Below, in pieces: positions 1 through 52,813 of a DNA stretch of 52,813 nt (positions within the stretch are counted from its first letter, which is position 1; every line of letters starts with the position of its first letter). This DNA is from Bacillus sp. EB01 (GTDB lineage: Bacteria > Bacillota > Bacilli > Bacillales > Cytobacillaceae). Both the position numbers and the translations under genes were made by a program. The stretch is taken from assembly GCF_000613125.1 (NCBI RefSeq), contig NZ_HG964497.1, positions 2,216,886 to 2,269,698 on the forward strand, given 5' to 3'. Under the pieces are notes generated by a model. It was not told the origin of the DNA and did not search any database. It was given only the letters and a program-made list of their open reading frames with translations.

Positions 1-123
1 AGTGAGTGATTAGCTCATAAGTTACGTTGGCTGATGGCCGAAGCCATCAAAATATTATTGTTTGTTGACGCTTGTTTGTTTAGTTTTCAAAGAGCAATAA
101 TGCCTGCGTCTCTCAAAGACGAC
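1..123 (-). other. Leader of an rRNA operon (16S gene just beyond the left edge)
   Basis: Read on the minus strand, this is the transcribed leader upstream of a 16S rRNA gene. A boxA antitermination motif, TGCTCTTTGAAAACT, is complete at 82-96. A six-pair hairpin with a UUCG loop (GATGGC/GCCATC) is at 33-48, and a smaller hairpin CGTCT/AGACG is near 107-121. The sequence ends with the typical run into 16S, but no mature 16S base is inside the window. The two promoters upstream fit an rrn leader. Confidence 0.85.
82..96 (-). promoter_or_regulatory. boxA antitermination element of the rRNA leader
   Basis: The minus strand reads TGCTCTTTGAAAACT, the boxA form known from Bacillus rRNA leaders. 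It would act in the nascent RNA to bind NusB/NusE and prevent Rho-dependent termination. Confidence 0.8.
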
Positions 124-129
124 TTTATA

Positions 130-158
130 ATATTACCAGGTTGCTAGTGAGAAGTCAA
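130..158 (-). promoter_or_regulatory. rRNA operon promoter P2 (sigma-A)
   Basis: Minus strand: -35 TTGACT (158-153), 17-bp spacer, -10 TAATAT (135-130). It lies next to the boxA leader and is the downstream member of a tandem pair. Confidence 0.8.
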
Positions 159-203
159 CAAGTTTTTTTACTTGTTTTTGTTTGCCTCAGAAGCAACTTT
201 ATT

Positions 204-232
204 AATATAGCACCTTTGAGTAGCCCTTGCAA
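204..232 (-). promoter_or_regulatory. rRNA operon promoter P1 (sigma-A)
   Basis: Minus strand: -35 TTGCAA (232-227), 17-bp spacer, -10 TATATT (209-204). It is the upstream member of the tandem rRNA promoters, 74 bp from P2. Confidence 0.75.
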
Positions 233-345
233 TAGCTTTTTTAAATTTCTTTCCGGAAATCGCAAAGTACCAAAATTCAAATTTTTCTACACTCCACTGC
301 ACTAGTATAGGACTCTTCCGGAAGTGAATCAAAAGGAACTACATA

Positions 346-387
346 AATAAAAAAGTGCCAGCCTCCAGGAAGGAAGCCGGCACTTTG
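346..387 (-). terminator. Terminator of lysS
   Basis: On the minus strand AAAGTGCCGGC pairs with GCTGGCACTTT, followed by a run of T. It starts just after the lysS stop codon and separates lysS from the rRNA promoters. Confidence 0.85.
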
Positions 388-395
388 CAGGTACA

Positions 396-1919
<1,524 letters not shown>

Positions 1920-1986
1920 TTATAGTTGAATTGTTGCATTATCCATTTAGTTTGGACAATTTTTCATCAAACAAGACATTAGTTCC

Positions 1987-2016
1987 ATTTTACACAAAAT
2001 ACGCGTTCAGTCCCAA
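1987..2016 (-). promoter_or_regulatory. Candidate sigma-A promoter for lysS
   Basis: Minus strand TTGGGA-N18-TAAAAT, between the dusB terminator and lysS. The match is moderate: four of six at -35 and five of six at -10. Confidence 0.4.
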
Positions 2017-2033
2017 TAAAAATATTAGAATAT

Positions 2034-2066
2034 AGAAGAAAGGCTGCCAGTTATGTACCGGCAGCC
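2034..2066 (-). terminator. Terminator of the folate/dusB operon
   Basis: On the minus strand GGCTGCC and GGCAGCC form a seven-pair stem with an 11-base loop, followed by TTTCTTCT. It lies 14 bp after dusB. Confidence 0.7.
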
Positions 2067-2079
2067 GAATTATTCAGAA

Positions 2080-3078
2080 TTAGCCAACAATCGCCTGGCG
2101 TTCTTTTTCCTCCACATCAGCGACATGGCCATTTAGCAGCATAACAAAATCTTTTCTCGTAGTGCACTCATTAATGACTTTTCGAACCTCCGCATTGCCC
2201 TTAATACCTTTTAGATACCATGCTGCGTGCTTGCGCATTTCCCTCACAGCAATATCCTCATTTTTAAGGGCAATTAAACGGTCAAGGTGCAGGATAGCTA
2301 CATCAATTTTTTCACGAACGGATGGCTCACCCATTAACTCGCCCGTTTCCAGGTAATTGACAGTTCTATAAATCATCCAAGGGTTTCCCAGAGCCGCGCG
2401 CCCGATCATTACGCCGTCAACCCCAGTTTCATCAAGCATACGTTTAGCATCTTGCGGAGTTTGTACGTCACCATTACCGATAACAGGAATAGCCACGGAT
2501 TGTTTAACTTCCTTAATGATATCCCAGTTTGCTTTGCCCTCGTACATTTGGACACGGGTACGTCCATGGACAGCAACAGCTTTTCCTCCTGCACGTTCAA
2601 CCGCGCGGGCATTTTCCACTGCAAAAATATGCTCTTCATCCCAGCCAATCCGCATTTTAACAGTGACCGGCTTTTCAACTGCATCTACAACCGCGGAAAC
2701 CATATCATAAATTTTGTTAGGATCTAAAAGCCATCTTGCCCCTGCATCACATTTTGTGATTTTAGGAACAGGGCAGCCCATATTTATATCAATGATGTCG
2801 GCATTTGTATTTTTGTCTACGAATTGGGCAGCTTCAACGAGAGTTTTCTTTTCACCCCCAAAAATTTGCAGGCTCAAAGGTTTTTCATGCTCATCGATAT
2901 AAAGCATATTCATCGTCTTCTCATTTTTAAACACAATGCCTTTATCACTTACCATCTCGGCGCAAACCAGGCCGGCACCAAATTCCTTGACCGTTAACCG
3001 GAAAGCTGAATTACAGACACCAGCCATTGGCGCCAAAACAACAGGATTTTTCATGACAATATCGCCAATTTTCAACAT
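2080..3078 (-). CDS. dusB: tRNA-dihydrouridine synthase B family
   Basis: FMN-dependent enzyme that reduces uridine to dihydrouridine in the D-loop of tRNA. The N-terminal TIM barrel shows LAPMAGVCNSAFR (residues 16-28), the MGCPVPKI segment with the catalytic cysteine (near 102), and the FMN phosphate-binding region VIGNGDVQTP and GVMIGRAALGNPW. Length (332 aa) is normal. The ATG has AAGGAGG at 8 bp. It is the last gene of the folP-folB-folK-yazB-dusB operon, matching B. subtilis yacF, although it has no direct role in folate synthesis. Confidence 0.95.
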   Translation of the reverse strand: MLKIGDIVMKNPVVLAPMAGVCNSAFRLTVKEFGAGLVCAEMVSDKGIVFKNEKTMNMLYIDEHEKPLSLQIFGGEKKTLVEAAQFVDKNTNADIIDINMGCPVPKITKCDAGARWLLDPNKIYDMVSAVVDAVEKPVTVKMRIGWDEEHIFAVENARAVERAGGKAVAVHGRTRVQMYEGKANWDIIKEVKQSVAIPVIGNGDVQTPQDAKRMLDETGVDGVMIGRAALGNPWMIYRTVNYLETGELMGEPSVREKIDVAILHLDRLIALKNEDIAVREMRKHAAWYLKGIKGNAEVRKVINECTTRKDFVMLLNGHVADVEEKERQAIVG

Positions 3079-3132
3079 TGCATAAGCCTCCTTTCCGCTT
3101 ATTATTTTTGAACCTACGGCTAAATCCCTATA

Positions 3133-3342
3133 TTACTCCTTGGGAGGAGCTATCTCATCAATACTGACGTGTAAAACTTGCGAGACTCTTATAAGCAAAT
3201 CTGCCGGTGGCATTCGGTTTCCTCTTTCAATTTCTCCAAGAATTGAAACCGACACACCCAATTCTTTTGAGAATCTATCCTGGGTAAATCCCTTTAGTTT
3301 TCTAAAAGCCCGAATTCGTCTTCCCCATTTTTCCGCTTCCAT
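3133..3342 (-). CDS. yazB: Small XRE-family helix-turn-helix protein (YazB-like)
   Basis: A 69-aa protein that is almost entirely one Cro/C1-type helix-turn-helix: IRAFRKLKGFTQDRFSKELGVSVSILGEIERGNRMP (residues 10-45) contains the QDRFSKELGVS recognition-helix region. It probably binds DNA, but its target is unknown. The ATG has AAGGAGT upstream. Its 5' end overlaps the 3' end of folK by 49 bp in another frame, so the two must be co-transcribed. The same gene sits between folK and dusB in B. subtilis. A regulatory role in the folate operon is only an inference from position. Confidence 0.85.
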   Translation of the reverse strand: MEAEKWGRRIRAFRKLKGFTQDRFSKELGVSVSILGEIERGNRMPPADLLIRVSQVLHVSIDEIAPPKE

Positions 3343-3821
3343 ATCCGTACTCCTTCTTTATCAGGTAACAGTTCCAAAGTTTGAGTCAGTGGCTTTTCAA
3401 AGCCGGGAAGAGAAATGTTTCCGGCGATTTCATGCAACGGAACAAGCACAAAAGCTCGTTCACTCATCCTTGGATGAGGAATGCACAGGCTCTCTGTTTC
3501 AATATTTTCTTGGTTAAAGACAAGAATGTCAAGGTCTATTGTTCGAGGGCCCCATCTCATTTCCCTTTTCCTGCCAAAAACCCTCTCTATTTCTTGACAC
3601 ATCTTCAATAAAGTTAGCGAGTCTGAATTCGTCGCTATTTCTACCACCATATTCAAAAAAAGATCCTGATTTTCGTAACCTACAGGGTCTGTTTCATAAA
3701 CTGATGAATAATTTATCAGGCGGATTGATGGATGTCGATTCAGTTCACGAATTGCAGAAAACAGATAGTGAAGCCTGTCCCCCATATTGGTTCCAAGTGA
3801 AAGATATACCCTGTTTTTCAA
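3294..3821 (-). CDS. folK: 2-amino-4-hydroxy-6-hydroxymethyldihydropteridine pyrophosphokinase
   Basis: Transfers pyrophosphate from ATP to 6-hydroxymethyl-7,8-dihydropterin, the step just before dihydropteroate synthase. The protein (175 aa) has the HPPK signatures SLGTNMGDR (residues 8-16), NMVVEIAT, and RWGPRTIDLDIL around residue 92, which supplies the metal-binding aspartates. The start codon is TTG, chosen because AAGGAG lies 9 bp upstream and the conserved strand begins directly after it. It starts 2 bp after the folB stop and overlaps yazB by 49 bp. Confidence 0.96.
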   Translation of the reverse strand: MKNRVYLSLGTNMGDRLHYLFSAIRELNRHPSIRLINYSSVYETDPVGYENQDLFLNMVVEIATNSDSLTLLKMCQEIERVFGRKREMRWGPRTIDLDILVFNQENIETESLCIPHPRMSERAFVLVPLHEIAGNISLPGFEKPLTQTLELLPDKEGVRIWKRKNGEDEFGLLEN

Positions 3822-3823
3822 CT

Positions 3824-4183
3824 TTATCTTCTCCTTGTAATTTCAATTGCTACCGACCGGTAATGTCCCGGAATTGGAGGGTCAGGCTTGATTACTTTCA
3901 CCATCACTTCCATTACAAGAGGAAACTCCCGGAGCACTCTGGAAGCTATTTTTTCAGCTACTGCCTCAATCAACTTAAACGGATCGCCCTCAACAACCTC
4001 TTTGCATACGTGAAACAGCTCGCCGTAGTTGACGGATTCCTCAAGGTTGTCTGATAATCCAGCCTTCTCGAGACTAAGGCCGACTGCAAGGTCAACCGCA
4101 AAGCGCTGCCCCAGACGGGTCTCTTCAGGGAAGACACCATGGTATCCATAAAACTCCATCCTGTTTATATAAATTTTATCCAT
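3824..4183 (-). CDS. folB: Dihydroneopterin aldolase
   Basis: Cleaves 7,8-dihydroneopterin to 6-hydroxymethyl-dihydropterin and glycolaldehyde in folate synthesis. The family pattern is clear: MEFYGYHGVFPEE near the N terminus, NYGELFH in the middle and VKVIKPDPPIPGHYRSVAIEITR at the C terminus. I chose the ATG giving MDKIYINRMEFYGYHG (119 aa) because it matches the usual N terminus. A GTG four codons upstream is possible, and neither start has a strong Shine-Dalgarno. The start overlaps the folP stop by 8 bp, which suggests translational coupling. Confidence 0.95.
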   Translation of the reverse strand: MDKIYINRMEFYGYHGVFPEETRLGQRFAVDLAVGLSLEKAGLSDNLEESVNYGELFHVCKEVVEGDPFKLIEAVAEKIASRVLREFPLVMEVMVKVIKPDPPIPGHYRSVAIEITRRR

Positions 4184-5015
4184 TGACTTGTCCACGTCCT
4201 ATCATTGCATCCATCATTTTGGCCATTCGGGCGATTTCTTTTACATCGTGAACCCGAACAAGCTGGCAGCCTTTTTGAATACCAAAGCAAACCGTAGCGC
4301 CTGTTCCTTCCATCCTTTCTTCTGGCGGAAGGTCAAGGACTCTCCCGATAAATCTCTTACGTGAAGTAGCAAGCAGGACCGGGTATCCAAGCGCAACTAA
4401 ATGTTCAAGGTTTTGCATCATTTCAATGTTTTCTTCAAATGTTTTTGCAAAACCAATTCCGGGATCCAATATAATTTGTTCGTCCTTTACTCCTGCTTCC
4501 TTTGCAATATTAATACAATCATATAGGTCTGAAAAAGCGTCACGCATAAATGAACTATAGGGGATGTCTTCACGGTTATGCATAAGGATGATAGGAACTC
4601 CCGTTTCCGCTGCGACCTTTGCAATCTCGGGCTCTCTCTTCGCCCCCCAAATATCATTTATGATATGAGCCCCAGCACCAATTGCTTCTCTCGCAACCTC
4701 CGCTTTATACGTATCAACTGAAATAGGAACAGATAACTTCTCCACTAACGCTTGAATAACAGGAATTACCCTGGAAATTTCCTCATCGGTAGACACTGGT
4801 TCGTGTCCAGGGCGGGTAGATTCACCGCCTATATCAATTATATCAGCCCCGTGTTCAACCATTAATTTTGCGTGTTCAACTGCACGGTCAACCGCATTAA
4901 ATTTCCCCCCATCAGAAAAGGAATCGGGGGTGACATTTAAAATGCCCATGATCTGTGTTTTTGAAGAATAATCTAATTTAAAAGGGCCACATTTAATTAC
5001 TGTATTCTTAGGCAA
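4176..5015 (-). CDS. folP: Dihydropteroate synthase (sulfonamide target)
   Basis: Condenses p-aminobenzoate with hydroxymethyl-dihydropterin pyrophosphate. The signatures are MGILNVTPDSFSDGGKF near the N terminus, DIGGESTRPGHEPVS, the conserved ND of IINDIWGAKR, and GYPVLLATSRKRFIG near the C terminus. I set the start at a TTG (5015-5013) because GAGGAGG lies 8 bp upstream. An in-frame TTG 42 bp further upstream has no good ribosome-binding site. In B. subtilis pabB, pabA and pabC precede this gene; here cysK with its terminator lies directly upstream, so folP is the first gene of the operon. Confidence 0.96.
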   Translation of the reverse strand: MPKNTVIKCGPFKLDYSSKTQIMGILNVTPDSFSDGGKFNAVDRAVEHAKLMVEHGADIIDIGGESTRPGHEPVSTDEEISRVIPVIQALVEKLSVPISVDTYKAEVAREAIGAGAHIINDIWGAKREPEIAKVAAETGVPIILMHNREDIPYSSFMRDAFSDLYDCINIAKEAGVKDEQIILDPGIGFAKTFEENIEMMQNLEHLVALGYPVLLATSRKRFIGRVLDLPPEERMEGTGATVCFGIQKGCQLVRVHDVKEIARMAKMMDAMIGRGQVNG

Positions 5016-5202
5016 GGTGTTGTCCTCCTCTTTCAAATTTCCTCTACTATCATACAAGAAGTTCCCGCTAAATCATAATGAGCCACACGGAAAAATAAAG
5101 GCGGAAATGCCAATTTAGCTGCCAGGACCAAAGGAAATTCACCGCTATGTGCTGAAGCTGGATTATAAAATTAGTTACAAACAGACATAGTATAAAATCT
5201 CT

Positions 5203-5246
5203 GGACAAAAAAATAAAACATGGGCCAGCAAACGCCGGCCCATGTT
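5203..5246 (-). terminator. Terminator of cysK
   Basis: On the minus strand ACATGGGCC pairs with GGCCCATGT (9 bp) and is followed by a long T-rich run. It isolates cysK from the folate operon. Confidence 0.9.
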
Positions 5247-5259
5247 AGAAATCATTGAT

Positions 5260-6186
5260 CTAATCTTCAAATTGATATAACGGAGTGCTAAGGTACCGTT
5301 CCCCGTTACTCGGAATGATCGCAAGTACCTTTTTTCCTTTACCCAATTCCTTCGCTACCTTTAGCGCTGCAAAAATCGCTGCGCCAGAAGAAATTCCACC
5401 TAGGATACCTTCTTCTTTAGCGGCACGGCGGGCATATTCAAACGCCTGATCATTTTGAACAGTAATAATTTCTTCATAGATCTCCGTATTCAGGATAGCA
5501 GGTACGAAACCTGCGCCAATACCCTGGATTTTGTGCGGGCCGGGTTTCCCACCGGATAGTACAGGAGAATCAGCTGGCTCAACCGCGATAATTTTAATCC
5601 CAGGATAGGCTTCGCGAAGAACTTCTCCTGCGCCTGTTATAGTACCACCAGTACCAATCCCGGAGATAAATGCATCCAACTGATCACCGAATTGTTCAAC
5701 AATCTCTTTACCCGTTGTATTTCTATGAATTTCAGGGTTGGCCTCGTTGTTAAATTGCTGAGGCATGAAGTACCCATTTTCCTTTGCCAATTCTTCCGCT
5801 TTTCGAATTGCGCCACCCATCCCCTCAGGACCTGGGGTAAGCACAATGTCTGCTCCATATGCACGAAGAAGATTGCGGCGCTCAAGGCTCATTGTTTCAG
5901 GCATGACTAAAATCGTTTTATATCCTTTTGCAGCGCCAATCATTGCAAGGCCTATCCCAGTGTTACCGCTAGTAGGTTCAATGATCGTATCGCCTTCTTT
6001 CAAGCCGCCCTCTCTTTCTGCTGCTTCGATCATTGCAACAGCAATCCGGTCCTTAACACTGCTGCCTGGATTCATATATTCCAGCTTCAAATAAACATCA
6101 GCACTATTTTGATCAACCAGTCGGTTCAGCTTTACAATCGGGGTGTTACCTACCAGATCAGCTACCGAATTCGCAATACGTACCAT
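5260..6186 (-). CDS. cysK: Cysteine synthase A (O-acetylserine sulfhydrylase)
   Basis: PLP enzyme that makes cysteine from O-acetylserine and sulfide. Lys45 in NPGSSVKDR is the PLP lysine. [10 protein letters not shown] (near residue 70) binds substrate, and [12 protein letters not shown] binds the PLP phosphate. In firmicutes CysK also pairs with the repressor CymR. The ATG giving MVRIANSV (308 aa) was chosen because AAGGAG lies 8 bp upstream; a GTG three codons earlier would sit on that site. It is a single-gene unit with its own promoter and terminator. Confidence 0.97.
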
Positions 6187-6230
6187 TGTTCCCACTCCTT
6201 ATTCCGAGTATCTTTATTGGATTTACCTAA

Positions 6231-6259
6231 AATTTATCACTTTACCAAAAAATAGTCAA
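6231..6259 (-). promoter_or_regulatory. Sigma-A promoter of cysK
   Basis: Minus strand TTGACT-N17-TAAATT, about 45 bp upstream of the cysK start. The sequence GGGAATGCTATTATA just upstream could hold a CymR site, but I cannot confirm that. Confidence 0.65.
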
Positions 6260-6304
6260 TATAATAGCATTCCCTAAATAATCATCTCTAACACAAATTT
6301 TCTA

Positions 6305-6334
6305 CAAAAAAACTCCACTTTTTTAAAAGTGGAG
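6305..6334 (-). terminator. Terminator of the coaX-hslO-prsA-like operon
   Basis: On the minus strand CTCCACTT pairs with AAGTGGAG, followed by TTTTTTTG. It lies 5 bp after the foldase gene. Confidence 0.85.
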
Positions 6335-6339
6335 CAATT

Positions 6340-7218
6340 TCATTGCTTACCATAAAACCAGTCAACACCGGCTTCATCCCAGAGAGCACTCGCTAAAGCA
6401 GGGGAATCCATTTGAGCGAGAGCAATTTGTCTCTTTATTTCACCTTTCACTTCCTCAAACGAGTAGCTGCGCTCGTCGATGCTTTCATTCAGCTGGATGA
6501 TCGCATATCCTGAAGATGTTTCAATCGGCTTGCTCCATTCACCCTTTTTTAGTGACGCGGCAGCTTGCATGTATTCCTCCGGATAACGGTCATCGCCTAT
6601 TTGGGTAAAACCAAGATCGCCGCCTTTGGAGGAAGTAAATTCATCCTGGGAAGCTTCCCGGGCAAGTGCTGAAAAACTCGATCCTTCCTCGAGTTCCTTT
6701 AAAATTTGGTTTGCCGCGTCCTCCTGTTTTACCACAATATGCGATAGATGGTAGGCTGCTGGCACATTATACAAGTCCTTGTTTTCTTCATAATAGGCCT
6801 TTATTTCCTGTTCGGAAACGACAACGTCTTTTGTTAAAATTTCTTCCAGAAGCAGGGATGTTTTTATTTGCTTCTCCCACCTGGCAAGGTCTTCTTTACC
6901 TCCGGCAGCAGATCCTCCATATGCAGTTTGGAACAATCTTAACTCCCTTTCAACATCTGTTTCAGGGATGTTTACATCGTATTTCGCCGCCAACTGGGCA
7001 ACGACTTCCTGGTCAATTAGTTCCCTTAACGTTTCTTCCCCATAACGCTCTTCGAGTTCGGCAAGCCATTCCTGCCTTGTTATGGTCCCTTTTCCAATCG
7101 TTGCGACTGTTTCTCCATCCTTAGGCATTGAATCAGTTCTGGAGTTAAAGTAGAAAAACGTCAAAGCATTCAATATAATTAGGGCAGCTATTACCAGCCA
7201 CAATTCCCTCGTTTTCAT
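6340..7218 (-). CDS. yacD: Membrane-anchored parvulin-type peptidyl-prolyl isomerase (YacD/PrsA-like)
   Basis: Likely extracytoplasmic foldase. One N-terminal hydrophobic segment (about residues 7-25) has no lipobox cysteine, so it is a signal anchor and not a PrsA-type lipoprotein signal. Residues 35-135 resemble a SurA N-terminal domain, and residues 150-250 are a rotamase domain with SHIVVK, EEGSSFSALAREASQD and GGDLGF. The 292-aa size matches B. subtilis YacD, found at the same place between hslO and cysK. GGGAGAGGG lies just upstream of the ATG. Its substrate is unknown. Confidence 0.85.
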   Translation of the reverse strand: MKTRELWLVIAALIILNALTFFYFNSRTDSMPKDGETVATIGKGTITRQEWLAELEERYGEETLRELIDQEVVAQLAAKYDVNIPETDVERELRLFQTAYGGSAAGGKEDLARWEKQIKTSLLLEEILTKDVVVSEQEIKAYYEENKDLYNVPAAYHLSHIVVKQEDAANQILKELEEGSSFSALAREASQDEFTSSKGGDLGFTQIGDDRYPEEYMQAAASLKKGEWSKPIETSSGYAIIQLNESIDERSYSFEEVKGEIKRQIALAQMDSPALASALWDEAGVDWFYGKQ

Positions 7219-7238
7219 GTTCCCTCTCCCGGCTGAGT

Positions 7239-8117
7239 TTATTTAGCCTGATTCAATAACTCTTCCAGCTCTTCTTTAGTATAAAGATATTTTTCATTGC
7301 AGAAGTGACAGTGTGCCTCTGCCTGGCCATCTTCTTCAATCATATCTCTTATTTCCCCCTGGCCGAGTGAGACAATTGCATCTGCAAATCGCTCCTTGGA
7401 ACATGTACACTCAAAAGAGACCGGCATTTTTTCAAGGATGTTAAGCTCTTCTTTGCCAACCAACTGTTCCAATATCTCTTCTGGGGTTAAACCGCGCTGA
7501 ATCATTTTTGAAACTGGTTCTATTGTTTTTAAGCGCTCTTCCATCACCGAAATTGTATTATCAGATGTTCCTGGCATAAGCTGAAGTATAAATCCTCCAG
7601 CAGCCAAGATAGAGTTATCAGGATTAACCAGGACCCCAACCCCTACCGATGAAGGCACTTGTTCTGAAGTGGCAAAATAATAAGTGAAATCCTCCCCAAG
7701 TTCACCTGATACCAACTGTATAGATCCGCTGAAGAAGTCCCTTAACCCAAGGTCCTTCACTACAGTAAGGGTCCCATCTGTCCCAACAGCTCTCCTCACA
7801 TCAAGCTTGCCCTTCTCATTCAGTTCAAAATGGGTTTGCGGATTTGATACGTATCCTCTTACCGTACCCCGGGCATTACTATCAACAAGGATGTTCCCTA
7901 TGGGACCTCCACCTTCAATCTTTATAGTTAGCTTCTCATCGCCCTTTAGCATCGCACCCATCATTAGTCCGGCAGTCATTGCCCGTCCCAGCGCAGCAGA
8001 AGCTGTAGGCCATGTATAATGCCTTCGTTGTGCCTCTGATATTGTCTCCGTACTTCTTACAGCATAAGCACGAACTTGCCCGCCATAGGCGAGGGCTTTA
8101 ATTAAGTAATCACTCAT
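7239..8117 (-). CDS. hslO: Redox-regulated chaperone Hsp33
   Basis: Holdase chaperone activated by oxidation and heat. The C-terminal redox switch is intact, with Cys237 and Cys239 (CTC) and Cys270 and Cys273 (CHFC) that bind zinc when reduced. The N-terminal part has the conserved [11 protein letters not shown] and GYVSNP segments. Full length at 292 aa, with GGGAG upstream of the ATG. It follows coaX by 15 bp and precedes the foldase gene by 20 bp, giving a coaX-hslO-yacD operon as in B. subtilis. Confidence 0.97.
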
Positions 8118-8132
8118 TTTTTTGCTCCCTTC

Positions 8133-8921
8133 CTAATTGTACGTTTTTAATGTATCCACATTCCGCTTATAAATAAGCTGAAGTCCTTTTAAGGTTAGGA
8201 ATGGATCAACTATATCAATCAACTTCGATTCGGAGGCAATTAAAGCAGACAATCCACCAGTTGCTATTACCGTTGGTGTTTTTGAGCTTTGGTCTACCAT
8301 CCGTTTTACAATTCCTTCAACCTGTCCAACATACCCATATAGAATTCCTGCCTGCATGGCTGCTACAGTATTCTTCCCTAAAACTCCACCTTCAGGCCGC
8401 GCAATTTCGATACGAGGAAGTTTTGCGGCTCTTGAATATAGCGCTTCTGTCGAAATCCCAATACCAGGTGCTATTGCCCCACCCATATACTGCTTATGTT
8501 CATTGACATAGCAATAGGTAGTTGCAGTACCGAAATCGACAATAATAAGAGGGCTTCCATACTCATTTATAGCTGCCACTGCATTGACAATCCGGTCAGC
8601 GCCCACTTCACGGGGGTTTTCATATTTAATATCCAAACCGGTTTTGATGCCGGGACCAACTACCAGCGGCTTAACTCCGAAATACTTTTGGCACATTCTC
8701 TCGAGGGAAAACATGATAGGCGGAACAACCGAGGATATTATGATTCCTTCAATATCCTGAAAAGACATCCCCGAATGTTCAAAAAGAGATTTTATTACCA
8801 TTCCATACTCATCTTCAGTTCTATGCCGGTTTGTTTCAATCCTCCAATGATGAAGAAGTTCATCACCCTTATATACCCCTAAAACAATATTTGTATTTCC
8901 AATGTCAAAAACAAAAATCAT
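8133..8921 (-). CDS. coaX: Type III pantothenate kinase
   Basis: Catalyses the first step of coenzyme A synthesis; the type III enzyme is not feedback-inhibited by CoA. ASKHA-fold motifs are visible: DIGNTN (residues 6-11) for phosphate binding, GADR (107-110) and DFGTATT (129-135). Length is 262 aa. GTGAGG lies close to the ATG. It is the first gene of the coaX-hslO-yacD operon, located after the ftsH terminator. Confidence 0.96.
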
Positions 8922-8984
8922 TTCCTCACCACTTTACTGTTTGTATACGAGTCCTTTTTTCTACGCTGCACAAATGCTGAAAAC

Positions 8985-8993
8985 ATAATACCA
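8985..8993 (-). promoter_or_regulatory. Candidate extended -10 promoter for coaX
   Basis: Minus strand TGGTATTAT, a TGn-type extended -10 in the gap after the ftsH terminator. No good -35 is seen at the right distance. Confidence 0.35.
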
Positions 8994-9051
8994 TAAATAG
9001 AAACCAGATAGAAAAAAGATTCGTTAAAAGTGTGCTGTTTAGGAACTTAAA

Positions 9052-9083
9052 ATGAGAAGGGCACCGCAAAAGCGATGCCCTTC
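9052..9083 (-). terminator. Terminator of ftsH
   Basis: On the minus strand GAGAAGGGCATCGC pairs with GCGGTGCCCTTCTC with one wobble position. The following stretch is only moderately T-rich. It lies about 18 bp after the ftsH stop. Confidence 0.75.
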
Positions 9084-9100
9084 TCGATATTGTCATGAAA

Positions 9101-11065
9101 TTATTTATCAGTTTTATCTTCTTCAGGCTTAGTAAATCCAAGGTCTTGCTCGTCATTCTTTTTACCTGAAATGTTGATAATCACATCATCAAGTGTTTCC
9201 TTGACCTCAGCAGGGGTTGTTTTTACAGGAACCTTGCCATCTGGAAGCCTGCCATGATCGATTAGATGCTTAATGCCTTCAGCATCCAACGTTTCCACTT
9301 CTAAAAGCGTATTAGCAATCAGGTCAAGCTTATCCCGGTTTTCTGTAAGAATTTTTCTGCATCGTTCATAGGATTCTTTAATGAAGCGCTGGATTTCCAA
9401 ATCAATCTCATAGGCAATCTTATCGGAATAATTTTGCTCATTATGAAGATCGCGCCCCAGGAATACCTGGCCCCCTTGCGCTTGGCCAAATTGCATTGGA
9501 CCGAGCTTATCACTCATTCCGAATTCGGTAACCATTCTTCGCGCAATTCCTGTTGCCCTTTGGAAATCATTATGAGCACCAGTACTTACTTCACCAAATA
9601 CAATTTCTTCTGCTACACGTCCGCCCAGCAAGCCAACAATTTTATCTAGCAATTCAGGCTTTGTCATAAAGTAGCGGTCTTCTTTCGGCAGCATAACCGC
9701 ATAACCTCCAGCCTGGCCACGTGGAACAATCGTTACTTTGTGAACCATTTCGGCCTCATCAAGCATGAGCCCAATGACGGTATGTCCTGCTTCGTGGAAA
9801 GCGACAATCCTTCTCTCCTTTTGAGAAATCACGCGGCTTTTTTTAGCTGGACCTGCAATGACGCGATCTGTCGCTTCGTCTATATCTGTCATTTCTATTT
9901 TTTTCTTGTCTCGACGGGCAGCAACAAGCGCTGCTTCATTCAAAAGGTTTTCAAGATCCGCACCAGAGAACCCTGGAGTACGCATTGCAATGTTTTTCAG
10001 GTTTACAGCTTCATCCAGCGGCTTATTGCGGGCATGGACCTTCAAAACAGCTTCGCGTCCAACAACATCAGGACGATCAACTGTGATTTGCCTGTCAAAA
10101 CGGCCCGGACGAAGAAGTGCAGGGTCAAGGATGTCAGGGCGGTTGGTTGCAGCGATAATGATAATTCCTTCATTCGCGCCAAATCCATCCATTTCAACAA
10201 GCAACTGGTTTAAAGTCTGTTCGCGTTCATCATGGCCGCCGCCAAGGCCTGCGCCACGCTGGCGTCCTACAGCATCAATTTCATCAATAAAGATGATACA
10301 TGGAGCGTTCTTCTTCGCGGTTTCAAATAAATCACGGACACGGGAAGCCCCGACACCGACAAACATTTCAACAAAGTCTGAACCACTAATTGAGAAAAAT
10401 GGAACTCCTGCCTCGCCTGCTGCAGCACGGGCAAGAAGCGTTTTACCTGTTCCTGGAGGTCCAACAAGAAGGACACCCTTTGGTATACGTGCCCCAAGTT
10501 CGGCAAATTTGCGTGGATCCTTCAGGAACTCGACAACCTCGACAAGTTCCTGCTTTTCTTCGTCAGCACCGGCTACATCTTTAAAGCGAACCTTTTTCTT
10601 TTCTTCACTGTAAAGTCGGGCCTTGCTTTTCCCAAAATTCATGACACGGCTGCCGCCGCCTTGAGCCTGGTTAAGCAGGAAGAAGAACAGGATGAATATA
10701 ATCACGAACGGTATGATTGAAGTAAAGAAGGTTACCCAGCCGCTTGTTTCCTTAGCAGCAAGTACATCAACCTTTGCCTCCGGAAGAACTTCATCAATCC
10801 GGTTAAGCATCCTCTCGCTATTTGGGACATAAGTTAGGAAGTACTCGCCTTCCTTGGCGTTTTCAAGCTGCCCTCGCACCTCGTAAACACCCCGTTCAGG
10901 CTGTAACGTGACAGATTTAATCTCCCCCTTATCGAGGTGAGAAATAAATTTGTCATACGATATATTTTCTGAACGTTCATTGCTTCCATTAAAGAAGCTT
11001 ACAACGCCTATGATTACTAAAAATATTAGTAAATAAAAGATGGTATTACGGAAAATCCGGTTCAT
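9101..11065 (-). CDS. ftsH: ATP-dependent membrane zinc metalloprotease FtsH
   Basis: Membrane protease that degrades misfolded membrane proteins and regulators; in B. subtilis it is needed for normal sporulation. Two membrane segments (about residues 7-25 and 111-131) flank a small external domain. The AAA module has Walker A GPPGTGKT (202-209), Walker B IIFIDEID (257-264) and the second region of homology [19 protein letters not shown]. The zinc site is HEAGH (424-428). The C-terminal tail is acidic. GGAGGAGG precedes the ATG. It lies 98 bp after hprT. Confidence 0.98.
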
Positions 11066-11100
11066 CCCTTACCTCCTCCCACGGTGAAAACGTATATAAA

Positions 11101-11130
11101 ATAGTAGCATAAATAATGATACCGCTTCAA
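11101..11130 (-). promoter_or_regulatory. Sigma-A promoter of ftsH
   Basis: Minus strand TTGAAG-N18-TACTAT in the hprT-ftsH gap. Confidence 0.55.
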
Positions 11131-11163
11131 CAATTGTGCTTTAGGGAATTTCCATAGAACTCC

Positions 11164-11709
11164 CTATTCGGTCTTTGTGTATACTTCAGGCTTAAGAACG
11201 CCAATATAAGGAAGATTACGGTATTTTTCCGCATAATCAAGCCCATATCCAACAACGAAAGCATCCGGCACTACAAAACCGACGTATTCAGCTTTAATGT
11301 CTACCTTTCTGCCAGTTGGTTTATCGAGAAGCGTGACAATTCTGATTGATTTTGCCTTCCTGTAACGAAATAACTCGACAAGATAGCTAAGTGTAAGGCC
11401 GCTATCGATTATGTCCTCAATAATTAACAGGTCCCGTCCTTCAACAGAAGTATCCAAATCCTTGAGAATCTTAACTTCTCCGGATGATACTGTGGAATTG
11501 CCATAGCTTGAAACATCCATAAAATCCATTTCAAGATAGCAGTCCATCCTTTTTAAAAGATCTCCCATGAAAGGCATGGCTCCTTTAAGGACGCCAATGG
11601 CCAAAGGAAATTTATCCTTATAATCCTCAGTAAGCCGCGCAGCCAATTCCTTTGTCTTTTCCTGGATTTCCTCTTCAGAAATCAGAATTTCCTTAATGTC
11701 ATTTTTCAT
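11164..11709 (-). CDS. hprT: Hypoxanthine-guanine phosphoribosyltransferase
   Basis: Salvages hypoxanthine and guanine with PRPP to IMP and GMP. The PRPP-binding loop is [13 protein letters not shown] (about residues 95-107), and [20 protein letters not shown] is the usual flexible-loop region. Length is 181 aa. It begins 1 bp after the tilS stop, as in B. subtilis, where the two proteins cooperate in regulating ftsH. That cooperation is family knowledge and is not seen here. Confidence 0.97.
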
Positions 11710-11710
11710 T

Positions 11711-13123
11711 TCACATGTGCCCCCCAGAGGTTGTTGGTTCCTTTTTATACCTTAGCTTCAGATAGCGTTCTCCGGGTTCCCCCGCAGAATCATAGGGTGT
11801 TTTCCTCAGACCTGGCAGCCAGACTATCCGGCCGCTGCTATCTGTTATGACAGGCCAGTTTCCACGTTCAGAAACGGGTACCTTGCAATCGATGAAAATA
11901 TCCTTGATCTTTTTGGTTCCTTCCAGCCCTTTTAATGCCATCCTGTCCCCTTTTTCCCTATTCCGGATAATGAGCGGCAGCTTTATAAGGGAAACCGGAA
12001 GAAAGGTGCTATCATTCCCCAACCCATATTCAAGGGTACTGCATACTTCAACTGAAAGTGTAAAGCCATTTGGCAAGTCTAACTTCCCTATTCCATCTAA
12101 TTCAAATCTGAATGGGGCATTATCACTGTCACTAAAGTGGAAAATGCATTGTTGATAGGAACGAGTAACTTTCAGCCCGGCAGGCATATTAAGCTTGCCT
12201 GATGGATGAGGATGATTTATCAGAGAAAGGACTTGATCAATATGTATAGCAGCGAAATAAGCGGGTATCTCTTCATAAAGATAGTTTAATATTAGTTGAA
12301 TCCCTCTTCTTTGTAAAGGCATTGGCATCCCAAGAAAAGCCAATATATCAATCACTATTCTATCCTTTTCCCTTCTTGTCATTACTGTATCCATTCTTTG
12401 TGCAGCCAATTCCTCGAGATAAACCTCATCTCTTTCCAACTCTTCACTGAATCGCTGAAATTGCTCATGAACATTGGGATTTTCCTTCTTCAAGAAAGGC
12501 AGGACAATCTTCCGAAACCGGTTCCTGCTATAAATTTCTTTTTCATTACTTGGGTCAAAGCGCGGTTCAATCCCTTTTTTGTGGCAATAATCCATTATAT
12601 CATTCCGGGTGGCACCAAGAAGCGGCCTAATAATTTCGGCACCATGAAAGGGTCTGCTAAACGGAATCCCTGCCCTGCCCTTACCAATTGAACCTCTTGT
12701 CAGCCTCATAAGGATCGTCTCTATCTGGTCATCCCCATGATGTCCCAGCACAAGATACGAATAGCCACCTTCCTTAATCATTTCCCGAAAAAAGCTATAT
12801 CGCGCATCTCTGGCAGCTTCCTGGCCATTTTTTCGGGTAGCGGAAATGATAGCCGGCACATCAATTCTAGCCATGTTGAAAGCTATGCTTCTTTCATCGC
12901 AGTACCGTTTCACATACATGCCATCCTCAAATGATTCTTCCCCTCTAAACATATGGTCCACATGGGCAACAGAAAGTGTTATATCCATAACTTCTGTTTG
13001 CTCCCAAAGATAGTGAAGAACTGCCATTGAATCCGGCCCGCCAGATACACCAATAAGAATTCTTTTTCCTTTTAAGGAAATGGCTTTTCGTTTTAAAAGC
13101 GCCTCAATTTTTTCTTCAAGCAT
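11711..13123 (-). CDS. tilS: tRNA(Ile)-lysidine synthase
   Basis: Converts cytidine-34 of the CAU-anticodon tRNA-Ile to lysidine using ATP and lysine, so that AUA is read as isoleucine; essential. The N-type PP-loop motif GVSGGPDSM lies near residue 26 and is followed by [13 protein letters not shown]. The C-terminal substrate-binding domain ends in a basic segment. I prefer the ATG ([10 protein letters not shown]), with AGGGA about 10 bp upstream, over a TTG two codons earlier. It is coupled to hprT with a 1-bp gap. Confidence 0.95.
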
Positions 13124-13269
13124 CTGCAATCTTCCCTATAATATGTTACCCTGTTTACCCAAAACGAACTTTGAATAACCAGCGATTTTTAGTAAAACTG
13201 CTTTTCCATTTGTTTACGTTAAGAATGGAGAAAAGTTTCACAAGCTAAACAAATTTGTTTCAATTCCTT

Positions 13270-14283
13270 CTAATTTAATTGTACAGCAATATAAACAATA
13301 TAAAGAAATGCCATTGCAGATACAATAAAAACGGTCTCCTTCATTCCACCTTGTTTGCTTGTAACTGCCTGGAGGTGTTTGTTTCCAATTGCCCGCTTTC
13401 GCTGTCGGCTTGGCTGTTGATATGGAGAGTTGCTGCCAATATTCGCTGCATTTGGCTGAACCCCACTACTCCGGTGCCATCGCCGTTCCCCATTTTCCAG
13501 TAGGGCCTCTCTCATGTCTCTTGCAGCAGGATACTCGCCTTTCAATGCTTTAAGAAGCACCGGCTCATACTTGATTAGTTCTTTTTTTTGCCGTATTGCT
13601 TCCTGAAGCTGCTTTAAGCCTCCTCCAACTTTGCTGAATCTCTTTGGGTATGCAATTGATATAAAGACCATTGCAGCGGCAAATAGGTCATAAGAAGGTT
13701 CGGCTTTCCTAGAACCCATCCCCCAATATCCGCGGTCAAAGAACTCCGTATACTCCTTGATCGCCCGTCCTGCTAACGTAGTTCCGCCAACATCAATACA
13801 GCGGATTCTGTATGGCGGACCGGCTATAATTAAATTATCAGGCTTTAAATCACCAAATACCCAGCCACTTTGGTGAAGCTCATCGAGATCATTTAAAAGT
13901 TGAAGAAAAATTACCTCAATCCAGTCTCGGCCTTTATTTGCTATAAATGTATCAAAGCATGGACCGTCTATATATTCCATTACATAAAAACTCAATAGGC
14001 CTCCTGGCCCCTGCCAATCATCAACATCAAGCAAAGAGGGCCCTAGGGCGGTGCCCCGGGCCTTGGCAAAAGACTTCAACACATTGACCTCGGATGTGAC
14101 TGTTAACCCATTGCTGCTAATTTTAAGCGCGGCTTTTTTATTTCCGTACCTGGTTAAATAAACAACGCCATTAGCCCCTTCGCCTAATTCCTTTAGCAAA
14201 ATATATTTTTGCTTATGCCATTTCCCTTCAATAACAGTAGCCGGAGGCAGCTTACATGGATTCTTCGAAGTATGATTCATCAT
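13270..14283 (-). CDS. yabT: YabT-type membrane serine/threonine kinase
   Basis: Hanks-type kinase; B. subtilis YabT acts during sporulation and is stimulated by DNA. The glycine loop GEGANGVV is at residues 34-41, the likely catalytic-pair lysine is K54, the catalytic loop is FGDLKPDN (143-150) and the metal-binding triad is DVG (164-166). FGD and DVG replace the usual HRD and DFG. The last 20 residues form one membrane helix (FIVSAMAFLYIVYIAVQL), preceded by a basic stretch rich in Arg and Lys (about residues 288-315). Its start overlaps the end of yabS by 32 bp, and no strong ribosome-binding site is seen. Confidence 0.88.
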   Translation of the reverse strand: MMNHTSKNPCKLPPATVIEGKWHKQKYILLKELGEGANGVVYLTRYGNKKAALKISSNGLTVTSEVNVLKSFAKARGTALGPSLLDVDDWQGPGGLLSFYVMEYIDGPCFDTFIANKGRDWIEVIFLQLLNDLDELHQSGWVFGDLKPDNLIIAGPPYRIRCIDVGGTTLAGRAIKEYTEFFDRGYWGMGSRKAEPSYDLFAAAMVFISIAYPKRFSKVGGGLKQLQEAIRQKKELIKYEPVLLKALKGEYPAARDMREALLENGERRWHRSSGVQPNAANIGSNSPYQQPSRQRKRAIGNKHLQAVTSKQGGMKETVFIVSAMAFLYIVYIAVQLN

Positions 14284-14989
14284 CTTGCCCGATAAGGCTC
14301 CTTAATGATTTCTTTTGGTCAAACGAACGGAGTGCAATGCGTATAGCTGGTCCAGTTGGAGTGATTCCTCCGGGAGTAATCATTGAAAATATACTTGTAA
14401 TGGATTCAAGGCGCGGGGTCCAATCAAGGACTTTTTCGACATCTTCCCTTTTCCCGGGAAATACGAACACAGAGAAATTGTTTTTGCCTGTTCTTGCATT
14501 GAGGCTAATTGATAAATCAAGCAGCGCCTCTTTCACTGTTGGGAGTTTATGTTTCATGCTTGCACTTGCATCGACCAAAATCAGGACTTCAAGGTCAACC
14601 GTTTCTCCCAGCTCATCGACAACCTCCATGACCTCGCCTCGCTCTTCAGGCGGAAGGTCTTCCATTGTTTTTGACCTGCCCAGGATTTGCTGCAATTCAC
14701 GATTGACTACACCTTGAATAGTCTGATTCATCGCTTGTCTCGTCACCATTTGAACAGTTTGGGAAAGCTGTGTGGAATATACAACCTGACTAACCCCGCC
14801 ACCTGATAATGCAATCCCCTCTATTTCTCTCATTCCCTGTTCATCGATTGTCTCCCGTTCCATTACACCAATAACATTGACCGTCACACCCTGTTCTTTT
14901 GCAAGAGCCGCCATTGCAACAGGGTCCTCTCCCTGATTAGAACATCCATCGGTAATGACCAATATCTGCCGGATCTTTCCCGTTCGCAT
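14252..14989 (-). CDS. yabS: VWA-domain protein (YabS-like)
   Basis: A 245-aa protein with a von Willebrand A fold. The sequence opens with a strand QILVITDGCSNQG (about residues 8-20), and a second half has the MIDAS-like LVDASASMKHK (about residues 157-167) and GGITPTGPAIRIAL. It has no signal peptide or membrane segment. GGAGGG precedes the ATG. It lies between spoIIE and the kinase gene yabT and overlaps yabT, so the two are co-expressed. The function is unknown; a scaffold or partner role for the kinase is inference. Confidence 0.82.
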   Translation of the reverse strand: MRTGKIRQILVITDGCSNQGEDPVAMAALAKEQGVTVNVIGVMERETIDEQGMREIEGIALSGGGVSQVVYSTQLSQTVQMVTRQAMNQTIQGVVNRELQQILGRSKTMEDLPPEERGEVMEVVDELGETVDLEVLILVDASASMKHKLPTVKEALLDLSISLNARTGKNNFSVFVFPGKREDVEKVLDWTPRLESITSIFSMITPGGITPTGPAIRIALRSFDQKKSLRSLIGQDDESYFEESM

Positions 14990-15076
14990 TCCGTTCCCTC
15001 CATTCTTGAAATGTTACCATCTTCGACGTGATGAAGGGGATTTATACCTATTTACAGACCAGAAGCTCATAAAGAA

Positions 15077-17542
15077 TTAGGCACGACGTTTCTTTATGCT
15101 TTGCACCGGAATGGATGCCCACTTCGGAGTATTATGTTTTATCTTTGCAACTGCGACAGTCATATCATCCTCTATTTGATTGGACCTTGAGCGGATGACT
15201 TCCTCCATGATTAAATCTGCTATAGCCTGAGGATCTTCTGTCTCTAGTTCATGAATCTTTCTTTTCATCCACATCTCATAATTCCCCACATGCTTTGGAC
15301 CTTCGAAGACGCCATCGCTCATCATAATAAGGATATCTCCGGCCTTAAGTTGCTCTGTTACCATATCAACATCGAACTCCTGAACGATTCCCATCGGAAG
15401 GTTGCTGGCCTGGATTTTCATTACTTTTTTCCCTCTCTTGATAAAGCTTGGCGTTGATCCAATTTTCAGGAATTTTGCTGAAGCGTTCTGCAGATCAATA
15501 ACCGCAAGATCCAGTGTCGAAAAAACCTCATCATTTGTCCGTAATGATAGCACGGAGTTTAAAGATTTAATGGCCACCTTTTCCTCAATACCGGACTTCA
15601 GGATTTGCTGTAACAATTTTAATGTTTCTTGGCTTTCATCGTGAGCCCGCTTGCCGTTGCCCATTCCATCGCTTATTGCAATTGCGTATTTGCCGCTTCC
15701 AAGCTCTACCGTTGAAAAACTGTCCCCTGACACAAAACCTCCATCCTTTGCTGCATAGGCCACTCCCGTTTCAACGGTATAAGCCTTTGCAGACCGAAAT
15801 GTAACCTGGCATAGCCCACCTGGAAATGTGCCGCACTCTTCCGTACTGACAATGATCGTTTCCCCTAATATATCAGAGAGCATCGGTGCAATTAACTTTT
15901 CGCATTCACCATGCCCATTACAAAATGGAATAGTCATGTCAATATCAACATTACCTTGTTCAAGGTTATAAATTTCAACATTCTCTATTTGAAGGCCAAA
16001 ACCCTGGATTGCCTCGTGAATTTGCTCTTCCTGTTTATGAAGGTTCTCCCGCTCTCTCTGAATTTCTTTAGCAAAATCACCCATGACTTCCGAAACCCCA
16101 AGCAGTTGGTCTGCTACCAGCCTTCTGCTCTCATGGACCTGTTTTTTCAGTTTTTGATTGGCCTGGTATACCGCTAGTTCCTGATGAATGGCTTCTAAAA
16201 CCTTCTTTGGGCGTGAACAATGCTTCTCCCACTCCCTGGCCAGTTTTGGAGGAATGTTCGCCTTAGATTGATCCATTTGCAGCATAATTTCTTCCATATA
16301 GTCATATGTTGTTGTAAAGTTCCTTGTCCAGCAATGTTCTTTCTTAAAGCAGGTCTGGCATGTCTTTTCAGCAACATTGCTAAGAAAGAAGTCCAGTTCC
16401 TTATCCTCACCCGGTTCTGGATCGTTTTGCGAAAAGCTTTTTGATAGTGTTTCAAATACATCCGAAAACTGCGCAACCCTTTTTGCCGTAACATCTCTCA
16501 TTTTACGCATGTACTTTTGCTGCTCAGCGGTATGTTCCGGAGTACCAGGTATATATTTTGCTATTCTTTCTGTTAGGGCTATAGGGGTCATAAAAAGCAA
16601 AACAATGGCGGCACCTGTTTCCAATAGGGTACCTGAAAGCGAACTTCCAATTTCACCATACATTCCAACAAGCAACGTTGAAACAATTAAGCCAAAGGAT
16701 ACTCCTATTTTTTTCCCTTCTTTCAATAAGCCGCCAAGTACACCGGAAAAAGCAAGGAGACTCATATGCGAAAAACTCGATACATTTGCCAGACTAAAGA
16801 TAAGCCCTGTTACGACACCGACTGTTGAGCCAACAGCGGCCCCGGCAACAAGCGAGAATACTAGTACGAGATATCTTGACATTACATGCTCTATTGAAAC
16901 CCCGTACATTGTCCATCCAATGGTCCCTGTCATGATGGATGCAAGCAGAATGATCAAAGAGACAATCTCTTCTGTCTTTAACGGCTGCTTTCGTTTATTT
17001 ATTGTCACAAGCGGAACACTCTGCAAAAATATTAATGATAGAATGAAGGCAAGTACTCCTTCGACCGATGCCATCATTCCATCGTATAGTGTAAGATTTC
17101 CAGTCACTACAAACCTCTCACCCAGTTTACCTGCGAAAAGAACAATTCCTGTATAATAAGGGATAACCTTTGCCGGATTTTTAATCCACTCCCTTGTAGC
17201 CCTAAATAAAAGCAGGAATAAAAAGATGATGGTAAAGGAGGATAATGCATTTCCAAGAGATATCGTGGCTGCACCAGCTATTAAACCTAGGAGCGCCAGT
17301 GGAGCCCGTTCTTTTTTAATTAAAAAGACAGCTGCAAAGAAGGGTAAACCAAAAGGAGTCAACTTTGATAGTATCAGGGCTCTGCCCAGCAGAAAACCAA
17401 CAATGATAAGAAGATATCCCTGTTTGAGAAAAAAAAGTTTAGCCTTGTCCTGCATTTTTGCAAATAGATTTCCAATTTCCCATCTGGTCCCCAATCCAGA
17501 GTTAGAAACCTGCCCGATAATTGATTCATCTGCTCTTTCCAA
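15077..17542 (-). CDS. spoIIE: Stage II sporulation protein E (PP2C phosphatase)
   Basis: Dephosphorylates SpoIIAA to activate sigma-F in the forespore and binds FtsZ at the polar septum. The N-terminal 320 residues hold about ten membrane segments. A central regulatory region with several cysteines follows (residues 390-430, CQTCFKKEHCW). The C-terminal PP2C domain has ISDGMGNGKRAHDES and MMSDGVFEGP, which carry the metal-binding aspartates. The start is TTG with GGGGGAG 7 bp upstream. Length (821 aa) is close to the B. subtilis protein. A Spo0A-type promoter lies directly upstream. Confidence 0.97.
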   Translation of the reverse strand: MERADESIIGQVSNSGLGTRWEIGNLFAKMQDKAKLFFLKQGYLLIIVGFLLGRALILSKLTPFGLPFFAAVFLIKKERAPLALLGLIAGAATISLGNALSSFTIIFLFLLLFRATREWIKNPAKVIPYYTGIVLFAGKLGERFVVTGNLTLYDGMMASVEGVLAFILSLIFLQSVPLVTINKRKQPLKTEEIVSLIILLASIMTGTIGWTMYGVSIEHVMSRYLVLVFSLVAGAAVGSTVGVVTGLIFSLANVSSFSHMSLLAFSGVLGGLLKEGKKIGVSFGLIVSTLLVGMYGEIGSSLSGTLLETGAAIVLLFMTPIALTERIAKYIPGTPEHTAEQQKYMRKMRDVTAKRVAQFSDVFETLSKSFSQNDPEPGEDKELDFFLSNVAEKTCQTCFKKEHCWTRNFTTTYDYMEEIMLQMDQSKANIPPKLAREWEKHCSRPKKVLEAIHQELAVYQANQKLKKQVHESRRLVADQLLGVSEVMGDFAKEIQRERENLHKQEEQIHEAIQGFGLQIENVEIYNLEQGNVDIDMTIPFCNGHGECEKLIAPMLSDILGETIIVSTEECGTFPGGLCQVTFRSAKAYTVETGVAYAAKDGGFVSGDSFSTVELGSGKYAIAISDGMGNGKRAHDESQETLKLLQQILKSGIEEKVAIKSLNSVLSLRTNDEVFSTLDLAVIDLQNASAKFLKIGSTPSFIKRGKKVMKIQASNLPMGIVQEFDVDMVTEQLKAGDILIMMSDGVFEGPKHVGNYEMWMKRKIHELETEDPQAIADLIMEEVIRSRSNQIEDDMTVAVAKIKHNTPKWASIPVQSIKKRRA

Positions 17543-17575
17543 AATAACACTCCCCCGTCTGTAATCATTGGGCTA

Positions 17576-17608
17576 ATTATAAATGGACAAGCATTCAAAG
17601 ATTGTCAA
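17576..17608 (-). promoter_or_regulatory. spoIIE promoter, Spo0A-activated type with 21-bp spacing
   Basis: Minus strand TTGACA-N21-TATAAT. Both hexamers are perfect, but the spacer is four bases too long for normal sigma-A use. This arrangement is the known hallmark of the spoIIE and spoIIG promoters, which need Spo0A~P bound near -35. Confidence 0.85.
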
Positions 17609-17632
17609 AATAAAGGCTGCTCCAATTAGTTT

Positions 17633-17643
17633 TGTTCGACGCA
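17633..17643 (-). promoter_or_regulatory. Spo0A box upstream of spoIIE
   Basis: Minus strand TGCGTCGAACA contains CGTCGAA, six of seven bases of the TGTCGAA core. It is centred 30 bp upstream of the spoIIE -35. Confidence 0.6.
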
Positions 17644-17731
17644 TTTCACACGGTTTGCCACAGTCATACAAAACTTGCCAAGACTTTTTCGCCTATCTGA
17701 CCCTTGAGGTGGGGAAAAACAAAAAAATATA

Positions 17732-17760
17732 TTGACAGCCCTTTTTATTGTCTGTATTAT
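17732..17760 (+). promoter_or_regulatory. Sigma-A promoter of the tRNA-Met/tRNA-Glu unit
   Basis: Plus strand TTGACA-N17-TATTAT, 58 bp upstream of tRNA-Met. It is divergent from the spoIIE promoter and confirms that the tRNA unit is transcribed on the plus strand. Confidence 0.8.
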
Positions 17761-17817
17761 AAAACTTGTGCTTTTTAAAAAGGCACTTGCCCTTGCCACC
17801 AGTATCTGGTGCAAAAT

Positions 17818-17891
17818 GGCGGTGTAGCTCAGCTGGCTAGAGCGTACGGTTCATACCCGTAAGGTCGGGGGTTCGATCCCCTCCGCCGCTA
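17818..17891 (+). tRNA. tRNA-Met (CAT), elongator type
   Basis: Full cloverleaf: acceptor GGCGGTG/CGCCGCT with G1-U72 and U6-G67 wobbles, D-arm GCTC/GAGC, anticodon stem TACGG/CCGTA with loop TTCATAC, and T-arm GGGGG/CCCTC with loop TTCGATC. The G1-U72 form matches the elongator tRNA-Met of the B. subtilis trnSL locus as I recall it. CCA is not encoded. It is on the plus strand, opposite to its neighbours. Confidence 0.95.
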
Positions 17892-17898
17892 TATTAAG

Positions 17899-17926
17899 GA
17901 AAATGCCTGGCAAACCAGGCATTTTC
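17899..17926 (+). repeat. Hairpin between tRNA-Met and tRNA-Glu
   Basis: GAAAATGCCTGG and CCAGGCATTTTC form a perfect 12-bp stem with a CAAA loop, in the spacer between the two tRNAs. It resembles a weak terminator or a processing signal. Confidence 0.8.
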
Positions 17927-17935
17927 TTTGAACTT

Positions 17936-18007
17936 GGCCCCTTGGTCAAGCGGTTAAGACACCGCCCTTTCACGGCGGTAACACGGGTTCGAATCCCGTA
18001 GGGGTCA
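17936..18007 (+). tRNA. tRNA-Glu (TTC)
   Basis: Full cloverleaf with acceptor GGCCCCT/AGGGGTC, anticodon stem CCGCC/GGCGG with loop CTTTCAC (anticodon TTC) and T-arm CACGG/CCGTA-type stem with GTTCGAATC. CCA is not encoded. It is 44 bp downstream of tRNA-Met and shares its promoter. Confidence 0.95.
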
Positions 18008-18025
18008 TTAAAGTCGCGAATAACG

Positions 18026-18061
18026 AAAAAAGGAGCCACTCCAATTGGGGGCTCCTTTTTT
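18026..18061 (+). terminator. Terminator of the tRNA unit, bidirectional
   Basis: GGAGCC and GGCTCC form the stem core, extended by A-rich and T-rich flanks on both sides. A run of T follows on either strand, so it can stop plus-strand tRNA transcripts and back up the yabR terminator on the minus strand. Confidence 0.85.
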
Positions 18062-18108
18062 TGTATAACTCTTTCTAATCTAATCATAGTGTAAAGTTTA
18101 TAGAAGAT

Positions 18109-18141
18109 AAAAAAACAGGCAGGACCCACTGGGCCTGCCTG
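18109..18141 (-). terminator. Terminator of yabR
   Basis: On the minus strand CAGGCAGGCCC pairs with GGGTCCTGCCTG (one wobble), then TTTTTTTATC. It faces the tRNA terminator. Confidence 0.9.
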
Positions 18142-18180
18142 ATATTGAAAAGTATATAGTTCAATTTTAGCAGCAACAAG

Positions 18181-18606
18181 TTATCCTCGTCTGGCACCTC
18201 TGCCGCCTCGTTTTGATTCGGTATGGCGCTTTAGGGATGTTAGGCGATCTTCACTATCCTTTAAGAATTTAGCCATTTTGGATTCGAAATTCTCAGGGCG
18301 TGGAGCACGGTGGTCATTCGTCCTACCCTGACGCGGACGTGGTGTATATGGCCTCTGCTGTTGTTCCGGACGGTCCTTAGCCTTTTTAATTGAAAGGCCA
18401 ATTTTTCCATCCTTTTCAACATTAATGACTTTAACCTCAACCATGTCACCCACTTTAAGATGGTCGTTGATATCCTTGACATAGTTATCCGCTACTTCAC
18501 TGATGTGGACAAGGCCAGTCGACCCTTCCGGCAGCTCGACGAACGCTCCGAAATTTGTTATCCCTGTTACCTTTCCTTGTAACTTGCTGCCTACTTCGAT
18601 TGACAT
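18181..18606 (-). CDS. yabR: S1-domain RNA-binding protein (YabR-like)
   Basis: A 141-aa protein with one S1/OB domain (residues 5-75: GSKLQGKVTGITNFGAFVELPEGSTGLVHIS pattern) like those of polynucleotide phosphorylase. An Arg-, Gln- and Pro-rich linker follows, and the C terminus is basic (RGGRGARRG). It probably binds RNA or ribosomes in the cytoplasm. AAGGAGG precedes the ATG. It follows divIC but has its own sigma-A promoter. B. subtilis has the same gene in the same place. The exact role is not established. Confidence 0.88.
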   Translation of the reverse strand: MSIEVGSKLQGKVTGITNFGAFVELPEGSTGLVHISEVADNYVKDINDHLKVGDMVEVKVINVEKDGKIGLSIKKAKDRPEQQQRPYTPRPRQGRTNDHRAPRPENFESKMAKFLKDSEDRLTSLKRHTESKRGGRGARRG

Positions 18607-18655
18607 AAAAAGAATTTTCCTCCTTAAAAATATAAAAAAATCATACTTACTCTAT

Positions 18656-18684
18656 ATTATACCGAAATTAAAAAATGAGTGCAA
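18656..18684 (-). promoter_or_regulatory. Sigma-A promoter of yabR
   Basis: Minus strand TTGCAC-N17-TATAAT, 50 bp upstream of the yabR start. Confidence 0.75.
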
Positions 18685-18701
18685 TGGAACAACCATGTGG
18701 T

Positions 18702-19091
18702 TCATTTTTCCTTATCATTTCCATCATTGGGAAGCGTGAAGATCGTCTCCCCTTCACCAGAATAATAGTACAGCTTCCTGGCCAGTTTTGCTAAGTATTC
18801 ATCATCGTTGAGTTTTTTTATTTCCTCATTGAGCACATCACGCTCATTCTCAAGTTCTGTCAGCTGTTGTTTAAGCTGTGCCTTCTCAGACTTTTTTTCT
18901 TCTAGCATAGTTGCTCTTGTATACATTGACGAGACTGCGAAATACATCAAAAGGGCTGCCAGCAACGCAAACGCAGACAATCGGCGGATGAGCCCTTTCC
19001 GCTTCCGCAATGCAGCTTCTGATGAATAAAGCTTAGCTTCCACATATTCATTGTTGATCCTGGCTACATTCCGTTTCTTTGTCTCCTTCAT
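18702..19091 (-). CDS. divIC: Cell division protein DivIC (FtsB-like)
   Basis: Bitopic septum protein that works with FtsL and DivIB. The 129-aa sequence has a short basic cytoplasmic N terminus, one membrane helix (about residues 40-56, AFALLAALLMYFAVSSM), a coiled coil of heptads (about 65-100, EKKSEKAQLKQQLTELENERD) and a conserved end with YLAKLARKLYYYSGEGETIF. It lies between yabQ and yabR as in other Bacillus. A 12-bp gap to yabQ suggests co-transcription. Confidence 0.94.
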   Translation of the reverse strand: MKETKKRNVARINNEYVEAKLYSSEAALRKRKGLIRRLSAFALLAALLMYFAVSSMYTRATMLEEKKSEKAQLKQQLTELENERDVLNEEIKKLNDDEYLAKLARKLYYYSGEGETIFTLPNDGNDKEK

Positions 19092-19103
19092 GCTGGTCCC
19101 CCT

Positions 19104-19736
19104 TTACTTTTTATTTTTATTCCACCTAATCGCCCTTTTATAAACATTCTTTGTCTTTATAAATAATCCTGCCATTTTATTATATAACTTCTCGACGTTT
19201 TTTTTAATCCCTTTCGGCATGAGTTTCCAACAAATTTGAAAAAATTTCTTCAACGGCAAGAAAAAAATGACTTTAATAGCTTTAAGTAAAATTTTTAATA
19301 TAAAATTCCCTGTGGATAGGAGCGTTTTCCCAAGAAGGAGTACTAGCCCTGCGACAATTTGGATAAGTCCAACAACAGGTTTAAAGATTAAAAGACTGCA
19401 CGTTTTAACGAGAAACCGCCATATTGTTTTCACGAAATGAATCAACTTTTCCAATAACCAAAGATAGAAACTTTTTATCAACGCCTGATACGCCGCAAAT
19501 CCGCACAACAAAGCCAGAAATATATAAAAGCGGATTTCTCCACGGTTCACTATAAAAAGCACATAAAAAATTACCAGGGCCTGTACAGCCCAAAACAATA
19601 TGTCATTGATGAAGGAGATCCAGCTCTTTCGTTTTGGGCGGTTTAAGAAGCGCTGGTAAGTGTCTAGCGTCATACCGAAGCCAATCCCCGAAATAATCAT
19701 TGCCGCCATGGTCATGAACTGGACATTCAGTGTCAT
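19104..19736 (-). CDS. yabQ: Spore cortex protein YabQ
   Basis: Sporulation membrane protein needed for cortex formation in B. subtilis. The 210-aa sequence has several membrane segments in the N-terminal 120 residues (MTMAAMIISGIGFGMTL, ILFWAVQALVIFYVLFI, FYIFLALLCGFAAYQAL and others). A very basic C-terminal tail follows, rich in Lys and Phe. Its ATG overlaps the yabP stop by 4 bp (ATGA), so the pair is translationally coupled. It acts in the mother cell according to family knowledge. Confidence 0.92.
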   Translation of the reverse strand: MTLNVQFMTMAAMIISGIGFGMTLDTYQRFLNRPKRKSWISFINDILFWAVQALVIFYVLFIVNRGEIRFYIFLALLCGFAAYQALIKSFYLWLLEKLIHFVKTIWRFLVKTCSLLIFKPVVGLIQIVAGLVLLLGKTLLSTGNFILKILLKAIKVIFFLPLKKFFQICWKLMPKGIKKNVEKLYNKMAGLFIKTKNVYKRAIRWNKNKK

Positions 19737-20035
19737 CGGAACAATTTGCTAAAGAAGCCTTTAGCTTTTTCTCCTTGCTGTTCATCCAGATAAACAAGTT
19801 CAAACACTTTTCCTTTAATTGAGACAACTCCTTTATCGACATCCAGATTCTTCATTTGCAAATTTTGGCCTTTAATAGAGAGAAACCCCATAGTTGTCTC
19901 AAGGAGGAATTCTTCGTTATCAAAGCTTTCGACTTGCTTTACTCCGGTAATGTCCAGAAGCTTGCGCCCTCTCATAATGACATCATGTTCAGGTACTGTT
20001 CCTTTGTTTTGATTCGTTTCATAATACTGGCTCAT
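19733..20035 (-). CDS. yabP: Sporulation protein YabP
   Basis: A 100-aa YabP/YqfC-family protein. The family pattern RGRKLLDITGVKQVESFDNEEFLLET lies at residues 22-47 and GFLSIKGQNLQMKNLDVDKGVVSIKG follows. In B. subtilis yabP and yabQ are sigma-E dependent and expressed in the mother cell. I could not place a convincing sigma-E promoter here. It is coupled to yabQ by an ATGA overlap. Confidence 0.92.
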   Translation of the reverse strand: MSQYYETNQNKGTVPEHDVIMRGRKLLDITGVKQVESFDNEEFLLETTMGFLSIKGQNLQMKNLDVDKGVVSIKGKVFELVYLDEQQGEKAKGFFSKLFR

Positions 20036-20094
20036 CTGTTCAACCCCCGAATCACATAGTTTTGTACATCCTATGCCATATTCGTGTTAAATAG

Positions 20095-20130
20095 AACAAG
20101 CCCCCCTAACTCCTGCTCAGGTGTTAGGGC
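20095..20130 (-). terminator. Possible terminator after rqcP
   Basis: On the minus strand CCCTAAC pairs with GTTAGGG across a 12-base loop, 7 bp after rqcP. It is followed by GGG and CTTGTT with no run of T, so it may instead be a 3' stabilising hairpin. Confidence 0.35.
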
Positions 20131-20136
20131 GATGCA

Positions 20137-20406
20137 TTAGAAAGAGTCCTGATTTACCCTTTCCTCTTTGATAATCGTATACATTTCTGCGGCTTCATCC
20201 TTGCGGGTTGTTTCCTGGATTTGATCAATCCTGGCAGTCAGAACCCGTTGGCCAAATCGAATGGTTAACTCATCGCCAACCTTAACAGTTGTACTGGCCT
20301 TTGCTTCCTTTCCATTAACAAGAATTCTTCCTTGTTCAGAGACCTCTTTAGCCAGCGTCCTTCTTTTAATAATTCTCGAAACTTTAAGAAATTTGTCTAA
20401 CCTCAC
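20137..20406 (-). CDS. rqcP: S4-domain ribosome quality-control factor RqcP
   Basis: A 89-aa protein related to Hsp15. The S4 RNA-binding domain covers residues 1-60 (MRLDKFLKVSRIIKRRTLAKEVSEQG start, then VNGKEAKASTTVKVGDELTIRFG). RqcP works with RqcH on obstructed 50S subunits carrying peptidyl-tRNA during alanine tailing. The start is GTG with AGGGGGAA 5 bp upstream. It follows mazG after a 209-bp gap that holds a repeat element. Confidence 0.93.
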   Translation of the reverse strand: MRLDKFLKVSRIIKRRTLAKEVSEQGRILVNGKEAKASTTVKVGDELTIRFGQRVLTARIDQIQETTRKDEAAEMYTIIKEERVNQDSF

Positions 20407-20488
20407 GTAACTTCCCCCTTACCTTTTTAAGTGCGAAACCCCTCATTGATTATGTTTTCTTTATATTAAGGCTTTGTTAAACAAGTAT

Positions 20489-20575
20489 GTTGATTTCCGC
20501 TACACAAAGGGAAGCTTCTAAGATCGCAGGGACAGGCGTTCTTTGCCTGTCACGATGCCATCCGCTCCAATCAAC
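20489..20575 (+). repeat. Small MITE-like intergenic repeat, copy A
   Basis: An 87-bp element in the mazG-rqcP gap. Its ends, GTTGATT and AATCAAC, are inverted repeats. The middle holds a palindrome GACAGGC-N7-GCCTGTC (20531-20551). About 33 bp of the middle, with three mismatches, recur in inverted orientation at 29662-29694. The right end, CCGCTCCAATCAAC, is close to the right end of the repeat at 28277-28617. Confidence 0.7.
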
Positions 20576-20615
20576 ACTGCTATAAAATTAACACTATCCA
20601 CTAACACAGCCTATA

Positions 20616-22088
20616 TTAAAGCCCTTCTCTTTTTGCTTCATCCCAAAATGCATCTAGTTCTTCAAGAGAATGGTTCTCGAATGGCTTTCCACTTTCATGT
20701 ACCTTTTTTTCGACATATTGAAAACGCCGGGTGAACTTATCATTTGTTTCCGACAGAGCCTCTTCAGGATGAATGCCTAAAAATCTGCTTACATTTACAA
20801 AGGCAAAGAGGAAATCTCCAAACTCCTTTTTCGCAAGATGTAAATGATTCTTATCGACAAGCTCCGCCTCAAATTCACCAAGCTCTTCTTTAACTTTTTC
20901 AAATGCGGGCCCTATTTCCTTCCAATCAAAGCCTACCCTCGCTGCTTTTTTCTGCAGTTCGTATGCTTTAATTAGAGCCGGATAAGAACCAGGAATCGAA
21001 TCAAGTAGTGAACCAGCCTCCACCATCCCTTTTTCACTCGCTTTTATTTCCTCCCAGTTTGCCACCACTTCCTCAGGGGTACTGGCATGTCTATCACCAA
21101 AAACATGCGGATGCCTTCTAATCATTTTTGAAGATATGGATTCAATTACATCATTGATAGTAAAGTACCCATCATCCTCTCCTATTTGTGCGTGGAGCAT
21201 GATCTGAAGCAAAACATCACCAAGCTCTTCCACTAGGTTATCGATATCACCTTGATTAATAGCATCAATCGTCTCGTACGTTTCCTCAATTAAGTACTTC
21301 TTCAAAGATTCATGCGTTTGTTCCTTATCCCAAGGACAACCACTTGGTCCCCTTAACGTTGCAATAATTTCTCGAAGCTTCGAAAAATCACGCCATCTCA
21401 ACTCCTCCTCCCTGAGAGGCGGAACATAAATGGTTACAAGGTTATGAACCTCTGATTTACGATCAAGTTCATATAGCATTACTTTTTCAACTTTCTCGTC
21501 ACTGCTTCCCGCTGCTGTAACAATATATACCTCATATTCATCAGGAAGTCTTTCCATTAGGGTAAGCTTGACGTCCGAAGCCGTGAATCTATCGTATACC
21601 TGACTGATGAACATGTGCTGGGTGACTTGAAGATCGTCTGCCTTCAGCTCCGTCCCATCCAAAAGCTGAAATCCCTCGACAGGGTCGATTCGAAGTGCTT
21701 GAAAAAGCGCATCTAGAAAGCTTTGCCCTCCGCCAAAAACAATTTGGATGGTTTGATCCGCGTTCGATGCGTCCAAAAGCAGCTGAACTGTCTTTTCAGC
21801 TACCAGCGGGTGTCCCGGTACAGCATAAAGGACTGGGCCTGTACTTGCCTCTTCCAGTATTCTGTGACATATCTCCCGGTATACCTCTTCAAAATTATCA
21901 TGTTTTTCGTAAATATCATCAAAAGCTGTGTATCGGAAGCCCTCAGTTTCCAGCTCACGGACCACAGGGTGTTCTTTTGTCCGCAAGTATACTCTGCCGG
22001 CGTTCATTAATTTCCTGTAAACGCCAAGCGGCAATTGATCGAGCTCGGCGGAACCAAGCCCGATAATTTCTATCTGCTTCTTCATCAT
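20616..22088 (-). CDS. mazG: YabN-type fusion of tetrapyrrole methylase and MazG pyrophosphohydrolase
   Basis: A 490-aa two-domain protein. Residues 5-215 are a SAM-dependent tetrapyrrole methylase-like domain (IIGLGSAELDQLPLG, YAVPGHPLVAEKTV). Residues 230-485 are MazG NTP pyrophosphohydrolase, with GCPWDKEQTHESL, the metal-binding EETYE and EELGDVLLQ, and a second partial repeat near 400. MazG hydrolyses (d)NTPs to monophosphates; the role of the methylase half is unknown. The ATG overlaps the upstream flippase stop (ATGA). The same fusion is typical of Bacillus. Confidence 0.95.
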   Translation of the reverse strand: MMKKQIEIIGLGSAELDQLPLGVYRKLMNAGRVYLRTKEHPVVRELETEGFRYTAFDDIYEKHDNFEEVYREICHRILEEASTGPVLYAVPGHPLVAEKTVQLLLDASNADQTIQIVFGGGQSFLDALFQALRIDPVEGFQLLDGTELKADDLQVTQHMFISQVYDRFTASDVKLTLMERLPDEYEVYIVTAAGSSDEKVEKVMLYELDRKSEVHNLVTIYVPPLREEELRWRDFSKLREIIATLRGPSGCPWDKEQTHESLKKYLIEETYETIDAINQGDIDNLVEELGDVLLQIMLHAQIGEDDGYFTINDVIESISSKMIRRHPHVFGDRHASTPEEVVANWEEIKASEKGMVEAGSLLDSIPGSYPALIKAYELQKKAARVGFDWKEIGPAFEKVKEELGEFEAELVDKNHLHLAKKEFGDFLFAFVNVSRFLGIHPEEALSETNDKFTRRFQYVEKKVHESGKPFENHSLEELDAFWDEAKREGL

Positions 22089-23689
22089 TTCCTTCTCCTA
22101 TCCTCCGGCAAAAGTAAAATCAATTTGCTTCCAAACGGAAACAACGCCAGTTCATCAGCCCGAAAAACACCCCTCTTAATCACAAGCCATACATAAAGAA
22201 AACCACCCACTAGACAGCCTATGACTGCCTGAAGGGATGCCGCAGTTCTAACGCTATCCAAATGATATAGAAAATCAGTTCCCGCCAAAAATAACTTTAA
22301 GGATACAATCATTACTCCCAAGGCATAAATAACATTTTTTATAAACGAAAAATTCAATATTTCGCCCTTAAAGGTATCTTTTAGAGCCAGGCCGACTGTA
22401 ACAGCCATCATAAATAAAGCTATTGTCGTTGCCCATGCTGCGCCCATGGTTCCGAAACGCGGAACAAGGATTAAATTCAGTACATACTTCAGTGGGAATC
22501 CTGTAAGGATGACAGCAGCAGGAAATAGCAGGACCCCGCGGCTTTGCAGTATGGCAGATGCGGTTAAGATATACGAACTGAATAGAATGGCTATACTCAG
22601 TACGGCCAGCACTGCCGTCCCGCTGCTGTTCTGAAACAGCATAATATTAGCTGGTTCAACGATGGCCCAAAGCCCCGCGGCGGCCCCAGCCCCAATTACA
22701 ATCGTAACCTGGACCGCAAGTCTAATCTTTCCTATTAAAAAATCCTTTTCCCTCCGAAGCTTGCTAGCGGCAATTAGAGGAACTATCGAGAATGCAATAG
22801 TGGAAGCCGCAGTGAGGCCTAGCTGGATAAGTGGCTGCCCCCTATCGAATATCCCTTTCAATTCCTTCGCACGCTCCGGTTCAACCCCATTTTTGACAAG
22901 AAGTGCATAAAGATTTAATGCATCGCCTAACTGAATAAATACCATCAAGAGGCTGCTAATGCAAATTGCCATGCCCTGAAGCCCAAGTAAATGTGCAATT
23001 TGTTTAAACTCTGAAAACCGAAGCATGAAGAATTCCTTCCCGCTTTCCCGACGGGATGTCCTTCTATTTTTTAACAAAAGTAATAAAATAATAAGCGCTA
23101 TAATACCTCCAGTAATCGAACCAAACATCGCTCCCGCTCCAACTAAGTATAAGGAATAGCCTTGTTGGACAAACAAGAGTGCAATTACCAAGATGGTTGC
23201 TACACGAATACTTTGTTCCCCGATTTGGGAAACAGCAGTTGGTACCATATCTCCTCTTCCCTGGAAGTAGCCTCTAAGGACGGAAATACCTGGAAATAGC
23301 AAAAAAACAGGAGCCACAGCCTTTAGCAATATCGCCAAGCCCTCATCTCCCATTACACGAGCAATAAAATTAGCTCCCAGGTAAAGTGTGGCGAAGCATA
23401 CAATACCAAAGCACTGCAGTAGTAAAAACGAAGCAGCAAAGAGCTGGCGTTCCCTATTGCGATGTTCTGCAAATAATTTCGATAACACAACTGGAAATCC
23501 TGTTGTCGCTAGAGCCATGGCAATCCCGTAGAAGGGATATACCTGTTGATATATGTAAAAACCTACATCCCCTGCTATATTCTGAAAAGGAATCCGGTAC
23601 CCGGCACTTAACAGTTTGGTAAATAGTGCAGCTGCCGTCAGGATAAAGGCACCTTTAAATAGATTTTTCGTCTGGTTACTCGGCCCCAT
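22085..23689 (-). CDS. yabM: MurJ/SpoVB-family polysaccharide flippase (YabM-like)
   Basis: A 534-aa membrane protein of the MOP superfamily with about 14 membrane helices. It probably moves lipid-linked saccharides across the membrane. Conserved features include the KLLSAGYRIPFQNIAGDVGFYIYQQVYPFY segment near the N terminus and PGISVLRGYFQGRGDMVPTAVSQI around residue 130. I set the start at the ATG with AAGGAG 6 bp upstream (MGPSNQTKNL). The in-frame GTG ten codons earlier has no ribosome-binding site. It is located between spoVT and mazG as in B. subtilis. The substrate is not known. Confidence 0.9.
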   Translation of the reverse strand: MGPSNQTKNLFKGAFILTAAALFTKLLSAGYRIPFQNIAGDVGFYIYQQVYPFYGIAMALATTGFPVVLSKLFAEHRNRERQLFAASFLLLQCFGIVCFATLYLGANFIARVMGDEGLAILLKAVAPVFLLFPGISVLRGYFQGRGDMVPTAVSQIGEQSIRVATILVIALLFVQQGYSLYLVGAGAMFGSITGGIIALIILLLLLKNRRTSRRESGKEFFMLRFSEFKQIAHLLGLQGMAICISSLLMVFIQLGDALNLYALLVKNGVEPERAKELKGIFDRGQPLIQLGLTAASTIAFSIVPLIAASKLRREKDFLIGKIRLAVQVTIVIGAGAAAGLWAIVEPANIMLFQNSSGTAVLAVLSIAILFSSYILTASAILQSRGVLLFPAAVILTGFPLKYVLNLILVPRFGTMGAAWATTIALFMMAVTVGLALKDTFKGEILNFSFIKNVIYALGVMIVSLKLFLAGTDFLYHLDSVRTAASLQAVIGCLVGGFLYVWLVIKRGVFRADELALFPFGSKLILLLPEDRRRK

Positions 23690-23721
23690 TTCTATCTCCT
23701 TCATGAATGAATTCGTCACCT

Positions 23722-23730
23722 ATTATAGCA
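23722..23730 (-). promoter_or_regulatory. Extended -10 promoter for the yabM-mazG operon
   Basis: Minus strand TGCTATAAT: a perfect -10 with a TGn extension, about 30 bp upstream of the yabM start. The -35 is poor. Confidence 0.5.
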
Positions 23731-23823
23731 CAGTGAAAATAGATATCTTCATGCATTATCGTTTAGAGGAGACGAGAAAACCTGCTTGATAGATGGGTTG
23801 GGAACTGAAGCTGCCTATATAAT

Positions 23824-23857
23824 AGCAAAAAGGGCGGCACATGTATGGCCACCCTCT
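23824..23857 (-). terminator. Terminator of spoVT
   Basis: On the minus strand GGGTGGC pairs with GCCGCCC (one wobble), followed by TTTTTG. Confidence 0.8.
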
Positions 23858-23872
23858 TTGTTAGAGCTGTTA

Positions 23873-24409
23873 TTATTGCTCCATTTGCCTCGCAAGGAAG
23901 CCAGCTGCCGTTTCAACTGCTTTTTGCTCGACTTCTCCAAGTGTTCCTTCTTTAGAAAAAATAATAACGGCTCCTATCGGGTCTCCATTGGCAATGATGG
24001 GTCCAATGGTATAAGAGGAAATCGATTCTTCATTGCCATCAGTAAGGGCAATGGTTCCCTGCTGGGTTACGAGAACAGATGAACGGTCTTCCATTGTTTT
24101 TTCAACAAGGTCACTAATATTTTTATTTAGGAAATCCTTTTTGGATCCACCCGCCATTGCAATATAGGTATCCCTGTCACAAATAAGAACCGGATTGCCA
24201 AGGCTGTCATATAATGCTTCGGCATATTCTTTCGCAAAATCGCTCAATTCACTTATTGGCGAGTATTTTTTCAGGATGACTTCCCCGTCTCTGTCTACGA
24301 ATATTTCCAACGGGTCCCCTTCCCGAATACGAAGGGTTCTGCGAATTTCCTTCGGTATAACAACACGACCTAAATCATCGATACGACGAACTATACCAGT
24401 TGCTTTCAT
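23873..24409 (-). CDS. spoVT: Stage V sporulation regulator SpoVT
   Basis: Forespore transcription factor that tunes sigma-G genes. Residues 1-50 are an AbrB-type swapped-hairpin DNA-binding domain (MKATGIVRRIDDLGRVVIPKEIRRTLRI), and the rest is a GAF-like domain. The 178-aa length equals the B. subtilis protein. I chose the ATG preceded by GTGAGG at 9 bp; an upstream ATG seven codons earlier has no ribosome-binding site. A sigma-G-type promoter lies upstream. Paralogous to abrB at 44553-44831. Confidence 0.97.
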   Translation of the reverse strand: MKATGIVRRIDDLGRVVIPKEIRRTLRIREGDPLEIFVDRDGEVILKKYSPISELSDFAKEYAEALYDSLGNPVLICDRDTYIAMAGGSKKDFLNKNISDLVEKTMEDRSSVLVTQQGTIALTDGNEESISSYTIGPIIANGDPIGAVIIFSKEGTLGEVEQKAVETAAGFLARQMEQ

Positions 24410-24491
24410 CCAATGTTGCCTCACTTTCATCTGATGATTGAAATTGGCTGGCTTTCCTTCCTTTTCGTGAAAGCTTCGCCAAGTTTGAACT

Positions 24492-24520
24492 TAGTATCCT
24501 TCATATGGAAAGTTCTATAC
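24492..24520 (-). promoter_or_regulatory. Candidate sigma-G promoter of spoVT
   Basis: Minus strand GTATA-N17-GATACTA, against the consensus GHATR-N17/18-CATNHTA: five of five and six of seven matches. spoVT is a known sigma-G gene. Confidence 0.6.
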
Positions 24521-24640
24521 ATAAGCGGATATTTTTTTACGGTGTTAATAAAACTTCCAAAAACGGATAAACATTCCAGCACTAATAGTTATTTACATTG
24601 GATAATTACCCATGTTTTTCCTGAGTCAAACGTCCTTTTT

Positions 24641-27600
24641 TTAATGGACCGATTTTTTTGCCGCCATTGCATTAGCGTGTGCATCATCCAAGCCTTTTGT
24701 CATTTGGTAAATTGCATGCAGCCAAACCGCAGTATCCATTCCTTTTTTATTCAGATTGATTTTAAACTTCTTCCCGTCCATTTCAAAACCAGCCGCGTTG
24801 CCATATGGCTCGGTGACACCAATGATTTTATCACCAGGGATTTCAGTAACTGTTCTTTCGCTTAAAAGAAGTGTAATGGTGTCTTTGGTTTGCTTAATGG
24901 ATTCAATTCCAGCCCTTCGTCCATGAACTTTGATTTCTGCAACCTGAAACAGGTATGCTACTTCATCAGGATACTCCCCAAAGCGGTCTTTCATCTCTGC
25001 TTCTAGTTCCTCTATTTCGCTAAGCTCGGACGCTCCACGGAATCGTTTGTACATCTCAATCTTTTGATGGCCATCACGAATATAGGATTCGGGGATATAG
25101 GCATCGATTTCTACATCAATCTCGATTGTTTGTGCAACCTGTTCTTTTCCAGTACTCTGCCTTTCTTCAATTGCTTCCTTCAGCATCTGAGAATACAGGT
25201 CAAAACCGACGGAATCTATAAAGCCGTGCTGCTGGGCACCTAACAGGTTACCAGCCCCCCTGATGGATAAGTCTCTCATAGCAATTTTGAAACCCGACCC
25301 TAGCTCTGTGAACTCCTTTATCGCATGAAGCCTTTTTTCAGCAACCTCATTCAATACCTTGTCTTTCCTATAAGTAAAGTAAGCATAGGCAATCCGGTTA
25401 GAACGCCCTACCCGCCCACGTAATTGATACAGCTGTGATAACCCCATCCTGTCGGCATCGTGGACAATTAAGGTGTTTACATTTGGAATGTCTACTCCTG
25501 TCTCAATAATTGTCGTGCTAACCAGAACATCAAACTCCCCGGCAAGAAAGCTGATCATTACGGATTCCAACTCATTTTCGGACATTTGGCCGTGTGCATA
25601 GGTAACCCGGGCATCTGGAACTAGCATGGAAATTTCCTCTGCCTTACGTTCGATATCCTCTACTCGATTATAAAGGAAGTATACTTGACCATCCCTGGCA
25701 AGCTCTCTTTCAATTGCTTCTTTTACAAGTGCACCATTATATTCCATTACGTATGTCTGTATCGGAAAACGGTTTTCCGGAGGCGTTTCTATAACGGACA
25801 AATCCCTAACCCCAAGCATCGACATGTGAAGTGTCCTAGGAATCGGTGTGGCAGTTAATGTCAGAACATCAACATTCGTTTTCAATTGCTTGATTTTTTC
25901 TTTATGAGTCACACCAAACCGTTGTTCCTCATCAATAATTAATAATCCGATATCCCGATACACGACATCTTTTGAAAGGAGACGGTGCGTTCCTATAACA
26001 ATATCAACAGTTCCAGCTTTAAGGCCCTTTAGCGTTTCAGTTTGTTGCTTTCTGGACCTGAACCTGCTTAATAGTCCGATATTTATTGGATAGTCCTGAA
26101 ATCGTTCCCTCACTGTCTCGTAATGCTGCTGTGCCAATATTGTTGTCGGTACTAAAAAGGCAACCTGTTTTCCATCAGCAATCGCCTTAAAAGCTGCCCG
26201 AATGGCTACTTCAGTTTTTCCATACCCAACATCACCACAAAGAAGCCGATCCATTGGCCGTGATTTCTCCATATCATGCTTAATTTCATGAATAGAACGG
26301 AGTTGATCTTCGGTTTCCTGATAAGGGAAAGTTGCCTCAAATTCACGCTGCATTTCGCCATCAGGGCTGAAGGCATAGCCCACGGCAGCTTCACGCTCTG
26401 CGTAAAGCTTAATAAGATCATCTGCAATATCCTGAACGGATGACTCAACCTTTTTCTTAACCCTTTTCCAGTCACTTCCGCCAAGCTTATAAATTTTAGG
26501 TTCCTTGCCTTCAGAACCAACATATTTTTGGACTAAGTCTATTTGTTCAACAGGAACATAAAGCTTATCTGACCCCTGATAACGGATATGCAAATAATCC
26601 TTATGAACCCCGTTAATGACCAGGGTCTCTATTCCAAGATACTTTCCAATCCCATGGTTTATATGGACAACATAGTCACCAATCTTAAGCTCCGAGTAAC
26701 TTTTTAGCCGCTCTGCATTTGATAATTTTTGTCGCTGGCGAGACCGCTTTGGCCGCTTATTGAATAATTCCTCTTCGGTAATAACCGCGAGCCGCTGCAT
26801 CGGAAGTTCAAAGCCGCTTTGCAGGCTTCCTGGAATAATCTGTACAGTTCCGGGCAACAGTTTGCTTGTCCTTTCTGCAAGGCCTGCTTCAATTTCATAG
26901 TCACCGAGGACACGCTGCAGCTTATCTACCCTTTCTTTGTCAGGGCCAAGGAAAACAACTGAGTAGCCTCCCTTTCTCCAGCGTTCCAATTCCGTCTTAA
27001 GCAGGTGCATTTGTCCATGAAAATTTTGCATTTGCCTGCTGGAAAGATTGATTATATTCTGCGGACTGGTATTAGCTACATGCCGAAGAAAAAGCGATAG
27101 GTACAAAACTGGTTTTTTTGAAGTCTGGAACAACTCTTGAGCGTTATGGGAAAGCAATAAGTCATGAACAATTTTACCTTCACTAAGAAGAGATGTGTAC
27201 CATTCTGCCTCTTCTTTATCAAGGCTTTCATTCATTTCGTGAACCCTGCTGACCTCATCGACCACAATTAGCCCATTTGCAGGGAAATAATCTAGTAAAC
27301 TAGCTTGGGAATCGTATGCAAGCGATACATATTTAAAAATATCATCCGTACGCTGCCCGTTTTTAAATTGCTCCAATTCAAATGATATATTTTGGGAAAG
27401 CTGCTGTTTTGCTTTTTCATCCTTTATTTTTTTAAGGCTCGCTCCTAATTGAGCCTTAAGTTCTTCATAAAGCCTTATATAATTCGCTTCTTCTAACGGT
27501 ATTTCATTGGCAGGTCCAATAACTGCTTTGGATAACTTCTTCTTTGACCTTTGATCCTCAAGAGAGAATGTTCGGATTGACTCTACCTCAGTATCAAAAA

Positions 27601-28186
27601 ATTCAATTCTAATGGGATCGGCCTCTGTCAGAGGAAAGATATCGACAATTCCGCCCCGGACACTGAATTCCCCAGGTGTTGCAACCATCTCTGAGCGAAT
27701 ATATCCCATTCTAACAAAATCCAGCAACAGTTCATCTATGTCAATATCTTCACCTAATTGGATCAGCAGCTTGTACTTGGACCAAACGTCGACAGGGGGG
27801 AGTATTTTTCTTAATCCCGCTACAGGTGTAACTAATATTCCGTTCCCACCATTGCTCCAATTGTTTAACACTTCTATCCTTTGGGCCCGAAGTTCCGGGC
27901 TGGCGATACTCATTTCCGCAGCAATTAGCTCATTTGCCGGAAATAAATAAACCTCCCTTTCATCTATAAGATTAACTAGATCATCATATAATTTTTGAGC
28001 TTGCAGCAAGTTATGGGTGACAAGGAGAACTGGCCTTTTTGTTTGGTTGTGAATTGCCGCAACCATAACTGTCCTGGATGATCCAGACAAGCCCGCTACC
28101 AGCTGTTCCCTCAAGCCGCCTTTCAAACCGCTAATAATTGATTGTATGTCCTCCTGCTTGAGGAACAAGGTTGTTAGGCCTTCCAT
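24641..28186 (-). CDS. mfd: Transcription-repair coupling factor Mfd
   Basis: Translocase that removes stalled RNA polymerase and recruits UvrA. At 1181 aa it has normal length. Domains in order: a UvrB-like N-terminal region (to about residue 350), the RNA polymerase interaction domain (about 490-560, KIGDYVVHINHGIGKYLGIE), RecG-like helicase lobes with Walker A CGDVGYGKTEVA and DEEQ box IIDEEQRFGV, motif VI region QLRGRVGRS, and a C-terminal UvrA-inhibiting domain. GGAGGAG precedes the ATG. It lies between fin and spoVT as in B. subtilis. Confidence 0.98.
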   Translation of the reverse strand: MEGLTTLFLKQEDIQSIISGLKGGLREQLVAGLSGSSRTVMVAAIHNQTKRPVLLVTHNLLQAQKLYDDLVNLIDEREVYLFPANELIAAEMSIASPELRAQRIEVLNNWSNGGNGILVTPVAGLRKILPPVDVWSKYKLLIQLGEDIDIDELLLDFVRMGYIRSEMVATPGEFSVRGGIVDIFPLTEADPIRIEFFDTEVESIRTFSLEDQRSKKKLSKAVIGPANEIPLEEANYIRLYEELKAQLGASLKKIKDEKAKQQLSQNISFELEQFKNGQRTDDIFKYVSLAYDSQASLLDYFPANGLIVVDEVSRVHEMNESLDKEEAEWYTSLLSEGKIVHDLLLSHNAQELFQTSKKPVLYLSLFLRHVANTSPQNIINLSSRQMQNFHGQMHLLKTELERWRKGGYSVVFLGPDKERVDKLQRVLGDYEIEAGLAERTSKLLPGTVQIIPGSLQSGFELPMQRLAVITEEELFNKRPKRSRQRQKLSNAERLKSYSELKIGDYVVHINHGIGKYLGIETLVINGVHKDYLHIRYQGSDKLYVPVEQIDLVQKYVGSEGKEPKIYKLGGSDWKRVKKKVESSVQDIADDLIKLYAEREAAVGYAFSPDGEMQREFEATFPYQETEDQLRSIHEIKHDMEKSRPMDRLLCGDVGYGKTEVAIRAAFKAIADGKQVAFLVPTTILAQQHYETVRERFQDYPINIGLLSRFRSRKQQTETLKGLKAGTVDIVIGTHRLLSKDVVYRDIGLLIIDEEQRFGVTHKEKIKQLKTNVDVLTLTATPIPRTLHMSMLGVRDLSVIETPPENRFPIQTYVMEYNGALVKEAIERELARDGQVYFLYNRVEDIERKAEEISMLVPDARVTYAHGQMSENELESVMISFLAGEFDVLVSTTIIETGVDIPNVNTLIVHDADRMGLSQLYQLRGRVGRSNRIAYAYFTYRKDKVLNEVAEKRLHAIKEFTELGSGFKIAMRDLSIRGAGNLLGAQQHGFIDSVGFDLYSQMLKEAIEERQSTGKEQVAQTIEIDVEIDAYIPESYIRDGHQKIEMYKRFRGASELSEIEELEAEMKDRFGEYPDEVAYLFQVAEIKVHGRRAGIESIKQTKDTITLLLSERTVTEIPGDKIIGVTEPYGNAAGFEMDGKKFKINLNKKGMDTAVWLHAIYQMTKGLDDAHANAMAAKKSVH

Positions 28187-28276
28187 ACTTCTCCTCCTTC
28201 CTATCTATCTAAATTCCAATATGGATGTAAGCTACTTATCTTTTTTGCTATATAAATTGATATTAGTTCCAATTAC

Positions 28277-28617
28277 GATTTCCGCCCCAGGCTCTTCACT
28301 TTCCACGGGCTGTGAGCCAGTCTTGATTCAGCGCCTAGTCCCTCGAGATTGCTTCGGTCCCTCAGGTGAAGTCAAAGAACGACTTCTCCTTCATGCCCCC
28401 ACAAGAGTATGCTTAGAAAGCATAGCATCGCACGAAGAAAATGCGATAGCTTTTTCGAGGAGCGCTTGTCAGTGCTGACCAAGACGCATACGCATTTCAT
28501 ACTCCTCGGCGAGAGCCTGTGGGGTCTCCCAGTTGAATAATCTTCCCGGAAAAAGCACCACAGGGGAAAATATGCATTTTTTGCACTAACAAACAAATAC
28601 TCACGCCTTCCGCTACA
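28277..28617 (+). repeat. Composite Bacillaceae-type intergenic repeat, apparently nested
   Basis: This accounts for most of the 535-bp gene-free gap between fin and mfd. The outer parts (about 28277-28319 and 28500-28617) look like the common Bacillus repeat that starts ATTTCCGC and ends CCTTCCGCTACAATCAAC. The middle (about 28325-28495) looks like a second family with CAGCGCCTAG, GCTTCGGTCC, a hairpin AGGTGAAGTC/GACTTCTCCT (28364-28390) and AGCGCTTGTCAGTGCTGACCAAG. CCCCACA (28398-28404) and TGTGGGG (28518-28524) form a long-range inverted repeat. Assignment to families is from memory. No ORF is seen. Confidence 0.6.
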
Positions 28618-28681
28618 ATCAACTATGTTTAAAAAACAATAAATTAACAAGTAAAAAGAAAAAGATGAACAGGATCAATAT

Positions 28682-28717
28682 GAAAACAGAAAAATGCTTT
28701 GGATCTTCCTCCAAAGC
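28682..28717 (-). terminator. Terminator of fin
   Basis: On the minus strand GCTTTGGA pairs with TCCAAAGC (8 bp), followed by ATTTTTCTGTTTT. It is 5 bp after the stop codon. Confidence 0.85.
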
Positions 28718-28721
28718 CTTT

Positions 28722-28952
28722 TCAGTGAATCAAATAATCATATTGGTGAAGTTCGGGGTTTCTTTCAAGGGATTCCTGACAATCCTCACAAATTGACTTT
28801 ATTTCCATATCACCATTCTCACCGTAGGAAACAATTTGAGAACGTTCCTGTTGGTTTAATGCATGTAATCCAAGCCTGATCGCATCAGCTGTCATCATGT
28901 CAAGCGAGCCAAGCTCAGTGCCACAATGCCTGCATTTATAATGGATAGCCAT
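28722..28952 (-). CDS. fin: Anti-sigma-F factor Fin
   Basis: Small zinc protein that binds RNA polymerase and helps the forespore switch from sigma-F to sigma-G. The 76-aa sequence has two CxxC pairs, Cys7/Cys10 and Cys55/Cys58, which fit a zinc site, and the family ending SLERNPELHQYDYLIH. It corresponds to B. subtilis yabK and lies between pth and mfd. A near-perfect sigma-G promoter precedes it, agreeing with known forespore expression. Confidence 0.95.
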   Translation of the reverse strand: MAIHYKCRHCGTELGSLDMMTADAIRLGLHALNQQERSQIVSYGENGDMEIKSICEDCQESLERNPELHQYDYLIH

Positions 28953-28982
28953 CTTTTTGCCTCCCTATCCCATCACTATTCG

Positions 28983-29012
28983 TAGTATGGACTTTTCTAG
29001 GGTTAATTATTC
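28983..29012 (-). promoter_or_regulatory. Sigma-G-type promoter of fin
   Basis: Minus strand GAATA-N18-CATACTA: a full match to the consensus GHATR-N18-CATNHTA, 30 bp upstream of the start codon. Sigma-F may also use it, since the two specificities overlap. Confidence 0.75.
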
Positions 29013-29057
29013 AGGCCTTTCCATTTTATGATGTGATGACTTTAAGCATGCAGCAAG

Positions 29058-29618
29058 CTATTGATTGAATTCATTCATAACCTGCAAAAATGGCTTTTCA
29101 AGCCAGGCCTCACATGCAGAGGCACCCTTATGGACAGCTTCCTCAATAAGCGGTTCTTCTTCCTTGCCAAAACGGCCCAATACATAATCAGTAACCGCTA
29201 CCCCCTCAGGCGGTCTGCTAATACCAATCCTAATTCGGTTGAATTCCTGTGTCCCAAGGTGGGCAACCGTCGACTTTATGCCGTTATGGCCACCTGGGCT
29301 TCCTTTTTGCCGTAACCTGATTTTCCCGGCGGGTAAATCAAGGTCATCATAAATGACTACGAGGTCTTCAGTATCCAGCTTATAAAAGTCCATAGCAGCC
29401 CGAATTGACTCCCCTGATAAGTTCATATATGTAAGAGGCATGAGAAGCAGCACTTTTTCCCCTTTATGTATACCTGTTCCAAACAAACCTTTATACTTTG
29501 CTTGATCCATTGCGATACCTAGGCGTTCTGCCAATAAAGCAATTACCTCAAAGCCTACATTATGGCGGGTACCGGCGTATTGTCTGCCTGGATTGCCTAA
29601 TCCAACAATCAATTTCAT
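29058..29618 (-). CDS. pth: Peptidyl-tRNA hydrolase
   Basis: Releases tRNA from peptidyl-tRNA that drops off ribosomes; essential (B. subtilis spoVC). The family motifs are [25 protein letters not shown] with the catalytic histidine in TRHNVG (residue 20), [11 protein letters not shown], and [31 protein letters not shown] chose the ATG with GGGGGA 7 bp upstream (186 aa). The ATG five codons earlier lacks a ribosome-binding site. A 181-bp gap with a repeat and the ctc terminator separates it from ctc. Confidence 0.97.
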
Positions 29619-29639
29619 CTCTGAATCCCCCATTCGTTA

Positions 29640-29694
29640 CAAGAAAAGCGCAAGCGCCTTCGTGACAGGCAAAGACCGCCTATCCCTGTGATGA
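29640..29694 (-). repeat. Small intergenic repeat, copy B
   Basis: In the ctc-pth gap. On the minus strand ATCACAGGGATAGGCGG continuing to CCTGTCACGA matches copy A at 20523-20555 with three differences. It then runs into GGCGCTTGCGCTTTTC, a sequence frequent in Bacillus intergenic repeats. It lacks the terminal inverted repeats of copy A. Confidence 0.65.
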
Positions 29695-29756
29695 TTATCC
29701 CTGAAGCTTTCCTAAAACCTTTCCTTTTAAAGAAATGGTCATACTTTTATTGTAAA

Positions 29757-29793
29757 CCATAAAAGACGTAACCTAAAACCTTAGGCTACGTCT
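29757..29793 (-). terminator. Terminator of ctc
   Basis: On the minus strand AGACGTAGCCTAA pairs with TTAGGTTACGTCT with one mismatch, then TTTTATGG. It lies 6 bp after the stop. Confidence 0.75.
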
Positions 29794-29799
29794 CGACCT

Positions 29800-30447
29800 C
29801 TATTCTTTTTCAGAAGCTCCGGAAGGCTCTGTTTCTCTGCCTTCCTCATTTTCAGGTGTTCCACCGTCCTGTTGCTCACCACTATTAATTTCTTCTTCTA
29901 CCTTTGGAGGAAGGATGGAGGCAATAACTTCGTCTCCCTCATGGTTAAATTCAAATTTACCATCTGAACTTAAATCCGCAATTGTTAGGACTTCGTTTAC
30001 CTGTAAATTTGTTACATCCACTTCAAGGGATTGAGGTATGTTTTCCGGCGTACTTGTAATGGATACGGTGAATAGCGGCTGTTGAAGAATTCCGCCATCC
30101 CTTACCCCTGCTGCGTCACCAGTAAGAACGACATTGACATCAACACTGAGTTTTGATGTTTTATCTACTGCAAGAAAGTCGGCATGAAGAATTTCATTGT
30201 TGATCGTGTCTTTTTGATAATCAGTCATAATTACATCCTGTTTATTGCCTTCAATATCCAGAGAGATGACTCCGTTTCTGCCAACCTCTTTTAATGTTTT
30301 GGCAAATTCCGCTGAACTAACATAAACAGGTGTACTATCTACCTTTGATCCGTAAACAACCGCCGGGATGTCGCCTTGTTTGCGCAGCTGCTTAGGCCGT
30401 AAATTTTGTTCCCCACCGCGATTTTTAGCTAGTAGAGTTGTGCTCAT
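29800..30447 (-). CDS. ctc: Ribosomal protein bL25 / general stress protein Ctc
   Basis: Binds 5S rRNA in the 50S subunit; in Bacillus it is induced by stress. Long, CTC-type form (215 aa). Residues 1-90 are the L25 domain (LRKQGDIPAVVYGSKVDSTPVYV, TDYQKDTINNEILHADFL), residues 95-185 the TL5 C-terminal beta domain, and a final acidic tail of about 30 residues is rich in Glu and Gly. A sigma-B-type promoter sits upstream, as at the classic B. subtilis ctc gene. A terminator follows. Confidence 0.96.
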   Translation of the reverse strand: MSTTLLAKNRGGEQNLRPKQLRKQGDIPAVVYGSKVDSTPVYVSSAEFAKTLKEVGRNGVISLDIEGNKQDVIMTDYQKDTINNEILHADFLAVDKTSKLSVDVNVVLTGDAAGVRDGGILQQPLFTVSITSTPENIPQSLEVDVTNLQVNEVLTIADLSSDGKFEFNHEGDEVIASILPPKVEEEINSGEQQDGGTPENEEGRETEPSGASEKE

Positions 30448-30494
30448 AATGATCCCCTTCCTCTTCTTTCATCATTTTGTGCCTATATAAAAAA

Positions 30495-30520
30495 ATGCCC
30501 CAAAAAAGGAAGGTCTAAAC
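30495..30520 (-). promoter_or_regulatory. Sigma-B promoter of ctc
   Basis: Minus strand GTTTAG-N14-GGGCAT. The consensus is GTTTAA-N12/15-GGGTAT, so each half has one difference. The 14-bp spacing equals that of B. subtilis ctc. Confidence 0.75.
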
Positions 30521-30551
30521 ACAACATTCTTATAGCTTCAAAGGGATTTCC

Positions 30552-30592
30552 TTAAAATCACATACTCCATAGGGCATTCCGCGTGATTTTAA
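30552..30592. repeat. 10-bp perfect inverted repeat upstream of ctc
   Basis: TTAAAATCAC and GTGATTTTAA are separated by 21 bases, between the prs terminator and the sigma-B promoter of ctc. It could be a protein-binding palindrome or an RNA hairpin. Confidence 0.7.
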
Positions 30593-30615
30593 ATTCAAAT
30601 TTAAAAATAAGGAAG

Positions 30616-30647
30616 CAGGAAAAGGGCCTGCCTTTTCGGACGGGCCC
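30616..30647 (-). terminator. Terminator of glmU-prs
   Basis: On the minus strand GGGCC and GGCCC form the base of a stem with an inner CC/GG pair, followed by TTTTCC. It is 8 bp after the prs stop. Confidence 0.65.
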
Positions 30648-30654
30648 AATATGT

Positions 30655-31611
30655 TTAATCAAAAAGAGTACTTACGGATTGTTCCTCATGGACACGGATA
30701 ATGGCTTCGCCAATTAAAGGTGCCACTGAAAGGGATTGGATTTTAGGAATTTTCTTTTCCTCCCCCAGCTCAATCGAGTTCGTTACGACAAGTTCCTTAA
30801 TTTTTGAATTTTGGATCCGTTCGATTGCAGGGCCGGAAAGAACCGGATGGGTACAGCATGCATATACTGCAGCCGCACCATTCTCAACAAGTGCATTTGC
30901 TGCTAGCGTTATGGTACCCGCTGTGTCAATAATATCGTCAATAAGAATGGCTACCTTGCCTTCAATATTACCAACGATATTCATTACTTCTGCCACATTT
31001 GGGCGCGGGCGGCGCTTATCAATGATGGCAATCGGGGCTTTCAATCGTTCAGCCATTTTGCGCGCACGGGTAACACCGCCATGATCTGGGGAAACAATGA
31101 CGATATCACCTTTCAGATCCCTGCTTTTAAAATGCTCTGACAGGATTGGAACACCCATTAAGTGATCGATAGGTATATCGAAGAACCCCTGGATTTGCGG
31201 AGCATGCAAATCAAGAGTAATAACGCGTGTGGCACCTGCCGTCTCCAACAGGTTAGCGACTAGCTTTGCAGTGATAGGTTCACGAGCGCGTGCCTTTCTA
31301 TCCTGACGGGCATAACCATAATAAGGCATAACAATATTAATTGTTTTTGCCGAAGCGCGCTTTAGAGCATCAATCATAATCAACAATTCCATAATATTCT
31401 CATTGACTGGCGCACTTGTGGATTGAATTACATATACATCGCAGCCACGGATACTTTCTTCAATATTAATTTGAATTTCTCCGTCACTAAAACGCGTTAC
31501 TGAACATTTACCAAGCTCTACTCCAATTACCTTAGCAATCTCATCTGCCAGCTGATAATTTGAGTTTAGGCTGAACACCTTTAAATTTGGATCTAAATAT
31601 TGGTTTGACAT
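30655..31611 (-). CDS. prs: Ribose-phosphate pyrophosphokinase (PRPP synthetase)
   Basis: Makes PRPP from ribose 5-phosphate and ATP for nucleotide, His and Trp synthesis. Class I motifs: [23 protein letters not shown] near the N terminus, [33 protein letters not shown], and the PRPP loop [14 protein letters not shown] (about residue 220). I chose the ATG giving MSNQYLDPN (318 aa), with GGAGG 5 bp upstream. It follows glmU by 21 bp in one operon. Confidence 0.98.
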
Positions 31612-31632
31612 GATGGCCTCCAATTGGATTCA

Positions 31633-33006
31633 TTATTTCTTTATGTTAAGTTTTTGAACATAATTTTCTTTATTTACCTGCCGAGCTCTCGCGACAGACA
31701 AGGCTTCAGACGGGACGTTTTCAGTAATTGTCGACCCTGCAGCAACATAAGCTCCCTTTCCGATTGTCACTGGGGCTACAAGGTTCGAATTACACCCGAT
31801 AAATACTCCATCTTCTATTTTGGTCAAAAACTTGTTTTTGCCATCATAATTAACAGTAATTGAACCACAGCCAATGTTCACATCACTGCCAACTTCCGCA
31901 TCGCCAATATAGCTGAGATGAGAGGCTTTACTAGAATTTCCAATAACAGCCTTTTTAATCTCGACGAAATTGCCGATTTTGACATCATTGCCAAGCTGGG
32001 AATCAGGACGGATATGAGCAAATGGACCGATATTCACACAAGATCCAATTGAGCTTCGGAAAGCAGCCGACTGCCTGATAACTGTTTCATTTCCTACTTC
32101 ACAACAATCAATTTCTGTATGGGGACCAATTTTACAATCCGAGCCGATGACGGTACTGCCGCTTATAATTGTACCCGGCAGGATTACAGTATCCTGTCCA
32201 ATTCGGACGTCCGGGCCAATATATGTGGAGGCAGGATCAATAATTGTGACACCATTTCGCATATGCAGTGTATTAATTCGGTTTCTCATAATCCTTTCGG
32301 CCTCAGAAAGCGCAATCCGATCATTGACTCCGAGTGTTTCAGCCTGATCAGCTGTCATAAACGCAGAAACGATCTCACCCTGTTTCTTGAGGATTTCAAT
32401 GACATCAGGAAGATAGTATTCACCTTGTGAATTTTCATTGGAAACATTCTTGAGGGCAGAAAATAGAGCTTGATTATCAAAACAATATGTTCCCGTATTG
32501 ATTTCCGTTATTGCCTTTTCAGCTTCACTTGCATCTTTATGCTCAACGATTTTTTCTACATGGCCTTTCCCATTCCTGACAATGCGGCCATATCCCGCTG
32601 GGTCACTCATCTGAGCGGTTAATACAGTCGCCTTTGCACCCGTTGTCCTATGGTGGCTGAACAAAGCTTCCATCGTTTCAGAAGTGATTAAAGGAGTATC
32701 CCCGCAAACAACCAGGGTAACACCTTCCTTGTCGCCTAGCTGGCCTGCAGCCTGCAAAACAGCATGAGCAGTTCCCAACTGTTTTTCCTGGAGTGCGTAG
32801 CTGCTTTTTTCTCCAAGCTGCGCTTTTACTTTCTCGGCTCCATGGCCGATGATTGTTACTATTTCATTTATGGAAAGATTCGAAATCTGGTCAATAACAT
32901 GCTCTACCATCGGTTTCCCACAAACAGGGTGGAGAACCTTATAAAGCTTTGATTTCATGCGTGTCCCTTGACCGGCAGCCAGGATGACAGCAAAACGATT
33001 CGACAT
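31633..33006 (-). CDS. glmU: Bifunctional GlmU uridyltransferase / acetyltransferase
   Basis: Makes UDP-N-acetylglucosamine for peptidoglycan. The N-terminal pyrophosphorylase domain has the [11 protein letters not shown] signature (residues 8-18). The C-terminal half is a left-handed beta helix of hexapeptide repeats (about residues 250-430: [40 protein letters not shown]), which carries acetyltransferase activity. I chose the ATG with GGAGG 7 bp upstream (MSNRFAVIL, 457 aa). The upstream in-frame extension has no ribosome-binding site and overlaps promoter sequence. Confidence 0.98.
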
Positions 33007-33096
33007 GCACATGCCTCCAATTTTACATATATACAGCAAAATGGCTGTTATAAAGTATTTTCCGTACAAAGCCATCTTCTGTTTATCCAATTTAAA

Positions 33097-33125
33097 ATAT
33101 TATCGTAAATAGGTTGTTATTTCAA
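33097..33125 (-). promoter_or_regulatory. Sigma-A promoter of glmU-prs
   Basis: Minus strand TTGAAA-N17-TAATAT, in the spoVG-glmU gap downstream of the spoVG terminator. Confidence 0.6.
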
Positions 33126-33183
33126 GGATACTGGAAGAATGTATAATTTTTACATAGCGTGGTATTTAAGGGGAGTAAGCCTG

Positions 33184-33222
33184 TAGAAATGAAAAAGAGC
33201 CTGACTTTTTACAGTAGGCCCT
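33184..33222 (-). terminator. Terminator of spoVG
   Basis: On the minus strand AGGGCCT pairs with AGGCTCT (one wobble), then TTTTTCATTTC. Confidence 0.7.
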
Positions 33223-33235
33223 TGATGCATTATGC

Positions 33236-33526
33236 TTATGAAGCTCCGGCTTCTTCAAATTCAACTTCTAATTCGCCCAGGCGGTGATACTCTGCGAGGA
33301 CCGCTTCCTGGATTTTTCCGCGGGTACCGGAATTGATCGGATGGGCGATATCGCGAAACTCCCCGTCCGGAGTACGCTTGCTCGGCATTGCCACAAACAA
33401 GCCATTGTTGCCATCGATCACGCGGATATCGTGGACGACAAATTCATTATCGAGCGTAATTGAGGCAATTGCTCTCATCCGTCCTTCTGTATTTACGCGG
33501 CGCAATCTTACGTCTGTCACTTCCAT
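33236..33526 (-). CDS. spoVG: Regulator SpoVG
   Basis: Small nucleic-acid-binding regulator; affects septation and cortex formation in Bacillus. The 96-aa protein shows the conserved core [51 protein letters not shown] in segments and the acidic C terminus. An exact-match sigma-H promoter lies upstream in an AT-rich region that in B. subtilis is an AbrB target. It lies between ridA and glmU and has its own terminator. Confidence 0.97.
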
Positions 33527-33567
33527 ACCTTCACACCCTTTTCTCGTAAATAAAAAAACCTAATACT

Positions 33568-33596
33568 ATATTCGTCAGAAATTTTTGTTTTCCTTC
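33568..33596 (-). promoter_or_regulatory. Sigma-H promoter of spoVG
   Basis: Minus strand GAAGGAAAA-N11-GACGAATAT matches the sigma-H consensus RNAGGAWWW-N11/12-RNNGAATWW at every fixed position. The 60 bp upstream are strongly AT-rich, which fits the AbrB-bound region known at B. subtilis spoVG. Confidence 0.85.
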
Positions 33597-33684
33597 TTTT
33601 AATTGAGATTTTTTAGAAAAATTTCGTCAAATTAGTGAACTTTAGAAGAAAAGGTATAAAATGGAATAAATACTATAAGATTTG

Positions 33685-34059
33685 TTACTTTACCAGTGCA
33701 ACTACCTCAATTTCAACAAGTACGTCTTTTGGCAGCCTGGCCACTTCGACTGTAGATCTTGCTGGTTTATGAATTGGGAAAAATTCGGCATATACGTCAT
33801 TGAGCGCGGCAAAGTCATCCATGTTTTTAATAAAAACAGTCGTTTTCACAACTGTATTAAAACTAGATCCAGCCGCAGCCAGGACAGCCTCCAGATTTTT
33901 GAATACCTGCCTTGTTTGGGCAGCTATATCTCCTTCTACAAGTACGCCCTCTTTCGTAAGAGGTATTTGTCCGGAACTATAGAACATGTTGTTAACAACA
34001 ATCCCTTGTGAATATGGGCCGATTGCAGCTGGTGCCATATCTGTCTGCACTACCTTCAT
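33685..34059 (-). CDS. ridA: RidA family enamine/imine deaminase (YabJ)
   Basis: Hydrolyses reactive enamines and imines, such as 2-aminoacrylate, made by PLP enzymes. The 124-aa protein has the family pattern [26 protein letters not shown] (residues 9-34) and the catalytic-site arginine in [24 protein letters not shown] (Arg about 104). It starts within the last base of the purR stop codon, so it is coupled to purR. In B. subtilis yabJ is linked to PurR function by genetics. The ATG-proximal region overlaps purR 3' sequence. Confidence 0.96.
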
Positions 34060-34895
34060 TACTGTTCCTCCCTTTTGTTGCGGCTAAAATAATTTCCTTC
34101 TGTAACACTTATCCGCTTCTCACGAACATCGACGTCTGCAAGCTGGACAAGCGATATATATTCATCAACAAGCCTTTCCTCAATTTTTTCGGATTCGACT
34201 AAGACGGCTATCCCCGCAACGGTCGCCTTGAATTCATCAAGTAAACTAATCATTCCAGCCACTGTACCCCCGGCTTTCATGAAGTCATCAACAATCAGAA
34301 CTTTTGAACCTTCTGCAAGGCTGCGTTTTGAAAGGACCATTGTCTGAATCCGTTTAGTTGAACCCGAAACATAATTGATGCTGACTGTCGGTCCCTCAGT
34401 AACCTTATTATCACGCCTAACTATTACCAAGGGCACATTCAATTCTGTCGCCACTGCATACGCAAGCGGAATTCCTTTTGTTGCAACCGTCATCACCACA
34501 TCAATTTTTGTTCTAGCATAGGCGGAAGCGATAATCTTCGCTGCGGTTTGGACAGTCTGAGGGTTTCCCAGGATATCAGCTAAATACAAATATCCACCAG
34601 GTAAAAGGCGGTCCGGCCTTGCAATCAATTCACATAATTCCGATACAAAATCTCTTGCTTCAATTTCTCCTATCCTTACCAAAAACTTAACCCCGCCAGC
34701 TGCGCCAGGAACAGTTTGAAGCGTCCCGATTCCCCGCTTTTCAAATGTTTCCTTGATTATGGCGAGATCCTCACTAATTGATGATTTAGCTGACGAATAG
34801 CGTTCTGCGAAAAAGGTTAGCGGAACGAGTTCGCGGGGCCGTTCTAACAAGTAATTTGTCATGTCAATTAAGCGTTCACTACGGCGAAATTTCAT
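34059..34895 (-). CDS. purR: Purine repressor PurR
   Basis: Represses purine genes; PRPP relieves binding. A winged helix at residues 1-70 ([33 protein letters not shown]) is followed by a phosphoribosyltransferase-like domain with the PRPP motif [13 protein letters not shown] (residues 199-211). Full length at 278 aa. The gene is 54 bp downstream of ispE and overlaps ridA by one base. Two PurBox-like sequences lie in the gap, so autoregulation is likely. Confidence 0.97.
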
Positions 34896-34906
34896 GAAGA
34901 CCTCCG

Positions 34907-34951
34907 AATACCGAATATTTTAATTTAAATTTATCATAATCATCCGGATTT
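34907..34951 (-). promoter_or_regulatory. PurBox-like pair upstream of purR
   Basis: Minus strand: AAATCCGGATGAT (34951-34939) matches AWWWCCGAACWWT at 10 of 13 positions. AATATTCGGTATT (34919-34907) matches the inverse form at 12 of 13. They are 19 bp apart, slightly more than usual, and lie just before the purR start. Confidence 0.5.
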
Positions 34952-35816
34952 ATTCAATATTCCGCTCCCCAAGCATACGGACGGCAAAAACTTGATCGCA
35001 AAAACCTCTCAATCCGTTATAGATCCTGTGCATTCTTGAATCATGCTTGACGAGACCGAATACAGTTGGGCCGCTCCCGCTCATCAGGACTGCATCCGCA
35101 CCGAATCTCTTCATCTGTTCTTTGATTTGCGCAACTTCAGGGTAGTGCTTTAATGTAACACCTTCAAGGACATTTCCTACATTCCTGCATACCTCTGCAT
35201 AGTTATTGTCCCTTATAGCGTCAATCATTGCTGCTGTTTTGGGATGTATAATACTCGAGACATCCAAGCGCCTATAAACATCGGCAGTAGATACCCCTGT
35301 AAACGGCTTGGCCAGAATGACCCAGCATGTAGGCGGAGTTGGCAATTGTTCGATCTTTTCACCACGGCCTGTCGCGAGGGCCGTCCCTCCATACACACAA
35401 AAAGATACATCTGAACCAATTTCAGCTCCCAGTACAGCAAGCTCGTCCAGGGAAAGTCCCAGCCCCCATACTTTATTCAGCCCTCTTAGGGCAGCCGCAG
35501 CATCACTGCTTCCGCCAGCCAGCCCTGCAGCAACCGGAATAATTTTATCAATCGAAATGGTTACACCTTGCTTTACTCCAAATCTATCCTTTAATAGCTG
35601 AGCTGCCTGGTATGCCAGATTACGATGGTCATCCGGAACAAAACGGCTCTGGGACACGATTTTGATTTGACCGGTTTCGTTAGGGGATAACTCAAGTCGG
35701 TCTGCCAGATCGATTGTTGTCATAATCATTTCTACTTCATGATAGCCATCCGGCCGTTTATGCAATACATCAAGGGAAAGATTGATTTTTGCCGGGGCTT
35801 TAACTAATAGCTTCAA
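34950..35816 (-). CDS. ispE: 4-diphosphocytidyl-2-C-methyl-D-erythritol kinase
   Basis: GHMP kinase of the MEP isoprenoid pathway. The N-terminal motif [23 protein letters not shown] (residues 6-28) and the glycine-rich ATP loop [17 protein letters not shown] (94-110) are intact. GSGPTVFGL near residue 235 is GHMP motif 3. The 288-aa length is normal. It lies between sspF and purR as in B. subtilis. Its promoter is not clear in the AT-rich upstream gap. Confidence 0.97.
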
Positions 35817-35977
35817 AGAAGTCCACCTACTTTAGTATAAATACAACAAGAACACTAATTTTGTCCTATTTTACCACAAAACCTTACTGATAAGACCTTG
35901 TTTGATGAATACACCCAAAAATATAAAGTGAAACTGATAATCCAAATAAATTTTGCTAGGGGAAAGCCGCGGTACTA

Positions 35978-36010
35978 ACTAAAACAAAAAGGCCCGGGAG
36001 ATCATCCCGG
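35978..36010 (-). terminator. Terminator of the sspF unit
   Basis: On the minus strand CCGGGA pairs with TCCCGG, followed by GCCTTTTTGTTTT. It lies 54 bp after the stop of the small ORF coupled to sspF, and 227 bp after the sspF stop itself. Confidence 0.8.
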
Positions 36011-36063
36011 ACTTGCCGCAGAGATTTGTTATTTTAAGTGCTCGAAGACGGTCTTTGCCGTAT

Positions 36064-36240
36064 TCAGGTGTCTCCTTTACCCGTTTTCGCAAACCAAACG
36101 GTTGCTGTTTCTTCAAGACGATGTTGAGTTACAGGAACGGTAGCCTCATCGTTCCGGCTTGAGACCATACGGCCCAGCCGTTTAAAACTGAGCCTGGCCG
36201 CTACAATCAGGTTTCCAAGTTTTCGAAGGGCAGGATTCAT
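36064..36240 (-). CDS. Unknown 58-aa basic protein, coupled to sspF
   Basis: I do not recognise this protein. Its ATG overlaps the sspF stop codon (ATGA), and AGGA lies about 6 bp upstream inside sspF, so translation would be coupled. The frame stays open for 58 codons and ends before the shared terminator. The N-terminal half is basic and partly amphipathic ([20 protein letters not shown], then RLGRMVSSR). The C-terminal half is mixed and contains [11 protein letters not shown]. Net charge is about +5, there are no cysteines and no membrane helix. Transcription from the sigma-G promoter of sspF would make it a forespore protein. It could still be a chance frame. Confidence 0.5.
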
Positions 36241-36416
36241 TGCCGATCCTGCAGAAGTTGCAGTTGAGCAAGTTCAATCGCGCGCTTGACCATATTTCCT
36301 GCATCACGCGCTCGTATACCGCCCCATCCTTCCTTCTCAACAACATCATAGAAACCAAGATCCTTTGCTAGTTCTTCTTTAAAACGGTCAGACATTACTC
36401 CCTTTCTTCTGGCCAT
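36237..36416 (-). CDS. sspF: Small acid-soluble spore protein SspF, alpha/beta type
   Basis: A 59-aa minor SASP relative. It begins [22 protein letters not shown] and ends with the DNA-binding SASP helix [19 protein letters not shown] (residues 32-50), close to B. subtilis SspF. It binds forespore DNA by family analogy. GGAGGGG lies 9 bp before the ATG and a sigma-G promoter lies upstream. It sits between veg and ispE as in B. subtilis. Its stop codon overlaps the start of a further small ORF, which is unusual. Confidence 0.95.
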
Positions 36417-36450
36417 TTAAAACAACCCCTCCAATCAACCGCGGCAATAT

Positions 36451-36480
36451 TAGTATGCAAACCATTCCGTTTTTTCATCC
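36451..36480 (-). promoter_or_regulatory. Sigma-G promoter of sspF
   Basis: Minus strand GGATG-N18-CATACTA. The -10 matches CATNHTA fully, and the -35 has four of five matches to GHATR. It sits just after the veg terminator. Confidence 0.7.
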
Positions 36481-36499
36481 TAGTAACACTTAACTACAA

Positions 36500-36529
36500 A
36501 CACAAAAACAGCGGACGAATCGCCCGCTG
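36500..36529 (-). terminator. Terminator of veg
   Basis: On the minus strand CAGCGG pairs with CCGCTG, then TTTTTGTG. Confidence 0.8.
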
Positions 36530-36546
36530 CCCTGCATACTTATATC

Positions 36547-36810
36547 CTAGCTTAAAGCTGCTTGTCCTGCTGCTTCTTCATAGAAGGTAATTTCCACTGT
36601 TTCTGTAAGTACATCTGCATAGCTGTAAGATACCCGTTCAAATGCATTTTCTTCCTGGTCCAGTTCAATAACAAAAACTGAAGGATAAGTCTCCGCTAAA
36701 ATTCCGGAACGTTCAATGGTCTTTCTGCGGCCTCCGTTCGCTTTTAACAGAAGCCTTTTTCCCAGATTTGAATCCAGAGCCTTTTTGATATCGGCAAGTG
36801 TTTTTGGCAT
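36547..36810 (-). CDS. veg: Veg protein
   Basis: An 87-aa abundant protein linked in B. subtilis to biofilm gene control and spore germination. The family begins [30 protein letters not shown] and continues [20 protein letters not shown] with an SH3-like beta fold expected. I set the start at the ATG preceded by GAGGTG at 6 bp. An in-frame extension upstream runs through the promoter region and is not coding. Two strong tandem promoters precede it. Confidence 0.97.
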
Positions 36811-36831
36811 TCGATCCACCTCACTGTGTAA

Positions 36832-36860
36832 AGTATAACACGCTGACATAGTTTTGTCAA
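36832..36860 (-). promoter_or_regulatory. veg promoter, proximal (sigma-A)
   Basis: Minus strand TTGACA-N17-TATACT, 22 bp upstream of the start codon. Confidence 0.85.
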
Positions 36861-36873
36861 AGAAAAAGCATAA

Positions 36874-36902
36874 ATTATATAGTTCTTGAAAATGATTGTC
36901 AA
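36874..36902 (-). promoter_or_regulatory. veg promoter, distal (sigma-A, full consensus)
   Basis: Minus strand TTGACA-N17-TATAAT, a full consensus sigma-A promoter 42 bp upstream of the proximal one. B. subtilis veg is also known to have two promoters. Confidence 0.85.
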
Positions 36903-37010
36903 TATTTTTTGTTCTACTTTTTCTTGTAAAATTCAACAAATATTATAATGCCCTTACCTTAGCCGATATATGTAAGGCTTCCAACTGTAAAAAGGAACCA
37001 GAGTAGTGCA

Positions 37011-37044
37011 CAAAAAAGAATAAGCCCTGTTATTAGGCTTATTC
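37011..37044 (-). terminator. Terminator of yabG
   Basis: On the minus strand GAATAAGCC pairs with GGCTTATTC, then TTTTTTGTG. The stem begins inside the last codons and stop of yabG. Confidence 0.85.
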
Positions 37045-37926
37045 CCCTTCTTCTGCATATTCCGGTCGATAGGGCATACCAGTTCTTAACACTCCTTTTG
37101 TCTCGATTCCGCCAAGACCCTTTTCACCTGTTAATGTATTTCTTAATACATCCCATACATGAATCCGCTCCATAAAAGGAGTAAAACTAATTTTAGCGAC
37201 AATATAAACAGGATCGAGGGCATGAATATTAATTCTTGATGGCGAGCTGGCGAAATTGGCTCCAGCGGCAATTAAAGATTCGAAATGCGATTGGCAGGCC
37301 CCTGCAAAGATGACAAGCTGGTCCAAGTGCGGAACTTTGCGCCTTGCCTCCCGAACTGTCTGGACAAAATGCTTTGAATGCCGGTAAGCATTGATATCAC
37401 TCATTTTCCCTTTCGACTTTGAATAGGCATCATGACCCGTTATAACCAGAATATCCGGGCGATAATAATCAATGAGTCCTCCTATTCTTTCTGGCATTTC
37501 CTTTTCATTGCAGTGAATTCCATAAACCGGTATTCCTATTTTTTCATAAAGATCAAGGCATTTTTTAAGGTATGATTGATCCCCATCCAGATGAAGGACC
37601 TTTCCGGGGATTTGAAAGTAGTTGGCTGGTTTTGCATAACCAGCAGTAGCCTGATACTCTTGCCTCTGTTTCAGGAGAGTTACATCCTGGCGAAACAGTT
37701 CCAATGATTGTTCTTCCTTGGAACAATATTCGTTGTTCAACTTTTGCCTTTCAGAATGACCCATAATCACAAGGTCCTCGCATGGCGCATCTGCTGCAAG
37801 GCGAACATACTCTCCATAAAGATAGGCAATCTGCCGCCCATCTTTTTCAATAATATCAATTACTCTAAAAAGAATATCACAATTATACGATCGTCTTCCG
37901 ACAATATCCATCCGTTTAATAGCCAC
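37039..37926 (-). CDS. yabG: Sporulation-specific protease YabG
   Basis: Mother-cell cysteine protease that trims spore coat proteins so they can be cross-linked. Conserved blocks are PGKVLHLDGDQSYLKKCL, RPDILVITGHDAYSK with His165, and LVIFAGACQSHFESLIAAGAN with the likely catalytic Cys211. The start is GTG with GGGGTG 6 bp upstream, giving MAIKRMDIVGRRSY, the same N-terminal length as B. subtilis YabG. Full size is 295 aa. A sigma-K promoter lies upstream, in agreement with late mother-cell expression. Confidence 0.95.
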   Translation of the reverse strand: MAIKRMDIVGRRSYNCDILFRVIDIIEKDGRQIAYLYGEYVRLAADAPCEDLVIMGHSERQKLNNEYCSKEEQSLELFRQDVTLLKQRQEYQATAGYAKPANYFQIPGKVLHLDGDQSYLKKCLDLYEKIGIPVYGIHCNEKEMPERIGGLIDYYRPDILVITGHDAYSKSKGKMSDINAYRHSKHFVQTVREARRKVPHLDQLVIFAGACQSHFESLIAAGANFASSPSRINIHALDPVYIVAKISFTPFMERIHVWDVLRNTLTGEKGLGGIETKGVLRTGMPYRPEYAEEGE

Positions 37927-37953
37927 AGAATTCACCCCAATAGGTTTCTTTCA

Positions 37954-37982
37954 TAGGCTATGCGGTTTTCTGGGAACAGGTG
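37954..37982 (-). promoter_or_regulatory. Sigma-K promoter of yabG
   Basis: Minus strand CACC-N16-CATAGCCTA, matching the sigma-K consensus MACM-N16-CATANNNTA at all fixed positions, 27 bp upstream of the start codon. Confidence 0.75.
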
Positions 37983-38042
37983 ACATATGATTAAAACAGT
38001 AGCAATCCGTATGGAATAGCCTTAAATAATTTCTTAGATTCC

Positions 38043-39477
<1,435 letters not shown>

Positions 39478-39610
39478 TATTTCCTCCAAAATAAGCAAGC
39501 ACTAAATTTATAATTTTTTTAATGAATTTGATATAAAAGTGAAACCATTTTGTAATCTCTTCCGTCTATATAGATAAGACATTTTCATTCTTAGTATAAG
39601 GAAAAAACAG

Positions 39611-39647
39611 CACAAAAACAAAATGCAGGGACGGAACCCTGCATTTT
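39611..39647 (-). terminator. Terminator of yabE
   Basis: On the minus strand AAAATGCAGGG pairs with CCCTGCATTTT (11 bp), then GTTTTTGTG. Confidence 0.9.
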
Positions 39648-39657
39648 GAAGGACTAT

Positions 39658-40845
39658 TTAGTTAAGGATTTTAATTTTAACCTTCCTATTTCCCCATCGA
39701 TAAGCATCAGAGAGGTTAGGAAAAAACACGTCTATTTTATAACCTTTAATAGCAGAACCTTTATCAGCAGCTATCGCATATCCATATCCTTCGACATAAA
39801 CCTTTGTGCCTAGTGGGATGATTCTAGGGTCAACAGCTATTACCTTTACATTTGGGTTGGCACGGAGATTGATTCCAGTCGCAGTAATACCAGAGCACCC
39901 ATTGCATCCTGCTGTATAGGCTGTTGAAGATACATAGAACTCCTTGCCTCCTGAAGGCATAGAACCACGAGAGACCTGGGCAACTAGGACTCTTGTACCG
40001 AGTGCAACCACTTTATCCTCTTTTTCACGAACCGTTTTTTCACTAACCAGTTTGCGTGAAACCTCTTTTCCATTTTCAAGGACTACTTCAAACTTTTTGG
40101 TCTTAAGTCCCTGTTTTCCTTCTTTTACAATCTTCTCTTTTCCTTTGGCAAGGTTCGTATCCTTCTTTGTTACTACTGCAAAATTGATTGGTTCTTCCAC
40201 TACATCGGTGACTTTTTCTACCCGAATGACCTTTATCACGGCATTTTGTTCAACCTTCTCCTGTAATGAGGGTTGAACTCGATCTAGCTTTTTTAGTGTA
40301 ATGCCTTGCTGTGTTAAAAAGTCAGCGACAGTAGCCGAAGTAGACCACACTTTTTGTGCCTTTTTGCTGCCATCAATAAAAGTTAGATAAAGGGCTTTAT
40401 TAATTTCAATACTCATTTTGTCGCTGATTGGATCTTCAGGTTTTGCAGAAATATCATCTTGCTCAATCAAGGAAATCTTCTGCTCTTTAAGGAGCTCTGC
40501 AACCGTATCGGCTGTTGTCCAAACCGTTTTCTTCTCGTTATCTTTGACAATATCAACCTGTTTAGCTTGTTTCCAGACAATTTCAAGGTTATCTTTCACC
40601 TTTGTCTTTACCGATGGAAACAAATAATCATTTGAGTTTATGGTAAGCCCTAGTTCCTTTAAAACCTCTTCCACCGTTTGTGCATGGGTCTGTACTACTT
40701 TGTCCTGGCCATTCAATGTCAAGGCGACTGTTTTTTTGGTCCCCTCATAAAAAGAAAACCCAAGTGTAACGGTGAAAACTAGGAAACTAGCAATAAAGAT
40801 TACCAGTTTTTTTCTACTCAAAGATGGTGGAAACAGGTTTTTCAT
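39658..40845 (-). CDS. yabE: YabE: cell-wall protein with DUF348, G5 and 3D domains
   Basis: Likely secreted or membrane-anchored wall-active protein related to resuscitation factors. A membrane anchor lies at residues 13-33. Three DUF348 repeats follow (about 37-80, 93-135, 150-195), then a G5 domain (about 205-285). The C-terminal 3D domain (about 305-395) has the three aspartates in VIAVDPRIIPLG, AIAADKGSAIKG and YKIDVFFP, as in lytic transglycosylases. Length is 395 aa. The good Shine-Dalgarno AAGGAGG is 25 bp upstream of the ATG, an odd distance. Confidence 0.92.
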   Translation of the reverse strand: MKNLFPPSLSRKKLVIFIASFLVFTVTLGFSFYEGTKKTVALTLNGQDKVVQTHAQTVEEVLKELGLTINSNDYLFPSVKTKVKDNLEIVWKQAKQVDIVKDNEKKTVWTTADTVAELLKEQKISLIEQDDISAKPEDPISDKMSIEINKALYLTFIDGSKKAQKVWSTSATVADFLTQQGITLKKLDRVQPSLQEKVEQNAVIKVIRVEKVTDVVEEPINFAVVTKKDTNLAKGKEKIVKEGKQGLKTKKFEVVLENGKEVSRKLVSEKTVREKEDKVVALGTRVLVAQVSRGSMPSGGKEFYVSSTAYTAGCNGCSGITATGINLRANPNVKVIAVDPRIIPLGTKVYVEGYGYAIAADKGSAIKGYKIDVFFPNLSDAYRWGNRKVKIKILN

Positions 40846-40888
40846 GTTTATGAATCCGATGAAAAACGCCTCCTTTTCTCTTGGAGTG

Positions 40889-40918
40889 ATTATATAGAAC
40901 CATATTACCAGCTGTCAA
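40889..40918 (-). promoter_or_regulatory. Sigma-A promoter of yabE
   Basis: Minus strand TTGACA-N18-TATAAT, full consensus in both hexamers, about 45 bp upstream of the ATG. Confidence 0.75.
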
Positions 40919-41083
40919 CTCTGGACCTTTGCCGAAGGTAGTTCTAATTATGCACATCCTTCCCCAATTTGCAAAGAATAACTTATCGACATGATTATCC
41001 TATGTTGAAAAGGAGACGTGTAGAACTTTAAGTTTTTAGTTCGTATTTGGACAAGCAACTGCCGGTTACGACACTATTTGATG

Positions 41084-41851
41084 TCAACTTATGCCGAAAA
41101 TCCGTTTAGCATTTTCAGTTGTAACATTTGCCACTTGTTCGAATGGGATCTCCTTGATTCTAGCAATTTCTTCAGCCACTAAACGCACATGGGCAGGTTC
41201 ATTCCGCTTGCCACGGTATGGATGCGGGGCAAGGTATGGGCAATCCGTTTCGACTAGCAACTTTTCCAGAGGAACCTCGGCGGCTACTTCTTTTGGCTTT
41301 TTCGCATTTTTAAAAGTAACTGGGCCTCCGAGAGAAATAAGGAAATTCATTTCCACACATTTCTTTGCGGTTTCTACACTTCCACTGAAACAATGCATAA
41401 TACCGCCTACTTCAGCTGCATCTTCTTCACTTAGTATTTCTACAATATCTGCTGTTGCTTCACGATTATGAATGACAATTGGCAGCTTTACCCTCTTAGC
41501 TAGCCTGATTTGCTTCCGAAAGACCTCTTTTTGAATATCCTTTGGAGATTTGTCCCAATAATAGTCAAGCCCCATTTCCCCAATTCCCACTACTTTAGGG
41601 TGGGAAGAAAGTTTCTCTATCCAGGCTAAATCATCATCGGTCATATCAATAGCATCAACTGGATGCCATCCAACTACCGCATAAATGAAATCGTGCTCCT
41701 CGGCAAGTTCCATCGCCTTTTTGATCGTGGGCCTGTCAAAACCCACAACAACCATGGTTTCTACCCCATTGTCTTTTGCACGGGCAATCACATCGTTTAT
41801 ATCTTCTTCAAACTGGTCAGCATTTAAATGAGTATGAGTATCAATTAGCAT
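41084..41851 (-). CDS. yabD: TatD-family metal-dependent hydrolase (YabD)
   Basis: Metal-dependent DNase-like hydrolase with a TIM barrel. The metal ligands are visible in MLIDTHTHLN (His6 and His8), GEMGLDYYWD, VIHNREA, MHCFSGS and VETDCPYLAPHPYRGKRNEP. Length is 255 aa from the ATG with GAGGTG 9 bp upstream. An in-frame extension upstream overlaps the metG terminator and is not coding. It is between metG and yabE as in B. subtilis. Confidence 0.95.
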   Translation of the reverse strand: MLIDTHTHLNADQFEEDINDVIARAKDNGVETMVVVGFDRPTIKKAMELAEEHDFIYAVVGWHPVDAIDMTDDDLAWIEKLSSHPKVVGIGEMGLDYYWDKSPKDIQKEVFRKQIRLAKRVKLPIVIHNREATADIVEILSEEDAAEVGGIMHCFSGSVETAKKCVEMNFLISLGGPVTFKNAKKPKEVAAEVPLEKLLVETDCPYLAPHPYRGKRNEPAHVRLVAEEIARIKEIPFEQVANVTTENAKRIFGIS

Positions 41852-41871
41852 AAACCACGCCACCTCGCTGT

Positions 41872-41905
41872 TGAAAAAGGGAATGCTTTTCAATTCGGCA
41901 TTCCC
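41872..41905 (-). terminator. Terminator of metG
   Basis: On the minus strand GGGAATGC pairs with GCATTCCC, then TTTTTCAA. It is 167 bp after the metG stop and 21 bp before the yabD start. The sequence between metG and this hairpin shows no gene. Confidence 0.85.
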
Positions 41906-42071
41906 TTCTCATTTGATTATATTATTTTCTGCAGCCTTAATGGCAGTGAGCCTCTGCCTCCCAAAAGGTCTGTTTGGTAAAGTAAGTTTTTTGGGCCTCT
42001 GCTCCTGGAAATCAACAATCAGGGTTTCCGCTCTGCCAATCAGTGGGGGAAAAATCCTACTGACTGAAGTT

Positions 42072-44081
<2,010 letters not shown>

Positions 44082-44123
44082 TTAAGTCCATTATTGCCTA
44101 TTCACTTCAGCTTCTATCATCAA

Positions 44124-44152
44124 AATATACCGAAAAATCAACTTTTCTGCAA
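44124..44152 (-). promoter_or_regulatory. Sigma-A promoter of metG
   Basis: Minus strand TTGCAG-N17-TATATT, about 80 bp upstream of metG. Confidence 0.6.
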
Positions 44153-44275
44153 TAACATAGGTTTCCTGAGAGGAGGAATGGAGCAGGATAACACAAAAAG
44201 TTTCCCCCTATCCCAATAAAATTTTTGTATTATACGAATAGTATATATGTTCGTTATCCCTTTTTTGTTGTTTTT

Positions 44276-44282
44276 TGTCGAA
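44276..44282 (+). promoter_or_regulatory. Isolated Spo0A box, remote from abrB
   Basis: TTTTGTCGAA contains a perfect TGTCGAA core, about 160 bp upstream of the abrB -35 and 124 bp upstream of the metG -35. Confidence 0.45.
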
Positions 44283-44438
44283 TTATGATTTTCAACAACG
44301 CATTTTATTATTCTAAAAAAATGTTCAAAAAATATTCGATTTTTTACTCTTCTTTTTATCTTCTTTTTAAAAGCCTGATTTATCAAGAGTTTATTCCAAA
44401 AACCAAAAGTTGTTAATTCATTTTTAAAAAGAAAGTAA

Positions 44439-44467
44439 TTGACGAATATGGGAACTACTGGTATCAT
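44439..44467 (+). promoter_or_regulatory. Sigma-A promoter of abrB
   Basis: Plus strand TTGACG-N17-TATCAT, 85 bp upstream of the abrB start. Confidence 0.7.
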
Positions 44468-44483
44468 AAAGCTATTAGAAAAA

Positions 44484-44500
44484 TGTCGAATTATGACGAA
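44484..44500 (+). promoter_or_regulatory. Tandem Spo0A boxes downstream of the abrB promoter
   Basis: TGTCGAA (44484-44490) and TGACGAA (44494-44500) are 10 bp apart, one helical turn, just downstream of the abrB start point. This is the position from which Spo0A~P represses abrB in B. subtilis. Confidence 0.8.
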
Positions 44501-44552
44501 CTTTGTAACAACAATAAAAAGAGAAACGTGGAAAATGAGAGGAGATAATTTA

Positions 44553-44831
44553 ATGAAATCTACAGGTATTGTCCGTAAAGTTGATGAACTTGGACGTGTT
44601 GTTATTCCAATTGAGCTAAGACGTACTTTGGGTATCGCAGAGAAGGATGCATTGGAAATCTATGTAGATGATGAGCGCATCATTCTTAAGAAATATAAAC
44701 CAAATATGACTTGCCAGGTAACTGGTGAAGTATCTGATGACAACATAGCTCTTGCAGATGGCAAGCTCATCTTAAGCCGCGAAGGCGCAGAACTTCTTAT
44801 AAAAGAAATTCAGAATGTATTTTCCAAATAA
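44553..44831 (+). CDS. abrB: Transition-state regulator AbrB
   Basis: DNA-binding regulator that holds back stationary-phase and sporulation genes during growth. The N-terminal 53 residues (MKSTGIVRKVDELGRVVIPIELRRTLGIAEKDALEIYVDDERIILKKYKP, given here in overview) are nearly the B. subtilis sequence and form the swapped-hairpin domain. Residues 54-92 are the oligomerisation region. The ATG has GAGGAG 8 bp upstream. It is the only protein gene on the plus strand, divergent from metG as in B. subtilis. Repression by Spo0A is supported by two adjacent 0A boxes. Confidence 0.98.
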   Translation: MKSTGIVRKVDELGRVVIPIELRRTLGIAEKDALEIYVDDERIILKKYKPNMTCQVTGEVSDDNIALADGKLILSREGAELLIKEIQNVFSK

Positions 44832-44838
44832 TTTACTA

Positions 44839-44876
44839 AAAAAAGGCTTCTCCTATATGGTGAAGCCCTTTTTTTG
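44839..44876 (+). terminator. Terminator of abrB
   Basis: GGCTTCTCC pairs with GGTGAAGCC (one wobble), then TTTTTTT. A-rich sequence on the other side would let it act on the minus strand for the rsmI operon too. Confidence 0.85.
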
Positions 44877-44988
44877 TACGTACGTTCAGCCGCAAAAGCA
44901 ATGCAATGACCCCAAGAATAGGCTTGTCCCAAGGCCGTTCTTACGAGGTTTCCATTTGCCTGCACAAAGATGCTTGCACTTTTATTTT

Positions 44989-45861
44989 TTATTCAATATG
45001 AAACTCTCGATAGATATCCCGCTTACTCATCCCTCGGTCTTTTGATGTAAGCTTAATTGCTTCCTTTGAGGATGCTTGTTTTTCATTAATATAATGGTTC
45101 ACATGTTCTTCAATCGACAGGTTTTCCCACCAGGATTCTACTTGGATTGGGTTCTCTGTTCCCCCTTCCAATATTAAGCAAAATTCTCCCCTTACCTCGC
45201 CATTCCCACACCATTCAATTGCTTCAGAAACAGTCCCCCTGATAAATTCCTCATACTTTTTGGTCAATTCCCTGCAAAGAACAATCCTTCTATTCCCCAC
45301 AATTTCCAGAATAAGGCCTAATGTCTCTCTTAATCTGTGTGGCGATTCGTAAAGGACAATAGTCCCTGTTTGCTGACTAAGAAGTTCCAATTCCTTTTTT
45401 TTATCTTTCTTCTGCCGTTGCAGAAAGCCATAAAAGTAAAAGGGTTGTGCAGGAAGGCCGGATGCTATTAATGAGGTTAATGCGGCGTTTGCACCAGGAA
45501 GAGGTACAACCGCAATCTGTTCATTTACTGCCTGTACAACTAGCTCATAACCTGGGTCTGAGATTGTTGGCATGCCAGCATCACTTACTAAGGCAATTTT
45601 CAGACCATCCTTTAATTTCCCTATAAGCTTGGAGCCGCTTGCCTCCTTATTATGCTCATGGTAACTTATAACTTGGGTAGTTATTTCAAAATAATTACAT
45701 AGCTTCTTTGTATTGCGCGTGTCCTCGGCAGCTATTATGTCTGCTTCCCTCATGATCCTAACCGCCCTAAAGCTCATATCCTCAAGATTCCCTATAGGTG
45801 TTGGGACAAGATACAAGATTCCTTTTGACTCCTCATTATCAAAGCTTTTTTGCTGCCACAT
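44989..45861 (-). CDS. rsmI: 16S rRNA 2'-O-ribose C1402 methyltransferase RsmI
   Basis: SAM-dependent methylase of C1402 in the decoding centre. A tetrapyrrole-methylase fold is evident: [21 protein letters not shown] (residues 14-34), [28 protein letters not shown] and [19 protein letters not shown] chose the ATG giving [11 protein letters not shown] (290 aa), which has GGTGAGG close upstream. It overlaps the end of yazA by 23 bp. It is the last gene of the yabB-yazA-rsmI group; no classic terminator of its own is seen. Confidence 0.96.
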
Positions 45862-46126
45862 AATCCTCACCCTTTTCATTGGCCAAAAATTCTTCTTTTT
45901 TCTGACGGGAAAGCTGTTTAAAACGGTACTCTGCCTGCATAGCTTCGGTCTTTGTGGGAAATGACTTGGCGAATAGAAGCGTTACGGGTACCCTTGCCCT
46001 TGTATATTTAGCCCCTTTCCCTTGATTATGAAGCTGCACTCTCCTGGCCAGGTTATTTGTATATCCCCCATAAAAGCTTCCATCCCGGCATGATAATACA
46101 TAAAAATAGTGATTAGTTTCTTCCAT
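45839..46126 (-). CDS. yazA: GIY-YIG domain protein (YazA-like)
   Basis: A 95-aa protein formed by a GIY-YIG nuclease-type fold of the UPF0213 group. The signature is visible as [41 protein letters not shown] (read in parts, residues 7-47), where YVL and YGGY stand for GIY and YIG. Nuclease activity is not established for this family. It overlaps yabB by 14 bp and rsmI by 23 bp, a tightly packed operon. Confidence 0.93.
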
Positions 46127-46856
46127 ATAAAATCTCTCTTAACTCAGGGGTATATTCATTTTCCTCATTATAGACAATAACAGCAGGCAAAACCTTGAGG
46201 CCAGGCTGTCCGCCCTTCGTAGCTTCTATTAATAATGTGTTAGCTTCCTTTCCTACCTTAGGATGTACAAATTGAACTCTTTTAGGTTCTAGCCGGTATT
46301 TTCTCATCAATTCAATTATTTCAATCAGCCTTTCTGGTCTATGCACAAACGCAACTTTCCCGCCAGCCCTGGCCATTGCGGCAGAAACTCTAATAGTGTC
46401 TTCCAGAGTACAAAGAATTTCATGCCTGGCTATAGCAAAATGCTCATTTTCATTAATCTCCCCTTCGGGAGGTGTTTTAAAATATGGGGGATTGCATGTT
46501 ACTACATCAAACTTGCCATAGCCAAGTTTTTTTGTCATATCATTTATATCTCCAAGAACCATTTTCACCCTATTGTCCAGGTCATTATAATGAATGCTCC
46601 GTTCTGCCATGCTATAAAGCCTTTCCTGAATCTCGACTCCTGTAATTCTTCCCTTTGAACGGGTACTTAAAAACAACGGGATAACTCCATTGCCACTACA
46701 TAGGTCCAAAAGTTCCCCTTTTTGGATAGGAACATAAACAAATCTTGATAATAGGACTGCATCAAGAGAAAAAGCGAAAACTGAAGGACTTTGAATAATC
46801 CTCAAGTTTTCTGCAAGTAAATAGTCAAGGCGTTCATCTTCTTTTAACTCTACCAT
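46113..46856 (-). CDS. yabB: TrmN6-like tRNA adenine-N6 methyltransferase (YabB)
   Basis: Probable SAM-dependent N6-adenine methyltransferase acting on A37 of tRNA(Val)-type substrates, by family. The SAM motif is [10 protein letters not shown] (residues 51-60) and the catalytic motif is NPPY (122-125). Length is 247 aa. CGGAGGA lies upstream of the ATG. It starts after the yabA terminator and heads the yabB-yazA-rsmI operon. The exact tRNA substrate in this organism is not shown. Confidence 0.93.
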
Positions 46857-46991
46857 CTTTAATCCTCCGGCACTATTTGCTCAAGCACTAATTGAATTAT
46901 TATTGAATCAATAGTATTATTTTACACACTTTTCGAAACTCTGCTGCTATGACAAACAAGGTAAATTTTAAAAGCGTTATCCTTTCGCTCA

Positions 46992-47023
46992 TTCAAAAAA
47001 GCCTTCCTTATAATAAGGAAGGC
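46992..47023 (-). terminator. Terminator of the darA/holB-yabA operon
   Basis: On the minus strand GCCTTCCTTA pairs with TAAGGAAGGC (10 bp, TTA loop), then TTTTTTG. It lies 2 bp after the yabA stop. Confidence 0.92.
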
Positions 47024-47024
47024 A

Positions 47025-47384
47025 CTATTTTTTATTCAAGAATGAAAGGCAAAATAAACAGTCGCCTTCTTTACGCAGGCTTCCAAAGTGCAAATTGCAG
47101 ATGTGGAACCCTTCCTGGTAAAGACGCGCAAGATTGTCATAGCCTTCTCCAATATCAACAGGCTTGGTCCCGGTTCGGCCCTTCTTTCCCTTTTTACCTG
47201 CCAGGCCTGTCTGTTCTTCGAATTTTTCCAGTCGGCGCCTTAGAAGGTCATTCTCCAGCTTGAGAGAGTGATTTTCCTCCAGTATTTCAGCAAGATGTTC
47301 CTTCAATTCTCCCAATTGCTGATAGAGGTTTCCTATCTGAGTTTCCATAGAGCCTACCGACTCGAATATTTCCTTTTTATCCAC
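47025..47384 (-). CDS. yabA: Replication initiation control protein YabA
   Basis: Negative regulator of initiation that binds DnaA and the DnaN clamp. The N terminus is a leucine-rich coiled coil (about residues 1-60, [22 protein letters not shown]). The C-terminal zinc domain has HICNLHFG and CLFC (His/Cys ligands), ending FLNKK. The start is GTG with GAGGTGG 5 bp upstream, giving 119 aa, equal to B. subtilis YabA. It starts 13 bp after the ricT stop. Confidence 0.96.
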
Positions 47385-47397
47385 GTGTTCCACCTCA

Positions 47398-48225
47398 TTA
47401 GTCTGTGGATGGTATAGATAAAGCACCCTCTTTTAAGATTTCATCCAAAGTGAATTCCAGAACCTTCTCTTGATCTTTAATTTCCACCTGGAGTACACGT
47501 TCAAGAATATTTAAGCCAACGACCTTTCCTCTGCCAAGCGGGGTTGAAATAATTTCACCCAGGTCAGGAAGAAGATCCTTTGCTGTTTCATATTCATCAT
47601 TTTCGTATTTCAGACAGCACATAAGCCGTCCGCATAGACCGGAAATCTTGGTGGGATTTAACGACAGGTTCTGATCCTTTGCCATTTTTATTGAGACTGG
47701 ATCAAAGTCTCCAAGGAAAGTTGAACAGCAGAGCATCCTTCCACATGGGCCAATTCCTCCGAGCATCTTGGCTTCATCCCTAACACCAATCTGACGAAGT
47801 TCAATCCTTGTCCTAAAGATGGAAGCAAGGTCCTTAACTAATTCCCTAAAATCAACCCGGCCATCTGCAGTGAAATAAAAAATTACTTTATTCCTGTCAA
47901 ACGTGTATTCTACATCAACTAGCTTCATATCCAATTGATGGCCACTGACTTTCTCGCAGCAAACATCATATGCTTCTTTTGCTGCAAGCTTGTTTTCCTC
48001 TACAATGAGTTTGTCCTTTTGATCCGCAATCCGTACGACCTTTTTTAATGGCAGAACTACGTCATGCTCGTCCACTTGTTTCCTGGCAATGACGACCCTG
48101 CCAAACTCAACGCCCCGTACAGTTTCAACTATGACATATTCATCCTTGTTGATTGGCAGATCTCCGGGATCAAAATAGTATATCTTACCCGCTTTTTTAA
48201 AGCGTACCCCAACTACGTCATACAA
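47398..48225 (-). CDS. ricT: RicT (YaaT), PSP1-domain protein
   Basis: Part of the RicA-RicF-RicT complex that binds Fe-S clusters, aids the phosphorelay and modulates RNase Y processing. A PSP1 domain is at residues 60-145. Conserved cysteines appear in [10 protein letters not shown] (about 162-171) and [11 protein letters not shown] (about 195-205). Length is 275 aa. Its start overlaps holB by 8 bp. It lies between holB and yabA as in B. subtilis. Confidence 0.96.
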
Positions 48226-49225
48226 ATGCCGATCCCTCCTGCAATTTTAGCACGAGCTGCTCCATCAATAGCTGCGGGTTCATATTGGCTTGAAGTTTCC
48301 GTTTCGCCTCGAGCACCGCAGCCATTTGGTCTGGCAAGCTGCTCATCCGGGTATGCAGGGCTAATTGCTGTAGGCGTGCAGCTTCCCTCCTGAAAACAAT
48401 TTGCTCCTGCTTTCCCAACTGTATATATAATAGGTCCCTAAAGACAAGAAGTAACAAATCCAGGCCGCGGTCTATCTGTTCTTTTTCTTTGAAGTGTACA
48501 AACCACTCACCCTGAAGCGCGACCATGGCTTCAAGAGGTTTTTTTTTCAACACTTCATATAATTTTACCACTACCAATTGGGCATGTGCAAACCAATCCT
48601 GTACATTTAGGTCCATGGCCTCATGAACATTATTTGTCATTTGTGCCAGCAGATGGGCAGAGTTTGGATCAACCCCGTTTTCAATTAGCTTTTTTATAAA
48701 AAAGTCGGGTTTAAGTGGGTGGAAAGCAATTATTTGGCATCTCGATAATATGGTGGGTAGTATTCGCTGTGGATTTTCAGTCAGCAGTATGGCAACCGTA
48801 TCAGCTCCGGGCTCTTCAAGGAACTTCAGTAAAGAATTAGCCGCGCTGACTGACATTTTTTCAGCATCAATAACCATATATACTTTTCTCGATGATTCCA
48901 TTCCCTTTTTAGAGAATTCCTCCTGTAAGTCTTTAATTTGCTGTTTTTTTATTGAAAGACCATCCGGTTCAACCAGATGCAGGTCAGGATGGTTTCCGCT
49001 GGTAATCCGTTTGCAATTTAAGCAAGATTCACATGGTTTATAGCGCTCATGAAGATTCTCACAGAAAAGCGCCTTAGCCAGCAGGATCGCTGTATCTCGT
49101 TTTCCGGTGCCATGCATTCCCTCAAACAAGTATGCATGGGCAACTCGTTCCTTTTGAAAGCTATTTTTGATATATGTTATTACATCGGGCTGCATTTCAG
49201 CTACTTCATCCCAAGACATTGCCAC
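48218..49225 (-). CDS. holB: DNA polymerase III delta-prime subunit
   Basis: Clamp-loader subunit. The N-terminal AAA+ domain has HAYLFEGMHGTGKRDTAILLAKA (the P-loop is MHGTGKR) and a zinc module CESCLNCKR with an upstream Cys. NSLLKFLEEPG and the sensor-type SRCQ are intact. I chose a GTG start (MAMSWDEV), 9 bp after GAGG, because it matches the B. subtilis N terminus. It overlaps ricT by 8 bp and follows darA by 51 bp. yaaR, which lies between them in B. subtilis, is missing. Confidence 0.96.
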   Translation of the reverse strand: MAMSWDEVAEMQPDVITYIKNSFQKERVAHAYLFEGMHGTGKRDTAILLAKALFCENLHERYKPCESCLNCKRITSGNHPDLHLVEPDGLSIKKQQIKDLQEEFSKKGMESSRKVYMVIDAEKMSVSAANSLLKFLEEPGADTVAILLTENPQRILPTILSRCQIIAFHPLKPDFFIKKLIENGVDPNSAHLLAQMTNNVHEAMDLNVQDWFAHAQLVVVKLYEVLKKKPLEAMVALQGEWFVHFKEKEQIDRGLDLLLLVFRDLLYIQLGKQEQIVFRREAARLQQLALHTRMSSLPDQMAAVLEAKRKLQANMNPQLLMEQLVLKLQEGSAFV

Positions 49226-49276
49226 ATTTTTCACCCTCAGTAAGTTCCTAGGTATATATAATCTTTATAATTAAAA

Positions 49277-49618
<342 letters not shown>

Positions 49619-49637
49619 CTAAAGTGTTCTTCCTTTC

Positions 49638-49646
49638 ATTATATCA
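49638..49646 (-). promoter_or_regulatory. Extended -10 promoter for darA-holB-ricT-yabA
   Basis: Minus strand TGATATAAT: perfect -10 with a TGn extension, about 32 bp upstream of darA. The -35 is weak. Confidence 0.5.
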
Positions 49647-49807
49647 GGAATTTTGATTACGGACACTCTTTCACCTATGGAACTATACATTGAATGTACT
49701 TACACTTTCTTATGGGAGAAAAGGGACTGAGGAATTTCCCCACTAGTTTACTTTTAGGTTTTCAGCCAACGATTACATTCGATCCCACAAAGAGGGTTAC
49801 TTTAATT

Positions 49808-49844
49808 AGTGAGTAAAAAAATCCTCCCTACTTTTGAGGGAGGA
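49808..49844 (-). terminator. Terminator of the decarboxylase-tmk unit
   Basis: On the minus strand TCCTCCCT pairs with AGGGAGGA, then TTTTTTTAC. The stem starts within the last codons of tmk. Confidence 0.88.
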
Positions 49845-50463
49845 ATGTTTCAATTATCGTCTTGACTGAACGAAATACATCTTCCAATTCAAAAGATGCA
49901 TCAACTCTTTTTATGCGATCAGGGAATCGCTCCAGTAAAATAAGATACCCTTCTCTCACTTTGCTGTGGAAACTTAGTTCTTCCAGGTCTAGCCGGTTAA
50001 TTTCTCTATCCTTATGCTTTGCTATCCTTTCCAAACCTTCTTGTGGTTCAATGTCAAAGTAAATGGTTAAGTCAGGCATCATTGTTTCAATCGCGAATTG
50101 ATTTATCTTGTAGACTTCCTCTATTCCCAGACCTCGAGCATAGCCCTGGTAAGCAAGAGAGCTGTCAATAAACCGGTCACAAATGACTATACTGCCCTTC
50201 CCCAACGCTGGTCTTACCTTTTCCATGAGGTGCTGCCTGCGGGCGGCTGCATAAAGCAGAGCCTCTGTCCTAGGATCCATCGCTATATTTTCTGGCTCAA
50301 GAATGACCTTTCGAATTTGTTCAGCAATATCAATTCCGCCAGGTTCACGAGTTATTAAAGCATCGTACCCACATTTCTTTAGATGTTCGGCAACCATCAA
50401 TGCTACTGTCGACTTTCCAGCACCCTCTGGGCCTTCTATTGTTATAAATAATCCTTTAACCAT
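49828..50463 (-). CDS. tmk: Thymidylate kinase
   Basis: Phosphorylates dTMP to dTDP. The P-loop is GPEGAGKST (residues 11-19), the DRx motif is [13 protein letters not shown] (near residue 95), and the LID region follows. I set the start at the ATG with GGAGG 5 bp upstream ([11 protein letters not shown], 211 aa); the long in-frame extension upstream belongs to the overlapping decarboxylase region. Its start overlaps the decarboxylase end by 8 bp. Its stop lies in the terminator stem. Confidence 0.97.
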
Positions 50464-51916
50464 TGCAACCTCCATCTGCTTCCTCTTCAACAAAGACAAG
50501 AATTTCCCCCTTGTCCAAGTGGATTCCGCCTTGAAAGCGGGCCCCATTTTGCTTCATTTCCATAAGTCTTTTTATTATGTCCCCCTGGAGCCTCTCACCT
50601 TTTATGATAATTGGTATTCCCGGAGGATAAGGAATGATAGTTTCGGCAGCAATCATCCCTTCTGCTTCTATAATCTTAGAAAGAATAAAGTCGCTCTCTT
50701 CCATTTTTTTATAGGTCAATGACAATTTGGAGTGGCTCTGGCGCCCTATCTTAATTGTCGCTTTGTGGTTTATAATTTGCTCATATGGGCTTAGAATAGC
50801 ATTAATTCTTTGTACGGTGTCCTCAAAAGGGTAAAACATGCCCTTTTTTAAAAGGGGCAGGACAAATAAAACATTTTTTGAGTCTGCAAGTTCTGTATAT
50901 ATCCCTGCTTTTTCAAGTTCCCTTTGAAGCTCAAAACCACTGAGCTGGCAGGCTGACTGGATAGTGACCTTTAACAGATCCCCTTCTCCAGGATAGTCAA
51001 GCACAGTAATTTGCTTAATTTGGCTTAACTTTCGTCGAAAAGAGCTTACCTGATCCATCAAAAATCCCAAATCATTGTGATTGTATCCTGAAAGGTAACA
51101 CCTTGCTATATCCAAAGAAGCCATTATTGGATAAGATGGACTGCTTGATTGCAGGAATTGAAGTTTTTCCTTTATTTTATCTATAGATACCAAGCTACTG
51201 TTAACATGTAAGTACGAGCCCATCGTCATTGCAGGAAGAGTTTTATGGGCTGACTGTACGATAATGTCAGCTCCCTGTGAGGAAGCAGGTTCTGGGAATG
51301 AACCTCCCGCTGAAAAATGGGCTCCATGTGCTTCATCAACCAGTACGGGAATTCCATATTTATGTGCCTCATCAACTATTTCTCTTATGGAATCCGCCAT
51401 ACCATAATAATTTGGATAGGTCACAATAACTCCTTTTGCATCAGGATATTCCCTGATTGCCTGTATAACGGCCTCCCTGCTGATGCCCCCTGCTACATCC
51501 CAGCTGTTAATATAATTTGGTTCTATAAATATAGGCCTTGCCTTCGCAAGCTGTAAACCATTCATAACAGATTTATGGCAATTCCGTTGTACTATCATCC
51601 GGTCATTTTCCTTGCAAACAGCAAGAATCATTGCCAGATTTCCGGCAGTCGAACCATTTACCAAAAAGAAACTTTTCTTAACCCCGTGCAGCTCCGCAAG
51701 CAGCTGCTCGGCTTCCAATATGACGCTCTCTGGTGAATGAAGATCATCCAACCCAGCTAGCTCCGTAGCATCAATTTTCATTATCGCTGAAAAATAATCC
51801 TCATTAATATTACTCTGAACAAACCCATTCTTATGTCCAGGTACATGGTAAGAAACATAATTTTTCAAGTTATGTAAATGTAAAGCAGTATATAAAGGTG
51901 TGTTAGATTGATTCAT
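50456..51916 (-). CDS. yaaO: Orn/Lys/Arg decarboxylase family protein (YaaO-like)
   Basis: PLP enzyme of the fold I (prokaryotic ornithine/lysine/arginine decarboxylase) group. The PLP lysine is Lys225 in [10 protein letters not shown], and [10 protein letters not shown] (residues 191-200) supplies the aspartate and histidine. [12 protein letters not shown] (85-96) binds phosphate. The C-terminal domain ends with a Gly-rich region, while the usual N-terminal wing domain is absent, as in Bacillus YaaO and SpeA. Substrate is not determined here. I chose the ATG with AGGAG 5-6 bp upstream (486 aa). Confidence 0.93.
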
Positions 51917-51947
51917 GTCTACTCCTGAATGACGAAAGTCTTTTTTC

Positions 51948-51956
51948 ATTGTATCA
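51948..51956 (-). promoter_or_regulatory. Extended -10 promoter for the decarboxylase-tmk unit
   Basis: Minus strand TGATACAAT, a TGn-type extended -10 between the csfB terminator and the decarboxylase. The -35 is weak. Confidence 0.4.
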
Positions 51957-51968
51957 CTTCTTTGGAAA

Positions 51969-51997
51969 CAAAAAAATAAAAGCCCTAGTGGACTTTT
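51969..51997 (-). terminator. Terminator of csfB
   Basis: On the minus strand AAAAGTCC pairs with GGGCTTTT (one wobble), then ATTTTTTTG. The first base of the stem is the last base of the csfB stop codon. Confidence 0.8.
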
Positions 51998-52188
51998 TAA
52001 GAAAAAATGCCTGGCGCTGTAACTTTTCGGAGCTGTTTTAGATAATATGGATATTTGGGATCATTTGTTTCAGTCTTTATCATATCCATTTCACACTCCA
52101 TGCATATAAAAGAAGTGTATAAATGGATTCCTTTTGTTTTAATTTCCCCGCAAACCACACATGTTTCACTTATTGCCTGTGAATTCAC
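51997..52188 (-). CDS. csfB: Anti-sigma factor CsfB (Gin)
   Basis: Small zinc protein that blocks sigma-G (and mother-cell sigma-E) until the right stage. The 63-aa sequence has Cys10/Cys13 (CVVC) and Cys29/Cys32 (CMEC), with GIHLYTSFIC between them as in B. subtilis Gin. The start is GTG with GGAGGTG 6 bp upstream; an ATG five codons earlier overlaps that ribosome-binding site. It sits beside the 5S rRNA end, its usual place. xpaC and yaaN, which follow it in B. subtilis, are absent. Confidence 0.95.
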   Translation of the reverse strand: MNSQAISETCVVCGEIKTKGIHLYTSFICMECEMDMIKTETNDPKYPYYLKQLRKVTAPGIFS

Positions 52189-52209
52189 TTCTCCCACCTC
52201 CATATAATA

Positions 52210-52238
52210 AGCATGCCCGTTCCTAAAGATTTGTATAC
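52210..52238 (-). promoter_or_regulatory. Candidate sigma-F promoter of csfB
   Basis: Minus strand GTATA-N16-GGCATGCT, against GYWTA-N15/16-GGHRARHT with one mismatch in the -10. csfB is a known sigma-F gene. Confidence 0.45.
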
Positions 52239-52651
52239 AATTTTATGAATTGTCACGTAGATAACTACCATTCTTAGTGTATGTGTATCCGCTGAATTCG
52301 TGTATGTCTAACGGAAATTCTTTTGGTTGTCAGTGGAACAATAAGAAAACCAAGTCTATTCGTGGGTTAGCTCGTACGGTGATGTGAAAGGGAAGATAAA
52401 AGAAGAATTTCCCTCCCGGCATACTACAGCCATTCACCGCCAATGGCGATACACTGTTCTGTTATTCTCCACCTACGACCTTCCTGCTGCCTCCCGAAGG
52501 TTATAGGTTTGCCTTAAAAGTCAGAACTCTATCTGTATGAAGACAGTTGCAAAATTAGTGATTTACCATAAAGAATGAAAATGCAATTTGTACTATATAT
52601 AAGAATAAAAGCGCCTTGTGGAGCTAGGCATACATATGTTCAATAAAATGG

Positions 52652-52660
52652 TTATCCACA
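52652..52660 (+). promoter_or_regulatory. DnaA box
   Basis: TTATCCACA on the plus strand, identical to the high-affinity DnaA box. It is single; no cluster is seen within several hundred bases. Confidence 0.5.
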
Positions 52661-52690
52661 GACGCAGTATCCATAATTTCCTAAGCATAA

Positions 52691-52722
52691 GAAAAGGGCA
52701 ACCCGTAATGGGTTGCCCTTTT
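52691..52722 (-). terminator. Terminator of the rRNA operon (after 5S)
   Basis: On the minus strand AAGGGCAACCC pairs with GGGTTGCCCTT (11 bp, ATTAC loop), then TTTTC. It lies 6 bp after the 5S 3' end. Confidence 0.93.
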
Positions 52723-52728
52723 GTTGTT

Positions 52729-52813
<85 letters not shown>

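Follow-up and report, generated by a model that had tools for sequence, protein, structure and literature searches.

A frame of 58 codons whose start overlaps the stop codon of sspF in Bacillus sp. EB01 is very probably a real protein gene, and among the genomes searched it occurs in one genus only. Codon comparison indicates that the frame is under purifying selection as a protein. We favour the explanation, with a probability of about one half, that its product belongs to the minor proteins of the forespore core, is made along with SspF and would bind nucleic acid through a basic helix.

Gene layout of the sspF locus

The window, which is the whole stretch of 52,813 nucleotides that was analysed, carries on its minus strand, in this order, veg, sspF, the 58-codon frame, a terminator-like hairpin and ispE. 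The features are as follows.

36547-36810 (range searched), minus strand: Veg gene, upstream of sspF, from a Veg match in profile searches
36476..36480, minus strand: sigma-G-like -35 element (GGATG), found by eye, 18 bases ahead of the -10 element
36451..36457, minus strand: sigma-G-like -10 element (CATACTA), identical in 8 of 8 genus genomes
36237..36416, minus strand: sspF, minor alpha/beta-type SASP of 59 aa (Pfam SASP PF00269, E 1.1e-5)
36247..36250, minus strand: Shine-Dalgarno-like AGGA in the last codons of sspF, 6 bases ahead of the overlapping ATG
36064..36240, minus strand: genus-restricted gene, start ATG, 58-aa product, from the ORF listing, genus conservation and codon models
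35992..36012, minus strand: terminator-like hairpin with a T run behind it, from a hairpin scan, beginning 51 bases past the ORF stop
from 35816, minus strand: ispE-like frame, downstream of the hairpin

An earlier note on this DNA had described an ATGA shared by the end of sspF and a second frame, and had this frame run for 58 codons and end before a terminator. Both are seen here, the ATG start and the sspF stop sharing a 4-base overlap (ATGA, 36237-36240, minus strand). The hairpin scan gave two such sites against a shuffle mean of 1.9, i.e., no excess over shuffles; in the hairpin behind the new gene, most pairs persist in 6 to 8 of the 8 genus genomes. The downstream frame is presumably ispE, judging by the KAPAKIN with which its product begins and by the gene order. 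Rfam at gathering scores returned two tRNAs and a 5S rRNA for the whole window and nothing at the new gene. Matches to sspF were found in all 61 relatives; within the genus, its start is apparently TTG in G001 and G004 (loci L023 and L027) and ATG in the other six members.

The frame is conserved and under purifying selection

An overlapping frame stands behind sspF, in the same register, in all eight genus genomes examined, a sample in which G000 and G007 are nearly identical. The overlap reads ATGA in six and GTGA in two, and the products are 58, 58, 53, 67, 67, 67, 67, and 55 aa long. A protein search of the 61 relatives recovered all eight genus genomes, seven of them at an E of 4.9e-7 or better and G004 at 0.08.

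The earlier note had suggested comparing this frame among related genomes by the ratio of synonymous to nonsynonymous changes, and the comparison, with the frame in 8 of 8 genus genomes and omega values of 0.22 to 0.33, came out in its favour. Pairwise dN/dS lay between 0.16 and 0.51 in 22 of 28 pairs, synonymous sites being saturated in the six pairs that gave no value. With codon models, the 28 N-terminal codons in eight genomes gave an omega of 0.22 (2dlnL against omega 1 of 45.9) and the full length in six genomes gave 0.33 (36.3). For the C-terminal part in six genomes, omega was 0.36 (13.5); fits with four genomes and with the seven without G005 gave 0.34 (24.6) and 0.30 (45.0), respectively. 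These likelihood gaps are approximate because the null fits were made on a kappa grid with the tree taken from the free fit and a protein-guided alignment. Over 25 codons that align without gaps across the eight genomes, the gene frame had no stops in 200 codons and an omega of 0.20 (2dlnL 49.4), while the other five frames had 12, 11, 5, 5, and 11 stops with omega values of 1.5, 5.6, 1.1, 0.35, and 4.3, respectively. The value of 0.35 (2dlnL 20.9) comes from the frame on the opposite strand that shares the third positions of the gene, a frame that itself has five stops.

The earlier note had also made the absence of stops and frameshifts in relatives a point on which the gene would stand or fall. 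The N-terminal and middle parts are free of them, but the C-terminal tail (AIRLK or similar), present in G001, G002, G003, and G006, is missing in the other four: a frame change removes it in G004, and a premature stop does so in G000, G007, and G005 (window 36027-36066, minus strand, and the same place in loci L021, L022, and L027). This loss in four of eight genomes suggests that the tail is dispensable.

Probable expression with sspF in the forespore

The consensus for sigma-G promoters is GNATR-N18-CATNNTA. At the -35 place, read by eye, six of the eight genus genomes have ATG and two have ATC, and the first G is not always kept; the spacer, counted by eye, is 18 bases in seven genomes and 17 in G005. 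The sigma-G promoter assumed in the earlier note is supported by this promoter-like motif, with CATACTA in 8 of 8, and the placement in the forespore that went with it is a reading of this motif. A sigma-G-like promoter ahead of sspF makes forespore expression likely, and since the new gene would be coupled to sspF on one transcript, its product would be made in the forespore alongside SspF. We consider production in the forespore quite likely.

We propose that a two-gene transcript is read from the sspF promoter and that ribosomes finishing sspF would restart at the overlapping ATGA or GTGA, with help from the Shine-Dalgarno-like bases in the last codons of sspF. The predicted pairing of the sspF end with the 16S tail has a mean of -4.6 in the genus (-3.0 to -6.6, n = 8) against -1.0 at the same place in 48 loci of other genera, although 3 of the 48 pair as strongly as the genus median; the genus is stronger by a one-sided Mann-Whitney test (p = 1e-4). 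This pairing fits restart by coupled ribosomes, as far as prediction goes.

Restriction to one genus

The genus group includes Bacillus sp. FJAT-27445, FJAT-27245, Neobacillus piezotolerans YLB-04, and N. notoginsengisoli JCM 30743. An IspE protein tree splits its eight genomes from seven outgroups with a support of 95. Eleven of 193 family genomes matched the product at E ≤ 0.1, namely, the eight of the genus and three weak ones (0.003 to 0.014) among the 185 non-genus genomes, and these three lie in or beside unrelated genes. The match to G048 in the search of 61 relatives also lies in or beside an unrelated gene, and for the other eight non-genus genomes matched in that search, a comparison of coordinates alone shows none that coincide with an sspF place. 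Among 397 genomes of the order at E ≤ 0.01, the genome of the window was the sole match; among 398 of the phylum at the same threshold, it was joined by one match (E 0.0097) inside a 561-aa frame. At these thresholds, no homologue appears outside the genus, although a very diverged one is possible. Since each genus genome gave a single match, no paralogue is seen.

The sspF loci of other genera were compared directly. From 53 non-genus genomes with sspF, 52 loci were taken (G056, at a contig end, was left out) and 48 were kept after four could not be parsed (L076, L084, L085, and L094). The earlier note knew of no such gene here in B. subtilis; at all 48 of these readable loci from other genera, the overlapping gene is absent. 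Their sspF stop is TAA in 36, TGA in 6, and TAG in 6, and a start codon stands at the overlap in two of the 48 (GTGA and TTGA), where the frames reach no more than 34 and 28 codons. Five loci (L056, L058, L059, L087, and L092) have frames of 40 to 81 codons that start 5 to 21 bases past the sspF stop and, by eye, do not resemble the new product. A crude terminator test fired 25 to 114 bases past the sspF stop in the 48 loci and at 234 to 246 bases in G000, G007, and G005; these distances are rough because in the remaining five genus genomes the test already responded within the frame. One relative, G047 (L049), has a transposase-looking open frame after sspF, from about 110 bases past its stop, and the ispE motif is absent from the stretch examined there.

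Within the genus, the product is 30 to 43% identical to the window copy in six of seven relatives (97% in G007), while the IspE proteins of the same six are 84 to 91% identical to that of the window species, so the new gene evolves fast.

Homology searches and origin

The earlier note took the frame for a gene of no known family. Purifying selection and the same frame in eight of eight genomes bear this out, and the window copy matches no Pfam family at E ≤ 1 and, likewise, none in NCBIfam. Searches with the other members and databases gave little more: one of eight members met an unnamed PHROGs family at E 0.016, and the only PDB sequence matched was that of a phospholipid-transporting ATPase (E 0.006), in which no stretch passes on its own. 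At 53 to 67 aa in the eight genomes, the products are of the size of minor SASPs, under about 100 aa. None of the eight matches the SASP profile (PF00269) at E ≤ 1, and by profile the product does not appear to belong to the alpha/beta-type SASPs. A comparison with SspF by hhalign gave a probability of 0.2%, and local scores between the two did not exceed shuffle level in any of the eight genomes (they are reached by 12.8% to 92.8% of shuffles), so an origin by duplication of sspF finds no support. When the eight genus regions were compared by blastn with the 48 outgroup regions, five matches of 12 to 37 bases were returned, all at E 0.095 or worse and none convincing. The open-licence literature on sspF and its neighbours, in the parts available to us, makes no mention of such a gene.

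Features and predicted structure of the product

The first 27 residues carry a net charge of +5 to +7 in all eight genomes. M1, L8, A14, K20, and E43 (numbering of the window copy) are invariant, and LEE...W is found in seven, six of them with the full LEExxTxW (G001 lacks the T and G005 differs). The helical moment of the window copy, 0.52, is reached by 2.7% of shuffles, and that of G007 by 3.6%; in the other six (6.7% to 47%), amphipathicity is not significant at the 5% shuffle level. The description of the N-terminal half as basic and amphipathic in the earlier note therefore holds throughout for the charge and, for amphipathicity, in the window copy and G007 but not in the other six.

AlphaFold2, run with five sequences, predicts a helix over residues 3 to 24 in the FJAT-27445 protein and 3 to 27 in the window protein, with block pLDDT values of 72 to 81 over residues 1 to 20. 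The window model has an extra, doubtful helix at 45 to 53 (block pLDDT 55). Mean pLDDT values were 60.5 and 62.9, with pTM values of 0.27 and 0.30, and being so low they mean that the models say little beyond the N-terminal helix.

Possible roles of the product

In the explanation that we favour, the basic N-terminal helix (about residues 3 to 25) would bind an acidic surface, most likely spore-core DNA or RNA, the region around LEE...W would serve as a short contact, and the variable tail would be dispensable. A role linked to nucleic acid or to the SASPs, taken on its own, is held tentatively, at somewhat under even odds. We rank a nucleic acid role in the core ahead of one at the membrane surface or with a single partner. 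A bolder version is doubtful: a new forespore nucleoid protein family, born on the genus stem, perhaps out of the untranslated sequence 3' of sspF, kept in proportion to SspF by coupling, and modifying the coating of spore DNA by SASPs.

The N-terminal helix could instead lie on the inner forespore membrane, the product being a membrane-surface peptide. A helix is predicted and the window copy and G007 are amphipathic (moment 0.52, 2.7% of shuffles, and 3.6%, respectively), but the lack of significance at 5% in the other six genomes makes this rather unlikely; a membrane span is improbable as well, with the best 19-residue hydropathy mean at 0.46 to 1.21 across the eight.

We give about the same low standing to a product that binds one specific protein, such as SspF itself, a protease or a germination protein, and has no role with nucleic acid. 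That the gene is coupled to sspF in all eight genomes agrees with such a partner, and LEE...W, conserved in seven (with the T of LEExxTxW in six), could be the contact site; on the other hand, no partner can be named from the present data and the product changes fast, at 30 to 43% identity in six of seven relatives against 84 to 91% for IspE.

It is very improbable that the frame is untranslated and open by chance, sspF simply having a long 3' untranslated region or a regulatory RNA here, given the purifying selection on it and its 0 stops against 5 to 12 in the other frames. Some observations do lean towards RNA. The C-terminal part tolerates frame changes, and TAAAATAACA (window 36027-36036, minus strand), shortly ahead of the hairpin, does not vary among the eight genomes even where it is noncoding: it ends the coding frame in four genomes, whereas the window copy stops before reaching it, so something besides the protein may keep it. 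RNAalifold gave 24 pairs, 7 of them changed on both sides and 5 of these outside the terminator hairpin, but the total covariation term of 0.1, from an alignment in which three rows miss their first bases, gives no net support for a structure.

A SpoIISB-like antitoxin can practically be dismissed, as one of eight members touches PF14185 (E 0.027) but the other seven do not match it at E ≤ 1, the toxin family PF14171 matches five of the eight genomes (four over the cut-off) against eight with the new gene, and the combination of a PF14185 match with an adjoining SpoIISA was not found, the PF14171 gene of the window genome lying outside the window. That gene, of the SpoIISA family (G000:C1:2443931-2444701, PF14171 E 5.5e-20), belongs to a family that is patchy across the genus.

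Comparison with known small spore genes and significance

The favoured forespore core protein would resemble several known systems. Minor SASPs are small forespore proteins, several of them with a narrow distribution (PMC3533761), and the sspN-tlp operon places another small gene behind its ssp gene (PMC9147052). As in these cases, the new gene is small, second after an ssp gene, and narrowly distributed, with expression expected in the forespore; unlike them, it lacks a SASP family match in Pfam or NCBIfam, is found in one genus only, and has its start overlapping the sspF stop. With SspF the product shares its small size, the predicted transcript, and the expected forespore location, but no sequence similarity (hhalign 0.2%, shuffle-level scores in 8 of 8).

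Most taxonomically restricted Bacillus genes were traced to noncoding sequence in one study (PMC10003748). Compared with the genes described there, the new gene is likewise of genus level with no homologue found elsewhere, but it differs in being present in 8 of 8 genus genomes, tied to a conserved sporulation gene and under clear purifying selection, and in that the eight genus regions gave no convincing match to the 48 outgroup loci.

In this lineage a conserved spore gene has gained a small coupled neighbour, with 48 readable loci of other genera lacking such an overlapping gene. Should the product act in the spore core, it would count as a new minor spore protein. In either case the locus is well suited to the study of gene birth, since the arrangement persists in neighbouring genera without the new gene.
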